Source of the DNA: Salinibacterium sp. TMP30
Lineage (GTDB): Bacteria > Actinomycetota > Actinomycetes > Actinomycetales > Microbacteriaceae
NCBI RefSeq assembly: GCF_038397785.1
Contig: NZ_CP151642.1
Span: 744,001-808,000, forward strand
Reading direction: 5' to 3'
DNA: 64,000 bases
Part shown: in pieces, positions 1 to 64,000 of the stretch
Layout: each line of letters begins with the position of its first letter
Numbering within the stretch: the first letter of the stretch is position 1
The notes under the pieces: model-generated
What the model was told of the DNA's origin: nothing
The model's input: the letters and a program-made list of their open reading frames with translations, nothing else
Databases searched by the model: none
Translations under genes and position numbers: made by a program

Positions 1-939
1 GGCGCCGCTTACATCGACGACCAACTCGTCAGCATTCTCGAGCAGGTGCCAGCGCCGCAGCAGCTTGTGGTGTCGGATGATGCCTCCAGCGATGACACGA
101 TCGCCCGCGTTCGAGAGGTCGCGGCCCGCTATCCCTCCGTTGAACTCACCGTGTTCGAAAATATTCCGCCGCTGGGTGTGACCAAGAATTTTGAACAAGC
201 GATTCGTGCGTGCACCGGCGAGCTCATCGCGTTGAGCGATCAGGATGATGTGTGGCATGTGGGGAGGCTTGAGCTGTTCGCGGCCGAGTTTACTGCGCGG
301 CCAGAGGTTTCGCTCATCCACAGTGATGCTCGGCTCGTCGACGCGCACGGGCAGCCACTGGGTCACACGCTTGCCGAGGCACTCGGGGTGAGCGCAGCCG
401 AGGTGGCGAGCATCCACGCCGGTGACGCGTTTTCAGTGCTGCTGCGACGCAATCTGGTGACCGGTGCCTGCACTGTGTTTCGCCGATCGCTCGTGGAGTA
501 TGCGGCACCGTTCCCCGCAGGGTGGGTGCATGACGAATGGTTGGGAGTGATTGCGGCCGCGGTCGCTTCAACCGATTTCATTGATCACCCCACGATTGAC
601 TACCGTCAGCACGGCGCCAACCAAATCGGGGCGACCAAGTTGAGTGTGGCGGGCAAGTTCCGTCGCATGGTTGAACCGCGGCGGGCCCGCAATGCTCGGC
701 TCGAGGCCAACATGAGCGTGCTTCTCGACCGACTCCAGCGGCTAGGCGCCCGAGTGAGCGACGAAAAAGTGCAGCGCACACTCGCGAAGCTCGATCATGA
801 ACGCATGCGTAGTTCGCTGCCCGAGGGTCATCTTCGCCGCATTCCCGCAGTAACGCGAGCGTTTCTGGCGGGCAACTATCGGCGGTATAGCCGTGGCCCG
901 CTCGACGCTGTGCGCGACGTCGTGCAGCCCGTCGACTGA
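1..939 (+). CDS. Glycosyltransferase family 2, 5'-truncated by window edge
   Basis: The reading frame is open from base 1 and reads GAAYIDDQLVSILEQ, the start of a GT-A fold just after the family's usual YNG motif, so only a few N-terminal codons are missing. A DDASSDDT motif and an SDQDDVW motif (near codons 23 and 78) are the nucleotide-binding and metal-binding (DxD-like) signatures of rhamnosyl-type GT2 enzymes. A WVHDEW segment follows. The gene lies just upstream of the dTDP-rhamnose genes rfbC and rfbA, so transfer of rhamnose or a related sugar onto a surface glycan is a reasonable inference. Donor and acceptor cannot be read from sequence. Confidence 0.85.
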   Translation, partial: GAAYIDDQLVSILEQVPAPQQLVVSDDASSDDTIARVREVAARYPSVELTVFENIPPLGVTKNFEQAIRACTGELIALSDQDDVWHVGRLELFAAEFTARPEVSLIHSDARLVDAHGQPLGHTLAEALGVSAAEVASIHAGDAFSVLLRRNLVTGACTVFRRSLVEYAAPFPAGWVHDEWLGVIAAAVASTDFIDHPTIDYRQHGANQIGATKLSVAGKFRRMVEPRRARNARLEANMSVLLDRLQRLGARVSDEKVQRTLAKLDHERMRSSLPEGHLRRIPAVTRAFLAGNYRRYSRGPLDAVRDVVQPVD

Positions 940-970
940 CTTCCACGACTCGCCGGGTAGGATTCCGGGT

Positions 971-1582
971 GTGCAGATACGTGAACTCTCGGTGCCCGAT
1001 TCCTACGAAATCACCCCTAAACAATTCGCTGATGACCGCGGCGTTTTCTTGGAGTGGTACCGCTTCGACAAGCTCGAAGAGGTTATCGGTCACCCCCTTG
1101 ACCTTCGGCAGGCCAACACGTCGGTCTCGCAGCGCGGCGTAGTGCGGGGCATCCACTATGCGGATGTTCCTCCCGGGCAGGGCAAATATGTCACTGTTAC
1201 GCACGGTGCCGGCATCGACTTCGTGGTCGACATCCGAGAGGGCTCACCGACGTTTGGTCAGTGGGACTCGGTCATTCTCGACACCGTTGACCGTCGTGCC
1301 GTGTACGTTGCCGAGGGTCTTGGTCATGCTTTCATCGCGCTCACCGACGATGCCACACTCACCTACCTAGTGAGCGACATCTACAAGCCTGGCGCGGAAC
1401 ACGACATCAACGTTCTCGATCCTGAGATTGGTCTCGAATTTCCCCCGGAACTCGGCGACCTCGTGCTCTCACCCAAAGACAAAGAAGCGCCCACTCTTGC
1501 CCAACGGCTAGCCGACGGCTCACTGCCGTCGTACGCTGCCGTAAAGAAGCACTACGAGGCGAACCGAAAGGAACGCAACTAA
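971..1582 (+). CDS. rfbC: dTDP-4-dehydrorhamnose 3,5-epimerase (RmlC)
   Basis: A 203-residue cupin-fold protein that epimerises dTDP-4-keto-6-deoxyglucose at C3 and C5 on the way to dTDP-L-rhamnose. It shows the family hallmarks [37 protein letters not shown] and a GLGHAF motif carrying the second conserved His. The GTG at 971 is chosen because it places the MQIRELS-type N-terminus correctly; an in-frame start at 893 would overlap the preceding gene. The stop codon overlaps the rfbA start by one base (TAATG), so the two are translationally coupled. No rmlB or rmlD is visible; they may lie to the left of the window. Confidence 0.95.
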
Positions 1583-2451
1583 TGCGCGGAATCATTTTGG
1601 CCGGCGGCAGCGGAACACGCCTGTGGCCCATTACCAAGGGCATCTCGAAGCAGCTCATGCCCATCTACGACAAGCCGATGGTCTACTACCCTTTGTCGAC
1701 TCTGATGAGTGCGGGCATCCGCGAGATTCTGATTATTACGACACCGGATGACCAACCGCAGTTTCAGCGCTTGCTGGGCGATGGCAGCGAACTGGGCATC
1801 GAGCTGAGCTATGCCGTGCAGCCCTCACCGGATGGTCTCGCGCAGGCGTTCATCATCGGCGAGGAGTTCATCGGCGACGAGAAGGTGGCGCTCGTGCTCG
1901 GTGACAACATCTTCCACGGCGTTGGGCTGGGCTCTAATCTGCGCAAGCATAACGATGTTGATGGTGCGCTGATCTTTGCCTACCACGTGCGTAACCCGCG
2001 AGCCTATGGTGTTGTTGAGTTTGACGAGAACTTCATTGCCCAGTCGATTGAAGAGAAGCCGCTCGAGCCGAAGAGCAACTATGCGGTACCTGGGCTCTAT
2101 TTTTACGACAACTCGGTTATTGAGATCGCCAAGTCGATCACGCCAAGTGCTCGCGGTGAACTCGAAATCTCGACCGTCAACGAGCACTACCTTGACCGCG
2201 GCAACCTGCAGGTGGATGTGCTCGATCGTGGCACCGCCTGGCTCGACACCGGAACGTTTGAGTCGATGGTTCAGGCCACCGAATTCGTGCGCGTCATCGA
2301 AGACCGCCAAGGCTACAAAATTGGGTGTATTGAAGAGATCGCGTGGCGTGCCGGGTGGATTTCGGATGATCAGCTCGCCACCCTCGCAGCCCCCCTCGTC
2401 AAGAGTGGCTACGGCGTATACCTTGAAGGACTGTTGGCGGCCGCGCGGTGA
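1582..2451 (+). CDS. rfbA: Glucose-1-phosphate thymidylyltransferase (RmlA)
   Basis: A 289-residue nucleotidyltransferase that makes dTDP-glucose from dTTP and glucose-1-phosphate, the first step of dTDP-rhamnose synthesis. The N-terminus [16 protein letters not shown] is the nucleotide-binding loop. It is followed by [28 protein letters not shown], the LGDNIFHG metal/phosphate loop and EEKP. Length and motifs match short-form RmlA throughout. It follows rfbC with a one-base overlap, and its stop overlaps the GTG of the next glycosyltransferase by four bases, which marks a three-gene operon. Confidence 0.97.
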
Positions 2452-3803
2452 CACGGGTACTGATCATCACGGGTGATCCGATTGGACCTCGGATGGCAGG
2501 CCCTGCGATCCGGTCGTGGAATATGGCTCTCGCGCTCGCCGACGCGGGCAACGAGGTCACGTTGATGACCACCACGAAGCTGCAGAAGGTGGATGCTCAT
2601 TTCGAGCTCACGCTCGTCACGCCGGGGGAGAATGACGCCTTCGCGAAGCTCGAGCGGTGGTGCGAGGTCGTCGTATTCCAGGGCCACGCCATGCGCCAGT
2701 TTGGGGTGTTGCGCACGACCGACAAGATCACTGTCGTCGACATCTACGACCCCATGCACCTCGAGATGCTCGAACAGGGTCGCGAGCTTGCGCGCGCCAC
2801 CTGGGAGCTGCGCGTCACCACCGCAACCGAAGTGCTTAATGAGCAACTCGCTCTCGGCGACTTCTTTATGTGCGCCTCCGAGCGCCAGCGACTGTTCTAC
2901 TTCGGTCAGCTTGCCGCTCTGGGGCGGCTCAGCCCCACCACCTACGAGAATGACCCGCACCTTGAGGACCTGCTCAGCGTTGTCCCGTTTGGGCTCGAAG
3001 GCACGCCCCCTGCCCACACCCGCGACACTCTCAAGGGCGTAGTTCCCGGCATCAGCGCCGGCGACAAGCTCATGATCTGGGGCGGTGGCGTTTACAGCTG
3101 GTTCGATCCGAAGACTCTGATCCGTGCCGTTGCGAAGCTGGCGGAGACGCGCGATACGGCCAAACTCTACTTTCTGGGCACCCGGCATCCGGGCGTCGAC
3201 CAGATGGGTATTGTGCGCGAATCGCACGATCTCGCTGCTGAGTTGGGCGCTCTCGATACGTCGGTGTTCTTCAACGAAGAGTGGGTTGATTACGCCGACC
3301 GCCAGAACTACCTGACCGAGGCGGATGCCGGAGTCAGCACCCACATGTCACACATCGAGACCACGTTCTCTTTTCGCACCCGCATCCTCGACTATCTCTG
3401 GGCCGGACTACCCATGGTGGTTACCGAAGGGGACAGCTTTGCGGACCTCATCGAAACTGAGGGCCTCGGCCTTACGGTGCCCGCTCAGGATGTGGATGCT
3501 CTCGCCGCGGCCCTCGACCGCGTGCTGTACGACGAGGCCTTTATCGCCGAGTGCACGCGCAACGTCGCTCGCGTGCGGGAGGATTTCTACTGGCAGCGCA
3601 CTCTTGCACCGCTCATCAACTTCGTTGCGCATCCGCACCATGCTGCCGATCATGAGGCAACTCGTCGCCGTGGCGTCATGCTGGGCCGAAAAGTGCGCAA
3701 ACCGTACGGTCTTCGGCACGACCTGCGCATGGCATGGCACCACCTTCGGCACACTGGTGTGAAGGCGACAGTAGACAAAGCGTTCGCCCGGTTACGTCGC
3801 TAG
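2448..3803 (+). CDS. Glycosyltransferase family 4 (GT-B fold)
   Basis: A 451-residue protein with an N-terminal Rossmann-like segment ([19 protein letters not shown]) typical of GT4 donors that start by sorting a list of glycan acceptors, and a C-terminal GT-B domain with [17 protein letters not shown] and [14 protein letters not shown]. The latter sits in the place of the conserved EAMA.G.PVV loop that contacts the nucleotide sugar. The GTG start overlaps the rfbA stop by four bases, so it is translated with rfbC-rfbA. Rhamnosyl transfer is plausible from context only. Confidence 0.85.
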
Positions 3804-3850
3804 GGCGTGCTCACAGGCTTTTATGGGATTGCTCGCGTTAGCTTTGTCTC

Positions 3851-5383
3851 ATGTTGACTGGCGTGCGCTCCGTGTTGTCACGCTCAGACCGTCGAATCGG
3901 TCTGGTTGTGGCGCCCTTTCTGGTGTTCGCTGCGCTTGCAGCGTGGGCGCTCTCGTCGCCCGTCGGCTCAAGCCCCGATGATGACTTTCACCTGACTAGC
4001 ATCTGGTGTGCGACCGGCGATTCTGACTATTGTGCGCCCAGTGGCGACCCCGGCACGAGGCTCGTCCCGCCAGCGGTTGCCGACCCTGCTTGCTTCGCCT
4101 ACGACGCCGAAAAGAGCGCCGAATGCCAAGATCAACTCGATTTCACCGCACCCCCCACAGAAGAGACCGAACGAGGCAACTTCGCGGGAGGCTATCCCGT
4201 CGTCTACTACGGGACCATGAGCGTGTTTGTTGGACCTGATGTCCACGCCTCCGTTCTCGTGATGCGCCTCGTTAACATCGCCCTGTTTGTGGGGCTGGGC
4301 GTTGCTCTCTACCTCCTGCTTCCTGTTAACCGTCGCCAGATCCTTGTTTGGCAGTGGGCACTCACTACGGTGCCGCTCGGGCTGTTCGTGCTCTCATCGA
4401 ACAACCCCAGCGCATGGGCTCTTATGGGCGTCGGCTACGGCTGGCTTGCCCTGCTCGGCTTTTATGAGGCGCGCGGTCGAAAGCGTGTCGCGCTTGGCGC
4501 ACTTTTCTTACTGAGCGCAGTGATGGCATCCGGCTCTCGCAGCGATGCAACGATTCTGTTTGTGGTCGCAGTCTTTGCCGCCGTAGTGCTGTCAGCACGC
4601 CGCACGCGGCGCTTCTGGCTTTCGTCGCTCTTGCCGGTGGCAGGCTTTGTCATTTGTGCATTGCTGTTCCGCGCTTCGCGCTCTGCGGAGACCGTCGCGG
4701 GGGGCGTAGATGATCAGCTCGGCTTGGGCGTCATCATTTCTCGAGTCGCCTACAACCTCACCGAAGTACCGTCGATTTGGACGGGAATCTTCGGCCAGTC
4801 GTGGGGCCTCGGCTGGCTAGATACTTCGATGCCTGCCATCGTATGGGTGAGCGGCCTTGCTGCGCTTATCGGCGGAGGGTTCGTTGCTGCGCGTGCAGGC
4901 TCTGCCAGAAAAACACTCGTTGTGGTTTTGGGAGCTACGGCGCTTGCGGCGATTCCGGTGACACTTCTGGTGCTCGCCGGAAAAGATGTCGGCGACGACT
5001 TTCAGCCGCGATACTTGCTACCGCTAATCGTTGTCTTTGTCGGCGCGGTGTTCTTCACAGCGAGCGGCCAGCGCGTGCGCTTCGCGCGCGCGCAAGTGTG
5101 GCTGATCGTTGTTGCGCTATCCGGAGCTCACTTTGTTGCCCTGCATCTCAACATCCGGCGGTACGTCACCGGAATTGATGCCCTGAGTCCCAACCTTGAT
5201 GCGGGTCGAGAGTGGTGGTGGGCGCTAATCGCCACACCTAACGTTGCGTGGTTGGTCGGCTCGCTGTGTTTCACGGCGGCGCTGGCGCTTCTGCTTCCCG
5301 CACACCGGGCTACGGCTCTGGCCAAATCTGAGGAGGACCCAATAGACCTCTCCACACAGCCGCACGGCGCTCGTGGTCTCTGA
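3851..5383 (+). CDS. DUF2142 family polytopic membrane protein, copy 1
   Basis: A 510-residue membrane protein with about ten to twelve hydrophobic segments and a periplasmic-type first loop holding SSPDDDFHLTSIWCA and several cysteines. This organisation matches DUF2142, a GT-C-like family found in polysaccharide loci, where members are suspected lipid-linked sugar transferases; no reaction is established. The acidic DDD motif after the first membrane segment is in the usual position for a GT-C metal or base site. It is followed 14 bases later by a clear paralogue. No strong Shine-Dalgarno sequence is visible before the ATG. Confidence 0.8.
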   Translation: MLTGVRSVLSRSDRRIGLVVAPFLVFAALAAWALSSPVGSSPDDDFHLTSIWCATGDSDYCAPSGDPGTRLVPPAVADPACFAYDAEKSAECQDQLDFTAPPTEETERGNFAGGYPVVYYGTMSVFVGPDVHASVLVMRLVNIALFVGLGVALYLLLPVNRRQILVWQWALTTVPLGLFVLSSNNPSAWALMGVGYGWLALLGFYEARGRKRVALGALFLLSAVMASGSRSDATILFVVAVFAAVVLSARRTRRFWLSSLLPVAGFVICALLFRASRSAETVAGGVDDQLGLGVIISRVAYNLTEVPSIWTGIFGQSWGLGWLDTSMPAIVWVSGLAALIGGGFVAARAGSARKTLVVVLGATALAAIPVTLLVLAGKDVGDDFQPRYLLPLIVVFVGAVFFTASGQRVRFARAQVWLIVVALSGAHFVALHLNIRRYVTGIDALSPNLDAGREWWWALIATPNVAWLVGSLCFTAALALLLPAHRATALAKSEEDPIDLSTQPHGARGL

Positions 5384-5397
5384 GATAGCCTGTACGA

Positions 5398-6978
5398 ATG
5401 GTACCCGGCCGCTCTGGACATGTTTCTGCGTCCGCGCGCACCCGTTTTCTCGGACGATTCCGGCTGATCTATCTGGCGCCGGTGCTTGCTTTGCTCGCCC
5501 TCTCGGCCTGGGCGCTGGCTTCACCGATGGGTGCCGCACCCGATGATGACTACCATTTGGTAAGCATTTGGTGCTCGACAGGGGATTCCGATCTGTGTCA
5601 GCCCGGAGAGTCGCCCAAAACTCGGATGGTTCCTCAAACCGTCCTGCAGTCACCTTGCTATGCATTCTTCAGTGATGAGAGCGCCGCATGCCAGTCACGA
5701 CTCGACTACGACAGCGACAAGCTTGTCGAGACAAACCGTGGCAATTTTGTGGGCGCCTATCCACCCCTCTACTACTCGGTGATGAGCAACTTTGTCGGAG
5801 AAGACATCCTCGCGTCGGTCATGGCTATGAGGCTGTTCAATGTTGCACTGTTCGTCGCAATCACGGCGGCACTGTATCTGCTCTTGCCCACGGGTAGGCG
5901 GCCGGCACTTGTGTGGGGGTGGCTCATCTCCACGGTCCCGCTCGGCATGTTCTTGCTGGCATCGAACAATCCGAGCGGTTGGGCGGTCGCCGGCGTCGGC
6001 ACAGCTTGGCTTGCGCTATTGGGCTATTTCGAAACGCCAACGTCTGCGAAGAGGATCGCGTTAGGCGGACTATTTGTTGTCGCGGTATTTATGGCAGCAG
6101 GGTCCCGGGGAGATTCGGCGCTTTACGTCGTGGGGGGCATTGGCGTCGCCGCGATCATTGCCTTCGAGAATTCTCGACGTTTCTGGAGTTTGGCGGTACT
6201 GCCTGTGCTGATGATCGTGGTTTCAGCGGCTTTCTTCCTCACGTCGCGCCAAACCGCGAGTGGGATCAGTGGGTTCAGTAGTCAAGACACTGTTGTCGCT
6301 GGAACCGAACAAGCTGCGGGCGCTGCGGCAAACCTGGCAGGTTTTGGGCTCCTCGCCTACAACTTCCTTAACGTGCCCTCGCTTTGGGCGGGAGCATTCG
6401 GAGGCTGGGCGCTGGGTTGGCTTGACACCCCCATCCCTGAATCTGTGACATTTCTCGCGCTGGCCGCATTCATCGGCGTCGGGTTTGTCGGACTCTCGGT
6501 TCTGAATGGCCGAAAAGCGATTGTCATCGCCGGTGTTGGTTTCGTGCTGTGGGCTTTACCCACCTACGTTCTCACGCAGGGAGGAGACAAAGTGGGGGAG
6601 CAAGTACAGCCCCGCTACATCCTCCCGCTCATTGTGCTACTGGGCGGGCTCTTAGTATTACAGGCGGGACGCAAGCGTTTTGCGCTCGGTCGGACGCAAA
6701 CAATCGCCGTCGTTATTGCTCTGAGTGCTGCCAATCTCGTGGCGCTTCACATGAATATGCGCCGCTACGTAACGGGCAATGACGTTCCTGGCTGGAACCT
6801 TGACGCAGGGGCAGAGTGGTTTTGGTCGGGCGCGCCAGCACCCATGGTGGTGTGGGGTATAGGCTCACTCGCGTTCGCTGGCTTGGTCGCGATCTTGGCC
6901 CGCGAAATGTCTATCGCGGCAGCGCGAGCAACCGAGATAGAGACCGACCGAAAGGTTATGCTGCCGGCTTCCCGATAA
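5398..6978 (+). CDS. DUF2142 family polytopic membrane protein, copy 2
   Basis: A 526-residue paralogue of the preceding gene. Shared features are PxDDDYHLxSIWC after the first membrane segment, the CYAFxxxxSAxCQ and GNFVGAYPPLYY segments, the SNNPSGWA loop, LGWLDTPIPE, and a C-terminal LVALHMNMRRYVTG motif that copy 1 has almost unchanged. The two therefore arose by tandem duplication and probably act on related lipid-linked glycans. Its last 23 bases overlap the 3' end of the convergent nucleotide-sugar dehydrogenase gene. Function is unproven; GT-C-type glycosyl transfer is the best guess. Confidence 0.8.
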   Translation: MVPGRSGHVSASARTRFLGRFRLIYLAPVLALLALSAWALASPMGAAPDDDYHLVSIWCSTGDSDLCQPGESPKTRMVPQTVLQSPCYAFFSDESAACQSRLDYDSDKLVETNRGNFVGAYPPLYYSVMSNFVGEDILASVMAMRLFNVALFVAITAALYLLLPTGRRPALVWGWLISTVPLGMFLLASNNPSGWAVAGVGTAWLALLGYFETPTSAKRIALGGLFVVAVFMAAGSRGDSALYVVGGIGVAAIIAFENSRRFWSLAVLPVLMIVVSAAFFLTSRQTASGISGFSSQDTVVAGTEQAAGAAANLAGFGLLAYNFLNVPSLWAGAFGGWALGWLDTPIPESVTFLALAAFIGVGFVGLSVLNGRKAIVIAGVGFVLWALPTYVLTQGGDKVGEQVQPRYILPLIVLLGGLLVLQAGRKRFALGRTQTIAVVIALSAANLVALHMNMRRYVTGNDVPGWNLDAGAEWFWSGAPAPMVVWGIGSLAFAGLVAILAREMSIAAARATEIETDRKVMLPASR

Positions 6979-8251
6979 CGCGGTAGCTCACTCCTGGCCA
7001 CTGCTCGGCGCTGCTCACACGGCGTCCGTCAACGAACGTGCGGATCCCGGGGAGTTGCTCGGTACTCAGGGTGCGGTATTCCTTGTGATCGGCCTGCACT
7101 ACAGCCGCGTCGATCGGTTCGCCGTAGTGGTACGGGACGAAGCCAAGTTTGGTGAGCTCTTCGTCGGTGTACAGCGGGTCATGGACGAGCACGGTCGCTC
7201 CACGGCTGGTCAGAGCATCCACGGCGGCGAAAACGCCTGAGAACGCGGTCTCTTTGACCTCTCCGCGGTAGGCGGCGCCGAGCACGACAACGCGGGCGCC
7301 TCTGACATCGCCATGTGCGCCTTCAAGGAGTCCGATGGTGTACTCGGGCATTCCTGCGTTTGCTTCGCGGGCGGCGCGCACGATAGAGGCGTCGGGGTCG
7401 TTCCAGAGGTAGAGGCGGGGGTAGACGGGAATGCAGTGACCGCCGACTGCGATTCCGGGCTGGTGGATGTGGCTGAATGGCTGCGAGTTCGTGGCCTGAA
7501 TCACCGCGTAGATGTCGATACCGTTCCTGCCGGCGAAGCGTGCGAACTGATTGGCAAGCCCGATGTTGACGTCGCGGTAGGTAGTTTCTGCCAGCTTGGC
7601 GAGTTCGGAAGCTTCTGCTGAACCGAGATCCCAGACGCCGTTGTCTCGGGCCAAGTCTGGGCGCGCGTCGAAGTCCAGCACTGCGTTGTAGAAGTCTGTT
7701 GCGAGCTTCGCGCCCTCCTCCGAGAGCCCTCCAACGAGCTTGGGGTATTTGCGAAGATCTTCGAAGACGCGGCCGGTGAGTACGCGCTCGGGAGAGAAGA
7801 CGAGGTGGAAGTCTTCGCCCTCGGTGAGTCCGGAGGCTTCTTCGAGAAGTGGCTTCCAGCGGTTGCGGGTCGTGCCGACCGGCAGCGTGGTCTCGTAAGA
7901 AACGAGAGTGCCAGGGGTGAGGTGCTCGCCGAGCGACCGGGTGGCAGCATCCATCCAACCGAAATCTGGTTTGGCATCGTCGTCGACGAAAAGTGGCACA
8001 ACCAGCACCACGGCGTCGGCGTTCGGAATGGCGTCAGCGTAGTCGGTGGTCGCGCGCAGGTTGCCTGCGGGCACAAGCTCGCTGAGGTGCTCCTGCAGGT
8101 GTGCTTCACCCGGGAATGGTTCAATGCCTTTGTTAATGAGGTTGACGAACTCGGCGTTGATGTCAACGCCTACAACTTCGTGCCCCTTCGAGGCGAATTG
8201 AACGGCCAGAGGGAGGCCGATCTTACCGAGGGCAACAACTGCGATTTTCAC
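6956..8251 (-). CDS. UDP-N-acetylglucosamine/mannosamine-type 6-dehydrogenase (WbpA/WecC-like)
   Basis: A 431-residue NAD-dependent nucleotide-sugar dehydrogenase that oxidises C6 of the sugar to a carboxylate in two steps. It has an N-terminal Rossmann loop (VVALGKIGLPLA), the conserved FSPERVLTGRVFED, AELAKLAETTYRDVNI-like central helix, and GGHCIPVYP containing the catalytic cysteine. The GTG at 8251 is preferred: it places VKIAVVALG at the N-terminus and has an AAGGA upstream, whereas an in-frame start at 8359 would overlap the DUF2304 gene. Given the acetyltransferase, aminotransferase and oxidoreductase divergently encoded nearby, the likely substrate is UDP-GlcNAc. Substrate identity is inferred. 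Confidence 0.88.
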   Translation of the reverse strand: MKIAVVALGKIGLPLAVQFASKGHEVVGVDINAEFVNLINKGIEPFPGEAHLQEHLSELVPAGNLRATTDYADAIPNADAVVLVVPLFVDDDAKPDFGWMDAATRSLGEHLTPGTLVSYETTLPVGTTRNRWKPLLEEASGLTEGEDFHLVFSPERVLTGRVFEDLRKYPKLVGGLSEEGAKLATDFYNAVLDFDARPDLARDNGVWDLGSAEASELAKLAETTYRDVNIGLANQFARFAGRNGIDIYAVIQATNSQPFSHIHQPGIAVGGHCIPVYPRLYLWNDPDASIVRAAREANAGMPEYTIGLLEGAHGDVRGARVVVLGAAYRGEVKETAFSGVFAAVDALTSRGATVLVHDPLYTDEELTKLGFVPYHYGEPIDAAVVQADHKEYRTLSTEQLPGIRTFVDGRRVSSAEQWPGVSYRVIGKPAA

Positions 8252-8321
8252 TAGAGAACGAGTCCTTTTAATTAACGGTGGTGGGCGATCAGCGAACACC
8301 GAAGTGGTCAGATAATCGACT

Positions 8322-8687
8322 TTAGTCGTCGGGGTGGGAACCCCGTCGAGAGATTTCATCCTGCAAGTGTGCCTCCGCGAGCGTGAGCTTGCGTGCGAGT
8401 TGCGTGTTCGCGCGACTCAGCTGAGTAGAGCGCTTGAAATCTGTGACGACATAGAGGAGAAATGCGACGATGAATCCATACAGCAGCAGGTCAGTTCCTC
8501 GGCCGATACCCACCGCATTGGCGACCGAGGTGAGCAATCCCGGTGAGAGAATAACGACGATTCCACCGATGACTGCAAGGAAAACGAGCATGCGTCGCAC
8601 GGCGAGGTGGCGGGCGCTCGGCGTTGCTCGAATCAAGTAGAAGGCGATTGCCACCAGGGCGACGATAAGAATTATTTGAATGAGCAT
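8322..8687 (-). CDS. DUF2304 small membrane protein
   Basis: A 121-residue protein with three predicted membrane segments (about residues 3-21, 32-52 and 66-84) followed by a charged, coiled-coil-like tail. It matches DUF2304, which is commonly encoded next to polyprenyl-phosphate sugar synthases of the GT2 class, exactly as here: the GT2 stop codon is 11 bases upstream. A role as membrane anchor or partner for that transferase is a context inference. It is the middle gene of a three-gene minus-strand operon ending in the nucleotide-sugar dehydrogenase. Confidence 0.8.
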   Translation of the reverse strand: MLIQIILIVALVAIAFYLIRATPSARHLAVRRMLVFLAVIGGIVVILSPGLLTSVANAVGIGRGTDLLLYGFIVAFLLYVVTDFKRSTQLSRANTQLARKLTLAEAHLQDEISRRGSHPDD

Positions 8688-8698
8688 TTGCGTACCTC

Positions 8699-9415
8699 TT
8701 AGTTCACTACGAGATCAAAAAGAATATTGATCGAGTTGAGCAGCGATTGGCCCTTTGCTTTCGAGTAGTCGGTGTAGAGCACTTCTACAGGACTTTCACC
8801 CCAAGGAAGCCCGGTGCGGCCAAGCTGCAAGACAATCTCAGTCGCGTGGGCCATGCGGTCTTGTTGAAGATTTAGTCGTGATGCTGCCTGCACACTCAGA
8901 ACTCTGAGACCATTGTGCGCATCGGTTAGTTTCAAGCCGGTCGTGAGATTGGTTACGCCGACCGCTGTCTTTAACACGATGCGCTTGAGCACTCCGGGGT
9001 TGGTGCGATCATCCAGAAAACGAGAACCGAAGACGATGTCTAGTTTCTCGGTGCGAGCTCGCTCGAGCATGTGGATGGCATCGATGATTCTGTGTTGTCC
9101 ATCGGCGTCGAAGGTAATGACGTACTCGCAGCCAGGCTGAGCTACTGCGTAGGAGATTGCCGTTTGCAGCGCCGCGCCCTGCCCAAGATTGAGCGGATGA
9201 GTGAGAACCCTTGCACCGGCGTCGAGGGCTGCTTGTGCTGAACCATCTGTACTGCCGTCGTCTACGCACACCACATTCGCGAACTGACCTAGCAGCTCCG
9301 AAACAACACCCGAGATGACGGAAGCTTCGTTATAGAGGGGAATAACGATCCAAGTCGAATAGTCGAGTCCTGGCGCCGCGGCCTCGCTGCTTGGTTCGGT
9401 ATGCATAGCGTCCAT
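8699..9415 (-). CDS. GT2 polyprenyl-phosphate sugar synthase-like glycosyltransferase
   Basis: A 238-residue GT-A enzyme of the dolichol/undecaprenyl-phosphate mannosyltransferase type. Seen motifs are VIPLYNEASVI at the N-terminus, CVDDGSTDGS, LNLGQGAALQTAI, FDADGQH (the metal-binding DxD) and FGSRFL. It lacks the C-terminal membrane segments of some relatives, and the adjacent DUF2304 protein may supply membrane attachment. The start is taken at the ATG at 9415 (alternative ATG at 9406). It is divergent from the acetyltransferase gene at 9481, so the 65 bases between must hold both promoters. Confidence 0.87.
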   Translation of the reverse strand: MDAMHTEPSSEAAAPGLDYSTWIVIPLYNEASVISGVVSELLGQFANVVCVDDGSTDGSAQAALDAGARVLTHPLNLGQGAALQTAISYAVAQPGCEYVITFDADGQHRIIDAIHMLERARTEKLDIVFGSRFLDDRTNPGVLKRIVLKTAVGVTNLTTGLKLTDAHNGLRVLSVQAASRLNLQQDRMAHATEIVLQLGRTGLPWGESPVEVLYTDYSKAKGQSLLNSINILFDLVVN

Positions 9416-9480
9416 TCTGTCAGAACGCGATAACCTTGCAGTTCGGCATTCCTGCCGCAATTTTTGGAGTCACATTTCCT

Positions 9481-10089
9481 GTGGATGAATTGTCAGATGC
9501 GAGGGTTGAGCCCTCGGCAGATGTAGCAGCGAGTGCACAAATCGGTAAGGGTAGCTCCGTGTGGCATCTCGCACAAGTGCGCGAAAACGCCGTTCTCGGC
9601 ACGCAGTGCATCGTCGGCAGGGGCGCTTACATCGGTTCTGGTGTTGTCCTCGGCAATAACTGCAAAGTGCAGAACTACGCTCTTGTTTATGAACCCGCAG
9701 TTCTGGAAGCGGGTGTATTCATCGGCCCCGCTGTTATTCTGACCAACGACACATATCCGCGCGCTATATCCTCTGATGGCTCAGTGAAGAGCGCAGATGA
9801 TTGGACTCCTGTGGGTGTCACCATCAAGACAGGCGCTTCTATTGGTGCTCGCGCTGTATGTGTAGCTCCCGTCGAAGTTGGGCGGTGGGCAACCGTTGCT
9901 GCCGGGGCCGTCGTGACCAGAGACGTTCCGGACTTTGCACTTGTTGCTGGTGTGCCCGCTCGAAGAATCGGGTGGGTCGGTAAGTCGGGAATGCGTCTCG
10001 TCCAATCAGAGAGCGCCTGGGTGTGCCCGCAGTCTGGTGACAAGTACATCGAGATCGATGGATTTTTGAGAGAGGAAGTGACCGCATGA
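9481..10089 (+). CDS. UDP-2-acetamido-3-amino-glucuronate N-acetyltransferase (WbpD/WlbB-like)
   Basis: A 202-residue left-handed beta-helix acyltransferase with hexapeptide repeats (for example IGKGSS, IGSGVV, IGARAV, VGRWAT). The block GNNCKVQNYALVYEP followed by GVFIGPAVILTNDTYPRA is characteristic of the WbpD/WlbB family, which acetylates the 3-amino group of UDP-GlcNAc(3N)A. The GTG at 9481 with GGAG eleven bases upstream is preferred over an in-frame start at 9436. Its stop overlaps the aminotransferase start by four bases, making it the first gene of a five-gene operon ending in an ABC exporter. Confidence 0.88.
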   Translation: MDELSDARVEPSADVAASAQIGKGSSVWHLAQVRENAVLGTQCIVGRGAYIGSGVVLGNNCKVQNYALVYEPAVLEAGVFIGPAVILTNDTYPRAISSDGSVKSADDWTPVGVTIKTGASIGARAVCVAPVEVGRWATVAAGAVVTRDVPDFALVAGVPARRIGWVGKSGMRLVQSESAWVCPQSGDKYIEIDGFLREEVTA

Positions 10090-11186
10090 GCCTGGAACTC
10101 ATCCCCGCAGCGCGACCAATCATTGGCGACGACGAGCGAGCAGCCGTCGACAGAGTTCTGCGCAGCGGAATGGTAGCGCAAGGGCCAGAAGTTGCTGCTT
10201 TCGAGAAAGAGTTTGGTGAGCACTTCGTCGATGCTCGGGAGTGCGTTGCCGTGAATTCGGGAACTGCCGGACAACACCTCGGCCAGCTTGCCGCAGGTAT
10301 CGGGCCAGGGGACGAAGTAATCGTTCCCTCATTCACGTTCGCGGCGACCGCGAATTCCGTCGCGCTCACGGGGGCCACCCCGGTGTTCGTGGACATCGAA
10401 CCCGACTATTTCAGCATTGACCCGGCCGCAGTCGAAGCGGCGATTACTCCGCGTACCCGAGCAATCATGCCGGTTCACCTTTATGGGCATCCAGCGTTGA
10501 TGACCGAACTCGTAGCCATTGCTCAGAAGCACGGTCTGATGATCTTCGAGGATGCGGCGCAAGCTCATGGTGCCTCGCTCGGCGGGCGCCAAGTAGGTAC
10601 ATTCGGAACGTTTGGAATGTTCAGCTTGTATCCCACTAAGAACATGACGAGTGGTGAGGGCGGAATGGTCGCGTGTGATTCAGCCGAGCTCGTTCGAGCC
10701 ACCAAACTTCTGCGCAACCAGGGAATGGAACGCCAGTACGAAAACGAAGTCATCGGCTTCAACGCGCGAATGACGGACATCCACGCGGCGATCGGCCGCG
10801 TTCAGCTCACAAAGGTGGATGGATGGACGGCAACTCGTCAGTCGAATGCCACTTTCTTCAATGAGAATCTCAGCGGTGTGGTCGCGCCACCGGTCGCGGA
10901 CGATGCGGTACATGTTTATCACCAGTACACGATTCGTGTAGAAGCTGACCGAGATGGTTTTGCCGCTGCGTTGCGCAATGAGTTCGCCGTGGCTTCAGGG
11001 ATCTATTATCCGATTCCGAACCACCGCTTGCCCTCCCTCACTCGCTTCGCTCCTGATCTTGAACTGCCTCAGACAGAGAAAGCAGCCCAAGAGGTTCTCT
11101 CACTGCCCGTGCATCCTTCGCTCTCTCGCGCAGATCTCGAGCGAATCGTCAGCGCAGTCAATACGCTCGCTCAGGCGGGAAGCTAA
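10086..11186 (+). CDS. DegT/DnrJ/EryC1 PLP aminotransferase (WbpE-like)
   Basis: A 366-residue PLP-dependent sugar aminotransferase. Conserved blocks are the VNSGTAGQHLGQLA cofactor-phosphate loop, GPGDEVIVPSFTFAATANSV, EDAAQAHGASLGGR and SLYPTKNMTSGEGGM, in which the Lys is the Schiff-base residue. The C-terminal YYPIPNHRLPSL segment is typical of the family. Between the WbpD-like and WbpB-like genes, its probable reaction is glutamate-dependent transamination of UDP-3-keto-GlcNAcA. It overlaps its upstream neighbour by four bases and the next by one. Confidence 0.9.
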   Translation: MSLELIPAARPIIGDDERAAVDRVLRSGMVAQGPEVAAFEKEFGEHFVDARECVAVNSGTAGQHLGQLAAGIGPGDEVIVPSFTFAATANSVALTGATPVFVDIEPDYFSIDPAAVEAAITPRTRAIMPVHLYGHPALMTELVAIAQKHGLMIFEDAAQAHGASLGGRQVGTFGTFGMFSLYPTKNMTSGEGGMVACDSAELVRATKLLRNQGMERQYENEVIGFNARMTDIHAAIGRVQLTKVDGWTATRQSNATFFNENLSGVVAPPVADDAVHVYHQYTIRVEADRDGFAAALRNEFAVASGIYYPIPNHRLPSLTRFAPDLELPQTEKAAQEVLSLPVHPSLSRADLERIVSAVNTLAQAGS

Positions 11187-12172
11187 TGGCGGCGCTGCGG
11201 GCAGGGTTGCTCGGTGTAGGAATGATGGGCCGACATCATGCGCGTGTGCTTCGGGATATAGATGGTGTCGAACTAGTAGCAATCGCTGACCCGGGCGGCG
11301 ACCCGCACGGAGTAGCAGGGGAGCTGACCGTGCTCTCCGATATCGAGTCACTCATTGCTGTCGGAATCGACATCGCCGTGGTCGCTGTGCCGACTCGGTT
11401 TCATGAGGATGCCGCGCTCAAGCTGGCCGCTGCTGGTGTTCACACTCTGGTGGAGAAGCCTATCGCTGAGACCGTCCACGCCGGTCAACGCATGGTGGAT
11501 GCTTTTGAGTCCGCGGGACTCATTGGCGCTGTAGGGCACATTGAACGGTTCAATCCAGCGCTCCAGCAGCTGCGGCAACGAATTGCCGCAGGGGACTTGG
11601 GTGAAGTCTTCCAGATCGCTACCCGGAGACAGGGCCCCTTCCCCTCCCGCATCGCTGATGTCGGCGTGGGCAAAGATCTAGGTTCTCACGATATCGACCT
11701 TACGGCGTGGGTAGCACAGAGCACCTATTCGACTGTTTTTGCTCAGACCGCACTCAAGAGTGGGCGCGAGTACGAGGACATGATTATTGCGTCTGGTCGA
11801 CTGGCAAACGGAATTATCGTCAACCATGTTGTTAACTGGTTGAGTCCTATGAAGGAACGAGTCACTATCGTGACTGGCGAGACTGGAACATTCGTTGCAG
11901 ATACTTCGACTGGCGACTTGACGCTTTATGCCAACGGTACTTTCCCATTGGAATGGGAATCTGTCACGGCGTTTCGAGGTGTCAGCGAGGGAGATGTCAC
12001 GCGCTTCGCGTTCCCGAAGCGCGAGCCGCTTCGCGTCGAACATGAGGCGTTCCGCGACGCAGTGCTCGGCCTTCCGAGCGAGATCGTGACGATGCAACAG
12101 GGGCAGCTCACGCTCGTTGTAGTTGAGGGCGTGATTGAGTCCGCTCGAACAGGACAGTCCGTGAGTTTTTGA
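11186..12172 (+). CDS. Gfo/Idh/MocA-family oxidoreductase (WbpB-like)
   Basis: A 328-residue NAD(P)-binding oxidoreductase. It opens with AGLLGVGMMGRHHARVL (Rossmann glycine loop), has EKPIAETV containing the conserved Lys of the EKP motif, GHIERFNPAL, and SHDIDLTAW with the His expected for catalysis. In the WbpA/B/E/D pathway this class oxidises UDP-GlcNAcA at C3 to the 3-keto sugar before transamination. Position inside the operon with the matching transferase and aminotransferase supports that role. A WbpI-type 2-epimerase to the ManNAc form is not in the window. Confidence 0.85.
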   Translation: MAALRAGLLGVGMMGRHHARVLRDIDGVELVAIADPGGDPHGVAGELTVLSDIESLIAVGIDIAVVAVPTRFHEDAALKLAAAGVHTLVEKPIAETVHAGQRMVDAFESAGLIGAVGHIERFNPALQQLRQRIAAGDLGEVFQIATRRQGPFPSRIADVGVGKDLGSHDIDLTAWVAQSTYSTVFAQTALKSGREYEDMIIASGRLANGIIVNHVVNWLSPMKERVTIVTGETGTFVADTSTGDLTLYANGTFPLEWESVTAFRGVSEGDVTRFAFPKREPLRVEHEAFRDAVLGLPSEIVTMQQGQLTLVVVEGVIESARTGQSVSF

Positions 12173-12175
12173 GTC

Positions 12176-13429
12176 ATGAGCGTGAACCCCACCGTGCGCT
12201 CTGACACCCCTGAGCCGAGCTTCATGGGTACCGTGGCAATCGTTTCACGGATATTCGCACCAGAGCCGGCGGCGGCGTCGTTCCGTCTCGCTGCCTTAGC
12301 CACTGCACTAGCGCGCTCCGGAGCGCGCACGGTCGTCGTTACCTCCACGTTTACGCCAGACGTGGGAGGCGCTAACGAGGCTGTTGACGACGACGTTATC
12401 GTTCGACGGTTCCCTGTACTACGCAATAAAGATGGTTACGTGCGCGGGTACCTGCAATATTTGAGTTTTGATGTGCCACTTGCCGCTCGCCTCCTTTTCG
12501 CGCGCGGGATCAAAGCGGTTGTCGTCGAGCCGCCCCCGACGACGGCAGCAGTCGTTCGCGGGGTGTGCGCAATTCGCCGCATCCCGTACTTCTACTACGC
12601 CGCCGATATCTGGTCAGATGCATCGACAACCGTGGCGAATAGCGTCGTCGTGAGGGCAGTTCGTGCGGTCGAGTTATGGGCCCTCCGAGGGGCTTCGGGA
12701 GTGCTTTCAGTCTCATCGACAGTAACTCAGCGGCTTGCCGAGCTGGGAATCTCTGAGCGAGTGCTGGAAGTTGGCAACGGAGTCGACACTGATCTTTTTG
12801 CTGAGCACGGCATCCAGCATCCACACGATTCGCCATACTTTTTGTACGCGGGAACTGCCTCTGAAGTGCATGGTGCAACAATTTTTGTGGATGCTTTGAC
12901 TCTAGTGCGCGAGACCCATCCCAACGCCCGCATCATTTTTGTTGGGCAGGGCGCCGATCGTTCCGAGTTGGAGCGCCGTGGCAAAGAGCTTGGAGAGGGC
13001 GCGGTCGAGTTTTTGCCCCGTGTACCTCCCACCAAGGTCGCCGAAATGCTGCGCTCGGCGGTGGCCTCACTCGCGAGCGTGAAGCCCGGCGTGGGCTACG
13101 ATCTTGCGTTCCCGACAAAACTCTACGCATCCGTGGCATGCGGGACACCAGCAGTTTTTGCGGGTGCAGGCCCTGGGGCAAAATTTGTCTCCGACCTCCA
13201 TGCGGGATGGGTCGCTGACTACAGCCCCGACCATGTCGCTGAGGCGATGATTGCTGCGCTCAGTAGTGATCGTGACTCTGTGCAGCGCGGAGCGTTGGCT
13301 GAACGTGCGGCTCAGGTAGTTTCAATTACCGCAATCGCAAATGCAGGCGCGCAGTTCATCATTGACACTACGTTTGTCTCAGGCGCGAATGTGCGAGATG
13401 AGCCTCCAGCTAGGGACGAGAAACGATGA
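12176..13429 (+). CDS. Glycosyltransferase family 4
   Basis: A 417-residue GT-B protein resembling WbuB/CapM-type transferases. The N-terminal half has VSRIFAPEPAAASFRLAALA and VVVEPPPTTAAVV; the C-terminal half has EVGNGVDTDLF, YAGTASEVHGA, IFVGQGADRSELE and FPTKLYASVACGTPAVFAGAG, the donor-binding segment. It starts four bases after the oxidoreductase stop and its stop overlaps the ABC gene start by four bases. It probably uses the di-N-acetylated uronic acid made by the upstream genes, but this is inference from operon position. Confidence 0.87.
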   Translation: MSVNPTVRSDTPEPSFMGTVAIVSRIFAPEPAAASFRLAALATALARSGARTVVVTSTFTPDVGGANEAVDDDVIVRRFPVLRNKDGYVRGYLQYLSFDVPLAARLLFARGIKAVVVEPPPTTAAVVRGVCAIRRIPYFYYAADIWSDASTTVANSVVVRAVRAVELWALRGASGVLSVSSTVTQRLAELGISERVLEVGNGVDTDLFAEHGIQHPHDSPYFLYAGTASEVHGATIFVDALTLVRETHPNARIIFVGQGADRSELERRGKELGEGAVEFLPRVPPTKVAEMLRSAVASLASVKPGVGYDLAFPTKLYASVACGTPAVFAGAGPGAKFVSDLHAGWVADYSPDHVAEAMIAALSSDRDSVQRGALAERAAQVVSITAIANAGAQFIIDTTFVSGANVRDEPPARDEKR

Positions 13430-15204
13430 AATTGATACTGAGGACACTGCGGGAACTCGTCCCGTTACTTCCGGAACGCGCGCAGCGGTTCTTGTGGGGT
13501 TATATCGCGGCATCGACATCTCTGGCGATTCTCGATATTGCGGCGCTTGGACTTCTTGCGGTCTCGCTGAGCTCTATGGTCGCGAATCTCCCGGTGAAGC
13601 TTCCGATTGTCGGTGCAGTGCCCACGGAGAACTATGTATGGATCGTGCTGACGGTCTCTCTGCTGATCATCACTAAGTCGATTCTGAGCATCAGCCTTCA
13701 GTGGGTCGCGACTCGACGATTCGCCTCCTACGAGCTAGAGATTGGGGACAAGCTTTTCAATGCGTACATCAGGGCGCCCTGGTCCGACCGACTCAAGCGC
13801 AGCACAGCACAGCTTGTGCGTTTGGCTGACGTCGGAATCGCTAACACCATCTCTTCGTTCCTCTTGCCGGCGATGACAATGCCCACACTCGTGATCACTG
13901 CGGTGTCGATTTTCGCAGTCCTCGTGATTGCACAACCCGCAACCGCGCTGATCACCGTGCTCTACCTGGGGGCAATGGCAGTACTTCTCGCGGTGGTTGT
14001 ATCTCGCAAGTCGGTCCAAGCAGGACGGGCTAACCGTGATTACTCGTTTGCGGTAGCTACTCTCATGACCGACATGGTCTCTGCTCTCAAAGAGATCACG
14101 CTCCGAAACAAGGCATCAGAAGTAGCAGAAGTTGTGCACGCCAACCGCATCTATACCACGCGAGCGCGGGCGAACATCAACTTCCTCTCGGCCGTCCCAA
14201 AATTCGTTTTGGATGCCGCACTCATCGGTGGATTCTTGTTGGTAGGTGGTTTCGCGTACGTCGAAGGCGGCCTCGCCGATGCACTCGCCGCTATCGCAAT
14301 CTTCGGAGTTGCGGGTTTCCGGCTGGTCCCAGCGCTCACAGGTTTCCAGTCGGTTCTCACTGTCACACACGCGAGTTCGCCCCACGTGCAAGCTGTTATT
14401 GATGACATCTACCAGTCGCGCGTATACATCGAGCGGGCAGAGACCATTGGTCATGATCCCATCGGCGAGGCGCCGCGGTCGCTCGAGCTCGAGAATGTCA
14501 GCTTTACTTACGAGGGATCGTCGATGCCCGCAATCGACGACGTCAACTTGTCCATTCCTTTGGGAAGCACCCTGGGCCTTGTCGGATCGTCGGGGGCGGG
14601 AAAGAGCACTCTTGTTGACATCCTTCTCGGGCTTTTGGTTCCATCGGACGGCTCGATCGAACTCGATGGCGAGCCACTGGAGAACGTTCTCGCGTCGTGG
14701 AGAGCCCGCGTCGGTTACGTTCCTCAGGACGTGGCGATTTTTGAGGGATCGATCGCACAAAACGTCGCGCTCGTGTGGAACACAGACTTTGATGCGGAGC
14801 GAGTAGAGAGTGCGCTTCGACGTGCACAACTTTGGACGACTGTTGAGTCGCGCCCTGAGGGCATGAACTCGGCTGTGGGCGAGCGAGGAATGTCCCTCTC
14901 GGGTGGGCAACGTCAGCGGCTCGGAATTGCGCGCGCTCTCTATTCGGACCCCCTGATTCTCGTGCTCGATGAAGCAACGAGTGCGCTCGACACGAAGACC
15001 GAATCAGATGTCGCGGCAGCGATCCGCTCACTCCGTGGCGAGATCACGATCGTCTCGGTAGCTCACCGGCTCTCGACGATTCGCGATAATGATCAAGTGT
15101 GTTTCATGCAGGATGGTCGCGTTGTTGCTGTCGGTACCTTCGAAGAGTTGGTTGCGCAAGTCCCGGAATTCGCTGAGCAGGCTGCGCTCGCGGGGATTAG
15201 TTAG
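13426..15204 (+). CDS. ABC transporter, fused permease-ATPase (lipid-linked glycan flippase type)
   Basis: A 592-residue half-transporter: about six membrane helices in residues 20-300, then a nucleotide-binding domain. The latter shows GLVGSSGAGKST (Walker A), the Q-loop YVPQDVAIF, the signature SLSGGQRQRLGIARAL, LILVLDEATSAL (Walker B) and a conserved SVAHRLSTI switch His. The layout is that of MsbA/PglK exporters. As last gene of the acetyltransferase-aminotransferase-oxidoreductase-glycosyltransferase operon, it probably flips the lipid-linked product of those enzymes. It has an ATGA overlap with the upstream gene. Confidence 0.9.
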   Translation: MKLILRTLRELVPLLPERAQRFLWGYIAASTSLAILDIAALGLLAVSLSSMVANLPVKLPIVGAVPTENYVWIVLTVSLLIITKSILSISLQWVATRRFASYELEIGDKLFNAYIRAPWSDRLKRSTAQLVRLADVGIANTISSFLLPAMTMPTLVITAVSIFAVLVIAQPATALITVLYLGAMAVLLAVVVSRKSVQAGRANRDYSFAVATLMTDMVSALKEITLRNKASEVAEVVHANRIYTTRARANINFLSAVPKFVLDAALIGGFLLVGGFAYVEGGLADALAAIAIFGVAGFRLVPALTGFQSVLTVTHASSPHVQAVIDDIYQSRVYIERAETIGHDPIGEAPRSLELENVSFTYEGSSMPAIDDVNLSIPLGSTLGLVGSSGAGKSTLVDILLGLLVPSDGSIELDGEPLENVLASWRARVGYVPQDVAIFEGSIAQNVALVWNTDFDAERVESALRRAQLWTTVESRPEGMNSAVGERGMSLSGGQRQRLGIARALYSDPLILVLDEATSALDTKTESDVAAAIRSLRGEITIVSVAHRLSTIRDNDQVCFMQDGRVVAVGTFEELVAQVPEFAEQAALAGIS

Positions 15205-15219
15205 CGCGCGTAGTAGCGT

Positions 15220-15726
15220 CTAGTTGCTCTCGCGGAGGGTGGCAATGGCTGCCGCTTCCCCGAAGAACGCTGCCGTGGCCCTGTGGCGTCTGTTCAGTAG
15301 CCATGCTGTTCTGATCGCAGCAGTGTCGGAGGCAATCACTAGGTCGAAATGCCCGGCTAATTTTGCCGGTTTTCTGCTGTAGGCCCGTGCAAAAGTGCGG
15401 GAGGGGTCCGTTGCACTGAGGGAATTGATCAGTCGACCGACTGGGGACTTTGCTAGTGTGGGGCGCAATTTCTGCGCACCCACCGCCAACAGAAGTCGGT
15501 CGACGAGAGGCGCAGGATTTGCTAGCAGGGAGTGGATAATTGCGTTGCGGGCGTAAGTTTTCTCGGCGTGCTTCACGGGGTCGAGCGTCGCGATTGTGAG
15601 CACGACGTCGCATTCGGCGGCAGCGGCGATTACTTCGGCAAGGCCCGCGGTTGCGAACTGTGACTCGAGTCGCTCAACTGCCTCAGCATCATTGGCCACT
15701 AAGAGGAGAGCATTCAGAGTTGTCAT
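15220..15726 (-). CDS. Hypothetical protein resembling an isolated GT-B N-terminal half
   Basis: A 168-residue protein with no recognised family. It starts MTTLNALLLVANDAEAVERL and ends with a segment (FDLVIASDTAAIRTAWLL) that looks like FDLVVANDARAIPAAHAL in the full-length glycosyltransferase at 17147-18304, which lies near the end of the first GT-B domain there. No C-terminal donor-binding domain follows: the frame stops at 15220. Its ATG overlaps the stop of the upstream glycosyltransferase by four bases, so the two are translated together. It may be a truncated transferase or an accessory subunit; I do not assign a function. Confidence 0.65.
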   Translation of the reverse strand: MTTLNALLLVANDAEAVERLESQFATAGLAEVIAAAAECDVVLTIATLDPVKHAEKTYARNAIIHSLLANPAPLVDRLLLAVGAQKLRPTLAKSPVGRLINSLSATDPSRTFARAYSRKPAKLAGHFDLVIASDTAAIRTAWLLNRRHRATAAFFGEAAAIATLRESN

Positions 15727-17114
15727 TGACGGCCGCTCTCTGACATTGTCTGACGAGTCCATTCTGATATCCGTGGTTCGAGTTGTCTCAGTCGCTCGAA
15801 GCGAGCCGCTGACTTTCGTGCCTGAGCCTGCGCGTCTGCGTCTGAGTCGAGTGCCATCATGCCTAATGCAACGATCGACTCCGCGAAACTTTCTGCGGAA
15901 ACCTCCGCCGCGGCGACCCATCGTGGATAGTCCTGCAGGACTGTTGTAGAGGCTGTCTCCGGGTGATGCAGCGAGGCAATGGGGAGTCCAGTTCCCGCAT
16001 ACTCGTAGACTTTCCCGCTTGAAATATATTCGCTCTGCCCAAGGACGAGAAGCAGCGCATCGAAACGGGAATAGACCTCGGCGACTTGTGTCTTGCTGAC
16101 GATTCCCATGTAGCGCACGCCATCGACGGCGTAGCTCTCGATGAGTTCAAGCATCTGGGCGTTGGGCGCTGAGTAGTGTCCAAGACGACCATGGATTTCG
16201 AAAACTGCATTTGCCAAGACAGGGGAGTGCTTGCGCGCTTGCCGCCATCCTTCGAGGGTTTCGTGAACAGGCATCGGGCCATAAATCGTGCCGAGGTACC
16301 CGAATATGAGGCCGTCCCGCGAAGACACGCGATCGACTTGTCCCTGCAGGAATTCTGGATCAAAACCGTTGGTGACAACATGGAACTTGGGTGCGTCAGT
16401 GGGGAACTCCCGGGCGTGCCACTGGAGAATGGGCTTGTTGACGAACCAGACTTCGCTCGCGCTCTTGAGCAGCCTTTTCTCCCAGCGAGCTGACCGGGAC
16501 GATCGCGATCCGATGCGCGAGCCGCGATACATGTCGAGATGCCATGTGTCGCGGTAGTCCATTACATAGGGGATGCCGTGGCTCTTATTGAGGTAGTAGC
16601 CGGGCAGGAAGTCGATGTTCGGGTTTGCCGTGCCAATGACGAGGTCGACTGGTGTGTTGCGGTGAACCTCGCGAGCGGCGGCAACCAACGGGCGACGCCA
16701 GGCACCGTATCGCGGCTCCGGAAATGCAGAGCTTTCGCCCAGCGACTTGAGAAAGCTCCACAGCAGGGGCGACGCGACGCGAAGGCGTGTCCACTGCGAC
16801 AGATTGGTCTCTCCTCGTGAGAGGTCGAAGGGAACTCTCACAACCGTGATCGAGGACTGAATCTGCTGTTCAGCGAGTTCGTCCGTGCCGGTGAGCGAGG
16901 CGAACGTTTCCCGAGTGGCGGTAAGCACAGTAACGCGCCATCCTGCTTCAGCATAGGCATTTGCGCTAGCCAATGCTCGGTACATTCCTGCGCCGCGAGC
17001 GGGGGGATAGCCCCAGGCGACGTAGAGCAGGTGAGGTTTACGCATTGGAGTACTCAGTGAATTCCGGTCTGTAAAGTCTGCGAGCAACTGCTGCTGCAGT
17101 GTGCTGCGGATCAT
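15723..17114 (-). CDS. Glycosyltransferase family 4 (WcaI-like)
   Basis: Up to 463 residues. The conserved region begins LLYVAWGYPPARGAGMYR, followed by YVMDYRDTWHLD, SEVWFVNKPIL, VTNGFDPEF, GYLGTIYGPMPV, VRYMGIVSKTQVAEVYSRFDAL and SSGKVYEYAGTGLPIASL, which together span both GT-B domains with the acidic donor-binding loop. Two starts are possible: ATG at 17114 or ATG at 17045 (giving 440 residues and placing the beta strand at the N-terminus); neither has a strong Shine-Dalgarno. It is divergent from the gene at 17147 and coupled to the short downstream gene. Confidence 0.83.
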   Translation of the reverse strand: MIRSTLQQQLLADFTDRNSLSTPMRKPHLLYVAWGYPPARGAGMYRALASANAYAEAGWRVTVLTATRETFASLTGTDELAEQQIQSSITVVRVPFDLSRGETNLSQWTRLRVASPLLWSFLKSLGESSAFPEPRYGAWRRPLVAAAREVHRNTPVDLVIGTANPNIDFLPGYYLNKSHGIPYVMDYRDTWHLDMYRGSRIGSRSSRSARWEKRLLKSASEVWFVNKPILQWHAREFPTDAPKFHVVTNGFDPEFLQGQVDRVSSRDGLIFGYLGTIYGPMPVHETLEGWRQARKHSPVLANAVFEIHGRLGHYSAPNAQMLELIESYAVDGVRYMGIVSKTQVAEVYSRFDALLLVLGQSEYISSGKVYEYAGTGLPIASLHHPETASTTVLQDYPRWVAAAEVSAESFAESIVALGMMALDSDADAQAQARKSAARFERLRQLEPRISEWTRQTMSESGRQ

Positions 17115-17146
17115 GGGCAGGCACTCATGAACCCTACTATTGAACT

Positions 17147-18304
17147 ATGGCGCCGCTCCGGATTCTCTGCATTTCGTTTTCTCCAATTGAACGCGACGCG
17201 CGTGTCCTTCGACAGTTGGGAATTCTCGCGGAATTTGGTCACGTCACAACGGTTGGCTATGGTTCGCGACCGGCGCACGCTGCGGCGCACGTCGAGGTGC
17301 CGTCGAATCTCCCATCGCTGCCGCAAACGCTGGGTGGCGTAGCGCTGTTAGCTCTTCGTCAGTGGTCGCGCGCCGAACTCGCCGCGCCTGCGGTGCAGTT
17401 TGCGCTCACAGCGCTCGACGGTGAACGATTTGACCTAGTAGTTGCGAACGATGCGCGCGCGATTCCGGCCGCTCATGCGCTGGCTCACGGGGCCCCGGTG
17501 TGGTCAGATCTCCATGAGTGGGCACCCGAGGAGCGCACTCACGTGCTTTCTTGGCGACTATTGGTGGCGCCATTGATGCGACATATTTGCGCGAGATACC
17601 TTTCCCGATCCGCTGCGTCATCAACGGTGTGTGACTCAATCGCTGGGCTCTACGAGCGCGGCTACGGAGTTAGGCCGACCGTCGTGCGCAACTCAACACA
17701 TTGGCGCCAATTAGAGCCGTCTACTGCGGACCCGTCAACAATAAGAATGGTGCATAGTGGTGCCGCTATACATGGCCGCAATCTTGAAGCGATGATCGAT
17801 GCCACCCGAGAGTTGGGCGAGGGCTATTCGCTGGATCTTTTTCTTGTCGAAGGTGGTGATGGGGGCGCCTATCTTCGAAAGTTGAAGGCGCGAGCTGGCG
17901 AATTAGGCTCAATCCGATTTAACCCTCCTGTAACTCCGGCTGAGCTGCCCGGGGTGCTTAATCAGTTCGACATTGGCGTATTTTGGATACCGCCAACGCA
18001 CACTAATGCGCGGTATACCCTCCCGAATAAGTTCTTTGATTATGTACAAGCGCGGCTTGCGATTGCGGTCGGGCCGAGCATCGAGATGCAGCAGCTCGTC
18101 GAGAGCAAGCAGCTCGGAGTCGTCAGCGATGGCTTCAGCGTTACCGAGTGCGTAGCCTCGATTCGGTCACTCACCCCCGCTGCGATCGCTCGCACAAAGT
18201 TGCGCGTTGACGCGGCGTCGCGAGAGCTTAGTTTCGAACGTGATGGCGAAGTAATGCGCTCCATTGTTCGGGGCGCGACCCTGGCAAACGCGGCGTCCGA
18301 ATGA
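17147..18304 (+). CDS. Glycosyltransferase family 4-like
   Basis: A 385-residue GT-B-type protein: RILCISFSPIERDARVLRQL at the N-terminus is the classic start of capsule GT4 enzymes, FDLVVANDARAIPAAHALA is the interdomain region, and the C-terminal half has VHSGAAIHGRNLEAMI, LVEGGDGGAYL, LPGVLNQFDIGVFWIPP and LPNKFFDYVQARLAIAVG. The last motif replaces the common PxKxxEYMAxG segment. The stop overlaps the next start by four bases, forming a run of three transferase-like genes to 20826. Substrate unknown. Confidence 0.82.
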   Translation: MAPLRILCISFSPIERDARVLRQLGILAEFGHVTTVGYGSRPAHAAAHVEVPSNLPSLPQTLGGVALLALRQWSRAELAAPAVQFALTALDGERFDLVVANDARAIPAAHALAHGAPVWSDLHEWAPEERTHVLSWRLLVAPLMRHICARYLSRSAASSTVCDSIAGLYERGYGVRPTVVRNSTHWRQLEPSTADPSTIRMVHSGAAIHGRNLEAMIDATRELGEGYSLDLFLVEGGDGGAYLRKLKARAGELGSIRFNPPVTPAELPGVLNQFDIGVFWIPPTHTNARYTLPNKFFDYVQARLAIAVGPSIEMQQLVESKQLGVVSDGFSVTECVASIRSLTPAAIARTKLRVDAASRELSFERDGEVMRSIVRGATLANAASE

Positions 18305-19530
18305 GCGCGGTCAAGCACTGGATGCTTCGAGTGGTTGTCCGAATCAAGAACGGCGTGAAGCGCCTTATCATTGGCCTCATTCTGTCGTTGCCGACTCAAG
18401 TTCAACTGCGCGTTTTACCGTCTTCGCAGTGGTACGACTCCTCGTTAGTTCCGGTGCCCGAAAACCTCAGCTCTCATTCACGGTCACGATTAATGATCGC
18501 GCCGGCAAACTCAGCAGGGCAAGGTTGGGCTTGGGCGCAAGCAGTGAATAGGTATTTCTCTGGCGCAACCGCAACGAATATGGCGGTCGTGGGCCCCCAA
18601 GACTTTGGATTCGGCTGCGGCGAGCCGGTTCCGCTCGGCGTGTATCGATGGTCAAGACGCTGGCACGAGGCGCAACGTGAAGCAGTGACGAGTCGATTCA
18701 CTCATGTGCTCGTCGAGTCAGATCGGCCGCTGTTTGGCGATGCGCAGTTACGCACTGCTGAGGCAGACATCGACGAACTTGTGGCTGCAGGTCTTACTGT
18801 TGGATTGCTTTTTCATGGAAGCGACATCCGGTTGCCGAGTCGCCACGCGGAACGGATGCAGTGGTCTCCGTTCCATGGCGAACGATGGTCGTTGACACCG
18901 GCTTTAGAGCAACGTGCCGGTGAACTTCAGTCGCGGTTGGCTAACTCCGCTCTGCCGATCTTTTTTTCGACTCCCGACCTTACCCTCGACGTGCCTCAAG
19001 GCCACTGGCTGCCTGTTGTTGTTGACCCGTCGATCTGGGAGCTGGGGCCCCCTGTGTTCTCGCACGGCGGCGTTCCGGTTGTGGCGCATGCGCCGAGTAA
19101 GGCCGCGGTCAAGGGTTCGGATCTTGTCGACCCGGTGATGAAGAAGCTAGAAGATGAGGGCCTGATTCGTTACGTTCGTGTCGAGAACGTCCCGACAGGC
19201 GAGATGCCAGCGGTATATACCTCAGTCGATATCGTTCTCGACCAATTCAGTTTGGGTATCTACGGGGTTGCAGCATGTGAGGCGATGGCTGCTGGTCGCA
19301 CTGTTGTCTCGTTCGTTTCTGATCAAGTTCGAGACTTCGTTTCAGAAGCGACCGGGCTCACATTGCCGATCATTGACCTGTCGCCTGACACAATCGAACA
19401 GGAGATGCGTGCTCTACTGAACGATCGTCAGCGAATGCTTGAGCACGCTTCGCGTGGACCTGAGTTCGTGCGGAGTGTCCATGACGGGAAGTTGAGTGCC
19501 GCAGTCTTATCGAAGTTTCTCGAATGTTAG
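18301..19530 (+). CDS. Glycosyltransferase-like protein, paralogue A
   Basis: A 409-residue protein whose C-terminal half is GT-B-like: VVAHAPSKAAVKGSDLV, EDEGLIRYVRVENVPTGEMP, DIVLDQFSLGIYGVAACE and AMAAGRTVVSF correspond to the donor-binding face of GT4 enzymes. The N-terminal half is distinctive, with a GQGWAWAQAVNR segment, LLFHGSDIRLPSRH and MQWSPFHGERW. About 60 N-terminal residues are basic and hydrophobic and may bind the membrane. The next gene is a clear paralogue. I recognise it as a transferase by fold only. Confidence 0.72.
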   Translation: MSAVKHWMLRVVVRIKNGVKRLIIGLILSLPTQVQLRVLPSSQWYDSSLVPVPENLSSHSRSRLMIAPANSAGQGWAWAQAVNRYFSGATATNMAVVGPQDFGFGCGEPVPLGVYRWSRRWHEAQREAVTSRFTHVLVESDRPLFGDAQLRTAEADIDELVAAGLTVGLLFHGSDIRLPSRHAERMQWSPFHGERWSLTPALEQRAGELQSRLANSALPIFFSTPDLTLDVPQGHWLPVVVDPSIWELGPPVFSHGGVPVVAHAPSKAAVKGSDLVDPVMKKLEDEGLIRYVRVENVPTGEMPAVYTSVDIVLDQFSLGIYGVAACEAMAAGRTVVSFVSDQVRDFVSEATGLTLPIIDLSPDTIEQEMRALLNDRQRMLEHASRGPEFVRSVHDGKLSAAVLSKFLEC

Positions 19531-19545
19531 CGCGGCGGGAATCTG

Positions 19546-20826
19546 TTGCGGGTGCGAGGCTCACGAGTAGTCTGGGCCGCAATGAAGTCGCGCGAGCCTA
19601 GTGTGCCGGGCAGCGGTGAGAACGTCGTTGAGATGGCGAAGGGAACTCGTGTGCTGCACTCCGTGAAAAGGGCCGTTGCCGCGGTGCTCGCGCGGCTGCC
19701 GGAACAGCTGAGCGCCGTACTCCGTGCGAAACGGTATCGATATCGACTGTCTGATGTTCCGGCCGCGCCTCAAGTGCGCGACACAGAAGTCCGCTTGTAC
19801 ATCGCGCCAGTCAACTTTGCTGGTCAAGGTTTTCGTTGGGCTCGGGCCGCAGAGCGGCTTCCCGATGTCTCTGCGGTAAGCATGCATTATGTAAAGCTGG
19901 GCGACTTTGGCTATCCAGTTGACAACTCGGTACCAGTCAACGTCACACGGTTTTCGCACGCCTGGCAGGAGCGACAATTTGAGACTGTGTGCCAAAATTT
20001 TTCACACGTCATTGTGGAAGCAAACCGCGCACTCTTCGGTACCCTCTTCGACTCAGACACCGAATCTGAGATTCGTGCTTTGCAAGCGCGTGGCTTGACA
20101 GTCGCCGCAGTGTGTCACGGCACAGAACTGCGACTGCCGAGTAGACACCAAAAGATCGACCGGTGGTCGCCGTTTAACGATTCCAGTTGGCCCTTGATTC
20201 CCGAGTTTGAGAGCAAGGCGTTGCTCACACGCCGTGTGCTCGGGGCAACTGGAGTGCCCGTGTTCGTCTCGACTCCAGAACTCCTTCTTGATTGGCCGCA
20301 GGCCCAGTGGCTTCCCATTGTCATAGACATCGAAAAGTGGTCGCGTGACGACTTGGCACTGCAGCAGCCTAGGCTTCGGGTGGTTCATGCCCCCTCAAAG
20401 GACATCGTTAAGGGAACACACCTCATTGACGAGAATATGCGGCGGCTTCACGATGAGGGCCTTATTGACTACCGTGTAGTTCGGGGCGTTCCGGCGGCCG
20501 AGATGCCGGAGGTGTACGGCAACTCGGACATCGTAATTGATCAATTTCGAATCGGAAATTACGGAACCGCAGCGATTGAGGCGATGGCTGCGGGACGCCT
20601 AGTTATCTCTCACTTGCATGATCAGGTACGGGATCACGTGCGAGAGAGTTCTTCGAAAGAGGTTCCGATAGTTGAAGCAACACCGGACACGCTTGAGCAG
20701 ACGCTGAGAGAAATCGCGGCTGATCGTCAGCGTTATTCTACTTTTGCGAGTGCAGGTCCAGCGTTTGCGCGAGAGTTGCACGATGGCCGTCTCAGCTCGG
20801 AGGTACTCGCCACATTCCTTAGGTAG
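19546..20826 (+). CDS. Glycosyltransferase-like protein, paralogue B
   Basis: A 426-residue paralogue of the preceding gene (414 residues if the ATG at 19582 is used instead of the TTG at 19546, which has GGCGGGA five bases upstream). Shared landmarks are NFAGQGFRWARAAERL, CHGTELRLPSRHQK, WSPFNDSSW, VVHAPSKDIVKGTHLID, RLHDEGLIDYRVV, PAAEMPEVY and DIVIDQFRIGNYGTAAIE followed by AMAAGR. The motif order is identical, so both probably use related donors or acceptors. It is separated from paralogue A by only 15 bases. Confidence 0.72.
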   Translation: MRVRGSRVVWAAMKSREPSVPGSGENVVEMAKGTRVLHSVKRAVAAVLARLPEQLSAVLRAKRYRYRLSDVPAAPQVRDTEVRLYIAPVNFAGQGFRWARAAERLPDVSAVSMHYVKLGDFGYPVDNSVPVNVTRFSHAWQERQFETVCQNFSHVIVEANRALFGTLFDSDTESEIRALQARGLTVAAVCHGTELRLPSRHQKIDRWSPFNDSSWPLIPEFESKALLTRRVLGATGVPVFVSTPELLLDWPQAQWLPIVIDIEKWSRDDLALQQPRLRVVHAPSKDIVKGTHLIDENMRRLHDEGLIDYRVVRGVPAAEMPEVYGNSDIVIDQFRIGNYGTAAIEAMAAGRLVISHLHDQVRDHVRESSSKEVPIVEATPDTLEQTLREIAADRQRYSTFASAGPAFARELHDGRLSSEVLATFLR

Positions 20827-20955
20827 GTTCTCGCCTTGTCTCTTAGCCGAGCCGTTTGTTCCAGTGAGTGCTTCGCCGAAAAGTTGTCTCCTGTATCGCG
20901 GATTGCACTATTCGCTTACTCTTAACGGGATTGTAGTGTCCGAGGGGGGCGTAAA

Positions 20956-22689
20956 TTGGTTGCGAAAATTGGCATTAGGCAGAGGGCTCTGCGTGTTCTC
21001 GGTATGGGGCTAGCGTCCGCTGTTCTCGCGGTGGGCATGGTCGCGCAGACTCCGCCGCAACCAGCCGCCGCCATCTCTGGAAGCGAGTTTGATCCAGGAA
21101 CCATCATCAGCGACGCTGAGTTCTACAACGGCAACGCAATGACCGAAGCTCAGATTCAGTCATTCCTCAATTCTAAAACCGGCATCCTCAAAAGCTTGCG
21201 CCAGAACGTCGCCACTCGACCAAAAGAGGTCTCACAAACCACGGGAAATTTGATCTGCGAGCAGATCTTGGGCGGCACTAAGTTGCTCGCCTCGACGATG
21301 ATCTACCGAGCTCAAGTTGCGTGCGGTATCAGCGCCAAAGTGATTTTGGTTACGCTTCAGAAGGAACAGGGCCTGATCACCAACTTCAGTCCCAGCTACC
21401 ACAATATTAACTTCGCTCTCGGTTACGGCTGCCCCGACACCCCAGCGGGGTGCTCGGGCGCCTATGAGGGCTTCGGGTACCAGGTTTTCACGGGAACACG
21501 GCAATTCAAAGCCTACAAAGCGGCTAACTTCGCCAAGCAACCGGGTACTCATACGATTGCATATTTTCCCAACAACGTGGCGTGTGGAAGCAAGACAATC
21601 AAAGTCACGAACTACGCGACTGCGGCGCTCTACAACTACACTCCGTACGTTCCCAATGCGGCCGCTTTGGCTAACCTCGGTGGGCTCGGCAATAGCTGTT
21701 CATCCTACGGCAACCGCAACTTCTGGTACTACTACTACTCTTGGTTCGGCAACCCCACGGACATCAAGCCGACTGCGCCTGTCGAACGCATCGGTGGGGC
21801 GAATCGATACGAAACATCAGCAATGTTGGTCAAGAAGAGCTACCTCACGACTGGAGTCGAGCGGGTATACGTTGCGACAGGTGCAGGGTTTGCCGATGCG
21901 CTGAGTGCTTCAGGCGCCGCGGGGGCTGCCGGCGCTCCGCTTTTGCTCGTCGGGTCAAATTCAGTGCCGGCGAGCGTCAAGACTCAGCTGCAGCGGCTGG
22001 CCCCGCAGGAGATAATCGTGCTCGGTGGGCCCGCGATCGTTTCGGATGACGTTGTGAGCGTTCTTGGGACGCTGGCGGCTTCAGTTTCCCGCGTCTTTGG
22101 AGCGGATCGCTATGAGACGTCACGATTGGTAGCTGCAGCGTCGTTCCCAGCGGGCACGACGACGTCCGCCTTCATCGCGACTGGCAGCACGTTCCCTGAC
22201 GCTTTGTCGGCAAGCTCCGCGGCGGCGACAGCCGGTGGACCGATGATCCTTGTTAAGGGTGGCGCCACCTCGGTTGATGCCGACACCCTCGATCTCCTAA
22301 CAAACCTAGGAGTGACGAAGGTCTCGATCGCAGGCGGTACTGGCGCTGTTTCTGCCGGCATCGAGAGCCAGCTCGTGGCTGTTCTCGGCGCCGCAAACGT
22401 AGCTCGCTATGGAGGAGCCAATCGCATTGACACGTCTGTGGCGATCAACAATGCAAGCTTCGATGGAGCAGATACGGTCTATTTCGCAACAGGCAAGAAC
22501 TTCCCAGATGCTCTCTCGGGCGCTGCAGTCGCTGGAGCGACAGGATCTCCCCTATATATTGTCAATTCCTCGTGCGTTCCTAAAGCAGTACTTCAAGCGG
22601 TCATAGATCTCGGGGCGACGAAAGTCGTAGTCCTTGGTGGCACCGGAGTGCTCACGTCAGACGTTGTTCACTATCGGAACTGCACGTAG
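20956..22689 (+). CDS. Secreted CWB2 cell-wall-binding repeat protein
   Basis: A 577-residue exported protein. A TTG start is used because GAGGGGGG sits six bases upstream and the following residues form a signal peptide (basic start, hydrophobic core at about 12-30, AAA cleavage region). Residues 35-265 form a domain with NAMTEAQIQSFLNSK, SAKVILVTLQKEQGL and GYGCPDTP, seen in other actinobacterial CWB2 proteins and possibly a lysozyme-like fold around the Glu of KEQ. Three CWB2 repeats begin near residues 276, 380 and 483, each with GANRY/GADRY, FPDALS-type and VVLGG-type motifs. CWB2 modules anchor proteins to secondary wall polymers, fitting its place in a glycan locus. Confidence 0.88.
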   Translation: MVAKIGIRQRALRVLGMGLASAVLAVGMVAQTPPQPAAAISGSEFDPGTIISDAEFYNGNAMTEAQIQSFLNSKTGILKSLRQNVATRPKEVSQTTGNLICEQILGGTKLLASTMIYRAQVACGISAKVILVTLQKEQGLITNFSPSYHNINFALGYGCPDTPAGCSGAYEGFGYQVFTGTRQFKAYKAANFAKQPGTHTIAYFPNNVACGSKTIKVTNYATAALYNYTPYVPNAAALANLGGLGNSCSSYGNRNFWYYYYSWFGNPTDIKPTAPVERIGGANRYETSAMLVKKSYLTTGVERVYVATGAGFADALSASGAAGAAGAPLLLVGSNSVPASVKTQLQRLAPQEIIVLGGPAIVSDDVVSVLGTLAASVSRVFGADRYETSRLVAAASFPAGTTTSAFIATGSTFPDALSASSAAATAGGPMILVKGGATSVDADTLDLLTNLGVTKVSIAGGTGAVSAGIESQLVAVLGAANVARYGGANRIDTSVAINNASFDGADTVYFATGKNFPDALSGAAVAGATGSPLYIVNSSCVPKAVLQAVIDLGATKVVVLGGTGVLTSDVVHYRNCT

Positions 22690-22704
22690 GCACACGAGCT
22701 GAAT

Positions 22705-22740
22705 GCGTCGCCCGGTTATCGCAAGGTAACGGGGTGACGC
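22705..22740. terminator. Hairpin between the CWB2 gene and galE
   Basis: GCGTC (22705-22709) pairs with GACGC (22736-22740), and CCCGGTTA with TAACGGGG nearly pairs inside, giving an imperfect long stem with a short loop. There is no T-run. It sits 16 bases after the CWB2 stop and 24 bases before galE, so it may end the CWB2 transcript. Confidence 0.5.
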
Positions 22741-22763
22741 GGTTGCGCTCGTAGACTGATCGC

Positions 22764-23765
22764 ATGAGAGTTTTGGTTACCGGCGGTGCGGGCTACATCG
22801 GAGCACACACCTCCCGACTCTTGGCAGAACGAGGCGACTACGTTCTCGTTGTCGACGACCTGGTTACGGGTTCTCGCGAACGCATCCCCGAGCTTCCCGT
22901 GGTGTCTTTCAATATTGCGAATGGCTCAGCTGCACAGCTCGAAAGTCTTCTGCGCGAGCACCGCATCGACGCGGTTATCCACTTTGCGGCTCAAAAACAG
23001 GTGGCCGAGTCTGGACAAAAGCCAGCTTGGTACTACGAGCAGAACGTGGGCAGTGTTGCCCAACTGCTGCTGGCGATGGAAGCTGCCGCGGTCCATAAGC
23101 TCGTGTTTTCTTCGTCGGCCGCCGTCTACGGCGAAGCCTCAGGGGCAATCGCCGAGGACGCACCCACCCACCCGATCAACCCCTATGGCGCCACCAAACT
23201 TGTGGGCGAGCAGCTCATCAGCGCGTCATCACTCGCGTGGCCGCTCCGAGCCGCAAGCCTCCGGTATTTCAACGTTGGCGGGGCAGGCAGCCCAGAACTC
23301 GGTGACACTCAAGCGCTCAACCTCATCCCAATCTGTTTCAAACAGATCGCAGCCAACATGCCGCCGTTGATCTACGGAGATGATTACGACACCGTCGATG
23401 GCACCTGCGTGCGCGATTACGTGCACGTTAGCGATGTAGCAGAAGCGCACTTGGCAGTGCTCAATGCGCTTCCGGAGCAGCCGGGCAATACCGTGCTCAA
23501 TATCGGCACCGGTGTGGGAACGTCGGTGCGTCAGATGGTGGATGCGATCCTCCAGGTTTCTGGCAGCAACCTTACTGCTGCAGTTCTTGATCGCCGCGCG
23601 GGAGACCCCGCTGCAATTGTCGGCGTTGTGGACAGCATCCTGGAATTAACCGGCTGGAGCGCTCGCTACACCGTGAGCGACATTGTGGAGTCCGCCTGGG
23701 TGTCACGGCAGCACTTCGAATCGCTCTCCGTGCGGTCGTGGAGAGACGAACTGCGGTCGGAGTAA
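22764..23765 (+). CDS. galE: UDP-glucose 4-epimerase
   Basis: A 333-residue extended short-chain dehydrogenase that interconverts UDP-glucose and UDP-galactose. It shows VTGGAGYIGAHTSRLL (NAD-binding), DDLVTGSRERI, the FSSSAAVYGE Ser motif, NPYGATKLVGE (catalytic Tyr-x3-Lys), RYFNVGGA and DGTCVRDYVHVSDVAEAH. Length and motifs agree with bacterial GalE. It probably supplies UDP-galactose to the transferases of this locus. It ends six bases before the convergent ligase-like gene. Confidence 0.95.
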   Translation: MRVLVTGGAGYIGAHTSRLLAERGDYVLVVDDLVTGSRERIPELPVVSFNIANGSAAQLESLLREHRIDAVIHFAAQKQVAESGQKPAWYYEQNVGSVAQLLLAMEAAAVHKLVFSSSAAVYGEASGAIAEDAPTHPINPYGATKLVGEQLISASSLAWPLRAASLRYFNVGGAGSPELGDTQALNLIPICFKQIAANMPPLIYGDDYDTVDGTCVRDYVHVSDVAEAHLAVLNALPEQPGNTVLNIGTGVGTSVRQMVDAILQVSGSNLTAAVLDRRAGDPAAIVGVVDSILELTGWSARYTVSDIVESAWVSRQHFESLSVRSWRDELRSE

Positions 23766-23771
23766 CTCGAG

Positions 23772-25073
23772 CTATCCGGACGACTGAGGATTGGTGTCTA
23801 AGGCATTTCTCCAGCTGAGCTCCCGCGCAGCCTTCACGCAGCACACCACGAAGGTCAGCCATCCGAACTCGATCAATAGTGAGCTCTCACCCCAGGCGCT
23901 CACGACGAGAACGAGCAACACTAGGGCGGGCCACGCAAACACGATGCTGCGCCTGCGCGATGCCAGCAGCCACGAGCGCACAAATGCCAGCCCGAGAAGG
24001 CCAACAAAAATTAGGAAACCGACGAGACCCAGCTGAAACCAGACGTCGAGATACGCGTTGTGTGCAGAATCGGGAACCCGACCACCAAAGTTGCCGAACG
24101 CGGTAAACGGCGCAAGATCCGCATTCCACGGGCCGATCCAACCCCAGCCCTCAAGGCGGTGAGTTTCACCCAACGACCAGAGTTGGCGCCACACGCGAAG
24201 CCGGTAGGCCAAATCACCGCTTGCATCAAACGACGCCACGACTGCCGCACGCGAAAACCAAGAGATAACCCCCACCGCGGCAACGAACCCAATGAGCACG
24301 ACCTGCCAATACCGGCGCCGACCTGACGGAACGCGCCGCAAGGCATAGAGCGCTGCGCTCGCAGCGAGAACCACAAGCGCAGTACCGAATGCGAGTGGAG
24401 ACTGCGAGAGAACCAGCACAACGCCAGCGAGCACGAGCGACCCGATTGCGTAGCCCCGCTGAAGAGACTTGGTGCGGAGCTCGGTAGCAAAAGTGATGAG
24501 TGCAATCACCGCGACGATACCTAGTTGATTGCGGGCCCCGAAAAGGCCTTGAATGGGGTCGGTAGTGCCGAAGTTTCCTGCAATTGAGAGGGCCTTGAGC
24601 GAGGTGTCGAAGACGAGCCCCGTGAGAATCTCGAGGCCGATCGACACCACCAGCACAAATCGCATGACGTCGCCAAACGCTCGAACAATTTGGATGGTGT
24701 CGCGAACGAGCGCGATATAGATCCCCAGCACGGTGAAAACGAGCAGGTAGCTCAGCGCTGCGAGCGAAGCCCACTGGTACTGGCTCCAGAAGATTGTGAG
24801 CCACGCCCACAGGGTGAATGCCATCAGCGAGATAGGCACGAGAGCACGCCACCCAATGTTGCCCCACTGGGCAGCAAGCGATGCGGAAACCAGTACGACG
24901 AGCGCAATCAGAATTGCCAGTAGGCCAGGAGCACCGATTGTGTGGCGGAGAGCGAACGCACAAAGCGCAGTCGCGATCGTCACCGTCGACAGCACCGAAG
25001 ATACCCGCGCGGAACCGAGAATTGTGGCACCCGTGTCGATCACGACACGGAAGCGGGGTGGAGGCTGAATCAT
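23772..25073 (-). CDS. O-antigen ligase/polymerase family membrane protein, copy 1
   Basis: A 433-residue protein with roughly eleven hydrophobic segments and a large loop (about residues 270-340) containing RLEGWGWIGPWNADLAPF and PDSAHNAYLDVWFQLG. The HNAYLD-type His in a loop before the last membrane helices is the signature of the Wzy_C/WaaL family, which joins undecaprenyl-linked glycans to an acceptor or polymerises repeat units. It is encoded directly after a paralogue with a four-base overlap. In a Gram-positive the acceptor would be a wall polymer or lipid, not lipid A. Confidence 0.83.
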   Translation of the reverse strand: MIQPPPRFRVVIDTGATILGSARVSSVLSTVTIATALCAFALRHTIGAPGLLAILIALVVLVSASLAAQWGNIGWRALVPISLMAFTLWAWLTIFWSQYQWASLAALSYLLVFTVLGIYIALVRDTIQIVRAFGDVMRFVLVVSIGLEILTGLVFDTSLKALSIAGNFGTTDPIQGLFGARNQLGIVAVIALITFATELRTKSLQRGYAIGSLVLAGVVLVLSQSPLAFGTALVVLAASAALYALRRVPSGRRRYWQVVLIGFVAAVGVISWFSRAAVVASFDASGDLAYRLRVWRQLWSLGETHRLEGWGWIGPWNADLAPFTAFGNFGGRVPDSAHNAYLDVWFQLGLVGFLIFVGLLGLAFVRSWLLASRRRSIVFAWPALVLLVLVVSAWGESSLLIEFGWLTFVVCCVKAARELSWRNALDTNPQSSG

Positions 25074-26398
25074 GGGGTGCGCACCATCCAGTCCGGCCGT
25101 TTCGTCTTAACAGCAATAATGACCAGCATCGCGAGTGCGTACTCACCGAGCAGCCGGCTTTCGGGGATGCTCTGCACAATCAGTGCCACCATAACCAAGA
25201 TCGGCAAAAACGTCAGCGGCGAGTACGCATCTGTCACACCGGGCGCTGAGCGCGGGCGATCTGCGGCAGCCAGCCATGCTCGCACCAGAGTAGAGGCCAC
25301 GAGCGCGCCAAACACCACAACCCCGACGATGCCCAGTTGTAGCCAGAGATCGAGCCAGGTGTCGTGTGCCTGAACCTGCACAACACCGTTACGGATAACG
25401 AGTCCCTTGAATGGCTCGGCCCAAGGCATCCAGAAACTGATCCACCCCCACCCGAACGTCGGTCTCTGCTGGGCAAGCTCGATGACCGTATGCCAAATAT
25501 CCCCGCGTCCCGTGAGATCACTGCTCTTGCCGAGCAACTCAAAAATGGTGCTGCGCAGTGCAAAGCTAATAGCGATACCGGCAGCGGCCAGAGCCACAAA
25601 GCCCGCGGCACTCCAACGGCGTGCAGCATCTGTGCGACGGCTTCGGATGACGAGTAATCCCACCGCAGTGAGAGCGACAGCCGCGAGCGCCACCGTCACC
25701 GTCGCGGAACGCGTGAAGAACAGCGTCAATGCAGCCAGCGCGATCCATGTAATCGACCACCTCCGGCTAACACTGCCTGTCGCCCACTGGATGGAGAAGG
25801 CGATCAGGGCAAGCAGTGCGAGAAATCCGAGGTGGTTTGCGTTGCCGACGATGCCTTGAATGCGTCCGTCGTCGAAGGTCTCGAATAGTTCGTTGCGCGA
25901 CCAATAGAGCATCTTGGGGATGGTGTCGTAGCCGGGCACGGCAACTTCAGGCTGGGCTGTCCACGGCAGAATCGGGCCGCGAACAATGGTGGCAACGATG
26001 AGTTCGAAGAGTAGCGAGGCGGCAAGGAGGATGCGTAACACTCGCGCAAGCCCGTTGAACAACTCCTGCCACGTGAAGCTAATGGCGAGAGCGAGCGCGC
26101 CGAGCACGGTCAACCAAGTGGTCAGCAGCCCCAGTGCGCTTGCGGTTGGATACTGTGACCACGCCAGGGACACCGTCGCCAGCACCATGAACACCACGAA
26201 CGGGTACGGTAGCCCGCCGATGCTCCAGCGCTGTCGAGACTGAACAAGAATTACCGAGGATGCTGCCGCGAGAGCAGCGGCAACAACGCCCCAGCCGACC
26301 CAACCAATCGAATACCGCCAGGCATCTCCACCAAACAGAATCAGTAGCGAGAGAACGAGAAACCAGGCGCGCGTCCTCGGGTGCTCAATCAGTCGCAT
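25070..26398 (-). CDS. O-antigen ligase/polymerase family membrane protein, copy 2
   Basis: A 442-residue paralogue of copy 1 with the same architecture: about eleven membrane helices, a conserved WGWISFWMPWAEPFKGL loop and QAHDTWLDLWLQLGIVG, where the His corresponds to that in HNAYLD of copy 1. It is the first gene of the two-gene unit. Whether the pair divides labour (polymerase versus ligase) or serves two glycans cannot be told from sequence. Confidence 0.83.
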   Translation of the reverse strand: MRLIEHPRTRAWFLVLSLLILFGGDAWRYSIGWVGWGVVAAALAAASSVILVQSRQRWSIGGLPYPFVVFMVLATVSLAWSQYPTASALGLLTTWLTVLGALALAISFTWQELFNGLARVLRILLAASLLFELIVATIVRGPILPWTAQPEVAVPGYDTIPKMLYWSRNELFETFDDGRIQGIVGNANHLGFLALLALIAFSIQWATGSVSRRWSITWIALAALTLFFTRSATVTVALAAVALTAVGLLVIRSRRTDAARRWSAAGFVALAAAGIAISFALRSTIFELLGKSSDLTGRGDIWHTVIELAQQRPTFGWGWISFWMPWAEPFKGLVIRNGVVQVQAHDTWLDLWLQLGIVGVVVFGALVASTLVRAWLAAADRPRSAPGVTDAYSPLTFLPILVMVALIVQSIPESRLLGEYALAMLVIIAVKTKRPDWMVRTP

Positions 26399-26407
26399 TA
26401 CGCAAGA

Positions 26408-27592
26408 TTAGACGAATGCTGCCTTGCCTGTGATTGCGCGACCCACGATGAGGGTGTTCATTTCGCGTGTTCCCTCATACGAGTAGATCGCCTCAGCATC
26501 GGCAAAGTGTCGCATCACGCCGTAGTCGAGCACGATGCCGTTGCCGCCGAGCACTTCACGGCACCAGGCCACGGTCTCGCGCATGCGGCTGGACGCGTAT
26601 TCTTTGGCGAGCGCTGCGTGTTCATCCTTTTGGGTGCCCTCATCGAGCATTTCGGAGACCCGAGTCACCATGCCGATCGATGCGGTGATGTTGCCGAGGC
26701 TCTTGGCGAGGTGTTCTTGAACGAGCTGGTGGCTGCTGATGGTCTTGCCGAATTGGATGCGCTCGCCCGTGTATTTGACAGCAGCTTCGTAGGCGCCGAT
26801 AGAGTTTCCGACCGCGGCCCACGCGACTTCGGCGCGGGTGAGTCGCAGTACAGCGGCGGTGTCGCGGAACGACTGCGACTTCTGCAGGCGGTTGGTTTCC
26901 GGTACGACGACGTTCTCCAGAACGATATCGGCATTCTGCACGATGCGCAGCGCTTGTTTGTTTTCGATCCGCGTTGCTGAATAGCCGGGGGTGCTGGTGG
27001 GAACGATGAAACCCTTCACCTGGTTGTCGGCTTCGTCACGCGCCCAAATGATGGTGACGTCGCTGATGGAACCGTTACCGATCCAACGCTTCTCACCGTT
27101 GATGATCCAATTGTCGCCATCGCGCTTGGCGACGGTCTGCAGGCCCTGAGCGGTGTCGGAGCCCGAGAGCGGTTCTGTCAGACCGAAGGCACCGAGCAGT
27201 TCCCCCGAAGCAAATTTGGGCAGCCACTCATCGCGCTGCTCTTGTGAACCCGCAACGCCGATCGAGCCCATCACGAGACCGTTTTGCATGCCAACGAGGG
27301 TTGCGACGCTGGCGTCAACGCGAGCAAGCTCAAGCGCAACCCAGCCACGGAAGACGGCAGAGTTCTTATACTCTTGGGTCTCGGCCCAGGGGAGTCCGAA
27401 GAGTCCGAGGTCAGCGAGACCCTTGACGACAACATCGCGGTTGAAAAACTCGGCTTTGGCCCACAGATCGTTGGCGATCGGGCGAACTTCTTTATCGAGG
27501 AAGGCACGCAACTTCACGATCGTTTCTTTTTCTTGATCCGTGAGGGCGTTCTCGTAGCCATAGAAGTCGCTGCTGAGGGTCTCAAATGACAT
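26408..27592 (-). CDS. Acyl-CoA dehydrogenase family protein
   Basis: A 394-residue flavoprotein related to glutaryl-CoA dehydrogenases and plant-type short-chain acyl-CoA oxidases. Seen are GLTEPLSGSD (FAD/substrate loop), INGEKRWIGNG, RIQFGKTISSHQLVQ, LGGNGI and YEGTREMNTLIVGRAI with the catalytic Glu. The Arg that binds the distal carboxylate in glutaryl-CoA dehydrogenase appears absent (VATLVGMQN instead of YRSAMSVQ-like), so glutaryl-CoA is unlikely as substrate. ATG at 27592 has GGAG eight bases upstream and is chosen over longer in-frame starts. It is metabolically unrelated to its glycan neighbours. Confidence 0.88.
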   Translation of the reverse strand: MSFETLSSDFYGYENALTDQEKETIVKLRAFLDKEVRPIANDLWAKAEFFNRDVVVKGLADLGLFGLPWAETQEYKNSAVFRGWVALELARVDASVATLVGMQNGLVMGSIGVAGSQEQRDEWLPKFASGELLGAFGLTEPLSGSDTAQGLQTVAKRDGDNWIINGEKRWIGNGSISDVTIIWARDEADNQVKGFIVPTSTPGYSATRIENKQALRIVQNADIVLENVVVPETNRLQKSQSFRDTAAVLRLTRAEVAWAAVGNSIGAYEAAVKYTGERIQFGKTISSHQLVQEHLAKSLGNITASIGMVTRVSEMLDEGTQKDEHAALAKEYASSRMRETVAWCREVLGGNGIVLDYGVMRHFADAEAIYSYEGTREMNTLIVGRAITGKAAFV

Positions 27593-27700
27593 AGTCGTTG
27601 CTCCATTACTTGTCGAAATCATTGCGAGCTTAAAGCGTGCGTGCGTGTCGCTTCTAGACGGTTGGTACTTTGGTCTAACGCTTCGAGAAGAGTGGACTGA

Positions 27701-28879
27701 ATGTTTGTAGGCATCACTAATTCCCCCCGCGATTATGCGTGGGGTTCTGCGGGGGAAATCTCGGCACTGTTGGGAACAGAGCCAACGGGGAAACCTGAGG
27801 CGGAACTCTGGCTTGGCGCGCATCCCGGCTGCCCGAGTGTGATCGCCGATCCGTTTCAGACGGGTGGCGCCGGTGACCTCAACGAGTGGATTCAGCGCTC
27901 CGGCGCGAAAATTTTGGGGGACGGCGTCACCCAGCTTCCCTTCTTGCTCAAGATTCTTGCGGCGGGGGCGCCGCTCTCACTTCAGGCTCACCCGACAACC
28001 AAACAGGCGGTTGAGGGCTATGCGCGCGAGAACGCGGCAGGCGTGCCGCTGACGGCATCGAATCGTAACTACAAGGACCCGTCGGCAAAGCCCGAACTCA
28101 TCGTTGCGGTAAGTGAGACGTTTGAGGCGTTGTGCGGCTTTCGGGCGATGGCGGATACCCGGGAATCCATCGAACGACTTGCTGAGTTGGATGCCGCTAG
28201 CACCCGCCCTCAGCCGGCACTCTTCGCCGAGTGGTTGGGTTTCGCGCGCGACGACTCCAGTCTGCGGTCGATGTTCGAATGGCTGATTTCTGCCGAGCAC
28301 CCGGTGCCAGAGCTTGTGGAACGAGTCACCGCGCTCGCCGAAGCTGCGGGCGACGAGTTTGCTCTCGTGCGCACCCTTGCTGGTCACTACGCGGGCGACC
28401 CCGGTGTGCTGATTGCACTCATGCTCAACCATGTGACGCTGGCCAAGGGGCAGGCGCTGTTCTTGCCGGCAGGCAACATCCACGCCTACCTTCGGGGTCT
28501 CGGGATTGAGCTCATGGCGGCCTCCGATAATGTGCTGCGCGGGGGGCTTACCCCGAAGCATGTCGACGTGCACGAACTGTTGAGTGTGCTCGATTTCTCG
28601 GCGAGCCCGGTGCCGTACCTGCGCCCAGTAGCGTTGGGAGTGGCAGTGCAAGTCTTTCGGCCCCCGGTGCGCGACTTTCAGCTCATGGTGGTGGAGGGTG
28701 ACGGCTCGGTTGACATCTCGAGTGCCGCGATCGTGCTCTGCATTTCGGGCGAGTTCGCAGTGGAGGGCGCCGGTGGTTCTGCAACACTGGCGCGTGGTGG
28801 CTCGGTATTTGTTTCAGCCGATGAGCGCCACCTAGAGATTCGCGGAGCCGGTCAGCTGTTTGTGGCGGCAACGCAATAG
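27701..28879 (+). CDS. manA: Mannose-6-phosphate isomerase, class I
   Basis: A 392-residue zinc-dependent isomerase linking fructose-6-phosphate to mannose-6-phosphate. Diagnostic segments are SPRDYAWGS at the N-terminus, PFLLKILAAGAPLSLQAHP (Gln and His zinc ligands), KPELIVAV (Glu ligand), LPAGNIHAYLRGLGIELMA (third His) and the SDNVLRGGLTPKHVD substrate loop. With phosphomannomutase at 37876 it feeds the GDP-mannose route used by the two dehydratases at 30275 and 31261; a GDP-mannose pyrophosphorylase is not in the window. Confidence 0.95.
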   Translation: MFVGITNSPRDYAWGSAGEISALLGTEPTGKPEAELWLGAHPGCPSVIADPFQTGGAGDLNEWIQRSGAKILGDGVTQLPFLLKILAAGAPLSLQAHPTTKQAVEGYARENAAGVPLTASNRNYKDPSAKPELIVAVSETFEALCGFRAMADTRESIERLAELDAASTRPQPALFAEWLGFARDDSSLRSMFEWLISAEHPVPELVERVTALAEAAGDEFALVRTLAGHYAGDPGVLIALMLNHVTLAKGQALFLPAGNIHAYLRGLGIELMAASDNVLRGGLTPKHVDVHELLSVLDFSASPVPYLRPVALGVAVQVFRPPVRDFQLMVVEGDGSVDISSAAIVLCISGEFAVEGAGGSATLARGGSVFVSADERHLEIRGAGQLFVAATQ

Positions 28880-28889
28880 TGTTGGCATC

Positions 28890-30158
28890 ATGACCGCGCG
28901 AGGAAGCTTCGCCAAACGCATCCTCGGCTTTGCGGGGCTGCCGTTTTTGTCGCTCATCACCCCGTTTCTCTTCTTGCCGATTCTGGCACGAGTCGCCGGA
29001 GCTGATGCCTGGCTTGCTATTGCTGTGGGTCAATCCAGTGGTGGATTCTTTGCGCTCATCGTTGCGCTCGGCTTCAACACGGTCGGGCCTCCGCTGATCG
29101 CATTGGCTGAGCCGAGCATCCGTCCCCGCTTGCTGGCAACAAGCGTGCAGGCTCGACTTCTGGTGTGGCTACCGAGCGCAGTGCTTGCTGGTGCGATCGC
29201 CGCCGCAGTGTCGCCGAGCGACTATCGAGTGGATGCCGCAGTAATGGCGGTCGCGATGAGCCTGACCGGCCTATCGAGTGCCTGGTTCATGATCGGGCTC
29301 GGACGCGCCAGTCTGATCGCGATCTATGAGATATCTCCCCGAATTGTGGCAACCGTCATCGCCGCGGTGATCGTGTTGAACGCCGGTGACGTGCTCTGGT
29401 ACCCCGTGCTATTAGTGGCAGCCTCGCTGCTGAGCGTTAGCCTGTTTGCGATTCGAACCGCCGGGGTTCGAGAACTGATGCGCCGTGACAGGTCCGCGAT
29501 TCGTGAAGTCTTTCGGGCAAACCGCTCTGCCGTGACTACCGAGGTCGCTGGTGGTGCCTACAACTCCTTGGCGGTCACCTTCGTTGGGGCGACCGCAGCG
29601 ACCGCGCAGGCCGCCGCCTACGTTTCGGGCGACAAGCTGTACCGCATCGGCCAGTACTCCGTGTCGGCACTGGGAAACGCCCTCCAGGGATGGGTCGTGG
29701 AGGCAGGGGATGCAGAGTTTGGTCACCGCATCCGTCGCTCCTTCATCGTGCACGCGGGCCTCGGCCTCGCCGGGCTCACCGCTTTCGCCGTGCTGGGTCC
29801 ATGGCTCTCTGAAGTGCTCTTCGGCGCTGAAGTCGCCATCGATGAGGCCACCGCGTTGGGTCTCGGCGTCGCAACCTTGGGCATTGCGCTCGGCACTTCG
29901 CTGGGGCGCATCACCCTCGTCGGTATGGGCGCTCGCCGCCAGTTCATGCTGAGCGTCTTGCTCGCCGCCGCCGTCGGAGTACCCGCCATCCTGCTGCTCA
30001 GCGCAACCTATGGCGCTGCAGGCGGGGCGTGGGGGCTAGCAATTGGCGAAACCGTATCGGTGTGCACTCAAGCCTTGTTCGTGTGGCGCCTCCGGGCGAA
30101 AGCCGGCGCATTCATTGTCGCGACCACGAGAACGCATGAGGCCCCGACCGAAAACTAG
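28890..30158 (+). CDS. Wzx-like polysaccharide flippase (MOP superfamily)
   Basis: A 422-residue membrane protein with about twelve hydrophobic segments. The start [22 protein letters not shown] and the [23 protein letters not shown] segment in the middle are typical of polysaccharide-export MOP proteins that flip undecaprenyl-linked repeat units. The ATG at 28890, ten bases after the manA stop, is preferred to an upstream in-frame codon inside manA. The locus therefore carries two export routes, this one and the ABC transporter at 13426. Confidence 0.83.
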
Positions 30159-30274
30159 TCGGCTGTGTCGCTGCGACCCTGCATGGCAGCGCAACTTCCA
30201 GTAGCGTGGCATCCGCCGAAGTATCGGTTCAGACCCGGGGAACAGCCGGCCGCAAGCAAGCAAGAAAGACGACT

Positions 30275-31264
30275 ATGAAGCGCGCATTCATTACTGGTAT
30301 CACCGGCCAAGACGGCCTCTACCTTGCAGAGTTGCTGCTGTCGAAGGGCTACAAGGTCTTCGGCCTCATGCGCGGGCAGAACAACCCGAAGCGTGAATTG
30401 CTCGAGCGGGAGCTTCCGGATGTCGAAATTCTGACCGGCGACCTCACCGACCTGTCGAGCCTGATGCGCGCCTTGAGCGTTGCGAAGCCCGACGAGTTCT
30501 ACAACCTGGGGGCAATCTCCTTTGTGGCCTACTCCTGGGAGAACGCACACCTCACCAGTGAAGTCACCGGCATGGGAGTGCTCAACGCGCTCGAAGCCGT
30601 GCGCCTTCACATGGCAGCGACCGGCCAAGAGGTGCGGTTCTACCAAGCGTCAAGTTCGGAAATGTTTGGCAAGGTACAACAAGTACCGCAGAACGAAGAC
30701 ACTCTGCTGTGGCCCCGCTCGCCCTACGGTGTTGCCAAGGTCTATGGCCACTACATGACGATCAACTATCGAGAGTCGTACGGCATGCACGCCTCCTCGG
30801 GTGTGCTGTTCAACCACGAATCTCCGCGCCGCGGCCCCGAGTTCGTCACCCGCAAGGTCAGCCGGGCTGTTGCGCGCATTTCACTCGGCTTGCAAGACAA
30901 GATCACGCTCGGCAACCTTGACGCTCAGCGTGACTGGGGCTTCGCCGGCGACTATGTCGAAGCAATGTGGTTGATGTTGCAACAGGACGAGCCAGACGAC
31001 TACGTCATTTCGACCGGCGAGACGCAGAGCATCCGCGTACTCCTGGATCATGCTTTCGCTGCGGTCGGCATTGACGACTGGACCGATTACGTCGAACTTG
31101 ATGAACGATTCATGCGCCCCGCAGAAGTCGACCTCCTCGTTGGCGACTCGGCGAAGGCCAAGGCACGCCTCGGGTGGGAGCCGACCGTCAGATTCCCCGA
31201 ACTGATCGCCATGATGGTCGAAGCTGACCTCGCCGAGCAGAAAGAGCTCGCCGGCATCAAATGA
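30275..31264 (+). CDS. gmd: GDP-mannose 4,6-dehydratase
   Basis: A 329-residue extended short-chain dehydratase that converts GDP-mannose to GDP-4-keto-6-deoxymannose. It has [17 protein letters not shown] (NADP loop), [28 protein letters not shown] with the Ser-Glu catalytic pair, [14 protein letters not shown] (Tyr-x3-Lys), [16 protein letters not shown] (GDP-mannose contacts) and [21 protein letters not shown]. The ATG at 30275 follows an AAGAAAGA stretch; a longer in-frame start at 30206 has no family homology. It overlaps a second family member by four bases. Confidence 0.93.
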
Positions 31265-32208
31265 AGCGTGCACTGATTACCGGAGTTACCGGTCAAGATG
31301 GCTCGTACCTTGCCGAGCTCTTGCTTGCCAGGGGGTACGAAATCCACGGCGTGACACGCGATGCGGATGAGGTGGTCACCGACGGTGTGATCGCGCACGA
31401 ACTTAACCTCGCCACCGATAGCGCGATCGCCGAGCTCATCTCCGAAGTTGAGCCGCACGAAATCTATAACCTTGCCGCGCTGAGCTCCGTCTACCAGTCG
31501 TGGCAAAATCCGGGCCTCACCGCGCGACTCAACGGTGCGGTGGTTGCGGAGATGTTGGCAGCGGTGAAAGTGATCCACGATCGGGGCACCACCGACATCC
31601 GTTTCATTCAGGCCTCAAGCGCTGAGATTTTTGGTGCACCGACCCAATCGCCACAAAACGAGCAGACCACTGTGCGCCCGACGAGCCCGTATGGTGCGGC
31701 GAAAGCGTACGCTCACGGTCTCGTGGGCGCCTACCGCACCGCAGGCGTTGCTGCCTCCTCGGTGATTCTGTACAACCATGAGTCGCCGCGACGCCCCGAG
31801 ACTTTTGTGACCCGCAAGATTACGGCCGCCGCTGCCCGCATTTCTGCCGGCAAACAAGACACGCTTGAACTCGGAAACTTGGAAGCGCAACGCGATTGGG
31901 GTTGGGCTCCCGACTATGTTGATGCGCTCTTTAGAGCAGCGCAGCATTCCGAGCCCGACGACTTTGTGATTGCGACCGGTGTTTCGCACTCGGTCCGTGA
32001 CTTTGTGGCGGCGGCATTTGCGCGAGCAGGCGTTGATGACTGGCCCGATCGCGTGCGCGTCTCCGAGACGCTCCTGCGCTCAGGGGATGCCCCTCTGCAG
32101 TTGGGCGATGCGAGCAAGGCCCGGCAGCTCCTCGGCTGGTCGCCAACCGTCGAGTTTGATGAAATTGTGTCGGCGATGGTCGACAACGATCTCGCTTTGC
32201 TGAGTTAA
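31261..32208 (+). CDS. GDP-mannose 4,6-dehydratase-like SDR (second copy; possible 4-reductase)
   Basis: A 315-residue paralogue of the preceding dehydratase, coupled by ATGA overlap. NADP loop ([17 protein letters not shown]), [32 protein letters not shown] (Tyr-x3-Lys), [15 protein letters not shown] and [20 protein letters not shown] are all present. It is shorter near the N-terminus, where the residues that follow the first strand are [17 protein letters not shown] rather than the usual longer nucleotide-binding insert. It may be a second dehydratase or, like RMD, the reductase that finishes GDP-D-rhamnose; sequence alone does not settle it. Confidence 0.8.
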
Positions 32209-32267
32209 CCGAAGACACGGCGCGCCATAACCCTTAAGTGTTGGTCGAGGCAATTATCATCTGCGAC

Positions 32268-32296
32268 TTGACGTGGGGTAACTACAACGGTGTAAT
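32268..32296 (+). promoter_or_regulatory. Sigma-A-type promoter for whiB2
   Basis: TTGACG (32268-32273) is followed after exactly 17 bases by TGTAAT (32291-32296), close to the housekeeping -35/-10 consensus. It points at the WhiB gene starting at 32349 and would give a short leader of about 45 bases. Direct reading of the sequence; activity is not shown. Confidence 0.6.
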
Positions 32297-32348
32297 TATG
32301 TAACGCGATTTGATGCGAAGCATTGAAAGCGGAGGGGAGAGAGACCAG

Positions 32349-32675
32349 ATGGGCAACAGCGGATACCGCTCAGGAGTTCCGGATGACTGGTTTGTTGATC
32401 CCGTACGACTCGGGGTCCCCGGTGTGCGGCAACCGCTCGCCGACGAAGACGGCAATGCGCTCTCGTGGCAGACAGACTCACTCTGTGCCCAAACTGATCC
32501 TGAAGCGTTCTTCCCCGAAAAGGGTGGGTCGACTCGGGATGCGAAGAAGATCTGTTCTTCGTGCGAAGTGCGCAGCCAGTGCCTTGAATACGCGCTGCAC
32601 AACGATGAACGATTCGGCATTTGGGGCGGACTGTCAGAGCGCGAACGCCGCAAGCTACGCAAGCGCGCGAGCTAA
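32349..32675 (+). CDS. whiB2: WhiB-family iron-sulfur transcription regulator (WhiB2/WhmD type)
   Basis: A 108-residue protein with the four iron-sulfur cysteines at about 46, 69, 72 and 78 (CxxC within ICSSCEVRSQC), the FGIWGGLSERERR turn and a basic C-terminal KLRKRA helix for DNA contact. WhiB2/WhmD homologues control septation and cell division. The assignment to WhiB2 rests on the unchanged downstream order DUF5719, zincin, DUF3499 and manB, known from mycobacteria and other actinomycetes. ATG at 32349 is chosen; in-frame codons at 32310/32313 are possible. Confidence 0.92.
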   Translation: MGNSGYRSGVPDDWFVDPVRLGVPGVRQPLADEDGNALSWQTDSLCAQTDPEAFFPEKGGSTRDAKKICSSCEVRSQCLEYALHNDERFGIWGGLSERERRKLRKRAS

Positions 32676-32707
32676 CCTTTCTGGCCTCGCGTTGAGGGCA
32701 ACTCCCA

Positions 32708-32730
32708 GACTCGCCCGACCGCAGCGAGTC
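32708..32730 (+). terminator. Hairpin after whiB2
   Basis: GACTCGC (32708-32714) and GCGAGTC (32724-32730) form a perfect seven-base-pair stem with a nine-base loop in the short gap between whiB2 and the next gene. There is no T-run after it, so it would be a weak or tail-less terminator, or a transcript-stabilising hairpin. Confidence 0.45.
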
Positions 32731-32742
32731 GAGTTCTCATGA

Positions 32743-35580
32743 GTGCCCGCGACGCTTAGTCTCAAACAAATGCAGCCGAGAGTCACAGCAGTCCTTGTTG
32801 CCCGAAATGGCGCCAAATATCTGCCACGCACGCTAGCCGCGATTGCGGCACAAACTCGGCGACCCGATTCAGTGATCGCCGTTGACGCAGACTCGAGCGA
32901 CGAGTCGTTGGCGATCATGGTCGAGTCGGCACCAGCCCAAGTTGCAGAAGCTCACGGTCATCGAACCTTTGGCGGCGCAATTGCGCAAGCTGTGCAGTCG
33001 GCAGCCCCGCAAGCGACCGAGAACGAGTGGTTGTGGCTCTTGAGTCACGACAGCGCTCCGGATCCGAATGCACTTCGCGCCCTCCTCGGTGCGGTAGAAA
33101 TCGCCCCTTCGGTAGCTGTTGCTGGCCCGAAACTTGTGCGGTGGGATGATCCCACTGTCATCTCGAACTTTGGCGAATCGCTGACACCGCTCGGGCGCTC
33201 GCTTGGACTCGTCAGTGACGAACTCGACCAGGCTCAGCACGATGTGCAGACAGACACTCTGGGTGTCACCGGTGCTGGCATGCTTGTGCGGCGGCAGGTG
33301 TGGGCCGCGCTGGGAGGGTTTGATCCCCAACTGACATCAGTGGATGCGGCACTCGACTTCTGCGTTCGGGTTCGACTGGCCGGTCACCGGGTTGTTGCCG
33401 TCGCCGATGCTCGCGTCGCAAGCGCCGGAGGCCCCGAACTATTCGGCAAGCGCTCCGTGTCGGCAGCAGCACACAACCGCCTTCAGCGGTTTGCTCAGCT
33501 GCACCGGCGTTTGGTTTATGCGCCGGCCTTTGCTGTGCCCCTGCATTGGCTCACGATTCTGCCACTGGCGATTGTTCGTTCTCTCGGCCATTTGGTTGCC
33601 AAACGACCCACGGCGGTTGCTGGCGAATTCGCCGCGGCTATCGCGGCGATTTTTGATGGCGGTGTGGTTGCCGCACGACGCAACCTCAAACGCAACAAGC
33701 GACTAGGTTTTGGTGCGGTCGATCCGCTTCGCGTGACCTGGGCGGAGCTTCGCGAGTTGCGTGCCCATGAACGCAGTGGTGATGCACCTGATGCGGTATT
33801 CGATGTTGCCCGTCCTCGTTTCTTCGGCAACGGCGGTGCATGGCTTGTGCTTCTCGCCGCGGTTGTCGGAGTGGTCAGTTTTTCCCGGTTTGGGGAAGCA
33901 CGAGCGCTGACGGGGGGAGCGCTGCTACCCCTGTCGTCGAGTGTTTCTGAATTGTGGGCTCACGTTGGCTACGGCTGGAACGATTTGGCACAACAGGTGG
34001 TCGCGGCAGATCCCTTTGCTGTGGTGCTCGCTGTCATGGGTTCGGTGACCTTCTGGAATCCCTCTTTCAGCGTGGTCGTGTTGTATCTGGTGGCACTCCC
34101 CCTTGCGGCGCTGGCAGCGTGGCTCTGTGCGGCCTCCATCTCAGAGCGCACTTGGGCACCGACTCTGGCAGCGGCAGCGTGGACGCTGGCCCCCAGTTTC
34201 TTGGTTTCGCTCGGCGAGGGTCAATTGGGTGCGGTTCTCGTTCACATTCTGCTTCCCTGGCTTATTCTCACCGTGCTGCGGGCTGCTCACAATTGGGCGA
34301 TGTCAGCGATCGCCGCGCTGCTCTTTGCCGCGATCGCGGCGTCAGCACCCAGCCTGATTCCCGCGCTGCTTATTGCGCTGGTGGCGTGGATCATTGCGCG
34401 ACCCAAGGCTTCGCACCGCCTGCTGTGGATCGTTATCCCCGCTGCGGCGCTCTTTGCCCCCCTAGTCGTTCAGCAGGTAGCGCGTGGCACTGTCTGGGGA
34501 ATTTTTGCTGATCCCGGACTGCCGGTCGCTCGCGTGGCATCCACGGGGTGGCAGCTGGCGATTGGCAGCGTTGTTCCCGGGTCAAACGGCTGGAGTGAGC
34601 TGCTGGCTACGCTCGATCTTAACGACCAGTACGGTTCCCTTCTGGTCGCACTCCTTCTCGCTCCCTTCGCTGCACTCGCACTAATGAGTCTCTTCGTTCC
34701 GGGCACTCGCCGAGCGATTCCTTCACTTTCGCTCGCTCTGCTGGGGTTTGTGACCGCCGTCGCCGCCACCCACCTGTCAGTGAGCTCCGCAGGAGAAACC
34801 TCGGTAGTGATCTGGGCGGGCGCTGCGCTGAGCCTGTACTGGTTGGGTCTTTGCGGTGCCGTTGTTGTGGCGGTCGAGAGTCTTGAACGCCACGCGGCAC
34901 TACCGGCATTGGTTGCGCTTGTCGGGGTGCTGGTACTCGCCGCGGCTCCGTTGTGGTCGCTAGCATCCGGGGCATCCTCAGTGTCCGCCAGCAACGGCAG
35001 ACTTCTTCCGGCGTTCGTCTCGGCCGAATCAACGCAGCGGAATGGCCTCGGAACGCTGCAACTCACTGTTACCTCAGACTCCACGATTGCTGTCGATGTG
35101 CATCGTGGTCGGGGCTCAGGGCTTGACGAGCAGTCGACGATTGCGGCGACGAGCACTGAACTTTTGGCCGCGGAGAAGCGCAACGCAACTCTTGCAGGAA
35201 ACATCGCCTCACGCAGCGGCTTTGATGTCGCGAGCGAGCTCAAGGATCTCCAGATTGCCTTCATTGTGTTGACTCCAGAAGCTGAGCAGGATGCCGGGGA
35301 GACACGTCAACGGATTATTGAAGCGCTCGATGGCAACAGTTCGCTTAACCCGATTGGGGATACCGCCCAGGGATACCTCTGGCACTATCCCGACGTGAGT
35401 GAGACGACGACGCAGATCGGCCCGAGCAATACCGATACTCGGCTCGGACAGGCGATTCTTCTTGGCCAGGCAGTGGTTCTGGGGCTCACACTGTTGCTGG
35501 CGATCCCCACGACACGTCGTCGACGTCTGCGTGCGGCAAAGGCAGAAAGTGCCGTGACCGTAATTGAGGCGAGCGAATGA
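32743..35580 (+). CDS. Large GT2 glycosyltransferase with C-terminal polytopic membrane region
   Basis: A 945-residue protein. Residues 10-240 are a GT2 domain (VTAVLVARNGAKYLPRTL, VDADSSDES, LLSHDSAPDPNAL, LGVTGAGMLVRR, GGFDPQL). The rest has about a dozen hydrophobic helices (from about residue 255 and again 350-780), a soluble segment at 780-900 and a last helix near 910. The gene occupies the conserved slot between whiB2 and DUF5719 in actinomycetes. The start is GTG 32743 or ATG 32770. It probably acts at the membrane on a wall or surface glycan; the sugar is unknown. Confidence 0.85.
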   Translation: MPATLSLKQMQPRVTAVLVARNGAKYLPRTLAAIAAQTRRPDSVIAVDADSSDESLAIMVESAPAQVAEAHGHRTFGGAIAQAVQSAAPQATENEWLWLLSHDSAPDPNALRALLGAVEIAPSVAVAGPKLVRWDDPTVISNFGESLTPLGRSLGLVSDELDQAQHDVQTDTLGVTGAGMLVRRQVWAALGGFDPQLTSVDAALDFCVRVRLAGHRVVAVADARVASAGGPELFGKRSVSAAAHNRLQRFAQLHRRLVYAPAFAVPLHWLTILPLAIVRSLGHLVAKRPTAVAGEFAAAIAAIFDGGVVAARRNLKRNKRLGFGAVDPLRVTWAELRELRAHERSGDAPDAVFDVARPRFFGNGGAWLVLLAAVVGVVSFSRFGEARALTGGALLPLSSSVSELWAHVGYGWNDLAQQVVAADPFAVVLAVMGSVTFWNPSFSVVVLYLVALPLAALAAWLCAASISERTWAPTLAAAAWTLAPSFLVSLGEGQLGAVLVHILLPWLILTVLRAAHNWAMSAIAALLFAAIAASAPSLIPALLIALVAWIIARPKASHRLLWIVIPAAALFAPLVVQQVARGTVWGIFADPGLPVARVASTGWQLAIGSVVPGSNGWSELLATLDLNDQYGSLLVALLLAPFAALALMSLFVPGTRRAIPSLSLALLGFVTAVAATHLSVSSAGETSVVIWAGAALSLYWLGLCGAVVVAVESLERHAALPALVALVGVLVLAAAPLWSLASGASSVSASNGRLLPAFVSAESTQRNGLGTLQLTVTSDSTIAVDVHRGRGSGLDEQSTIAATSTELLAAEKRNATLAGNIASRSGFDVASELKDLQIAFIVLTPEAEQDAGETRQRIIEALDGNSSLNPIGDTAQGYLWHYPDVSETTTQIGPSNTDTRLGQAILLGQAVVLGLTLLLAIPTTRRRRLRAAKAESAVTVIEASE

Positions 35581-37157
35581 CCGGTAGCGACCCAACACAC
35601 GACGAGGCTGCGGCGCTGCCCGACGAGCCCTCGGGAACCGAATTCGATGATGATTCGGAGCTGACAGGTGCTGCCGAACCAACATCGAGCACTCGGCGCC
35701 CCGTGTCTGCGAAAGCGGCCGCACTCGTTGGTGCGCGAGTTATCGTCGGCGTTGTCGGGATCGGCACGGCAGCTGCGGCCGTATTGGGTGCGACTTTTGT
35801 CGACCTGCCATCGATTAGCGCGCGGCCGCCAAGCGCGATGGTTGTTCCGGTTCCCACGGCGCAGCAGTTGACGTGCCCGGGCCCCCTCCTGCGTTTGTCG
35901 GATGAGTCTGGCGCGGAAGCATCCTCGGTATTTACGCTCGGTGAAGCGATCACACGATTCTCGTCGAGCTCTGGTGCGGTCGAGCAATCACGCATTACTG
36001 CGTCGGATGCCGAAACTGGGGAAGCGGTTGCCGCACCCCTCGTGCTCAGCGCCGCCCCAGATGCTGCGTCACCAGAGGGTTTGGTGAGACTGAGTGGCGC
36101 CCAATCGCAGTCGGTCAGTCTGGGCGATTACGTCGGTTTCGCAGCAGCGGGGTGTCGTGCTGTCGGAGGAGATAGTTGGCTTGTCGGTGGGGCCACGACG
36201 ACAGGCCGTACGACGCTGATTTCTTTGACTAACCCCACCGAGGTGGCCTCGATGGTCACCCTAGACATCTTTGATGAGCAGGGTGTGGTGTCTGCCGCTG
36301 GCACTGCGGGCATCGTCGTGCCGTCCAATGGTCAGCGAGTGTTGTCGCTGGCCGGTTTTGCTCCGGGTGTCACGTCACCCGTAGTTCATGTCACGAGCAC
36401 GGGCGGGCAGATTACCACTGAACTGCAGCAGTCGATTGTGCGCGGTCTCGACCCGGGGGGAGTTGAGATTGTGGGGCCATCACAGCCGCCTTCTCGATCG
36501 GTAGTGATTCCAGGGATGGTCGTGACCAGCCTTGAGGCGGTGCAGGCGCTGCGGGGCACGGTCACGCAGACCGATGATCTGATCGCCGCACTGCGGGTGT
36601 TTGTTCCTGGTGAGAAAACAGCGACGATTTCGGTCACGCTGACACCGGCAGATGTTGCGCGCGATTCCATCACCTTCACGCTCGATATGAGCGCGGGCGT
36701 TGTTACAGACATTCCTGTGGAAGAACTGGACAGCGGCACGTACACGGTGCAGATCGAGTCTGATGTGCCGATTGTTGCTTCAGCACGAACAACTTCTGCC
36801 GTGCTTGCTGCTGGCACGGTGACCGCAACAGACTTCGCGTGGTTCGCGTCTAGTTCGGTACTGGATGACGATACGCAATTCACGGTTGCGGACGGTCTGA
36901 ATGCGACGCTGAATGTGGTGAACGCCGACGATGCTGCGGTGGATGTCGTGCTGACTACCGCGGCGGGCGTTGTGGAGGAATTCACGATTGAGCCGGATGC
37001 AACGCTGCGAGCTCCGGTAGCGAATGGAACGACTTATACGCTCGCGCACGACAACCCCGTGTACGTCAGCGTCACGCACGCACAAGATGGTTTTATCGCG
37101 GCCTACGCTATCGACCCGCAAACTCCCGGGTCGTCGCCGCTGAAAGTCTTTCCTTAG
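35577..37157 (+). CDS. DUF5719 family secreted/membrane-anchored protein
   Basis: A 526-residue protein with an acidic cytoplasmic N-terminus of about 45 residues, one membrane helix (about 48-72) and a large extracellular part. It has two cysteines in LTCPGP and AAGCRAV, and a repeated WLVGGATTTGRTTLISLTN-type beta motif that recurs near residues 420-440 (DFAWFASSS, FTVADGLNATLNV). This matches DUF5719, whose function is unknown. Its start overlaps the large GT2 gene by four bases, so the two probably work together at the cell surface. Confidence 0.82.
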   Translation: MTGSDPTHDEAAALPDEPSGTEFDDDSELTGAAEPTSSTRRPVSAKAAALVGARVIVGVVGIGTAAAAVLGATFVDLPSISARPPSAMVVPVPTAQQLTCPGPLLRLSDESGAEASSVFTLGEAITRFSSSSGAVEQSRITASDAETGEAVAAPLVLSAAPDAASPEGLVRLSGAQSQSVSLGDYVGFAAAGCRAVGGDSWLVGGATTTGRTTLISLTNPTEVASMVTLDIFDEQGVVSAAGTAGIVVPSNGQRVLSLAGFAPGVTSPVVHVTSTGGQITTELQQSIVRGLDPGGVEIVGPSQPPSRSVVIPGMVVTSLEAVQALRGTVTQTDDLIAALRVFVPGEKTATISVTLTPADVARDSITFTLDMSAGVVTDIPVEELDSGTYTVQIESDVPIVASARTTSAVLAAGTVTATDFAWFASSSVLDDDTQFTVADGLNATLNVVNADDAAVDVVLTTAAGVVEEFTIEPDATLRAPVANGTTYTLAHDNPVYVSVTHAQDGFIAAYAIDPQTPGSSPLKVFP

Positions 37158-37166
37158 CCCTTGTCG

Positions 37167-37610
37167 CTAGAAGTGTCGAAAACGATCCGGCGCTAGTTCC
37201 CAGGGATCTTTGCCGAGGTATTCGGCAACAGCACGGAAGACGCAACTTTCTATGAGCATCCGCCGGTGTAATTCGTCGTCGCGGTGGAGTCTAGCCATGC
37301 GTTCAATAGGCAGACGGAAGAGAATGATGCGGTGCTCGTCGGCAACAACTTTCCATCGCGCCACTTTTGTGCCTTCCGGGCTGCTGCCCGGCATGAGTCC
37401 AACTTCAAAACGCGCTTTGGCGAGTTCCTCTGGCCACATCTCTTTCAAGAATTGGGCGGCAGAGGCGACAGTGATTTCAAAGTTTCCGTGTCGGCTTCGC
37501 AAAAGCGGCAAGTGTGGTCCGGTAACGGCAGCACGAATGCCGCGGCCGTGACGATCCCGCCAGTTGCCGCGCACAGAGCGCGTCTGCACTCGCTTCGATG
37601 ATCTCGCCAC
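37167..37610 (-). CDS. Zincin-like metallopeptidase-family protein, metal site lost
   Basis: A 147-residue protein related to the zincin_1 family (Rv3259 class). The IILFRLPIERMAR strand and the length fit, but the HExxHxxG zinc motif is replaced: the helix reads ESCVFRAVAEYLG, with no zinc-binding His. It is therefore unlikely to be a peptidase. It lies on the opposite strand between DUF5719 and DUF3499, the same order as in mycobacteria. Role unknown. Confidence 0.75.
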   Translation of the reverse strand: MARSSKRVQTRSVRGNWRDRHGRGIRAAVTGPHLPLLRSRHGNFEITVASAAQFLKEMWPEELAKARFEVGLMPGSSPEGTKVARWKVVADEHRIILFRLPIERMARLHRDDELHRRMLIESCVFRAVAEYLGKDPWELAPDRFRHF

Positions 37611-37673
37611 GAGACCATTCTACGGGCCGTAGTCGCCCGCCTGTGGGTGCACAGCCGTAGGCTAGGGATCACG

Positions 37674-37889
37674 ATGAATCAACGCCCGTGTAGCAAGGTC
37701 TCCTGCAACGAAGAAGCCGAGTCCACTCTCACGTATGTCTACGCTGATTCGATGGCTGTTCTCGGCCCGCTGAGCTACACGGCAGAGCCCCACAGCTATG
37801 ACCTGTGTGCCCGTCACGCTGAGCGACTCTCTGTGCCTCAAGGATGGCAGGTCGTTCGCCATGTAGTTTTGGGGCATGAGCAAAGCTAA
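37674..37889 (+). CDS. DUF3499 family protein
   Basis: A 71-residue protein with the family pattern RPCSKVSCNEEAESTLTY, YADSMAVLGPL, EPHSYDLCARHAERL and a GWQVVRH C-terminus. Four conserved residues (Cys, Cys, Cys, His) could bind a metal, giving a small zinc-ribbon-like protein. ATG at 37674 has AGGGA five bases before it. It overlaps the phosphomannomutase start by 14 bases, an arrangement kept across actinomycetes. Function unknown. Confidence 0.85.
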   Translation: MNQRPCSKVSCNEEAESTLTYVYADSMAVLGPLSYTAEPHSYDLCARHAERLSVPQGWQVVRHVVLGHEQS

Positions 37890-39300
37890 CCCCATCGATC
37901 TCACCCCGTTCATTAAGGCATACGACGTTCGCGGCCTTGTCGGTTCACAGCTCACTGACGACGTGGTCGAGGCGCTCGGCGCCGCGTTTGTCGACGAAGT
38001 GGATGCCGCGGGCCACGAAATTATTGTCGGTCACGACATGCGTGATTCGTCACCGGGTTTCGCCGCGGCGTTCTCGGCGGGTGCTCGCGCGCGTGGCGGC
38101 AACGTTGTACTGATTGGGCTTTGCTCGACCGATGAGACGTATTTTGCGTCCGGATCGATGAATGCGCCTGCAGCCATGTTTACAGCGAGCCACAACCCGG
38201 CGACGTATAACGGCATCAAATTCAGTCGCGCGGGTGCCCAGGGCATCAGTTTCAACACGGGTTTGAAAGCGATCCGTGACCGCGCGCAGACCTATCTCGA
38301 GTCGGGCGTTGAGGCTGTCGCGCAGCCTGGTTCGCAGCGGGAGGTTGATGTTCTTGCCGACTACGCCGGGTACTTGCGCAAACTCGTCGATCTCAGCGGC
38401 ATCCGCCCCATGCGGGTCGTCGTAGATGCCGGTAACGGCATGGGTGGCATGACCGTGCCTGCCGTGCTCTCTACAGCGGCAGGGCTCCCGAAGCTGCCGA
38501 TCGAGATCATCCCCCTGTATTTCGAGCTCGATGGTACGTTCCCCAATCACGAAGCGAACCCCCTCGAGCCGGCAAACATTGTTGACCTTCAAAAAGCGGT
38601 GATTGAACACGGTGCAGATGTCGGGCTTGCCTTCGATGGCGATGCTGACCGGTGTTTCGTGGTCGACGAGCGCGGAAACCCGATGACTCCCAGCGCAGTG
38701 GCTGCGGTCGTGGCGCTGCGAGAAATTCAGCGAGTGCGTGCGTTGCAGCCGGAGGGCGACATCCACGTCATCCACAACCTCATCACGTCGCGCATTGTTG
38801 AAGAAACGATTAAGAATGCGGGGGCGATTCCGGTGCGTACCCATGTAGGCCACTCGCTCATCAAAGATCAGATGGCGGCAACCGGTGCGATCTTTGGTGG
38901 CGAACACTCCGCGCACTACTACTTCCGCGATTTCTGGGGTGCCGACAATGGGATGCTTGCCGCGATGCACTTGCTGGCCGAGTTTGGTTCGCAGGCGGAA
39001 CCGCTGTCGGTGATCTCGGAGCGCTATTCGCCCTACGCCAGTAGTGGGGAGATTAACTCCGTGGTCGAGGATGTCCCCGCGGCGACGGCTCGCATCCGCG
39101 AAGCTTTTGCGGACGAGGCAGAATTCGACGAACTTGACGGTCTCACGGTCACAGGAATCACGAGCGATGCGGAGCCGTTCTGGTGGTTCAACGTGCGACC
39201 GTCCAACACGGAGCCGTTGTTGCGATTGAACGCTGAAGCAGGTTCCGTTGATCAGCTTGAAAAGATTCGCGACCGCGTGCTTGCACTCATCCGCCGCTAA
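37876..39300 (+). CDS. manB: Phosphomannomutase/phosphoglucomutase
   Basis: A 474-residue alpha-D-phosphohexomutase that converts mannose-6-phosphate to mannose-1-phosphate. All four signature loops are seen: FTASHNPATYNG with the phosphoserine, DGDADRC (metal), GGEHSAHYYFRDFWGADNG (sugar) and RPSNTEPLLRLNAE (phosphate). Together with manA it makes mannose-1-phosphate for GDP-mannose. It is the last gene of the whiB2 block. Confidence 0.95.
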   Translation: MSKANPIDLTPFIKAYDVRGLVGSQLTDDVVEALGAAFVDEVDAAGHEIIVGHDMRDSSPGFAAAFSAGARARGGNVVLIGLCSTDETYFASGSMNAPAAMFTASHNPATYNGIKFSRAGAQGISFNTGLKAIRDRAQTYLESGVEAVAQPGSQREVDVLADYAGYLRKLVDLSGIRPMRVVVDAGNGMGGMTVPAVLSTAAGLPKLPIEIIPLYFELDGTFPNHEANPLEPANIVDLQKAVIEHGADVGLAFDGDADRCFVVDERGNPMTPSAVAAVVALREIQRVRALQPEGDIHVIHNLITSRIVEETIKNAGAIPVRTHVGHSLIKDQMAATGAIFGGEHSAHYYFRDFWGADNGMLAAMHLLAEFGSQAEPLSVISERYSPYASSGEINSVVEDVPAATARIREAFADEAEFDELDGLTVTGITSDAEPFWWFNVRPSNTEPLLRLNAEAGSVDQLEKIRDRVLALIRR

Positions 39301-39342
39301 CAAAGTCGGTTGGTAAGAGCGCCCGGCCCCGGAGCAGTGCGC

Positions 39343-40203
39343 CTAGCCGCGATCGCTCGGAAACCCGCGTGGAACGCTAGTAAGGGCAGGCTCCAGAGCG
39401 CCTCTCCGGCGTTTTTCACCCGTAAGTGCAACGGTCTCACGCTCTCGCCGCACAGCGCTGACCGCAGAAAGAAAGATCTCGGGCTCAACATGCGGTAGCG
39501 GTGACACGTAGGTGGAGGCCTCGTTGGCGAGGCTGGCCGCGTGCTGTCGACGCGTGACCGCGGTGTAGCCGGGTGCCGCAACTAAGAAATGTGAGATGCG
39601 CCGCGCTAGGGCATCCGGCATCTTGGCAACGTCAGCAGTGCGCGCCCATTCGGCCAACTGGCCGGGGAGTTGCACAACAGGGTTGGCAAACTTGGTGACG
39701 CGCTCGTACTGGCTGTAAGTTCCGGCAACGAGATCACCGAGGCGCTGAGCGCGAGTGTTGAGCAGTCCAACGATCGCCGCGAAACCGCCGACGGTCATGA
39801 AGATTTCGAGCACACCAAGAAGCGCGCGGATGAAGGCGTGACGAAATCCGATCGCGCCACCATCGTTGCGAACGATGCGCGCACCGATCGCGAGTTTGCC
39901 GAGCGATTTTCCCCGACTCAGCGTTTCAACAGCAGTGGGGATCACGACGAGGCAGATCACGAGAGAACTCACCGTCAGAGCCTGACCAATGGCGGTATCG
40001 AGGCCGGCATTGGTCGCGAATGCAAACGACCCGATGAGAAGCCCGACGAGAGCCGCACCGTAGACCAGAAAGTCGATGATCGAACCGGCCGCACGCAACA
40101 CAAAACTTGCCGAACGAAGCTCCAACGCGACCGCTTCGCCGGTCACCAACTCGTCAGGTTCATCGTCGTACGTGAGAGTGTTGCTCAATTGTGGGCTCGG
40201 CAT
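39343..40203 (-). CDS. RDD family membrane protein
   Basis: A 286-residue protein with an N-terminal RDD domain: three membrane helices, the Arg of FVLRAAGSIIDFLVYG, and GKSLGKLAIGARIVRNDGG before the third helix. The C-terminal 110 residues are soluble. Its start codon overlaps the divergent SpoIIM-family reading frame, so the two share one control region. The RDD/SpoIIM pair next to MoxR-DUF58 is a common actinobacterial arrangement; its function is not established. Confidence 0.88.
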   Translation of the reverse strand: MPSPQLSNTLTYDDEPDELVTGEAVALELRSASFVLRAAGSIIDFLVYGAALVGLLIGSFAFATNAGLDTAIGQALTVSSLVICLVVIPTAVETLSRGKSLGKLAIGARIVRNDGGAIGFRHAFIRALLGVLEIFMTVGGFAAIVGLLNTRAQRLGDLVAGTYSQYERVTKFANPVVQLPGQLAEWARTADVAKMPDALARRISHFLVAAPGYTAVTRRQHAASLANEASTYVSPLPHVEPEIFLSAVSAVRRERETVALTGEKRRRGALEPALTSVPRGFPSDRG

Positions 40204-41215
40204 GACATCATTTAAGCAGATGGATCTCGACTCGTACTCAGCCGCGCACCGCGAAGACTGGGATCGCCTTGCCCAATTGGGGTCGCAACGCCGACTTTCC
40301 GGGGGTGAAGTCGATGAACTTATCGACCTCTATCAGTCGGGGGCAACCAATCTTTCGGCCATGAAAACCAGCGCCGGACAGTCAGCACAGGCTGATCGGT
40401 TGTCGTTGACACTCAGTCGTGCACGCTTGCGTTTCACTGGTGCATCCGCAAACGTGTTGAGCCAATTGCCGCAGTTCTTTGTGGCCCAGCTGCCAGCCGC
40501 GCTCTATCGGGTGCGATGGATGTCGTTGGTGCTGGCCGCCGTCACTTTCTTTGTTGGGTTCCTTTTTGCGTGGTGGGCGATCTCTAATCCGCAAGTGCTC
40601 GCCAATTTTGGTACCCCGGCTGAGCGCGAGGCTCTTGCCCGGGATGACTTCGTCGGCTACTACTCCGAGTTCTCGGGTGGGTCATTCACCGGTTTCGTCT
40701 GGACCAATAACGCGTGGATAGCAACTCAGTCGATCGCGTTCGGAATTGTCGGCGTCTACGTGCCCTACCTGCTGTTCAACACCGCTCAGCAACTCGGATT
40801 CACCGCGGCGATCATGAACGAATTTGATCGCCTCGATGTCTTTTTTCTCTACATCGCGCCACACGGTCAACTAGAGCTTTACGCGATTTTCGTCGCAGGT
40901 GCCGCCGGAATGATGATTTTCTGGTCGTGGGTCGCTCCCGGCGCTCGAACCCGCGCACAGGCGCTCGCCCAAGACGGTCGCGCGCTGTTTACGATCGTCG
41001 TGGGGTTGATTCTCGCACTGCTTGTTTCTGGCATCATCGAGGGCTACGTGACACGTCAAGATTGGCCGTGGCCCCTCAAGATCGGCATCGGCACTATCGC
41101 CCTCGCCGGCTTCTTGGGGTACCAGTGGATTCTGGGCGGGCGCAGTGCTCGCGCCGGTAATACGGGCGATCTCAGCGAATTTGATGCGGGCGCAATCCAC
41201 ATCGTCGCCGACTAG
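40202..41215 (+). CDS. Stage II sporulation protein M (SpoIIM/DUF95) family membrane protein
   Basis: A 337-residue protein (331 if ATG 40220, MDLDSYSAAHREDW, is the true start, which fits relatives best). A helical N-terminus (LIDLYQSGATNLSAMK) is followed by about five membrane segments; NNAWIATQSIAFGIVGVY and LELYAIFVAGAAGMMIFW are typical of the SpoIIM domain. Despite the name no sporulation genes are present, and non-sporulating actinomycetes carry this family widely. The nearly head-to-head start with the RDD gene suggests joint expression. Confidence 0.88.
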   Translation: MTSFKQMDLDSYSAAHREDWDRLAQLGSQRRLSGGEVDELIDLYQSGATNLSAMKTSAGQSAQADRLSLTLSRARLRFTGASANVLSQLPQFFVAQLPAALYRVRWMSLVLAAVTFFVGFLFAWWAISNPQVLANFGTPAEREALARDDFVGYYSEFSGGSFTGFVWTNNAWIATQSIAFGIVGVYVPYLLFNTAQQLGFTAAIMNEFDRLDVFFLYIAPHGQLELYAIFVAGAAGMMIFWSWVAPGARTRAQALAQDGRALFTIVVGLILALLVSGIIEGYVTRQDWPWPLKIGIGTIALAGFLGYQWILGGRSARAGNTGDLSEFDAGAIHIVAD

Positions 41216-41283
41216 CTGAACTGAGTCATTACGCTGGCGACGCCCAGCTGACCGGGATGCCCGCGGAACTCCAGCGCGCCCAA

Positions 41284-42576
41284 CTAGAGCTTGCCTGCTG
41301 CTTTCAGCGCGATGTAGTGGTCGGCGAGGGCGAGCGGCAACTCGGTGGGGCGCTTCGACACGACGGATGCTCCGAGCTGGTTGATTGCGGTAGCCACTCG
41401 AGACTGATCGAGCAGCGCGCGCTCGGCAGCGCCGGCGTGGTAAACCGCGTCACGGTTCGAACGGTCGTGGGTCGCATCCACAATCGATGGGTCAGCGACC
41501 GACGCCACCACAACAGTGTGTTTGGCAGTCAGTTGAGGAAGCATGGCGAGCAGGCCGCGACTCGCGCCCGGCGATTCCGCTGTGGTGGCGAGCACAACGA
41601 GCGCACGCTGTGAGGTGGCTTGGCGCACAAGGCCAGGCACTGAGTTCCAGTCCATCTCGATGAGTTCTGGTTGCACCGGTGCCATACTATTGACCATTTT
41701 TGAGAGCAAATCGGGGCCGCTGGCTCCTTGCACACGGGCCCGAACGCGGCGGTCATAGATGAGGAAGTCCACGTGGTCGCCGGCGCTGGAGGCAAGCGCA
41801 GCTAGCAGCAGCGCCGACTCGAACGCCGTATCGATGCGCGGCTCGTCGTCGATGCGGGCGGCAGAAGTACGGCCGCTGTCGACAACAATTACTACCCGTC
41901 GGTCGCGTTCAGGGCGCCAGGTGCGAACGACAAGTTCCGAACGTCGTGCCGTTGCCCGCCAGTCGATGGACCGCACATCGTCGCCTCGAACGTAATCACG
42001 CAGGCTGTCGAATTCTGTTCCTTGACCGCGAATCATGACGCTGGTGGCGCCATCCAGTTCACGCAGCCTAGCCAGGCGAGAGGGGAGATGTTTGCGCGAA
42101 TTGAACGGCGGGAGCACGGTGAACGACCCGGGAACGACGACGGTGGTCTGTCGAGCGATGAGCCGGAGCGGCCCATAGGAACGCACGGTGATATGTGCGG
42201 CCTCACGTGTTCCTCGACGGAGCGGGGTGAGCACTGTGGTGAGCTCACGCCGTTCCCGCGCGGGCACAGTCAGTGGTGCCCGGTTGGTGTGTGCACCCGC
42301 GGAGGGTTGCCATCCATCGCGCACGATTGCGCGCAAACGCCGACCCGAGGGGTTGGTAATGCGCAACTGTGCGCTCGTTGTTTCGCCGAGGCGCAGACGA
42401 TCGGGGGAGGTGCGCTCGAAGCGCAGCGAACGCACTGACACCGCGAATGCCATGTCGATGAGCCCCAGCGCGACCGCAAAAAGGATCCACAAGACCAGCA
42501 CTACGGGTTCGCCTGTGATGACGATCGGAACAACACCGATCGCCACAAGAGCTACGAACCATCCGGAAAGCGCCAT
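41284..42576 (-). CDS. DUF58 domain protein (MoxR partner)
   Basis: A 430-residue protein with two N-terminal membrane helices, a beta-rich middle and the DUF58 core REYVRGDD-like (RDYVRGDDVRSIDWRATAR), then a von Willebrand A-like domain beginning VVIVVDSGRTS with a partial metal-adhesion site. It is the last gene of a five-gene minus-strand operon and starts two bases after the MoxR stop. DUF58 proteins act with MoxR ATPases in assembly or chaperone-like roles; the client is unknown here. Confidence 0.9.
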   Translation of the reverse strand: MALSGWFVALVAIGVVPIVITGEPVVLVLWILFAVALGLIDMAFAVSVRSLRFERTSPDRLRLGETTSAQLRITNPSGRRLRAIVRDGWQPSAGAHTNRAPLTVPARERRELTTVLTPLRRGTREAAHITVRSYGPLRLIARQTTVVVPGSFTVLPPFNSRKHLPSRLARLRELDGATSVMIRGQGTEFDSLRDYVRGDDVRSIDWRATARRSELVVRTWRPERDRRVVIVVDSGRTSAARIDDEPRIDTAFESALLLAALASSAGDHVDFLIYDRRVRARVQGASGPDLLSKMVNSMAPVQPELIEMDWNSVPGLVRQATSQRALVVLATTAESPGASRGLLAMLPQLTAKHTVVVASVADPSIVDATHDRSNRDAVYHAGAAERALLDQSRVATAINQLGASVVSKRPTELPLALADHYIALKAAGKL

Positions 42577-42578
42577 TG

Positions 42579-43535
42579 TTAGATCGGTACCTGCACTTGC
42601 TGCACAATCGACCGCAGGATGACATCCGAAGAGACACCTTCAAGTTCGGCTTCTGGCCGAAGCTGGATGCGGTGGCGAAGCACCGGCAACACCATGCTCT
42701 GAATGTGGTCGGGAGTGATTGCGTCTGCACCGGTGAGCCAGGCCCACGCCTTTGCGGCCGAAATGAGTGCAATCGCACCACGGGGACTCACGCCAAGTTT
42801 GACCGACGGGCTCTGGCGGGTGGCGCGCGCGAGGTCGACCGCGTAGGCGATGACATCCGGACTCGAGCCGACACGGGCGACCGCGGCCTGTGCCTGGGCG
42901 AGCATTGCCGCATCAAGCACCGGAGTGACACCTGCTGCCGCCAAATCGCGGGGGTTGAAGCCCGCAGCGTGGCGAGTGAGAACTTCAATCTCGGCATCGC
43001 GTTCGGGCAGATCGAGCACGAGCTTGAGAAGAAAACGGTCGAGTTGAGCCTCGGGCAGCGTGTAGGTGCCTTCGTATTCGATGGGGTTCATTGTTGCGGC
43101 GACCATGAACGGTGCCGGCAACTTCAGAGACTTGCCATCGACTGAGACTTGCCGTTCTTCCATTGCCTCGAGCAGCGACGATTGTGTCTTGGGCGGTGTG
43201 CGGTTGATCTCGTCGGCGAGCAAAATATTGGTGAACACTGGCCCGTTGCGAAACTCAAATTCGCCAGCCTGGGAATCGTAGACAAGTGAACCAGTGACAT
43301 CGCCGGGCATGAGATCGGGCGTGAACTGTATGCGCTTGGTGTCGAGCTGCAGTGCTCGGCTGAGGGTGCGAACCAGTAGCGTTTTAGCGACACCGGGAAC
43401 GCCTTCAAGAAGCACGTGCCCACCGGTCAGTAGGGCGATCGTGAGTCCGGTGACCGCAGCATCCTGACCGACAACGGCCTTGCCTACTTCGGTGCGGAGT
43501 TGAGTGAATGCGTGCCGCAGTTGCTCGTCAGTCAT
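42579..43535 (-). CDS. MoxR-family AAA+ ATPase
   Basis: A 318-residue ATPase. Walker A is LLEGVPGVAKT, Walker B is ILLADEINRTPPKTQ, sensor 1 lies at ATMNPIEYEGTYTLPEAQLDRF, and the C-terminal lid has SPRGAIALISAAKAWA with the sensor 2 Arg. MoxR proteins are hexameric chaperone-like ATPases that act through vWA or DUF58 partners, and such a partner is encoded directly downstream. Confidence 0.95.
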   Translation of the reverse strand: MTDEQLRHAFTQLRTEVGKAVVGQDAAVTGLTIALLTGGHVLLEGVPGVAKTLLVRTLSRALQLDTKRIQFTPDLMPGDVTGSLVYDSQAGEFEFRNGPVFTNILLADEINRTPPKTQSSLLEAMEERQVSVDGKSLKLPAPFMVAATMNPIEYEGTYTLPEAQLDRFLLKLVLDLPERDAEIEVLTRHAAGFNPRDLAAAGVTPVLDAAMLAQAQAAVARVGSSPDVIAYAVDLARATRQSPSVKLGVSPRGAIALISAAKAWAWLTGADAITPDHIQSMVLPVLRHRIQLRPEAELEGVSSDVILRSIVQQVQVPI

Positions 43536-43595
43536 ATCTCGATTCTTCTCTATCTCTGGCTTGGTGGTGCTCTGAATGGGGATGGCGCTGAGTGT

Positions 43596-44774
43596 TTAGG
43601 TGGGGCGGATTGCAGACGCTACTCGTTGCTCTAGCGCGAGCAGTTCATCCGAAAGAGAAAGCAGCTCGCTGTCGTTGGCAGGGTCCGCGTCAACGAGCAG
43701 TATCCGCAGCTGCACGACGGGCTGGTCGATGAGCGTGGCGATTCGGTTAATGACGTCATCAACGGATGCTGTGCTCGCCATGCCACACAGCACGGCCAGT
43801 CGCCGGATTGATCCAATCCGCAGCGCGTCTAGGGTGTGAAGTCGCGCTGCGGTCTTTTCGTACAGTCGCGCGCGGCCCTGCATTGTTTCACTCGAGTGCA
43901 CAGTCACTGGCAGTTTTTCGATGACGAGAGGCCCGAATCTGCGGCCACGCCAGAGTGCGGCGGTCACCAACGTAAGCGCAGTCAGCCAGACAACGGGCAG
44001 CACCCAGTCGGGAGCGAGCTCATCGTAGGTTTTTACTCCACCGTTGTCTGCCACATCCGCAAAGCTGGGGGTATACCAGACGACGGTGTCATGTTGGCCA
44101 AGCAATTGCAGGGAAAAGGCAGCGTTGTCTGCGGAGATGATGTCGCCGTTGGTGAGGGCATCGGTTGCGCCGAGCAGCAGTAGTTCGGTGTCGCCTCGGT
44201 CGAGAGAGATGAAGCCATAGCCGTCGTCCTCGTTTCCGTAGCACTCGGTGGCACCAGCATCACTGTCGATTACTCGCAGGCTGGAAGGGCCAGCAGTGAT
44301 TTCGGGTGCTGTCGCTGCCAGGGTTGCCGTGCATGACGCGGGCACGGTGCCACTGCCCGCGCCAGCCTGAGCAACTTCGGGGGCAATAGCGAGAAGTGCA
44401 GCGAGGTTGGGCTGAGCGAAGATAACGGTGCGGGCAAGAGCCGAAGCTTCTCTGGTCTGATCGTCAGTGAGATAGCCGTCAAAGTTGGTGAAGAAGAGAG
44501 TGCTGTTGCCTGCCGCTGTCAGCTCGTCACGAGTATCACTGAGGCTAGTTGTGACAACCACGTCGACACCCTGTTGCCGCAGAACCTCAGCGAGCGCGAG
44601 TGTTCCCGATTCGCGAGGGCTTGTGGGGTCGAGGGGAGGCCCTTCGACCGCAGTTCCTGCGAGGTTCAGGCTGGCAAGTGCCACGCCCAAGAGGAAGGCT
44701 GCGGCGATGACCCAGAACAGTGTCCGCTTGAGAGTCGTGCGGATGCGCGGGGTGACTACCGTTGGCGCGCTCAC
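43596..44774 (-). CDS. DUF4350 domain membrane protein
   Basis: A 392-residue protein with a first membrane helix at about 14-34, an extracytoplasmic DUF4350 domain starting LDPTSPRESGTLALAEVLRQQGVDV, a second helix near residues 255-275 (PVVWLTALTLVTAALWRG) and a cytoplasmic tail. DUF4350 is usually found between DUF4129 and MoxR genes as here. It overlaps the DUF4129 stop by four bases. Function unknown; likely a membrane part of the same complex. Confidence 0.85.
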   Translation of the reverse strand: MSAPTVVTPRIRTTLKRTLFWVIAAAFLLGVALASLNLAGTAVEGPPLDPTSPRESGTLALAEVLRQQGVDVVVTTSLSDTRDELTAAGNSTLFFTNFDGYLTDDQTREASALARTVIFAQPNLAALLAIAPEVAQAGAGSGTVPASCTATLAATAPEITAGPSSLRVIDSDAGATECYGNEDDGYGFISLDRGDTELLLLGATDALTNGDIISADNAAFSLQLLGQHDTVVWYTPSFADVADNGGVKTYDELAPDWVLPVVWLTALTLVTAALWRGRRFGPLVIEKLPVTVHSSETMQGRARLYEKTAARLHTLDALRIGSIRRLAVLCGMASTASVDDVINRIATLIDQPVVQLRILLVDADPANDSELLSLSDELLALEQRVASAIRPT

Positions 44775-45469
44775 AGTGGAACCTCTGCGAGGTTGGGCTT
44801 GGCTGCTCGAATACGAGACTCCAGGGCCCGAAGCTGCTCATATTGAGCGCGGGTAGCAGGCTTGCGCATATAGCGGACGAGGTCGAAGATGTCGGCGCTG
44901 TGGGTAAGTTCGTCGCCACACTCCGGGAGAACGCGAGCTGCGCGCACAGCAAAGCCGCGGGCGGTAGTGCCGGGAGTCGTGGTGACCAGGGTGCGTTCGG
45001 AGAGCCCGCGAGCGATTGCGCGGAACATATCGGCAACGGCACTGTCACAATCGTCGCGGGCTGCGGCCTGTTCTGCGGCATCCCGCAGCTGGGCGGAAGT
45101 TCGGGCATCAGCCTCACCGAACAGAATCGCATCGTGGCGACTCTTACGGTTGAGGCGGGGGATGCCGTAAAGGACGACGGCGGCGATGATCGCGATCGCC
45201 ACAAGCGCGATGAGAACGACGAGCACAATGGTGGGGATGGCGTTTCCATCGCCAATGGTCAGCGACGCAAGCCAGTCGCTGAATGCTTTTGACACGCGGT
45301 CGAACAGTGTCGGTTTGGCTGCCTGATAGGGGGCTTTCGACAGCTCGTTGATGAGCCACTCGGTCGCTTGACCGGAGTCTGGCTCAACAGGCACCTCGCG
45401 AGTTGCCGCGTGCGCAAACCAGGGGTGCACAGTTGCGGGCGCGGTTGACGTAAGAGTCACTAGGGTCAT
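44771..45469 (-). CDS. DUF4129 domain membrane protein
   Basis: A 232-residue protein with an N-terminal signal-like helix, a membrane helix at about residues 75-98 and a cytoplasmic DUF4129 domain containing AVADMFRAIARGLSER, TARGFAVRA and a C-terminal FDLVRYMRKPATRAQYEQL. The last motif is the usual domain hallmark. It overlaps both neighbours by four bases, so translation through the operon is tightly coupled. Confidence 0.85.
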   Translation of the reverse strand: MTLVTLTSTAPATVHPWFAHAATREVPVEPDSGQATEWLINELSKAPYQAAKPTLFDRVSKAFSDWLASLTIGDGNAIPTIVLVVLIALVAIAIIAAVVLYGIPRLNRKSRHDAILFGEADARTSAQLRDAAEQAAARDDCDSAVADMFRAIARGLSERTLVTTTPGTTARGFAVRAARVLPECGDELTHSADIFDLVRYMRKPATRAQYEQLRALESRIRAAKPNLAEVPL

Positions 45470-46635
45470 GAAGCTGCGTACGGTGATGGCTCGCTTGAGT
45501 GCGTAGCGGTGCTCCCACCTGTGAGGTAGGGATCAGCTACGGAGTTGTCGCCAGCGTTACGGGCTTCAACAAATCGCGTGAGTTCGAGGTCGAAGCCTTC
45601 TGTGCGCATCCGCAGATCGATGTACAACAGCGCGGGTGCTGCTGACTGAATGATGATGGTGACTGCGCCGATCGCTACCGAAAGAATCACCGTGAGAATG
45701 TAGAGCCCGATGAACGCAGCTACAGCGGTGTCTTCGTTGCCGGTGGGGTTGAGTAAACCTACGCCGAGACCGCCAATGAAGCTCAGGGGCGCCGTCACAA
45801 CGCTTGACACTGTTTGCACGATCACGATGATCAGGGCGAGGATGCCGAAGGTGCGCCAGAAGCTTCCAGAAACGAGTGACCATGAGCGGCGGATGGCGCG
45901 GCCCAGGGTTAGCCGTTCGATCATGAGTGCACTGGGAACGAGAGCGAGGAACGTGCCGAGCCAGGCCATGAGCGCGATCCCGATGACGATGCCGGCGAGA
46001 ACAGCGAGCACGCCGAATACGGTTCCCGCGGTTCCGCCGATGGCAAAGAAGAGTGCCACGACAAAGCTGAAAACAACAATTCCGATGAACGTAGCAATTG
46101 CGACGAGGGCAGACCAGCCGATGAGGGCCCACAGCCGGCCCTTTGCCGCGTTCCAGAGGCCGCGCAAGCGCAACTTTTCGCCGACAGCTCCCCGTGCAAC
46201 CTCGAGGGAGACAATTCCTTGAAGAATTGAGCCGCCGACAAGTGAGAGCGTTACGGCGAAGAGTGCGGCAAGAATGACGCCTGCCGTTGCACCGGCTTCG
46301 ATGGTTGCGGCATCTGCTTCGCTTGCGCTGAGGGTGCGGTCGATCCCGGAGACGGTGATGATGCCGACCAATACGAGCGACAAAACAGTAATAATGCCCA
46401 TGATGATCAGCGAGAGCCCAAAGATGGGGCGCGGATTGCGGCGTAGCACCATCAGCGACGCTGAGAGGATCGTGCCGAGAGTCATGGGTCGAAGAGGAAT
46501 GAGTCCTGGCTTGGGTGGGGGAGTCCAGCTCGGCGCCGGTGCAGCGAACTGCGGAGATTCTTGGGGAGCATACGGCTGTGGCTCACCGGTTACACCGGCA
46601 CTATCTGGCGACTGCCACGGACTGTTATTGCTCAC
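45466..46635 (-). CDS. Polytopic membrane protein (GDPD membrane-domain-like)
   Basis: A 389-residue protein. The first 50 residues are proline- and glutamine-rich and cytoplasmic (APSWTPPPKPGLIPLRPMTLGTI); then come about six hydrophobic segments, with RPMTLGTILSASLMVLRRNP and a C-terminal YIDLRMRTEGFDLELTRF typical of the family that resembles the membrane part of glycerophosphodiester phosphodiesterases. No catalytic domain is attached. GTG at 46635 has AAAGGTG four bases upstream. It leads the DUF4129-DUF4350-MoxR-DUF58 operon and is divergent from mtrA. Confidence 0.8.
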   Translation of the reverse strand: MSNNSPWQSPDSAGVTGEPQPYAPQESPQFAAPAPSWTPPPKPGLIPLRPMTLGTILSASLMVLRRNPRPIFGLSLIIMGIITVLSLVLVGIITVSGIDRTLSASEADAATIEAGATAGVILAALFAVTLSLVGGSILQGIVSLEVARGAVGEKLRLRGLWNAAKGRLWALIGWSALVAIATFIGIVVFSFVVALFFAIGGTAGTVFGVLAVLAGIVIGIALMAWLGTFLALVPSALMIERLTLGRAIRRSWSLVSGSFWRTFGILALIIVIVQTVSSVVTAPLSFIGGLGVGLLNPTGNEDTAVAAFIGLYILTVILSVAIGAVTIIIQSAAPALLYIDLRMRTEGFDLELTRFVEARNAGDNSVADPYLTGGSTATHSSEPSPYAAS

Positions 46636-46756
46636 GTTTCACCTTTGATTTTTTTGCCTAATCCTATTCAATCGCAATCATGCTTTCACACTCGACTACT
46701 CTTATGCGAAAGCTTCTCACTCTGTTAGCCCGAGAGCTAGAAAGTATCGAGGACAC

Positions 46757-47437
46757 GTGAACCCGCGAATTCTTGTAGTCGATGACGACACTGCCCTGGC
46801 AGAGATGATCGGAATCGTTCTACGCACTGAAGGTTACGAACCATTTTTTTGCCAAGACGGCGCGCTGGCGTACGACGCGTTCAAGTCGGCAGCTCCCGAT
46901 CTTGTGCTGCTCGATCTGATGCTGCCCGGTGTCGACGGCATCGAGGTGTGTGCCCGCATCCGCGAAGAGTCGGGTGTTCCTATCATCATGCTGACCGCGA
47001 AGAGCGATACCGCGGATGTCGTGAAGGGTCTCGAAAGCGGCGCTGACGACTACGTTGTCAAGCCCTTCAACCCGAAAGAACTTGTCGCCCGCGTGCGCAC
47101 TCGTTTGCGGCCGGCTAGTGATGCCGCTACTGGCACACTCACTGTTGGCGACCTTGAATTGGATGTCACGGGGCATGAGGTTCGGCGTGGTGAGACCAAG
47201 ATCAACCTGACTCCGCTCGAATTTGAGTTGCTCTTGGCGCTCGCGATGAAGCCTGAGCAGGTCTTCACACGCGAAATGCTCCTTGAGCAGGTGTGGGGCT
47301 ACCACTACAAGGCAGATACCCGCCTCGTGAACGTTCATGTGCAACGGCTCCGCGCCAAGGTTGAAGAAGATCCAGACAACCCCAAGATTGTGATGACGGT
47401 TCGCGGCGTTGGTTACCGCGCTGGCAGCAGCGCGTAG
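46757..47437 (+). CDS. mtrA: Response regulator MtrA
   Basis: A 226-residue OmpR-type regulator. The receiver has VVDDDTALAEM, the phospho-acceptor Asp in LVLLDLMLPGVDGIEV, the Thr in IMLTAKSD and the Lys in DYVVKPFNPKELVAR. The winged helix ends TRLVNVHVQRLRAKVEEDP with VRGVGYR. In actinomycetes MtrA with MtrB controls cell-wall metabolism and division genes. The GTG at 46757 has GAGGA four bases before it. The order mtrA-mtrB-lpqB is diagnostic. Confidence 0.97.
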   Translation: MNPRILVVDDDTALAEMIGIVLRTEGYEPFFCQDGALAYDAFKSAAPDLVLLDLMLPGVDGIEVCARIREESGVPIIMLTAKSDTADVVKGLESGADDYVVKPFNPKELVARVRTRLRPASDAATGTLTVGDLELDVTGHEVRRGETKINLTPLEFELLLALAMKPEQVFTREMLLEQVWGYHYKADTRLVNVHVQRLRAKVEEDPDNPKIVMTVRGVGYRAGSSA

Positions 47438-47442
47438 CAGGA

Positions 47443-49056
47443 ATGCGCGATTTCGACTGGCGCGAGTGGGTGCAGCGACTCGCTGCACTGTGGCGCTCGT
47501 CGCTTCAGTTGCGCACCGTGGCGATCACAGTGCTGTTGTCGTCGGTGGCAGTAACGGTCATCGCCGGCTACATGTCGCTGAGTGTTGGCGCCAACCTGTT
47601 CGATGCGAGTCGCGAGCAACTCACGCGCACATCGGCGAACGCCACACTGGCGGGGCAACGAGTTTTTGATGGAGCAGACGAAGGGCTCGGGCTCGAAGAC
47701 CTTGACGTAATGATGCGCGACGCAGCGCGGGTCATCGAGAGCGTCGCGTCGAGCACCGGTGGCACGAGTTATGCCATTCTTCGCAGCCCTGGCCAAGACG
47801 GCGCTCGTGTGCCCACAAACGTTCAGTCGCAGGGGCTGGCTTCCGATGTGCTCATTACCGAGGAACTGCGGGAGACGGTCGCGAATTCAACTGAGCAGCG
47901 CACGTACTGGCAGTCGGTCGCCCTCGAACAGCCGAGCGACGGCACCGTGCATCCGGGGCTCGTTGTCGGTTCGACACTCGACATCCGTGGTTCCCAGTAC
48001 GAGCTTTATCTTGTGTACGACATCCGCGACACTCAAGACACACTCGTTGTTGTTCAGCAGACTCTTGGCTTGGGCGGGTTTGCCCTGCTGGCCCTGATCG
48101 GTGTTGTGACGTACGTCGTCGTTCGCCTTGTGGTGGGGCCGGTCAAGCTGGCGGCGGAGACTAGCCAACGTCTGGCTGCGGGAGAGCTTGAAGTGCGCAT
48201 CCCTGTGCAGGGTGATGACGTGATTGCTACGCTGGCGCGTTCCTTCAACGGCATGGCAACGAGCATGCAGCAGCAGATCACCCGGCTTGCTGCGCTGTCT
48301 CAAGTGCAACAACGCTTTGTGTCGGATGTTTCGCACGAATTGCGAACCCCCCTCACCACAATTCGGCTTGCCGGTGATGTGCTCTACGACCAGCGTGAGA
48401 CTTTTCCGCCAGCGACAGCCCGTACGGCCGAACTGCTGCATACCCAGGTCGAACGCTTCGAGCTCTTGCTCGCAGATTTGCTCGAAATGAGTCGCTATGA
48501 CGCAGGTGCGGTCGATATGGAGACCGAGCCCACGAACCTTGTACGGCTCGTCGAAGAAACGAACGAGAGTCTCACATCATTGGCAGCCAGTAAGGGCTCC
48601 GAACTGCGACTGGTGGCCCCTGGTGGCTATTTTGAAGCGGATGTTGATCCCCGTCGCATCCGTCGAATTCTTCAGAATTTGGTGAGCAACGCCATTGACC
48701 ACGGTGACGGACTACCGATTGTTGTTTGGGTCGACAGCGATCAGGATGCCGTGGCTATTGCCGTGCGTGATTATGGAGTCGGGATGAGCACGCCGGCCCT
48801 GGAGCGCGTGTTTGATCGTTTCTGGCGTGCTGACCCCTCTCGGCAGCGCACGACGGGTGGTACAGGCCTCGGTCTGGCGATCGCGCTAGAGGATGCGGTG
48901 CTGCATGGTGGCTGGCTTGAAGTGTGGTCGGATGGAGAGAACGGCTCGTGCTTCAGACTGACAATTCCCCGTGTCCGGGGCACGGAACTGCGCTCGTCGC
49001 CGCTAGAACTTCCTCCTAACGACGAGGTGCCCAGTTTGGAGGCGTCGAATGACTAA
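47443..49056 (+). CDS. mtrB: Sensor histidine kinase MtrB
   Basis: A 537-residue kinase: membrane helix at about 25-48, extracytoplasmic sensor region, second helix near 207-230, HAMP linker (VGPVKLAAETSQRLAAGEL), HisKA with FVSDVSHELRTPLTTIR (phospho-His), then the ATPase domain with NLVSNAIDHGDG (N box), DYGVGMS (G1) and TGGTGLGLAIA (G2). It phosphorylates MtrA. It follows mtrA after five bases and overlaps lpqB by eight. Confidence 0.97.
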   Translation: MRDFDWREWVQRLAALWRSSLQLRTVAITVLLSSVAVTVIAGYMSLSVGANLFDASREQLTRTSANATLAGQRVFDGADEGLGLEDLDVMMRDAARVIESVASSTGGTSYAILRSPGQDGARVPTNVQSQGLASDVLITEELRETVANSTEQRTYWQSVALEQPSDGTVHPGLVVGSTLDIRGSQYELYLVYDIRDTQDTLVVVQQTLGLGGFALLALIGVVTYVVVRLVVGPVKLAAETSQRLAAGELEVRIPVQGDDVIATLARSFNGMATSMQQQITRLAALSQVQQRFVSDVSHELRTPLTTIRLAGDVLYDQRETFPPATARTAELLHTQVERFELLLADLLEMSRYDAGAVDMETEPTNLVRLVEETNESLTSLAASKGSELRLVAPGGYFEADVDPRRIRRILQNLVSNAIDHGDGLPIVVWVDSDQDAVAIAVRDYGVGMSTPALERVFDRFWRADPSRQRTTGGTGLGLAIALEDAVLHGGWLEVWSDGENGSCFRLTIPRVRGTELRSSPLELPPNDEVPSLEASND

Positions 49057-50728
49057 AGCATCGAAGGTTGCGCACCTCGTCGTCGCGGGTCTGGTGATGG
49101 TCGCCCTCAGTGGTTGTGTTGGTGTTCCACTCTCGGGGGTGGTTGAGTCGGGGCCTCTCATCGATCAGCAACTCGATCCCAAGTTCGAAATTGTTGCGGA
49201 GGGCCCAGTCGCGGGCTCAACTCAAGAACAAATTCTTGCCGACTTCATGAACGCGGTACGAGCACCGAGCCGGGACTATTCTGTGGCGCGAGAATTCTTG
49301 ACGCAAGAGATGAGCGGGTCGTGGAAGCCTGCGGCGAGCGCAACAGTTCGAGAACGAGACAAACTGCCGACTATTTCGCCAGCGCTCGAAGAGGACTCGC
49401 TCACCTATATTTTCTCTGCTCAAGCGGTGATCGATGAGCGTGGTGTGTACTCCGAGCTGCGTTCACCCGCGTCGCAAACTCTCACCTTCGATTTCGAACG
49501 CCAAGACGGTGAGTGGCGTATCGCATCAGCACCTCCAGGGGTGGTGCTCTCGAATAACGGATTCGAGGTGAGTTTTGAGCAGCAGGTGCTCTACTATTTC
49601 GACCCGAGCTTTGCCTACCTGATCCCTGACGTGCGCTGGTTCCCTGCGCGGCAATCCACACAGTCACGCGCAGTCCAGGCACTGCTCTCTGCAGATTCGC
49701 CCTGGCTGCAGCAGGGCGTTGTGCTGACCGCATTTCCGGCAGCGACGACGTTAGGAAACGCGAGCAGCCTGACCAGTGGGCGAGCCGTCGTCGACCTCAG
49801 CTCTGAAGCACTTTCCGCCGATACGGTTGCACGTGAACGCATGCGGCAGCAACTTGCAGCAACGCTGCACACACCGATTGTCGTGCTCACGGTTGATGGT
49901 CGCGAGCTTCAGAGTTCAAGCTCAGGGCAGAGCGCCGCCGTTATCGAACCCGGCTCTAGCGGCCCGCTAGTGGTGGGAACGGCAAGCGAATTCGGATTCA
50001 ACACCAGTGACGGGCTCAGCGAGATCAACGAGCTCAGCGCTGCCGTCACCAAGTCGGGTGCAACCTCCGCAGTACTGTCGGCCGACCGACTTTCCGTTGC
50101 CTATCGCGCAGGCGATGGCGCAGCCTACTTTGCTTCGGTCGGACTCACCCCGCGCATCGTCGATGACCGTCCGGGGCTTGCCGCACCATCGCTCGATCCG
50201 TTCCGATTCGTGTGGTCGGCGCAGCAGTCGAGTGCCGCCACACTCTCCACATTCGAGGTGGATGGCACCGAGCATCCGGTTCAGTCGTCGTTGCCCGCAG
50301 ATTCAACGATTGTGTCGCTGGATGTTTCCCGGGATGGTACGCGACTGCTCGTGTATCTCTCCACGCCGGCAGGGCCTCAGCTGCTCGTATACGGCATTGT
50401 GCGGCAACAGGGCAATGTGCCCGTTCAGTTGGTCGAGCCCACGGTGCTGCCAGCGCGTCCGGGTGCACCCATAGATGCCGCGTGGGTGGGCTCGAGCACC
50501 GTGGCGACCCTCTCGGCGAATGATGACTCTGTTGCTGCTACCGCGTTTAGCCTTGGCGGGCAATCGGAGAGCCTCGGAGACGTGGATGATGCGCGACAGC
50601 TCGTGAGCACCGGATCCAATACTGATGGCCTCAGACTTCTTGCGGACGGCGAGGTTTGGCGACCGCAGGGGAGCCAAGAATGGGCGCGCACGGGCCTTGA
50701 CGCCTCCTTCATGGCCGCGCAGCAGTAG
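49049..50728 (+). CDS. lpqB: Lipoprotein LpqB
   Basis: A 559-residue lipoprotein with a signal peptide ending in the lipobox LSGC (Cys near residue 24), a GerMN-like domain at about 190-290 (YLIPDVRWFPARQSTQSRAV, VVDLSSEALS) and a C-terminal beta-propeller-like region. LpqB is reported to modulate MtrAB signalling, and it is co-transcribed with them here through an eight-base overlap with mtrB. Confidence 0.95.
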   Translation: MTKASKVAHLVVAGLVMVALSGCVGVPLSGVVESGPLIDQQLDPKFEIVAEGPVAGSTQEQILADFMNAVRAPSRDYSVAREFLTQEMSGSWKPAASATVRERDKLPTISPALEEDSLTYIFSAQAVIDERGVYSELRSPASQTLTFDFERQDGEWRIASAPPGVVLSNNGFEVSFEQQVLYYFDPSFAYLIPDVRWFPARQSTQSRAVQALLSADSPWLQQGVVLTAFPAATTLGNASSLTSGRAVVDLSSEALSADTVARERMRQQLAATLHTPIVVLTVDGRELQSSSSGQSAAVIEPGSSGPLVVGTASEFGFNTSDGLSEINELSAAVTKSGATSAVLSADRLSVAYRAGDGAAYFASVGLTPRIVDDRPGLAAPSLDPFRFVWSAQQSSAATLSTFEVDGTEHPVQSSLPADSTIVSLDVSRDGTRLLVYLSTPAGPQLLVYGIVRQQGNVPVQLVEPTVLPARPGAPIDAAWVGSSTVATLSANDDSVAATAFSLGGQSESLGDVDDARQLVSTGSNTDGLRLLADGEVWRPQGSQEWARTGLDASFMAAQQ

Positions 50729-50776
50729 AGTCTCTCCACTGAACCCGGGCGCTGCTCCTCGGCGCTGACGACGATC

Positions 50777-51547
50777 GTGCACGCTCGAGGCATGACTCTC
50801 CCGACTAACAACAATGGTCGCCCGGCTTCGTGGTTCGTTGCGATCGCGCGCGACGCGCTACGGGATGCCTGGGCAGTGCTCATGCCTGTCGAGTGTGCGG
50901 GATGCCAGAGCCACGATCGCGCACTGTGTGGGGAGTGCGCTCGCAGTCTTGTCGCTGCGCCGACGATTCACTCAACTCCTCGGCACGTGCGCGTCTATGC
51001 GGCCCTCCGCTATGAAGGGCCAGCGCGCAGAGTTCTGCTGGCATTCAAAAATCATCATCGAACCGATCAAGCTCGGCCGCTGTCTGAGGCACTCCTGTCG
51101 GTGCTGCGGCGAGTGCTCGCCGAATCCCGTCGGCCGGATACTGCCGGGGGTAAAGTTCTGATCGTGGCCGTTCCGTCAAGCAAGCGCGCGTTCCGCATAC
51201 GGGGATACCACCCGATGTCGTTGGTGCTTCGAGCAGCGGGCATCCGTCAGGAACGAGTGCTTCGCACCACCAAAGTAACTGCCAGCCAAAAGTTACTTGG
51301 CGCACAAGAGCGGGCCCTCAATGTGCAGGGTGCGTTCGTGGCGACACGCTGGTTGGGAGCGAGCAGCGTCATCATCGTGGATGACGTACTCACGACTGGA
51401 GCCACCATTGACGAGGCAGCGCGGGCCATTTCTGATGCCGGTGGGACGGTCATTGCAGCGGCAACCATCGGGTTCACTCCAAGAACCGGAGCGGCTCGTG
51501 ACATTGCCAGCGGCGAGGGCTACGGTAAGGAAAAGGGCGCACAATAA
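50777..51547 (+). CDS. ComF-family phosphoribosyltransferase
   Basis: A 256-residue protein with an N-terminal zinc-finger-like CAGCQSHDRALCGEC (residues about 41-55) and a phosphoribosyltransferase domain containing VPSSKRAFRIRGYHP and VIIVDDVLTTGATIDEA, the PRPP-binding loop. ComF homologues take part in DNA uptake in competent bacteria but are found in most actinomycetes at this place after lpqB, with no clear role. The start could be GTG 50777 or ATG 50792. Confidence 0.9.
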   Translation: MHARGMTLPTNNNGRPASWFVAIARDALRDAWAVLMPVECAGCQSHDRALCGECARSLVAAPTIHSTPRHVRVYAALRYEGPARRVLLAFKNHHRTDQARPLSEALLSVLRRVLAESRRPDTAGGKVLIVAVPSSKRAFRIRGYHPMSLVLRAAGIRQERVLRTTKVTASQKLLGAQERALNVQGAFVATRWLGASSVIIVDDVLTTGATIDEAARAISDAGGTVIAAATIGFTPRTGAARDIASGEGYGKEKGAQ

Positions 51548-51592
51548 AAGCTGCCTCACGAGGCGGCCGCGCATGATGGCTAGGAGGTCGCC

Positions 51593-52291
51593 GTGGAAAT
51601 CACCGTCAACGGACGAAATGTAGGAGTCACGGATCGTTTCCGTGAGTATGCGATCGAGAAGTCTGAAAAGGTCGCTCACCTCGCCGAGAAGGCAATCGCC
51701 TTCGAGATCAAGGTAAGCCGCCACCACGAAACCAAAGGGTCAAGTGGAGACGATCGTGTTGAGTTGACGTTGATCGGACCAGGACCGCTTGTTCGAGCGG
51801 AGTCTGCTGGTTCGGATAAATATGTTGCGTTCGATCTGGCGATGGGCAAACTCATTGAGCGCATTCGCCAGTCTCTCGACCGCAAGAAAGTGCATCGCGG
51901 AAACCATCGGCCCACGTCTCTGCGTGAGGCTACTGCCGGTGGATTCGCTGTCGTCGATATCACCCCTGCTAGCCCCGATGTGATCGAAAGTGTCGCGACT
52001 GGGTCAGTTCCGACGCAGACCGCTGAGCCGGAACCCGGCGACGACGATTACTCGCCCGTTGTTATCCGGCGCAAAGTGTTCCCCTCCAGTCACATGACCG
52101 TTGAAGAGGCACTAGACCACATGGAATTGGTCGGCCACGACTTCTTCCTCTTTGTGGACAGTCAGACCGATCGCCCCAGTGTTGTTTACCGTCGCAAGGG
52201 CTGGGATTATGGTGTTATTAGCCTCGAAGAGATGGCTGACGAGGCCGCTGACGGTGGCCGTTCGCGTAAGCGTAAGGTCGCTACCGGCTAA
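51593..52291 (+). CDS. hpf: Ribosome hibernation promoting factor, long form
   Basis: A 232-residue protein. Residues 1-100 form the ribosome-binding beta-alpha domain (MEITVNGRNVGVTDRFREYA, HRKE-like EIKVSRHHETKG); residues 170-225 form the dimerisation domain with RRKVFPSSHMTVEEALDHM, GHDFFLFVDSQTDRPSVVYRR and DYGVISL. The long form links two 70S ribosomes into an inactive 100S particle. GTG at 51593 has a full AGGAGG six bases upstream, stronger than most signals in the window. Confidence 0.95.
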   Translation: MEITVNGRNVGVTDRFREYAIEKSEKVAHLAEKAIAFEIKVSRHHETKGSSGDDRVELTLIGPGPLVRAESAGSDKYVAFDLAMGKLIERIRQSLDRKKVHRGNHRPTSLREATAGGFAVVDITPASPDVIESVATGSVPTQTAEPEPGDDDYSPVVIRRKVFPSSHMTVEEALDHMELVGHDFFLFVDSQTDRPSVVYRRKGWDYGVISLEEMADEAADGGRSRKRKVATG

Positions 52292-52292
52292 G

Positions 52293-52312
52293 CACACCAA
52301 GTTTTGGGTGTG
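52293..52312 (+). terminator. Small hairpin after hpf
   Basis: CACACC (52293-52298) and GGTGTG (52307-52312) can form a six-base-pair stem around an eight-base loop immediately after the hpf stop. No T-run follows. Weak on its own, it precedes a much stronger hairpin 25 bases further on. Confidence 0.4.
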
Positions 52313-52336
52313 AACTTGATACGATTACGAACCGGT

Positions 52337-52370
52337 AACGCGGCTGTGAGCTGAATGCACACACCGCGTT
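52337..52370 (+). terminator. Strong hairpin between hpf and secA
   Basis: AACGCGG-C-TGTG (52337-52348) pairs with CACA-CCGCGTT (52360-52370), eleven base pairs with one bulged C and an eleven-base loop. No T-run follows. It could be a tail-less terminator of hpf or an attenuator in the secA leader, since the secA start is 81 bases downstream. No other gene lies in this 160-base gap. Confidence 0.6.
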
Positions 52371-52451
52371 GCCGCGACGTAAGCGTCTAAAGGCTGCGCT
52401 TCGTCGAGTAGTGCCAGCGTCGGATCCGTCCGACAGGAATGGGAGTATTCG

Positions 52452-55268
52452 GTGGCAAATGTTTTGGAACGCGCACTTCGTGTGGGCGAGGGTCGACTTC
52501 TTCGACGCTTGAAAGGCTACGCGAAAGCAGTCGATCACCTTGAGGAAGACTTCAAGACTCTGACCGACGATGAGCTCAAGCATGAGACCACAGAGTTGCG
52601 TGAGCGCTATGCTGCGGGAGAGTCGCTTGACGACCTGCTGCCGGAGGCATTCGCTGCCGTTCGTGAAGCAGCGGGCCGCACCCTCGGAATGCGTCACTTT
52701 GAGGTTCAACTCATGGGCGGCGCCGCGCTGCATTTGGGCAATATAGCTGAGATGAAGACCGGTGAGGGCAAGACCCTCGTGGCCACGCTTGCGGCGTACC
52801 TCAATGCGATTGCTGCACAGGGTGTGCACGTGATCACGGTCAACGACTACTTGGCCAGCTACCAATCAGAACTTATGGGGCGCATCTTCCGTGCCCTCGG
52901 AATGACTACCGGATGTATCGTCTCGGGGCAGACTCCAGCAGAACGTCGCGAGCAGTATGCCGCCGACATCACTTATGGAACCAACAACGAATTTGGGTTC
53001 GACTACCTGCGCGACAACATGGCGTGGCAGGCCAACGACATGGTTCAGCGTGGACACCACTACGCAATCGTTGACGAGGTTGACTCGATCCTGATCGACG
53101 AGGCTCGCACGCCGTTGATTATTTCGGGGCCGTCGTCAGGTGAGGCTAACCGGTGGTTTACCGAATTCTCCAATCTTGCGACGAAGCTCATTCCCGAGGT
53201 CGATTACGAGGTTGATGAGAAAAAGCGCACCGTTGGTGTGCTCGAACCGGGTATCGAGAAGGTCGAAGATTATCTCGGTATCGACAACCTGTACGAGTCG
53301 GCCAATACCCCGCTGATTTCGTTCTTGAACAACTCGATCAAGGCGCGTGCCCTTTTCAAGAAAGACAAGGACTATGTCGTCATGAACGGCGAAGTTCTGA
53401 TTGTCGATGAGCACACTGGCCGTATACTTCAGGGCCGTCGCTACAACGAAGGTATCCATCAGGCGATCGAGGCCAAAGAGGGCGTCGCGGTCAAGGCAGA
53501 GAACCAGACTCTTGCGACCGTCACCCTGCAAAACTACTTCCGGCTCTATAACAAGCTTTCGGGAATGACCGGTACTGCCGAAACTGAGGCCGCCGAGTTC
53601 ATGTCCACGTACAAGCTGGGTGTCGTCGCTATCCCGACTAATAAGCCGATGCAGCGCATTGACCAGTCAGATCTGATTTACAAGAACGAGCAGTCAAAGT
53701 TTGAACAGGTTGTTGCCGATATCGCTAAGCGTCACGAACTCGGTCAGCCGGTTCTTGTGGGAACAACAAGCGTTGAAAAGAGCGAACTGCTTTCGCGGAT
53801 GCTTGCTAAGAAGGGCGTCAAGCACGAGGTTCTGAACGCCAAGAACCACGCTCGTGAAGCGGCCATAGTCGCGCAGGCCGGCCGCTTGGGTTCCGTCACT
53901 GTCGCCACGAACATGGCCGGTCGTGGAACTGACGTCATGCTCGGCGGTAACGCTGAGTTCCTCGCAGTAGCCGAGATGAACAACCGCGGGCTCAACCCGA
54001 CCGAAACTCCCGACGACTACGAAGCCGCCTGGGATGACGTATTCGCCAACGTCAGGTCTGAGGTTGAGAAAGAGGCCAAGAAGGTCGTCGACGTTGGTGG
54101 TCTCTACGTTTTGGGCACCGAGCGTCACGAGTCCCGCCGTATCGACAACCAGTTGCGTGGTCGTTCCGGTCGTCAGGGTGACCCGGGCGAGAGCCGTTTC
54201 TACCTTTCACTTCAAGATGATCTGATGCGCCTCTTCAACAGCGGCGCGGCCGAAGCCCTGATGGGGCGCTCGACGGTTCCCGACGACTTGGCTATCGAAT
54301 CTAAGGTTGTCAGCCGTGCCATCCGCAGCGCTCAGGCGCAGGTAGAATCTCGCAACGCTGAGATCCGCAAAAATGTCCTCAAGTACGACGATGTCTTGAA
54401 TCGCCAGCGTGAAGCTATCTACAGCGACCGACGCCACATCCTCGAAGGCGACGACTTGAAGGACCGCGTGCAGCGCTTCCTGACGGATGTTGTGACTGAG
54501 GTCGTTGACGTACACACAGCAGAAGGACACTCTGAGGACTGGGACTTTGACGTTCTCTGGACCGAACTCAAGACTATGTATCCGATTGGGATCACGGTCG
54601 ATGAGGTTCTTACCGAGGGTGGTTCACGAGGCAAGTTGACAAGTGCGTTCGTCGCTAAGGAGATTCACTCGGATGCGGCGATCGCCTATGAGCGTCGCGA
54701 GCAGCAGCTTGGTGAAACCGCGATGCGCGAGCTTGAGCGCCGCGTTGTGCTCAGTGTCATTGACCGTCGCTGGCGAGACCACCTCTATGAGATGGACTAC
54801 CTCAAAGACGGAATTGGTCTGCGCGCAATGGCCCAGCGTGACCCGCTCATTGAATATCAACGCGAAGGTTTTGCTCTTTTCCAGACCATGATGGGGCAGA
54901 TTCGTGAAGAGACAGTCGGCTTCCTCTTCAACCTTGATGTTCAGGTGAGCGGCGGTGGCGAGTCCACAACCGTGCAGGCACGAGGTCTAGATGCGGCAAG
55001 CTCACAATCTGCTGCACTCAGCTACTCGGCGCCCAGCGCTGATGCCGCTGGCGAGGTAGAGGTTCGCAACGAGCGCGGTCAGGTTGAACGTGCTGCCACT
55101 GCGAGTGCGCAGAAACGCAAGGCTCAGCAGGCGGCACCACAGCAGCCTCAGCAGGCGCAAAAACCTCAGGGTGGTGAGCGTGGTGCATTCGGTCAGCGTT
55201 CGGAGGGCTCAGCTGACGCTCCGCTTAACCGTTCGCAACGTCGTGCGCAGGAGAAGCGCAAGCTCTAA
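52452..55268 (+). CDS. secA: Preprotein translocase ATPase SecA
   Basis: A 938-residue DEAD-type motor that drives proteins through SecYEG. It has [14 protein letters not shown] (Walker A), [20 protein letters not shown] (Walker B), the [13 protein letters not shown] linker, [14 protein letters not shown] and [18 protein letters not shown]. The tail is Gln/Ala-rich and lacks the CxC...CH zinc finger, as in actinobacterial SecA1. GTG at 52452 has GGGAG six bases upstream. Order after hpf is conserved in the phylum. Confidence 0.98.
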
Positions 55269-55278
55269 GGCTTCGCTT

Positions 55279-55320
55279 CGACGTATGCCCCCACTGCTCG
55301 GTAGCTGGGGGCAAACGTCG
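55279..55320. terminator. Bidirectional intrinsic terminator between secA and an Rv3235-like gene
   Basis: CGACGT-A-TGCCCCCA (55279-55293) pairs with TGGGGGCA-A-ACGTCG (55306-55320): fourteen base pairs broken only by one A/A mismatch, with a twelve-base loop that can itself pair GCT with AGC. It starts 11 bases after the secA stop and ends 8 bases before the stop of the convergent gene, so it can serve both strands. Confidence 0.85.
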
Positions 55321-55327
55321 TTAACGG

Positions 55328-55816
55328 CTAGAGAACGTTAATCGCGGTCGCACGCCAGCGCTTGTCGAGGCCTTCGAGGCGCACCGCGACCGCACGGGTG
55401 CGTGCTCGACCACGCACGATCACGACAGCTTCGACGGCTCCATCTCGTGGTTCGCACAGACGAATCGAACCCATCGTGAAGCTCGGCCTCGTGATGGGCT
55501 GCCCTTTCGCGCGGCGTGCACGTGCAGACAAGACTGTGCGCTTGAGCAAGTGCCGGTAGACATCGTCGGTAACCCATCGTGCAATTTGGTCAAGGTCGCG
55601 CGCGCCAGCAAGCACCTCGATTACGCAGCGCGTGAGGTTTTCAACGAGAGGAGCTGGGTCGGGTAGCTCGGCGCTCGGGGTGGGCTGGTGGCCAAAAAAC
55701 TCGTCGGGCACGAAGCGCGGTCGAATAATTTTGGAGGGAAGGGTTCCTGTGCGCTGTCGCGGCTGCTGTGGGGTCTCCACACTCGGCGAAAGCTTTCGGA
55801 GTGGCTCGGTACTCAT
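55328..55816 (-). CDS. Rv3235-family protein
   Basis: A 162-residue protein with a disordered, proline-rich first half and a compact C-terminal domain: LVENLTRCVIEVLAGARDLDQIARWVTDDVY, RPSFTMGSIRLCEPRDGAVEAVVIVRGRARTRAVAVRLE and a final WRATAINVL. This pattern is that of the Rv3235 family, found next to secA in many actinomycetes. Function unknown. ATG has GGGAG three bases before it; a perfect TACCCCC/GGGGGTA palindrome lies 35 bases upstream of the start. Confidence 0.8.
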   Translation of the reverse strand: MSTEPLRKLSPSVETPQQPRQRTGTLPSKIIRPRFVPDEFFGHQPTPSAELPDPAPLVENLTRCVIEVLAGARDLDQIARWVTDDVYRHLLKRTVLSARARRAKGQPITRPSFTMGSIRLCEPRDGAVEAVVIVRGRARTRAVAVRLEGLDKRWRATAINVL

Positions 55817-55850
55817 GATCTCCCGGGTAAAAGGTCAAGACGGCGATGTA

Positions 55851-55868
55851 TACCCCCGTTAGGGGGTA
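55851..55868. promoter_or_regulatory. Palindrome TACCCCC-GTTA-GGGGGTA
   Basis: TACCCCC (55851-55857) and GGGGGTA (55862-55868) are perfect inverted repeats around GTTA, in the gap between two divergent genes. The form resembles operators bound by CsoR-family copper repressors (C-run and G-run flanked by TA). It could equally be a stable hairpin in the leader of the minus-strand gene. No copper gene is adjacent. Confidence 0.5.
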
Positions 55869-55918
55869 GACCATACTCAATCAGGAAGTAGACCAATTGT
55901 CTATGACTAATTTTCAAC

Positions 55919-55927
55919 TGTGGATAA
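55919..55927 (-). promoter_or_regulatory. Perfect DnaA-box match (TTATCCACA)
   Basis: The minus strand reads TTATCCACA, the classical high-affinity DnaA 9-mer, 39 bases before the start at 55967. A second identical site lies at 56940. There is no dnaA, dnaN or gyrB nearby, so this is not an origin; a regulatory or titration role is possible. Confidence 0.5.
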
Positions 55928-55966
55928 CGTTGCTCCGTTGTACGCTCTCGGTACTAGCGTCACCCC

Positions 55967-56566
55967 ATGCGCTGGGACAAACTCTTTGACGACCTCGAAA
56001 GTCAACTCGAGAACGAGATCACTGCTGACGACCTCGAAGTTGATGCCGAAGAAGAGCGATTACGCCTCGGCCGGCTGAGCATGCGCGACCGGGTTGTGTC
56101 GCTCCACACCCGCAGCCCCGAACATGCACCGCTCACCCTTTCGGTGGTGCTTGTCACAGGAACGCGGCTCGTCATCCGCCCAGCAATCATTGGTCGGGAC
56201 TGGATGTCGGCAGACCTTGTTGACGACAGTGGTCGCCCAGCGCAGTGCATTGTTCCCTTCGCGGCGTTGGCAGGCATCTCGCTGGGGTCGGCGCACATCA
56301 CGCCCAGCCTCGCCACGATGCCATCGAGCGGGCATCCGAGTCTCTCGCAGCGTTTGGGAGTGAGTTACGTATTGCGTGATCTGTGTCGTCGTCGCCGAGC
56401 GGTGTCGTTGCTCTTGGTTGCCGGGGAAGTGCACGGCACCATTGACCGTGTGGGGCGAGACCATCTGGATCTCGCGGTGCATGAGCGCGGGGCGGTACGT
56501 CGCGAGACTGCCGTGACGGAATACCGTTTGGTGCCGTTTGCGAGTCTTGTTCTCGTGCGGCCGTAG
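55967..56566 (+). CDS. Conserved hypothetical actinobacterial protein
   Basis: A 199-residue cytoplasmic protein without membrane segments or recognised domain. It opens with an acidic helix (WDKLFDDLESQLENEI), then beta-strand-rich blocks with RMRDRVVSLHTRS-like sequence (LSMRDRVVSLH), LTLSVVLVTGTRLVIRP, SLSQRLGVSYVLRDLCRRRR and a final YRLVPFASLVLVRP. Two similar beta stretches (VSLHTRS...VTGTRLVI and LLLVAGEVHGTIDRVGRDHLDL) suggest two small barrels, as in LSM-like folds, but this is a guess. Placement between secA and the HTH gene is usual in this group. Confidence 0.75.
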   Translation: MRWDKLFDDLESQLENEITADDLEVDAEEERLRLGRLSMRDRVVSLHTRSPEHAPLTLSVVLVTGTRLVIRPAIIGRDWMSADLVDDSGRPAQCIVPFAALAGISLGSAHITPSLATMPSSGHPSLSQRLGVSYVLRDLCRRRRAVSLLLVAGEVHGTIDRVGRDHLDLAVHERGAVRRETAVTEYRLVPFASLVLVRP

Positions 56567-56570
56567 CCCC

Positions 56571-56620
56571 GCGGCTACAGTGTGGACCCAGCGCGGCTAC
56601 AGCGTGGACCCAGCGCGGCT
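56571..56620. repeat. 22-base tandem repeat, 2.3 copies
   Basis: A 22-base unit starting GCGGCTACAG occurs at 56571-56592 and 56593-56614 (one mismatch, T/C), with a partial third copy at 56615-56620 that runs into the stop codon of the minus-strand HTH gene. It fills the 52-base gap between two convergent genes. It is not a stem-loop. Confidence 0.8.
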
Positions 56621-56900
56621 AGCGCGGGCGTAGTTCCCCGAAATTGACCTCGGTGACGGTGGCAATATCTGACTGATTCCACAGGCTCATACGACGAGTC
56701 TCTTCGTACAGAGCCTCAATGTAAGACTCAAGCACAGAGTTCTCGATGCGCCACTGGCCTTTGCTTCCCAATTTGATTGCGGGCAGTTCGCCCGAACGCA
56801 CCAGTTCAAGAACATCGTGCGGAGAGACGCTGAGCACTTCGGCAGTATCGGCAAGGGTGAGAAATCGCCCTAGACCCTCCGCTGGATTGGTCGCGTTCAT
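56619..56900 (-). CDS. Excisionase/MerR-like helix-turn-helix protein
   Basis: A 93-residue protein: FLTLADTAEVLSVSPHDVLELVRSGELPAIKLGSKG-type sequence is a winged helix-turn-helix of the excisionase (HTH_17) class, with the wing at GSKGQWRIE. The C-terminal 35 residues (YIEALYEETRRMSLWNQSD) are helical. Despite the family name there is no phage context; such proteins (BldC-like) are chromosomal regulators in actinomycetes. ATG at 56900 is chosen over a longer frame to 56981. Confidence 0.85.
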   Translation of the reverse strand: MNATNPAEGLGRFLTLADTAEVLSVSPHDVLELVRSGELPAIKLGSKGQWRIENSVLESYIEALYEETRRMSLWNQSDIATVTEVNFGELRPR

Positions 56901-56939
56901 GGTTCGATTATGCTCTTGTGCGCCTGTGAATGGGGTTGA

Positions 56940-56948
56940 TGTGGATAA
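56940..56948 (-). promoter_or_regulatory. Second perfect DnaA-box match (TTATCCACA)
   Basis: Identical to the site at 55919-55927 and 39 bases before the minus-strand HTH gene start (56900), in the divergent gap to the SAF gene. The next base is also shared (TGTGGATAAC). Confidence 0.5.
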
Positions 56949-57019
56949 CTCTCGCGCCACATGTGAGCAGTAACGAACCATGGTCCAATGATCAACACCC
57001 GACCCGTGGGGTACGCACT

Positions 57020-57667
57020 GTGAGCCGTCGTTCAGGTCGCACCCAAACTCAAGCTCGCGCGCGAGCTCTCGCTCTTGATCCTCGCCTAGCGATCGGAATT
57101 GTGCTTGTCGTGGCGTCGATCCTCGGAGTCGTTTCCCTGGTGGCTACGGCAGATGACACGATTGAGGTCTATGCGGCCGCCGCCCCTGTGGCGCCGGGCG
57201 ATCGTGTGGAAAGCAGCGATTTGGTGGTGCGAAGCGTGAAACTCAACGAGTCGAGTGAGTTGTATATCGCTCGCGGTGAGCTACCAGTTGAAGGGTTTAT
57301 TGCGACGAGACCGATTGGTGCGGGGGAGTTGATACCGACATCGTCTTTGGGGAGCCATGAGGGGCTTTCACTGACCGCAGTTGTTGTGTCGCCGCAGGGT
57401 GGACTAGCCGAGGCTGTGTCTCCGGGAGCATCCGTCGACGTATGGGCAAGCGCCGAAACAGACGACGACGGGTATGGGGCTCCTAGCGTGATCATCTCGG
57501 GCGCGACTGTGGCGCGACTAATTGATGACGATTCCCTCGTCTCGTCCGCCCGTGGCAGCTCACTCGAATTGCTTGTGCCCCGCTCACGGGTAGCGCGCGT
57601 GCTGGAGGCGATGGCCAACGGTGATGTGCTCTCCGTGATCCCCGCGAATCTTCCGGCGAAGGGCTGA
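57020..57667 (+). CDS. SAF-domain protein (CpaB/RcpC-like)
   Basis: A 215-residue membrane-anchored protein: basic N-terminus, one membrane helix (about residues 22-44, LAIGIVLVVASILGVVSLVA), then a SAF domain with AAAPVAPGDRVESSDLVVRSV and FIATRPIGAGELIPTSSLG. The rest resembles the CpaB/RcpC C-terminal beta domain (VSPQGGLAEAVSPGASVDVWA). CpaB proteins act in Flp/Tad pili, but no other pilus gene is in the window except the ATPase that follows. GTG at 57020 has GGGG eight bases upstream; a longer frame from 56930 lacks homology. Confidence 0.8.
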   Translation: MSRRSGRTQTQARARALALDPRLAIGIVLVVASILGVVSLVATADDTIEVYAAAAPVAPGDRVESSDLVVRSVKLNESSELYIARGELPVEGFIATRPIGAGELIPTSSLGSHEGLSLTAVVVSPQGGLAEAVSPGASVDVWASAETDDDGYGAPSVIISGATVARLIDDDSLVSSARGSSLELLVPRSRVARVLEAMANGDVLSVIPANLPAKG

Positions 57668-57668
57668 G

Positions 57669-58901
57669 ATGGCTATGTTCGCACTGGCCATGCCGGTCAA
57701 CCTTGAAGACCAGTTTGCGTTCGACGCTGTTCAGCAGGGCCACGAGATTGTTTTGCGGGCGGTGAGCGCTCCCGAGCTCGCCTCGCGGGTTGCGGGTGCA
57801 CAGGCAGATATTGCCCTTGTTGCGTCTGAGGCACGTTACCTCACGGATCGTCTGATCGCCGCGTGTGATCAGGCCGCCGTCAGGCTCATCGCGGTCGCCA
57901 GCAGTGAGCGTGAACAGCGCTATGCGAGCGATCTCGGGCTCTACGACATCGTCGATGTCGCGTCCGGCTGGTCGGCGGTGGATGCCCTGCTCACCCAATC
58001 GCAGTGGAATTCAGAATCTGCAACCTCCGAGCGAAGCACGCTTGGCGAAGTTATTGCGGTCTGGGGTCCGGGAGGGGCGCCCGGCCGCACATCCGTTGCT
58101 ATCTCGATTGCCGCTGAGCTGGCGGCGCTCGGTCACCGTGTGGCGCTTGTTGATGTTGACACGCATGGGGCTTCGGTAGCACCAGCTCTCGGGATGCTCG
58201 ATGAGGCCCCAGGTTTTGCGGCAGCCTGCCGCCTTGCCGCAACCGACACCCTCACCACCGCTGAGCTGGCCCGCATCGGCCAGCGCTATGAGTCGCCGGT
58301 GGGTGACTTCTGGGTGCTCACCGGCATCGGCCGGCCGAGTCGGTGGCCAGAGCTCTCGGCTGAGCGAGTCGGAACCACCATTGCGCAGTGTCGCCAGTGG
58401 GTCGACTACACCGTGCTCGACACCAGCTCAAGTCTTGAGAATGACGAAGAAATTACGAGTGACCTCTTTGCGCCTCGTCGCAACGCTGCCGCCGTTACCG
58501 CGGTGCGTGCAGCCGATCATGTGATTGCGGTGGGCGCCGCCGACCCGGTGGGGCTCTCGCGGTTCTTGCGTGCACACGTCGATCTGATCGAAACAGTCAG
58601 CACGCGAAGCGTCAGCGTTGTTATGAACAAAGTGCGGGTGAGCGCGAGCGGAATGAATCCGCACGGGCAAGTGACTCAGACGTTATCGAGGTTCGGGGGA
58701 ATTGAGCATCCGATTCTCGTTCCTCACGACCTCGCTGGATTCGACGGAGCGGTGTTGAGTGGCAAGACTCTGGTGGATGCAGCACCGCGATCGCCAGCAC
58801 GGTTAGCAGTCCGCGGCCTCGTGACTTCCCGACTCGTGCCCGAAGTCGACGAGCAGCAGCCGAGACGTTCACTGTTCAGCAGGATGCTGGCGCGCAGGTA
58901 A
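57669..58901 (+). CDS. CpaE/TadZ-like MinD-family ATPase with divergent P-loop
   Basis: A 410-residue protein. Residues 1-110 are receiver-like (AMFALAMPVNLEDQF, ARYLTDRLIAACDQAAVRLIAVAS); residues 120-375 are a ParA/MinD-type domain with VIAVWGPGGAPGRTS in the Walker A place, VALVDVDTHGASVAPALG (Walker A') and YTVLDTSSSL (Walker B). The usual KGGxGKT is PGGAPGRTS, with Arg instead of the nucleotide-binding Lys and no deviant-Walker Lys. It starts one base after the SAF stop. Likely to localise a membrane complex; ATPase activity is uncertain. Confidence 0.82.
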   Translation: MAMFALAMPVNLEDQFAFDAVQQGHEIVLRAVSAPELASRVAGAQADIALVASEARYLTDRLIAACDQAAVRLIAVASSEREQRYASDLGLYDIVDVASGWSAVDALLTQSQWNSESATSERSTLGEVIAVWGPGGAPGRTSVAISIAAELAALGHRVALVDVDTHGASVAPALGMLDEAPGFAAACRLAATDTLTTAELARIGQRYESPVGDFWVLTGIGRPSRWPELSAERVGTTIAQCRQWVDYTVLDTSSSLENDEEITSDLFAPRRNAAAVTAVRAADHVIAVGAADPVGLSRFLRAHVDLIETVSTRSVSVVMNKVRVSASGMNPHGQVTQTLSRFGGIEHPILVPHDLAGFDGAVLSGKTLVDAAPRSPARLAVRGLVTSRLVPEVDEQQPRRSLFSRMLARR

Positions 58902-58910
58902 TCTGTAGGG

Positions 58911-60410
58911 GTGTCGACACTCAGTGATTTAGTCCAAGAGCAAGGCCGCTCAAGCGAGGCGGATATCGAATGGCTGCACATGCTGGTCGGCGACTGGCAG
59001 TTGCTTGCCGACCTTGCGTTTGCCGACATCGTGCTGTGGGTGCCGAGCGACGATGACCAGTTTGTTGCGGTTGCCCTTGCACGCCCGAGCAGTTCAGCGA
59101 CACTGTTCTATCGCGACTTTGTCGGCCAAAAGGTGAAGCCGGAATGGCAGGCCCAAGTCACCGAGGCGTTCGAGACTGCCCGAATTATTGATATGGCAGC
59201 ACCGGCTTGGTACGAAGAAACCCCCACCCGGGTGCGAGCTGTTCCGGTAATGCGCAGACTCAGTACCAGTGGCAACGCAACAACAGAAAAACCTATCGCG
59301 GTAATCACGCGTCACACAAATTTGGGGGATGCCCGCACGCCCTCCCGGCAGGAGCTCACGTTCAACGGGTGTGCAAACGATCTTTTCGCGATGATTTCGG
59401 TCGGAGATTTTCCTGATATGGGTGCTCCTGCGTCGCCGCGCCGCGCCGCGCCGCGAGCATCCGATGGCCTCATTCGGTTGGATGTCGATGGTCTCGTCAC
59501 GTTTGCCAGCCCGAATGCGCTGTCGGCGTTCAATCGCATCGGTTTCTCTGGCGAGCTGGAGGCAGAATCTCTCGCCGAGGTCACGACCGCACTTATAGCC
59601 GGTCAGCCAGAAGTTGATGAGTCTCTTCCCCTTATTGTCACCGGTCGCGCACCCTGGCGTACCGACATTGAGGCGCGCGGTGTGACGGTATCGTTGCGAA
59701 CGATCCCGATCCGCGATCGGGGCGAACGGGTTGGCGCGATCGTGTTGTGCCGCGATGTGACCGAGGTGCGCCATCAGGAACGCGAACTCATCACCAAGGA
59801 TGCGACGATTCGCGAGATTCACCACCGTGTGAAGAACAACCTGCAGACGGTGGCTTCGCTGTTGAGGATTCAGGCCCGCCGAACCCACAGCGAGGTCGCG
59901 CGGGAAGCATTGGGGCACGCAATGCGTCGAGTTGCGGCCATCGCGGTTGTGCACGACACCCTCTCGGAGGGGCTCAATCAGAACGTTGACTTCGACGTGG
60001 TGTTCGATCGCGTACTCAAACTGATTGCAGAAGTCGCGTCGAGTCACAATACGACGGTGCACCCGACATCCGTCGGCAGTTTCGGCGATCTACCTAGCGA
60101 GTATGCGACGCCGTTGGCTCTCGCGCTGACCGAGCTTGTGACGAATGCGGTGGAGCATGGGCTCGCAGGTCGCGCGGATGGCACGGTAGAGATTGATGCT
60201 CGGCGAACGGCCGAAAAGCTCACGGTTCAGGTGCGCGATAACGGCGTAGGGCTCGGCGAAGGAAAAGTCGGCGAGGGGCTCGGTACTCAAATCGTTCGTA
60301 CCCTCATTCAGGGCGAACTAGGCGGAACGATCGACTGGCACACGCTCATGGGGAGCGGCACTGAAGTCACGATCGATATTCCGTTGACTTGGTTGACCCG
60401 CTCGCGCTAG
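58911..60410 (+). CDS. pdtaS: PdtaS-type cytosolic sensor histidine kinase
   Basis: A 499-residue kinase without membrane segments: an N-terminal GAF-like sensor (residues about 1-150), a PAS domain (about 180-285, GLIRLDVDGLVTFASPNALS), a HisKA_2 dimerisation helix with IREIHHRVKNNLQTVASLL (phospho-His near 304), and an HWE/HisKA_2-type ATPase domain with ELVTNAVEHGL, VRDNGVGL and GLGTQIVRTLI. This matches PdtaS (Rv3220c), partner of the antitermination regulator PdtaR, which is not in the window. It is adjacent to whiB1 as in mycobacteria. Confidence 0.92.
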   Translation: MSTLSDLVQEQGRSSEADIEWLHMLVGDWQLLADLAFADIVLWVPSDDDQFVAVALARPSSSATLFYRDFVGQKVKPEWQAQVTEAFETARIIDMAAPAWYEETPTRVRAVPVMRRLSTSGNATTEKPIAVITRHTNLGDARTPSRQELTFNGCANDLFAMISVGDFPDMGAPASPRRAAPRASDGLIRLDVDGLVTFASPNALSAFNRIGFSGELEAESLAEVTTALIAGQPEVDESLPLIVTGRAPWRTDIEARGVTVSLRTIPIRDRGERVGAIVLCRDVTEVRHQERELITKDATIREIHHRVKNNLQTVASLLRIQARRTHSEVAREALGHAMRRVAAIAVVHDTLSEGLNQNVDFDVVFDRVLKLIAEVASSHNTTVHPTSVGSFGDLPSEYATPLALALTELVTNAVEHGLAGRADGTVEIDARRTAEKLTVQVRDNGVGLGEGKVGEGLGTQIVRTLIQGELGGTIDWHTLMGSGTEVTIDIPLTWLTRSR

Positions 60411-60460
60411 CCCTGTGTCGCTAATTCTGCGCGGCTAGTTCGGCGCGACGCGGCGCGGCG

Positions 60461-60526
60461 CGGTCTTAGGATGCGCTGCGTGCGCGTGCGGCGCGGTCTT
60501 AGGATGCGCGGCGTGCGCGTGCAGCG
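60461..60526. repeat. 33-base tandem duplication at the 3' end of whiB1
   Basis: Two copies (60461-60493 and 60494-60526) start CGGTCTTAGGATGCGC and differ at two positions. The right copy contains the stop codon and last eight or so codons of whiB1 (minus strand); the left copy repeats them in the same frame, again ending in a stop. It is a direct duplication of the gene's tail, not a CRISPR or terminator. Confidence 0.8.
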
Positions 60527-60747
60527 CGACGCTTGAGTGCGCGACGCTCGTCTTCGCTGAGGCCGCCCCAGACGCCGGAGTCTTGGTTGGTCTCTAGAGC
60601 GTACTGGAGGCACATTTCAGTAACCGAGCAGCGACCGCACACGGCCTTTGCTTTTTCAATTTGATCAACGGCCGGACCGGTGTTTCCTACCGGGAAGAAA
60701 AGTTCCGGGTCAGCGGTGAGGCATGCAGCGTTATCGCGCCAGTCCAT
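60499..60747 (-). CDS. whiB1: WhiB-family regulator WhiB1
   Basis: An 82-residue iron-sulfur regulator: MDWRDNAAC start, cysteines at 9, 37, 40 and 46 (VCGRCSVTEMC), GVWGG at 58-62 and a basic tail RRALKRRAARARR for DNA binding. This is the shortest, most conserved WhiB class, WhiB1, a nitric-oxide-sensitive essential regulator in mycobacteria. ATG at 60747 has GGAG seven bases upstream. Its leader contains a hairpin with a U-run. Confidence 0.94.
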   Translation of the reverse strand: MDWRDNAACLTADPELFFPVGNTGPAVDQIEKAKAVCGRCSVTEMCLQYALETNQDSGVWGGLSEDERRALKRRAARARRAS

Positions 60748-60787
60748 GATGTTGCTCCTTACAGCGTGTTGCGTTGCTCGAGCGCGC

Positions 60788-60810
60788 AAAAAATACGCCC
60801 TGATTGGCGT
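60788..60810 (-). terminator. Hairpin with U-run in the whiB1 leader (attenuator-like)
   Basis: On the minus strand ACGCC (60810-60806) pairs with GGCGT (60799-60795) over a six-base loop and is followed by A and six Ts (60793-60788), ending 40 bases before the whiB1 start. The stem is short (five GC-rich pairs). It may stop read-through from the minus-strand operon on the right, or attenuate whiB1. Confidence 0.5.
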
Positions 60811-60930
60811 CGAGCTTGAGAAAGAAAGTGGGTCTCGCTCGCAACACTGGGAGCCAGAAATCAACCTCAACTAGAATCGCATATCGGCCTAAGCAAAGCA
60901 ATGGTTTTTCAGCGATTTAACGGGGAGCGA

Positions 60931-61350
60931 ATGGTAGACGAACTTGTCCCAGATGAAAAACCGAGCCGGAGGCATCCATATTTGGTTGTCCTTGCTCTCG
61001 TAATCTTTCTGGAGAGTGCCCTACTTTTTGTGGCCCTCGGCTATCTGATTTTTGAGTTGGGAAGTGAGACTCCGCAGTCGTATCCGAGCGCGATCGCGTT
61101 GACGGTTCTCACGGCATTGGCGGCTATGTGGGTGGCGGTGATCGGCATTGGCGTGCTGCGACGCCAGTCGTGGATTCGTGGTGCAGCTGTGGTCTGGCAG
61201 GTGCTGCAGATCTCCGTGGCTATTGGCAGTTTTCAGGGCGTATTTGCGCGACCCGACATCGGATGGCTCTTGCTCATGCCCTCGATAGTCGTGCTCGTGT
61301 TGTTGTTTACGAAACCGGTATTGCTTCACACCGCACGGCCTCAGGGCTAA
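60931..61350 (+). CDS. Small integral membrane protein, hypothetical
   Basis: A 139-residue protein (149 if the in-frame ATG at 60901 is used) with four predicted membrane segments at roughly residues 17-38, 49-72, 82-103 and 107-127. A charged start (VDELVPDEKPSRRHPY) precedes the first. GGGGAG lies three bases before ATG 60931, rather close, and 60901 has no clear signal, so the start is open. It lies divergent from whiB1 and convergent with the DUF6671 gene. No family recognised. Confidence 0.7.
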   Translation: MVDELVPDEKPSRRHPYLVVLALVIFLESALLFVALGYLIFELGSETPQSYPSAIALTVLTALAAMWVAVIGIGVLRRQSWIRGAAVVWQVLQISVAIGSFQGVFARPDIGWLLLMPSIVVLVLLFTKPVLLHTARPQG

Positions 61351-61387
61351 AGCCGACGGCGATCACTGACGGTCGCGCGCCGCCCGC

Positions 61388-62233
61388 TCAGGGATTGCAG
61401 AAGTTGCACCACTGCGGCGAAGCGCGTTTCACCGAGCGTGCAACTCGCGTGCGATACGTGCATTTTCCGCATCCATGGATGTCTGCGGCGATGATGTTGG
61501 TTGCGGTTCCGCAGCTTTCGCAGGGAACGCCGTATTCCACGTCGACCTGCCCAAAACCGGGAGTGAGACACAGTGGGCACTCTGTTGCGAGCCGGTGAGC
61601 CATTTGTTCGCACAGAGTGCGGATAACGGCCGCTCGCGAAGGACAGTGATGTGCTCGGTAGTCGGGCATTATTGACACGGAGTCGTTCGCTTCACGGAAC
61701 ACCTTCTCGCCGATGCTTAGCAGCGTTTCGCGGTCATCGATATTTTTGAACGACGTCGCTACACCGTTGTGCCCGGTTTGAAGGATTACCCGCTGTTCGG
61801 GGAAACCAATGGCGGTGGCGTAGTGGAGTGCGTCGTTGAGGTGTCGAACGGTGCGTCCTGCCAGCAAGGGGGAGATGATGATGCTTCCTTCGACAAGCTC
61901 CAACCCCAGGATGTCGTCTACGAATACGAGCACCTCAATATTCTCAACTATTGTTCCGAACCCAGTGCTGAAGGTGCCCTCTGATGCGAGCCCGTAGTGG
62001 GTTTGCTCTAGCTCCATCCCTCGTCGAGCTTTGGCTAGCGCTGTGCTGCGGGGACTGGCTGTGCGGGGAATTTCTCCCGAAAAGGTGCCAAACAGATCGG
62101 TGTTGAGCTGTTGGGCAGCGACGATGTTGGCGCCGAGCACATCCGCAAAGGCGTGGCGTGCCAGCACTTCCTTTCCATGCATGGTGGCAAATGTGATGGG
62201 TTGGTTCTGATATCTGCCTTGCGGCGGCGTCAC
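61388..62233 (-). CDS. DUF6671 family protein with two zinc-ribbon-like Cys clusters
   Basis: A 281-residue protein. Residues 10-205 form an uncharacterised domain with ITFATMHGKEV, LNTDLFGTFSGEI, YGLASEGTFS, VFVDDILGLELVEG and QTGHNG. The C-terminal 65 residues carry four CxxC pairs (Cys 219/222, 238/241, 255/258, 276/279), enough for two zinc ribbons. The family match is DUF6671, of unknown function. Its ATG overlaps the PII-like stop by four bases, so it is translated with the PII-like and DabA genes, and a role in inorganic-carbon uptake or its control is inferred from this alone. Confidence 0.8.
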   Translation of the reverse strand: MTPPQGRYQNQPITFATMHGKEVLARHAFADVLGANIVAAQQLNTDLFGTFSGEIPRTASPRSTALAKARRGMELEQTHYGLASEGTFSTGFGTIVENIEVLVFVDDILGLELVEGSIIISPLLAGRTVRHLNDALHYATAIGFPEQRVILQTGHNGVATSFKNIDDRETLLSIGEKVFREANDSVSIMPDYRAHHCPSRAAVIRTLCEQMAHRLATECPLCLTPGFGQVDVEYGVPCESCGTATNIIAADIHGCGKCTYRTRVARSVKRASPQWCNFCNP

Positions 62234-62547
62234 TTGAAATACTCGGGTCGGCTGACGTAGGTTTCAGCAACGAACATGACGCCACTCGTCGAATCGAGCA
62301 TTGCTCTGACTGCCTCAACCAATTGTTCGGCTTTGGCCTGGGGAAGCACAGTGATGATCATGGTCAAGGTGTCGTACTCGTTGAAGAGCAGATCTCCGGA
62401 GCGTTGGCCATGATGCCCGATTCCTGAAACGCCCGATACGGAGGTGTAGCCGGTCGCTCCAGCGGACGCAATGAGTTCACGCAGATCGGGTGCTTGACGC
62501 GCCGGAACGATGATTTCTATTCGAGTCATCTTGGTGAGGCCGTTCAT
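62230..62547 (-). CDS. PII-like signalling protein
   Basis: A 105-residue ferredoxin-like protein: TRIEIIVPARQAPDLRELI as first strand and helix, a T-loop-like segment VSGVSGIGHHGQRSGDL, then LTMIITVLPQAKAEQLVEAV. The fold order fits PII-like proteins; the classical uridylylation motif is absent. ATG at 62547 overlaps the DabA stop (ATGA) and has GGAAGGA upstream; a longer frame to 62586 is less likely. PII-like proteins accompany several bicarbonate-uptake systems, where they gate transport in response to nucleotides or energy state. That role here is inference. Confidence 0.82.
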   Translation of the reverse strand: MNGLTKMTRIEIIVPARQAPDLRELIASAGATGYTSVSGVSGIGHHGQRSGDLLFNEYDTLTMIITVLPQAKAEQLVEAVRAMLDSTSGVMFVAETYVSRPEYFK

Positions 62548-64000
62548 GAGTGTGGTCCTTCCATTGTGGTTGTGTGTTTTTTCCATCCGACCGACGTGTG
62601 CCGGTACCAGGGAGCGTCTGAGTCTTCACGCGCGGTCAGCGTGATCCAATCGTTGTCCAAAAGATCGCGCAGGACTTGGTTGCGGGAAACAATCCGACCG
62701 ACTTTTGTGAGGGGAGCCTGCACGAGTACGGCAAGTCGCAGCGGTTCATGGAACGCGTGTTTACCGACACCGACAGACTGCCAGGGGAGGCCGCGGCGCA
62801 GGTCACCTTCGTGGCCGGAAAGGACTCCGGTTACTCCGATCGCGTTGTGAATCGTCTTGGTTCCCGCACCCAGCGTTTCGGGGTTGAGGGTGGAGAAGTA
62901 GTACTGGTGATTGATCCATTGAGCGACGACCATCGGTGCGGTCAGGATAGTTTCCAGCGCCAAGTCGCTCTCATCCAGCTCCGGCCGATAGGAGTGCAGG
63001 AAAACTCGACGTTTGAGGTCGACGCCGCGGGTCATTTCGCGTGGGCCGATAATCATGGCGGCGTTCCCGGCCAATCCGAGCTCTGGATAGACCTCGGACC
63101 AGTCGTGCGCTCGACGCCGGATGCTCGCGGGCTTTGATCGTGTGTTGGAACCAGGGAGATCTCGAGCCCGCTCCTGAAGCAGTTGGTCGGCTGCACACCG
63201 TTGGAGCAATCGGAAGTCGCGCACCCGCTCACTGTGGCTCTCGGGAATGAGGGAACTATCGAGAACCGTGATTGCATCGGTCACCGTGTTGTGTTCGGCT
63301 GCAACGAAGACGCAGTCTTCCGGAATCGCGATTCCGCGGCGCTGAAGAAGGGTTCGAACTTCCTGATCATTGAATAGTGCAACGGCGGCACGCGCATTGG
63401 CCGCTCCCGGATTGCCCCCACAGGCACCGCAGTCGAGCGCAGACTGATACAGGTTGTTCATTGACTCGGAGGTGTGTCCGGTGATCACGATGAGCGGTGC
63501 AAAGTAGGTGAGCCCCATCATCCGGATCGCAGTTTCGGCAAGCGACACACGTTCCTCGAGCGTGAACGCATCTGCGACGGTGACTGTGCTCTCGAGCGCG
63601 GGGATCTGTTGGGAGGCGAATTCGTTGAGTCGCCCGGTGAGAGCGGGCGCGAACGTGCGCAGGATGCTCCCTGCTCCGTAGAACCATCCCGCGATCTCGG
63701 CAAGCGCGAATGGGGTTGTAGTGTTCGTGTCGGCAGCGTGCAGTGCCCTGCGCAGCGCGTTCCGCCGTCGCCGTGACCGCATATTCTTCGCAGCGTTTTC
63801 GGGAGTGAATGGCCGCTCTGTGACGTGATGGCGTGGCTCAAGCAGCGCGGGCAATGAGTTGATCGCACCCCGAGCTTGGTACTGGGAGAAGCGAATGGGG
63901 ATGCCAAAAAACCCCGCGAACCCGACTGTTTCAACGGAAGTGTCTGACTCAAGGTGACGGCGCATTCCTTCAGACCTCGGATCGATGCACATCACTACCT
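62544..64000 (-). CDS. dabA: DabA-type inorganic-carbon uptake subunit (DUF2309), 5' end outside window
   Basis: The C-terminal part (485 codons) of a DUF2309 protein; the frame stays open to the right edge. DabA is a zinc, beta-carbonic-anhydrase-like subunit that with the membrane protein DabB couples cation flux to CO2 hydration. The four active-site residues known from Halothiobacillus DabA are all here: Cys and Asp of MCIDPRSE (codons at 63987-63989 and 63981-63983), His of TGHTSES (63474-63476) and Cys of ALDCGACGG (63429-63431). His and Cys are 15 residues apart, as in the studied enzyme. DabB is expected just right of the window. Confidence 0.9.
   Translation of the reverse strand, partial: VVMCIDPRSEGMRRHLESDTSVETVGFAGFFGIPIRFSQYQARGAINSLPALLEPRHHVTERPFTPENAAKNMRSRRRRNALRRALHAADTNTTTPFALAEIAGWFYGAGSILRTFAPALTGRLNEFASQQIPALESTVTVADAFTLEERVSLAETAIRMMGLTYFAPLIVITGHTSESMNNLYQSALDCGACGGNPGAANARAAVALFNDQEVRTLLQRRGIAIPEDCVFVAAEHNTVTDAITVLDSSLIPESHSERVRDFRLLQRCAADQLLQERARDLPGSNTRSKPASIRRRAHDWSEVYPELGLAGNAAMIIGPREMTRGVDLKRRVFLHSYRPELDESDLALETILTAPMVVAQWINHQYYFSTLNPETLGAGTKTIHNAIGVTGVLSGHEGDLRRGLPWQSVGVGKHAFHEPLRLAVLVQAPLTKVGRIVSRNQVLRDLLDNDWITLTAREDSDAPWYRHTSVGWKKHTTTMEGPHS

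Follow-up and report, generated by a model that had tools for sequence, protein, structure and literature searches.

The supply and sensing of inorganic carbon (Ci), as CO2 and bicarbonate, are poorly understood in non-autotrophs. The right end of the window analysed here (the whole 64-kb stretch, G000:C1:744001-808000 of Salinibacterium sp. TMP30, whose genome is one 2.69-Mb contig) raises the question of what a DabA-type pump gene does beside a PII-like gene and a gene of the family DUF6671. The reading that we favour, with a probability of roughly 60%, is that the locus is a Ci uptake operon, in which DUF6671 is a nucleotide-acting accessory serving DAB pumps and the transporter SbtA alike. 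Gene order, families, active-site residues, linkage to two transporters, a shared regulator gene and a predicted fold were established by computation and are described below.

The right edge of the window cuts the operon and keeps its 3′ part. Reading onward in the whole genome completed it as dabB-dabA-PII-like-DUF6671, all overlapping, plus a divergent gene for a MarR-like winged-helix protein (wHTH). The features are as follows, in window positions unless a G000:C1 coordinate is given.

61388..62233, minus strand: DUF6671 gene, 281 aa, GTG start (PF20376, E 4.4e-34)
61391..61606, minus strand: C-terminal tail of DUF6671, four CxxC pairs, zinc-ribbon-like
61577..62206, minus strand: DUF6671 residues 10-219, predicted ITPase/YjjX/HAM1-like domain
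62230..62547, minus strand: PII-like gene, 105 aa, ATG start at 62547 (PF00543, E 1.5e-20)
62544..64000, running beyond the window end, minus strand: 3′ part of dabA (PF10070, E 3e-172 for the fragment)
63429..63476, minus strand: DabA H503 to C518, corresponding to H524/C539 of DabA2 (alignment)
63975..63989, minus strand: DabA C332-I-D334-P-R336, corresponding to C351/D353/R355 of DabA2 (alignment)
G000:C1:806544-808982, minus strand: whole dabA, 812 aa (PF10070, E 1.6e-217, model positions 1-747 of 747)
G000:C1:808982-810496, outside the window, minus strand: dabB, 504 aa, NuoL/Mrp-like (PF00361, E 3e-33)
G000:C1:810605-810889, outside the window, plus strand: wHTH gene, 94 aa, MarR-like winged helix

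The three minus-strand reading frames of the preliminary description lie where it placed them, and their families were confirmed by the matches to PF10070, PF00543 and PF20376. It had also described two ATGA overlaps; the one between the dabA stop and the PII-like start (62544-62547) is ATGA, whereas the one between the PII-like stop and the DUF6671 start (62230-62233) is GTGA, the start codon being GTG instead. The dabB and dabA genes overlap by TGATG, and 108 intergenic bases separate dabB from the divergent wHTH gene. The start position of the PII-like gene is common to several relatives, and that of the DUF6671 gene agrees with its relatives in the alignment. The GC content of the operon genes (0.55-0.60) is similar to that of the surroundings and thus gives no sign of recent transfer.

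The pump genes were compared with solved structures. The sole PDB sequence match of DabA at E <=0.001 was DabA2 (9rd0_A, E 1e-100), and the best match of DabB was DabB2 of DAB2. Residues C332, D334, R336, H503 and C518 of DabA align one to one with C351, D353, R355, H524 and C539 of DabA2, thereby upholding the catalytic zinc site that had been proposed for the fragment, with Cys-x-Asp-x-Arg, His and Cys all matched. Mutants of these five DabA2 residues differed significantly from the wild type in growth yield in a complementation assay (PMC13144422). The DabB gene that was to be sought right of position 64000 lies directly upstream of dabA. With a full-length DabA, five active-site residues and an adjacent NuoL/Mrp-like DabB, the locus has every feature of a DAB (DAC) that can be tested from sequence, and pump activity is predicted for TMP30. 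DabA/DabB would work as in DAB2, with the membrane potential powering a one-way hydration of CO2 to bicarbonate. The best PDB match and the presence of the five probed residues liken the locus to DAB2 (9rd0; Halothiobacillus neapolitanus, judging by its hneap locus tags). It differs in that no RuBisCO was found in the host, and in that the operon adds the PII-like gene, DUF6671 and the divergent MarR-like regulator.

No RuBisCO large subunit was found in a search of the whole genome; the earlier remark that no carbon-fixation gene was in view thus holds for this subunit, the sole fixation gene searched, and its absence points to a heterotrophic host. In a host without RuBisCO, the bicarbonate would feed ordinary carboxylations. 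The genome encodes one beta-carbonic anhydrase, so the operon is not the sole bicarbonate route, and the anaplerotic supply suggested in the preliminary description is no more than a possible role. A similar DabB/DabA-type pair, MpsAB of Staphylococcus and other Firmicutes, also occurs in a non-autotroph, and its proposed role there is an anaplerotic bicarbonate supply (PMC6689103). According to the abstract of PMC8552792, MpsAB and carbonic anhydrase rarely coexist, whereas the TMP30 genome has both a DabA/DabB pair and the beta-carbonic anhydrase. The term 'PII' is absent from the main texts of both MpsAB papers (PMC6689103, PMC8552792), whereas the TMP30 operon has a PII-like gene. Rhodopsin was seen in 10 of 17 scanned DUF6671 genomes, TMP30 included, a count that has no background rate and hence allows no conclusion.

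The PII-like protein has both the PII family profile and a sequence relation to 5d4n. Its only solved relatives at E <=0.01 were 5d4n/5d4l (E 7e-16, residues 6-104 aligned), which we take to be CPII. CPII is reportedly carboxysome-associated, by the title of Wheatley 2016, whereas RuBisCO was not found in TMP30. A PII-like protein encoded beside a bicarbonate transporter also recalls SbtA-SbtB of cyanobacteria, and such a pairing occurs near DUF6671, as SbtA-PII-DUF6671 in the Rhizobiales MAG locus L016 and as SbtA-PII adjoining DUF6671 on Arthrobacter plasmids. Unlike that system, the transporter of TMP30 is a DAB, and its PII-like protein contains no cysteine in 105 residues, hence no C-terminal cysteine pair, so that the redox R-loop found in many cyanobacterial SbtBs (PMC10991534) is missing. 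The PII-like protein may gate the pump, reading adenine nucleotides and/or bicarbonate and throttling transport. The preliminary description went further, with a PII-gated pump and DUF6671 as sensor or effector. This cannot be a general rule, because the PII-like gene is absent from the operon in seven Pseudomonadota DAB-DUF6671 loci (L018, L019, H18, H21, H25, H26 and H27).

A survey of DabA loci for DUF6671, as had been suggested, found the linkage recurring in family genomes, phylum genomes and plasmids. The chromosomal samples comprised 21 loci from genome contigs, 299 genomes of the family and 396 genomes of the phylum. DabA was in the locus in 15 of the 21, including two (L020, L022) in which the DUF6671 match is an N-terminal piece only. 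Two others had SbtA-PII-DUF6671 (L016, with the order LysR-SbtA-PII-DUF6671, and L017), and the remaining four gave no information or were degraded (contig ends truncate L012, L015 and L023; L021 is without dabA). Among the 299 family genomes, 12 had DUF6671, 15 DabA and nine both, adjoining in eight (hypergeometric P 2e-11, uncorrected for relatedness); the three with DUF6671 and no DabA (G059, G095, G229) have SbtA. In the 396 phylum genomes, DUF6671 was found in eight, DabA in 23 and SbtA above the cut-off in 18 (below-cut-off matches in G420, G507 and G633 left out), the two transporter sets being disjoint; all eight are among the 41 with DabA or SbtA (P 7e-9, likewise uncorrected). Both P values overstate the linkage, since the genomes are related. 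With G000 counted once, all 19 sampled actinobacterial DUF6671 genomes encode DabA (14) or SbtA (5). The converse fails: 33 of the 41 phylum genomes with DabA or SbtA have no DUF6671 match, nor do six of the 15 family DabA genomes, one of which (G226) has a partial match by tblastn. DUF6671 and dabA share an operon in the eight family genomes, are divergent within 1-4 kb in G464, G518, G527 and G659, are widely separated on one contig of G378 (at 0.14 and 1.95 Mb) and lie on different contigs in G189.

All 12 plasmid records with a DUF6671 match were inspected, and ten have DAB or SbtA within 3 kb. DAB accounts for seven: it adjoins DUF6671 on the Mycolicibacterium (divergent), Aminobacter, Ideonella and Fuscovulum plasmids, is one gene (cysD) away on two Mesorhizobium plasmids and three genes away on a Nocardia plasmid. 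SbtA adjoins DUF6671 divergently on three Arthrobacter plasmids, and neither transporter lies within 6 kb on the Methylocystis and Pseudomonas hygromyciniae plasmids (2/12). DUF6671 is thus not DAB-specific; it is also found beside SbtA and other genes.

These other neighbours are raw counts with no background rate beside them. An NADP-isocitrate dehydrogenase gene stands between wHTH and DUF6671 in G095, G361 and G549, from three families. TsaC adjoins DUF6671 in G059 and G229, is one gene off in Nocardia, is near it on the Pseudomonas plasmid (by tblastn only, in two frames) and lies behind DAB-PII in G518 (tblastn). IlvD adjoins DUF6671 on two plasmids of Arthrobacter sp. U41 and in Fuscovulum (family verified for one U41 copy and Fuscovulum); in Methylocystis, pyrC separates the two. 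Dihydroorotase adjoins DUF6671 on the Methylocystis and Pseudomonas plasmids, followed in Methylocystis by an annotated acyl-CoA carboxylase beta. The Mycolicibacterium plasmid has an annotated carbonic anhydrase, without an NCBIfam match at E 1e-20, and TerC-family genes recur. Some of these neighbours use CO2 or bicarbonate or have carboxylated lysines: bicarbonate is a substrate of TsaC and acyl-CoA carboxylase, and CO2 a product of isocitrate dehydrogenase. The active site of dihydroorotase contains a carbamylated lysine (PMC8497156), and in DHAD a carboxylated lysine ligates Mg (PMC9543379). CysD is out of line with this CO2 theme.

The wHTH scores above the MarR cut-offs (PF12802, 30.4 bits, cut-off 27; PF01047, 28.8, cut-off 24.6). 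Small, MarR-like and encoded divergently upstream, it would probably control the operon, which may be induced by low CO2. Of 150 family genomes, 32 had a match to it at E 1e-3, and in 22 the match was strong (>70 bits). Eight of these 22 carry DabA, and 11 of the 14 others have SbtA within about 1.2 kb of the wHTH gene (not G028, G064 and G068), at several loci with a TerC-like gene in between. The gene, located by tblastn in several loci, is also present on 5/5 actinobacterial DUF6671 plasmids. The wHTH accompanies both transporters, DAB and SbtA. Because it is common to both and to the actinobacterial DUF6671 plasmids, DAB, SbtA, DUF6671 and wHTH look like one Ci regulon. At the same place, six of the seven Pseudomonadota DAB-DUF6671 loci (not L158), and also L016, have a divergent LysR gene. 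A candidate operator palindrome, WTACRYG-N10-CRYGTAW, was spotted by eye in wHTH upstream regions and then scored on these very regions, which makes the test circular: it reached at least 12 of 14 in 12/25 DAB-locus regions, and at least 13 in 3/13 SbtA-locus regions and 1/8 others. In the 64-kb window, a score of 12 occurs at one position and is not exceeded. As operator of the TMP30 operon it was set aside as a lead only, its own promoter scoring only 11 (shuffle p 0.15).

What DUF6671 itself may do is suggested by its predicted structure, in which residues 10-219 adopt the ITPase/HAM1/YjjX fold; ITP/XTP pyrophosphatases are among its best structural matches. Sequence comparison does not bear this kinship out. 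NTPase_I, Ham1p_like and Maf were not among the 25 listed of the 26 families matched by 18 DUF6671 members at E <=10, and hhalign against single sequences was weak (E 0.15 and 0.3), K21 falling in that weak alignment on a lysine of the YjjX N-terminal loop. Besides having no significant sequence similarity to YjjX/RdgB/HAM1, DUF6671 differs by its extra cysteine-rich tail. The four CxxC pairs noticed earlier are all present (C219/222, C238/241, C255/258 and C276/279), and the eight cysteines are invariant in 18 aligned sequences as well as in a broader set of 33, so the tail probably binds zinc. Conservation in the 33 proteins is enzyme-like, with T17, H19, K21, T45, D46, G49, T50, F51, R57, K68, E85, E100, D191, R193 and R200 invariant in 33/33. 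The stretch 124-193 also resembles ATP-grasp enzymes.

On the favoured reading, DUF6671 would be a soluble nucleotide enzyme of ITPase-like fold, its cysteine-rich tail probably binding zinc. Cleavage or transfer of a nucleotide in the response to Ci limitation would be its most likely reaction, and it would serve DAB and SbtA systems alike. It might instead be the partner of PII, converting the PII-bound nucleotide (ATP to AMP + PPi, for instance) and thereby deciding whether the transporter is blocked or released by PII, a function comparable to the built-in apyrase of cyanobacterial SbtB. SbtB binds adenyl nucleotides and hydrolyses ATP/ADP to AMP, and AMP/ADP promote its binding to SbtA (PMC10991534); the DUF6671 gene overlaps and follows the PII gene in the window and follows it in many relatives, and the predicted fold resembles that of a nucleotide enzyme. 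We nevertheless consider such a partnership rather unlikely, given the seven Pseudomonadota operons without PII; where DUF6671 neighbours isocitrate dehydrogenase or dihydroorotase, the surrounding stretches likewise gave no PII match.

A house-cleaning role like that of RdgB/YjjX is doubtful to the same degree. Purine and pyrimidine synthesis would stall at its carboxylation steps when CO2 runs short, and the aberrant nucleotides that accumulate would be removed by DUF6671; the ITP/XTP pyrophosphatases among the structural matches and the dihydroorotase genes beside DUF6671 on two plasmids favour it. Far less probable is that the gene set (dihydroorotase, carbonic anhydrase, TerC) is a zinc-starvation or metal-stress island with the Ci transporters as bystanders. 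Dihydroorotase and carbonic anhydrase are zinc enzymes and TerC-family genes recur, but SbtA, TsaC, IlvD and isocitrate dehydrogenase are by textbook knowledge not zinc enzymes, the eight cysteines retained by DUF6671 itself presumably hold zinc, and DabA or SbtA is present in 19/19 sampled actinobacterial DUF6671 genomes.

Returning to the accessory of Ci uptake, DUF6671 is likely an overlooked part of the bacterial response to too little CO2. A wider reading, which is possible but tentative, is that it is the hallmark of a low-CO2 gene set that is widespread and in part carried on plasmids. DUF6671 would then be the set's own nucleotide-handling enzyme, perhaps making or destroying the nucleotide that signals CO2 status. 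This set would contain DAB or SbtA, often a PII-like gene, wHTH or LysR, TerC/Alx and extra enzymes, some using or releasing CO2/HCO3- (TsaC, acyl-CoA carboxylase, isocitrate dehydrogenase) and others needing CO2 for carboxylation of an active-site lysine (dihydroorotase PyrC, dihydroxy-acid dehydratase IlvD). Should the PyrC, IlvD and TsaC genes beside DUF6671 prove to be low-CO2 versions, one could test whether CO2 shortage disables carboxylated-lysine enzymes and whether bacteria keep substitutes for them. Through its links to two unrelated Ci transporters and the small regulator that they share, DUF6671 offers a direct handle on the CO2-limitation response. DAB was already known; the DUF6671/wHTH extension spanning DAB and SbtA appears to be new, as no report of DUF6671, or of the gene set with wHTH across DAB and SbtA, was found in the literature searched, a body that excludes most subscription papers. 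In a tree of the 33 DUF6671 proteins, which has several long branches and an arbitrary root, a 23-protein side (99/98) unites the operon-embedded copies with the stand-alone copy of G189.

Transfer and decay are suggested among the loci that encode DUF6671, the cysteine-rich uncharacterised protein of the dabB-dabA-PII-like operon, by its near-identity between Microbacterium and Tessaracoccus (loci L013 and L015), by a truncated copy common to Promicromonospora and Microbacterium (L020 and L021), and by gene losses at L021, which lacks both dabA and dabB as well as the greater part of the PII gene. The MAG JABBOD01 (L011 and L012, corresponding to G066 C75 and C76), titled Acidobacteria, was placed in Microbacteriaceae, and this title is probably a mislabel.

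In a predicted model of DUF6671, a 66-residue stretch within residues 124-193 is similar to a segment of ATP-grasp enzymes, examples being biotin carboxylase and CPS1, which are themselves bicarbonate users. Genes of CO2- or bicarbonate-linked enzymes, namely, TsaC, IlvD, dihydroorotase, acyl-CoA carboxylase and isocitrate dehydrogenase, recur near DUF6671; TerC/Alx-family membrane protein genes are repeated neighbours of SbtA, the wHTH regulator gene or DUF6671, and, outside Microbacteriaceae, three actinobacterial genomes each have an enoyl-ACP-reductase-like gene close to DAB. The loci are as follows:

L147, L150, L151, L153, L155, L157; L055, L075, L078; L054, L056: CO2- or bicarbonate-linked enzyme genes near DUF6671
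L127, L017, L020: TerC/Alx-family genes, by Pfam
L148, L153, L155: TerC/Alx-family genes, by annotation
L124, L130, L133-L136: TerC/Alx-family genes, by resemblance only
L079 1096-1914: enoyl-ACP-reductase-like gene, by Pfam
L077 8840-9625; L081 2854-3147: enoyl-ACP-reductase-like genes, by resemblance only

A candidate palindromic operator was located between dabB and the divergent wHTH gene, and an ORF and a regulator gene lie beyond the 3' side of the operon:

L002 10497-10604, just outside the window: dabB/wHTH intergenic region with candidate operator WTACRYG-N10-CRYGTAW
window 60901-61350, +: ORF between the operon and the WhiB-family gene
window 60499-60747: WhiB-family regulator gene

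With consensus and test drawn from the same regions, the candidate palindrome stands out clearly in many relatives and at three loci linked to SbtA, and is weak in Salinibacterium sp. TMP30 (11/14 against the consensus).

The rhodopsins of two genomes are 83% identical:

G000:C1:2532032-2532709: rhodopsin gene of Salinibacterium sp. TMP30
L004 6920-7735: rhodopsin gene of Cryobacterium sp. HLT2-28, convergent with DUF6671 and 76 bases away

The latter arrangement would mean a light-driven pump adjoining a PMF-driven inorganic-carbon pump. Among the 19 actinobacterial DUF6671 genomes of the family and phylum samples, the sole RuBisCO was detected in G378, approximately 12 kb from DabA (G378:C1:130115-145778); the DUF6671 gene of this genome is on the same contig as both but far off.
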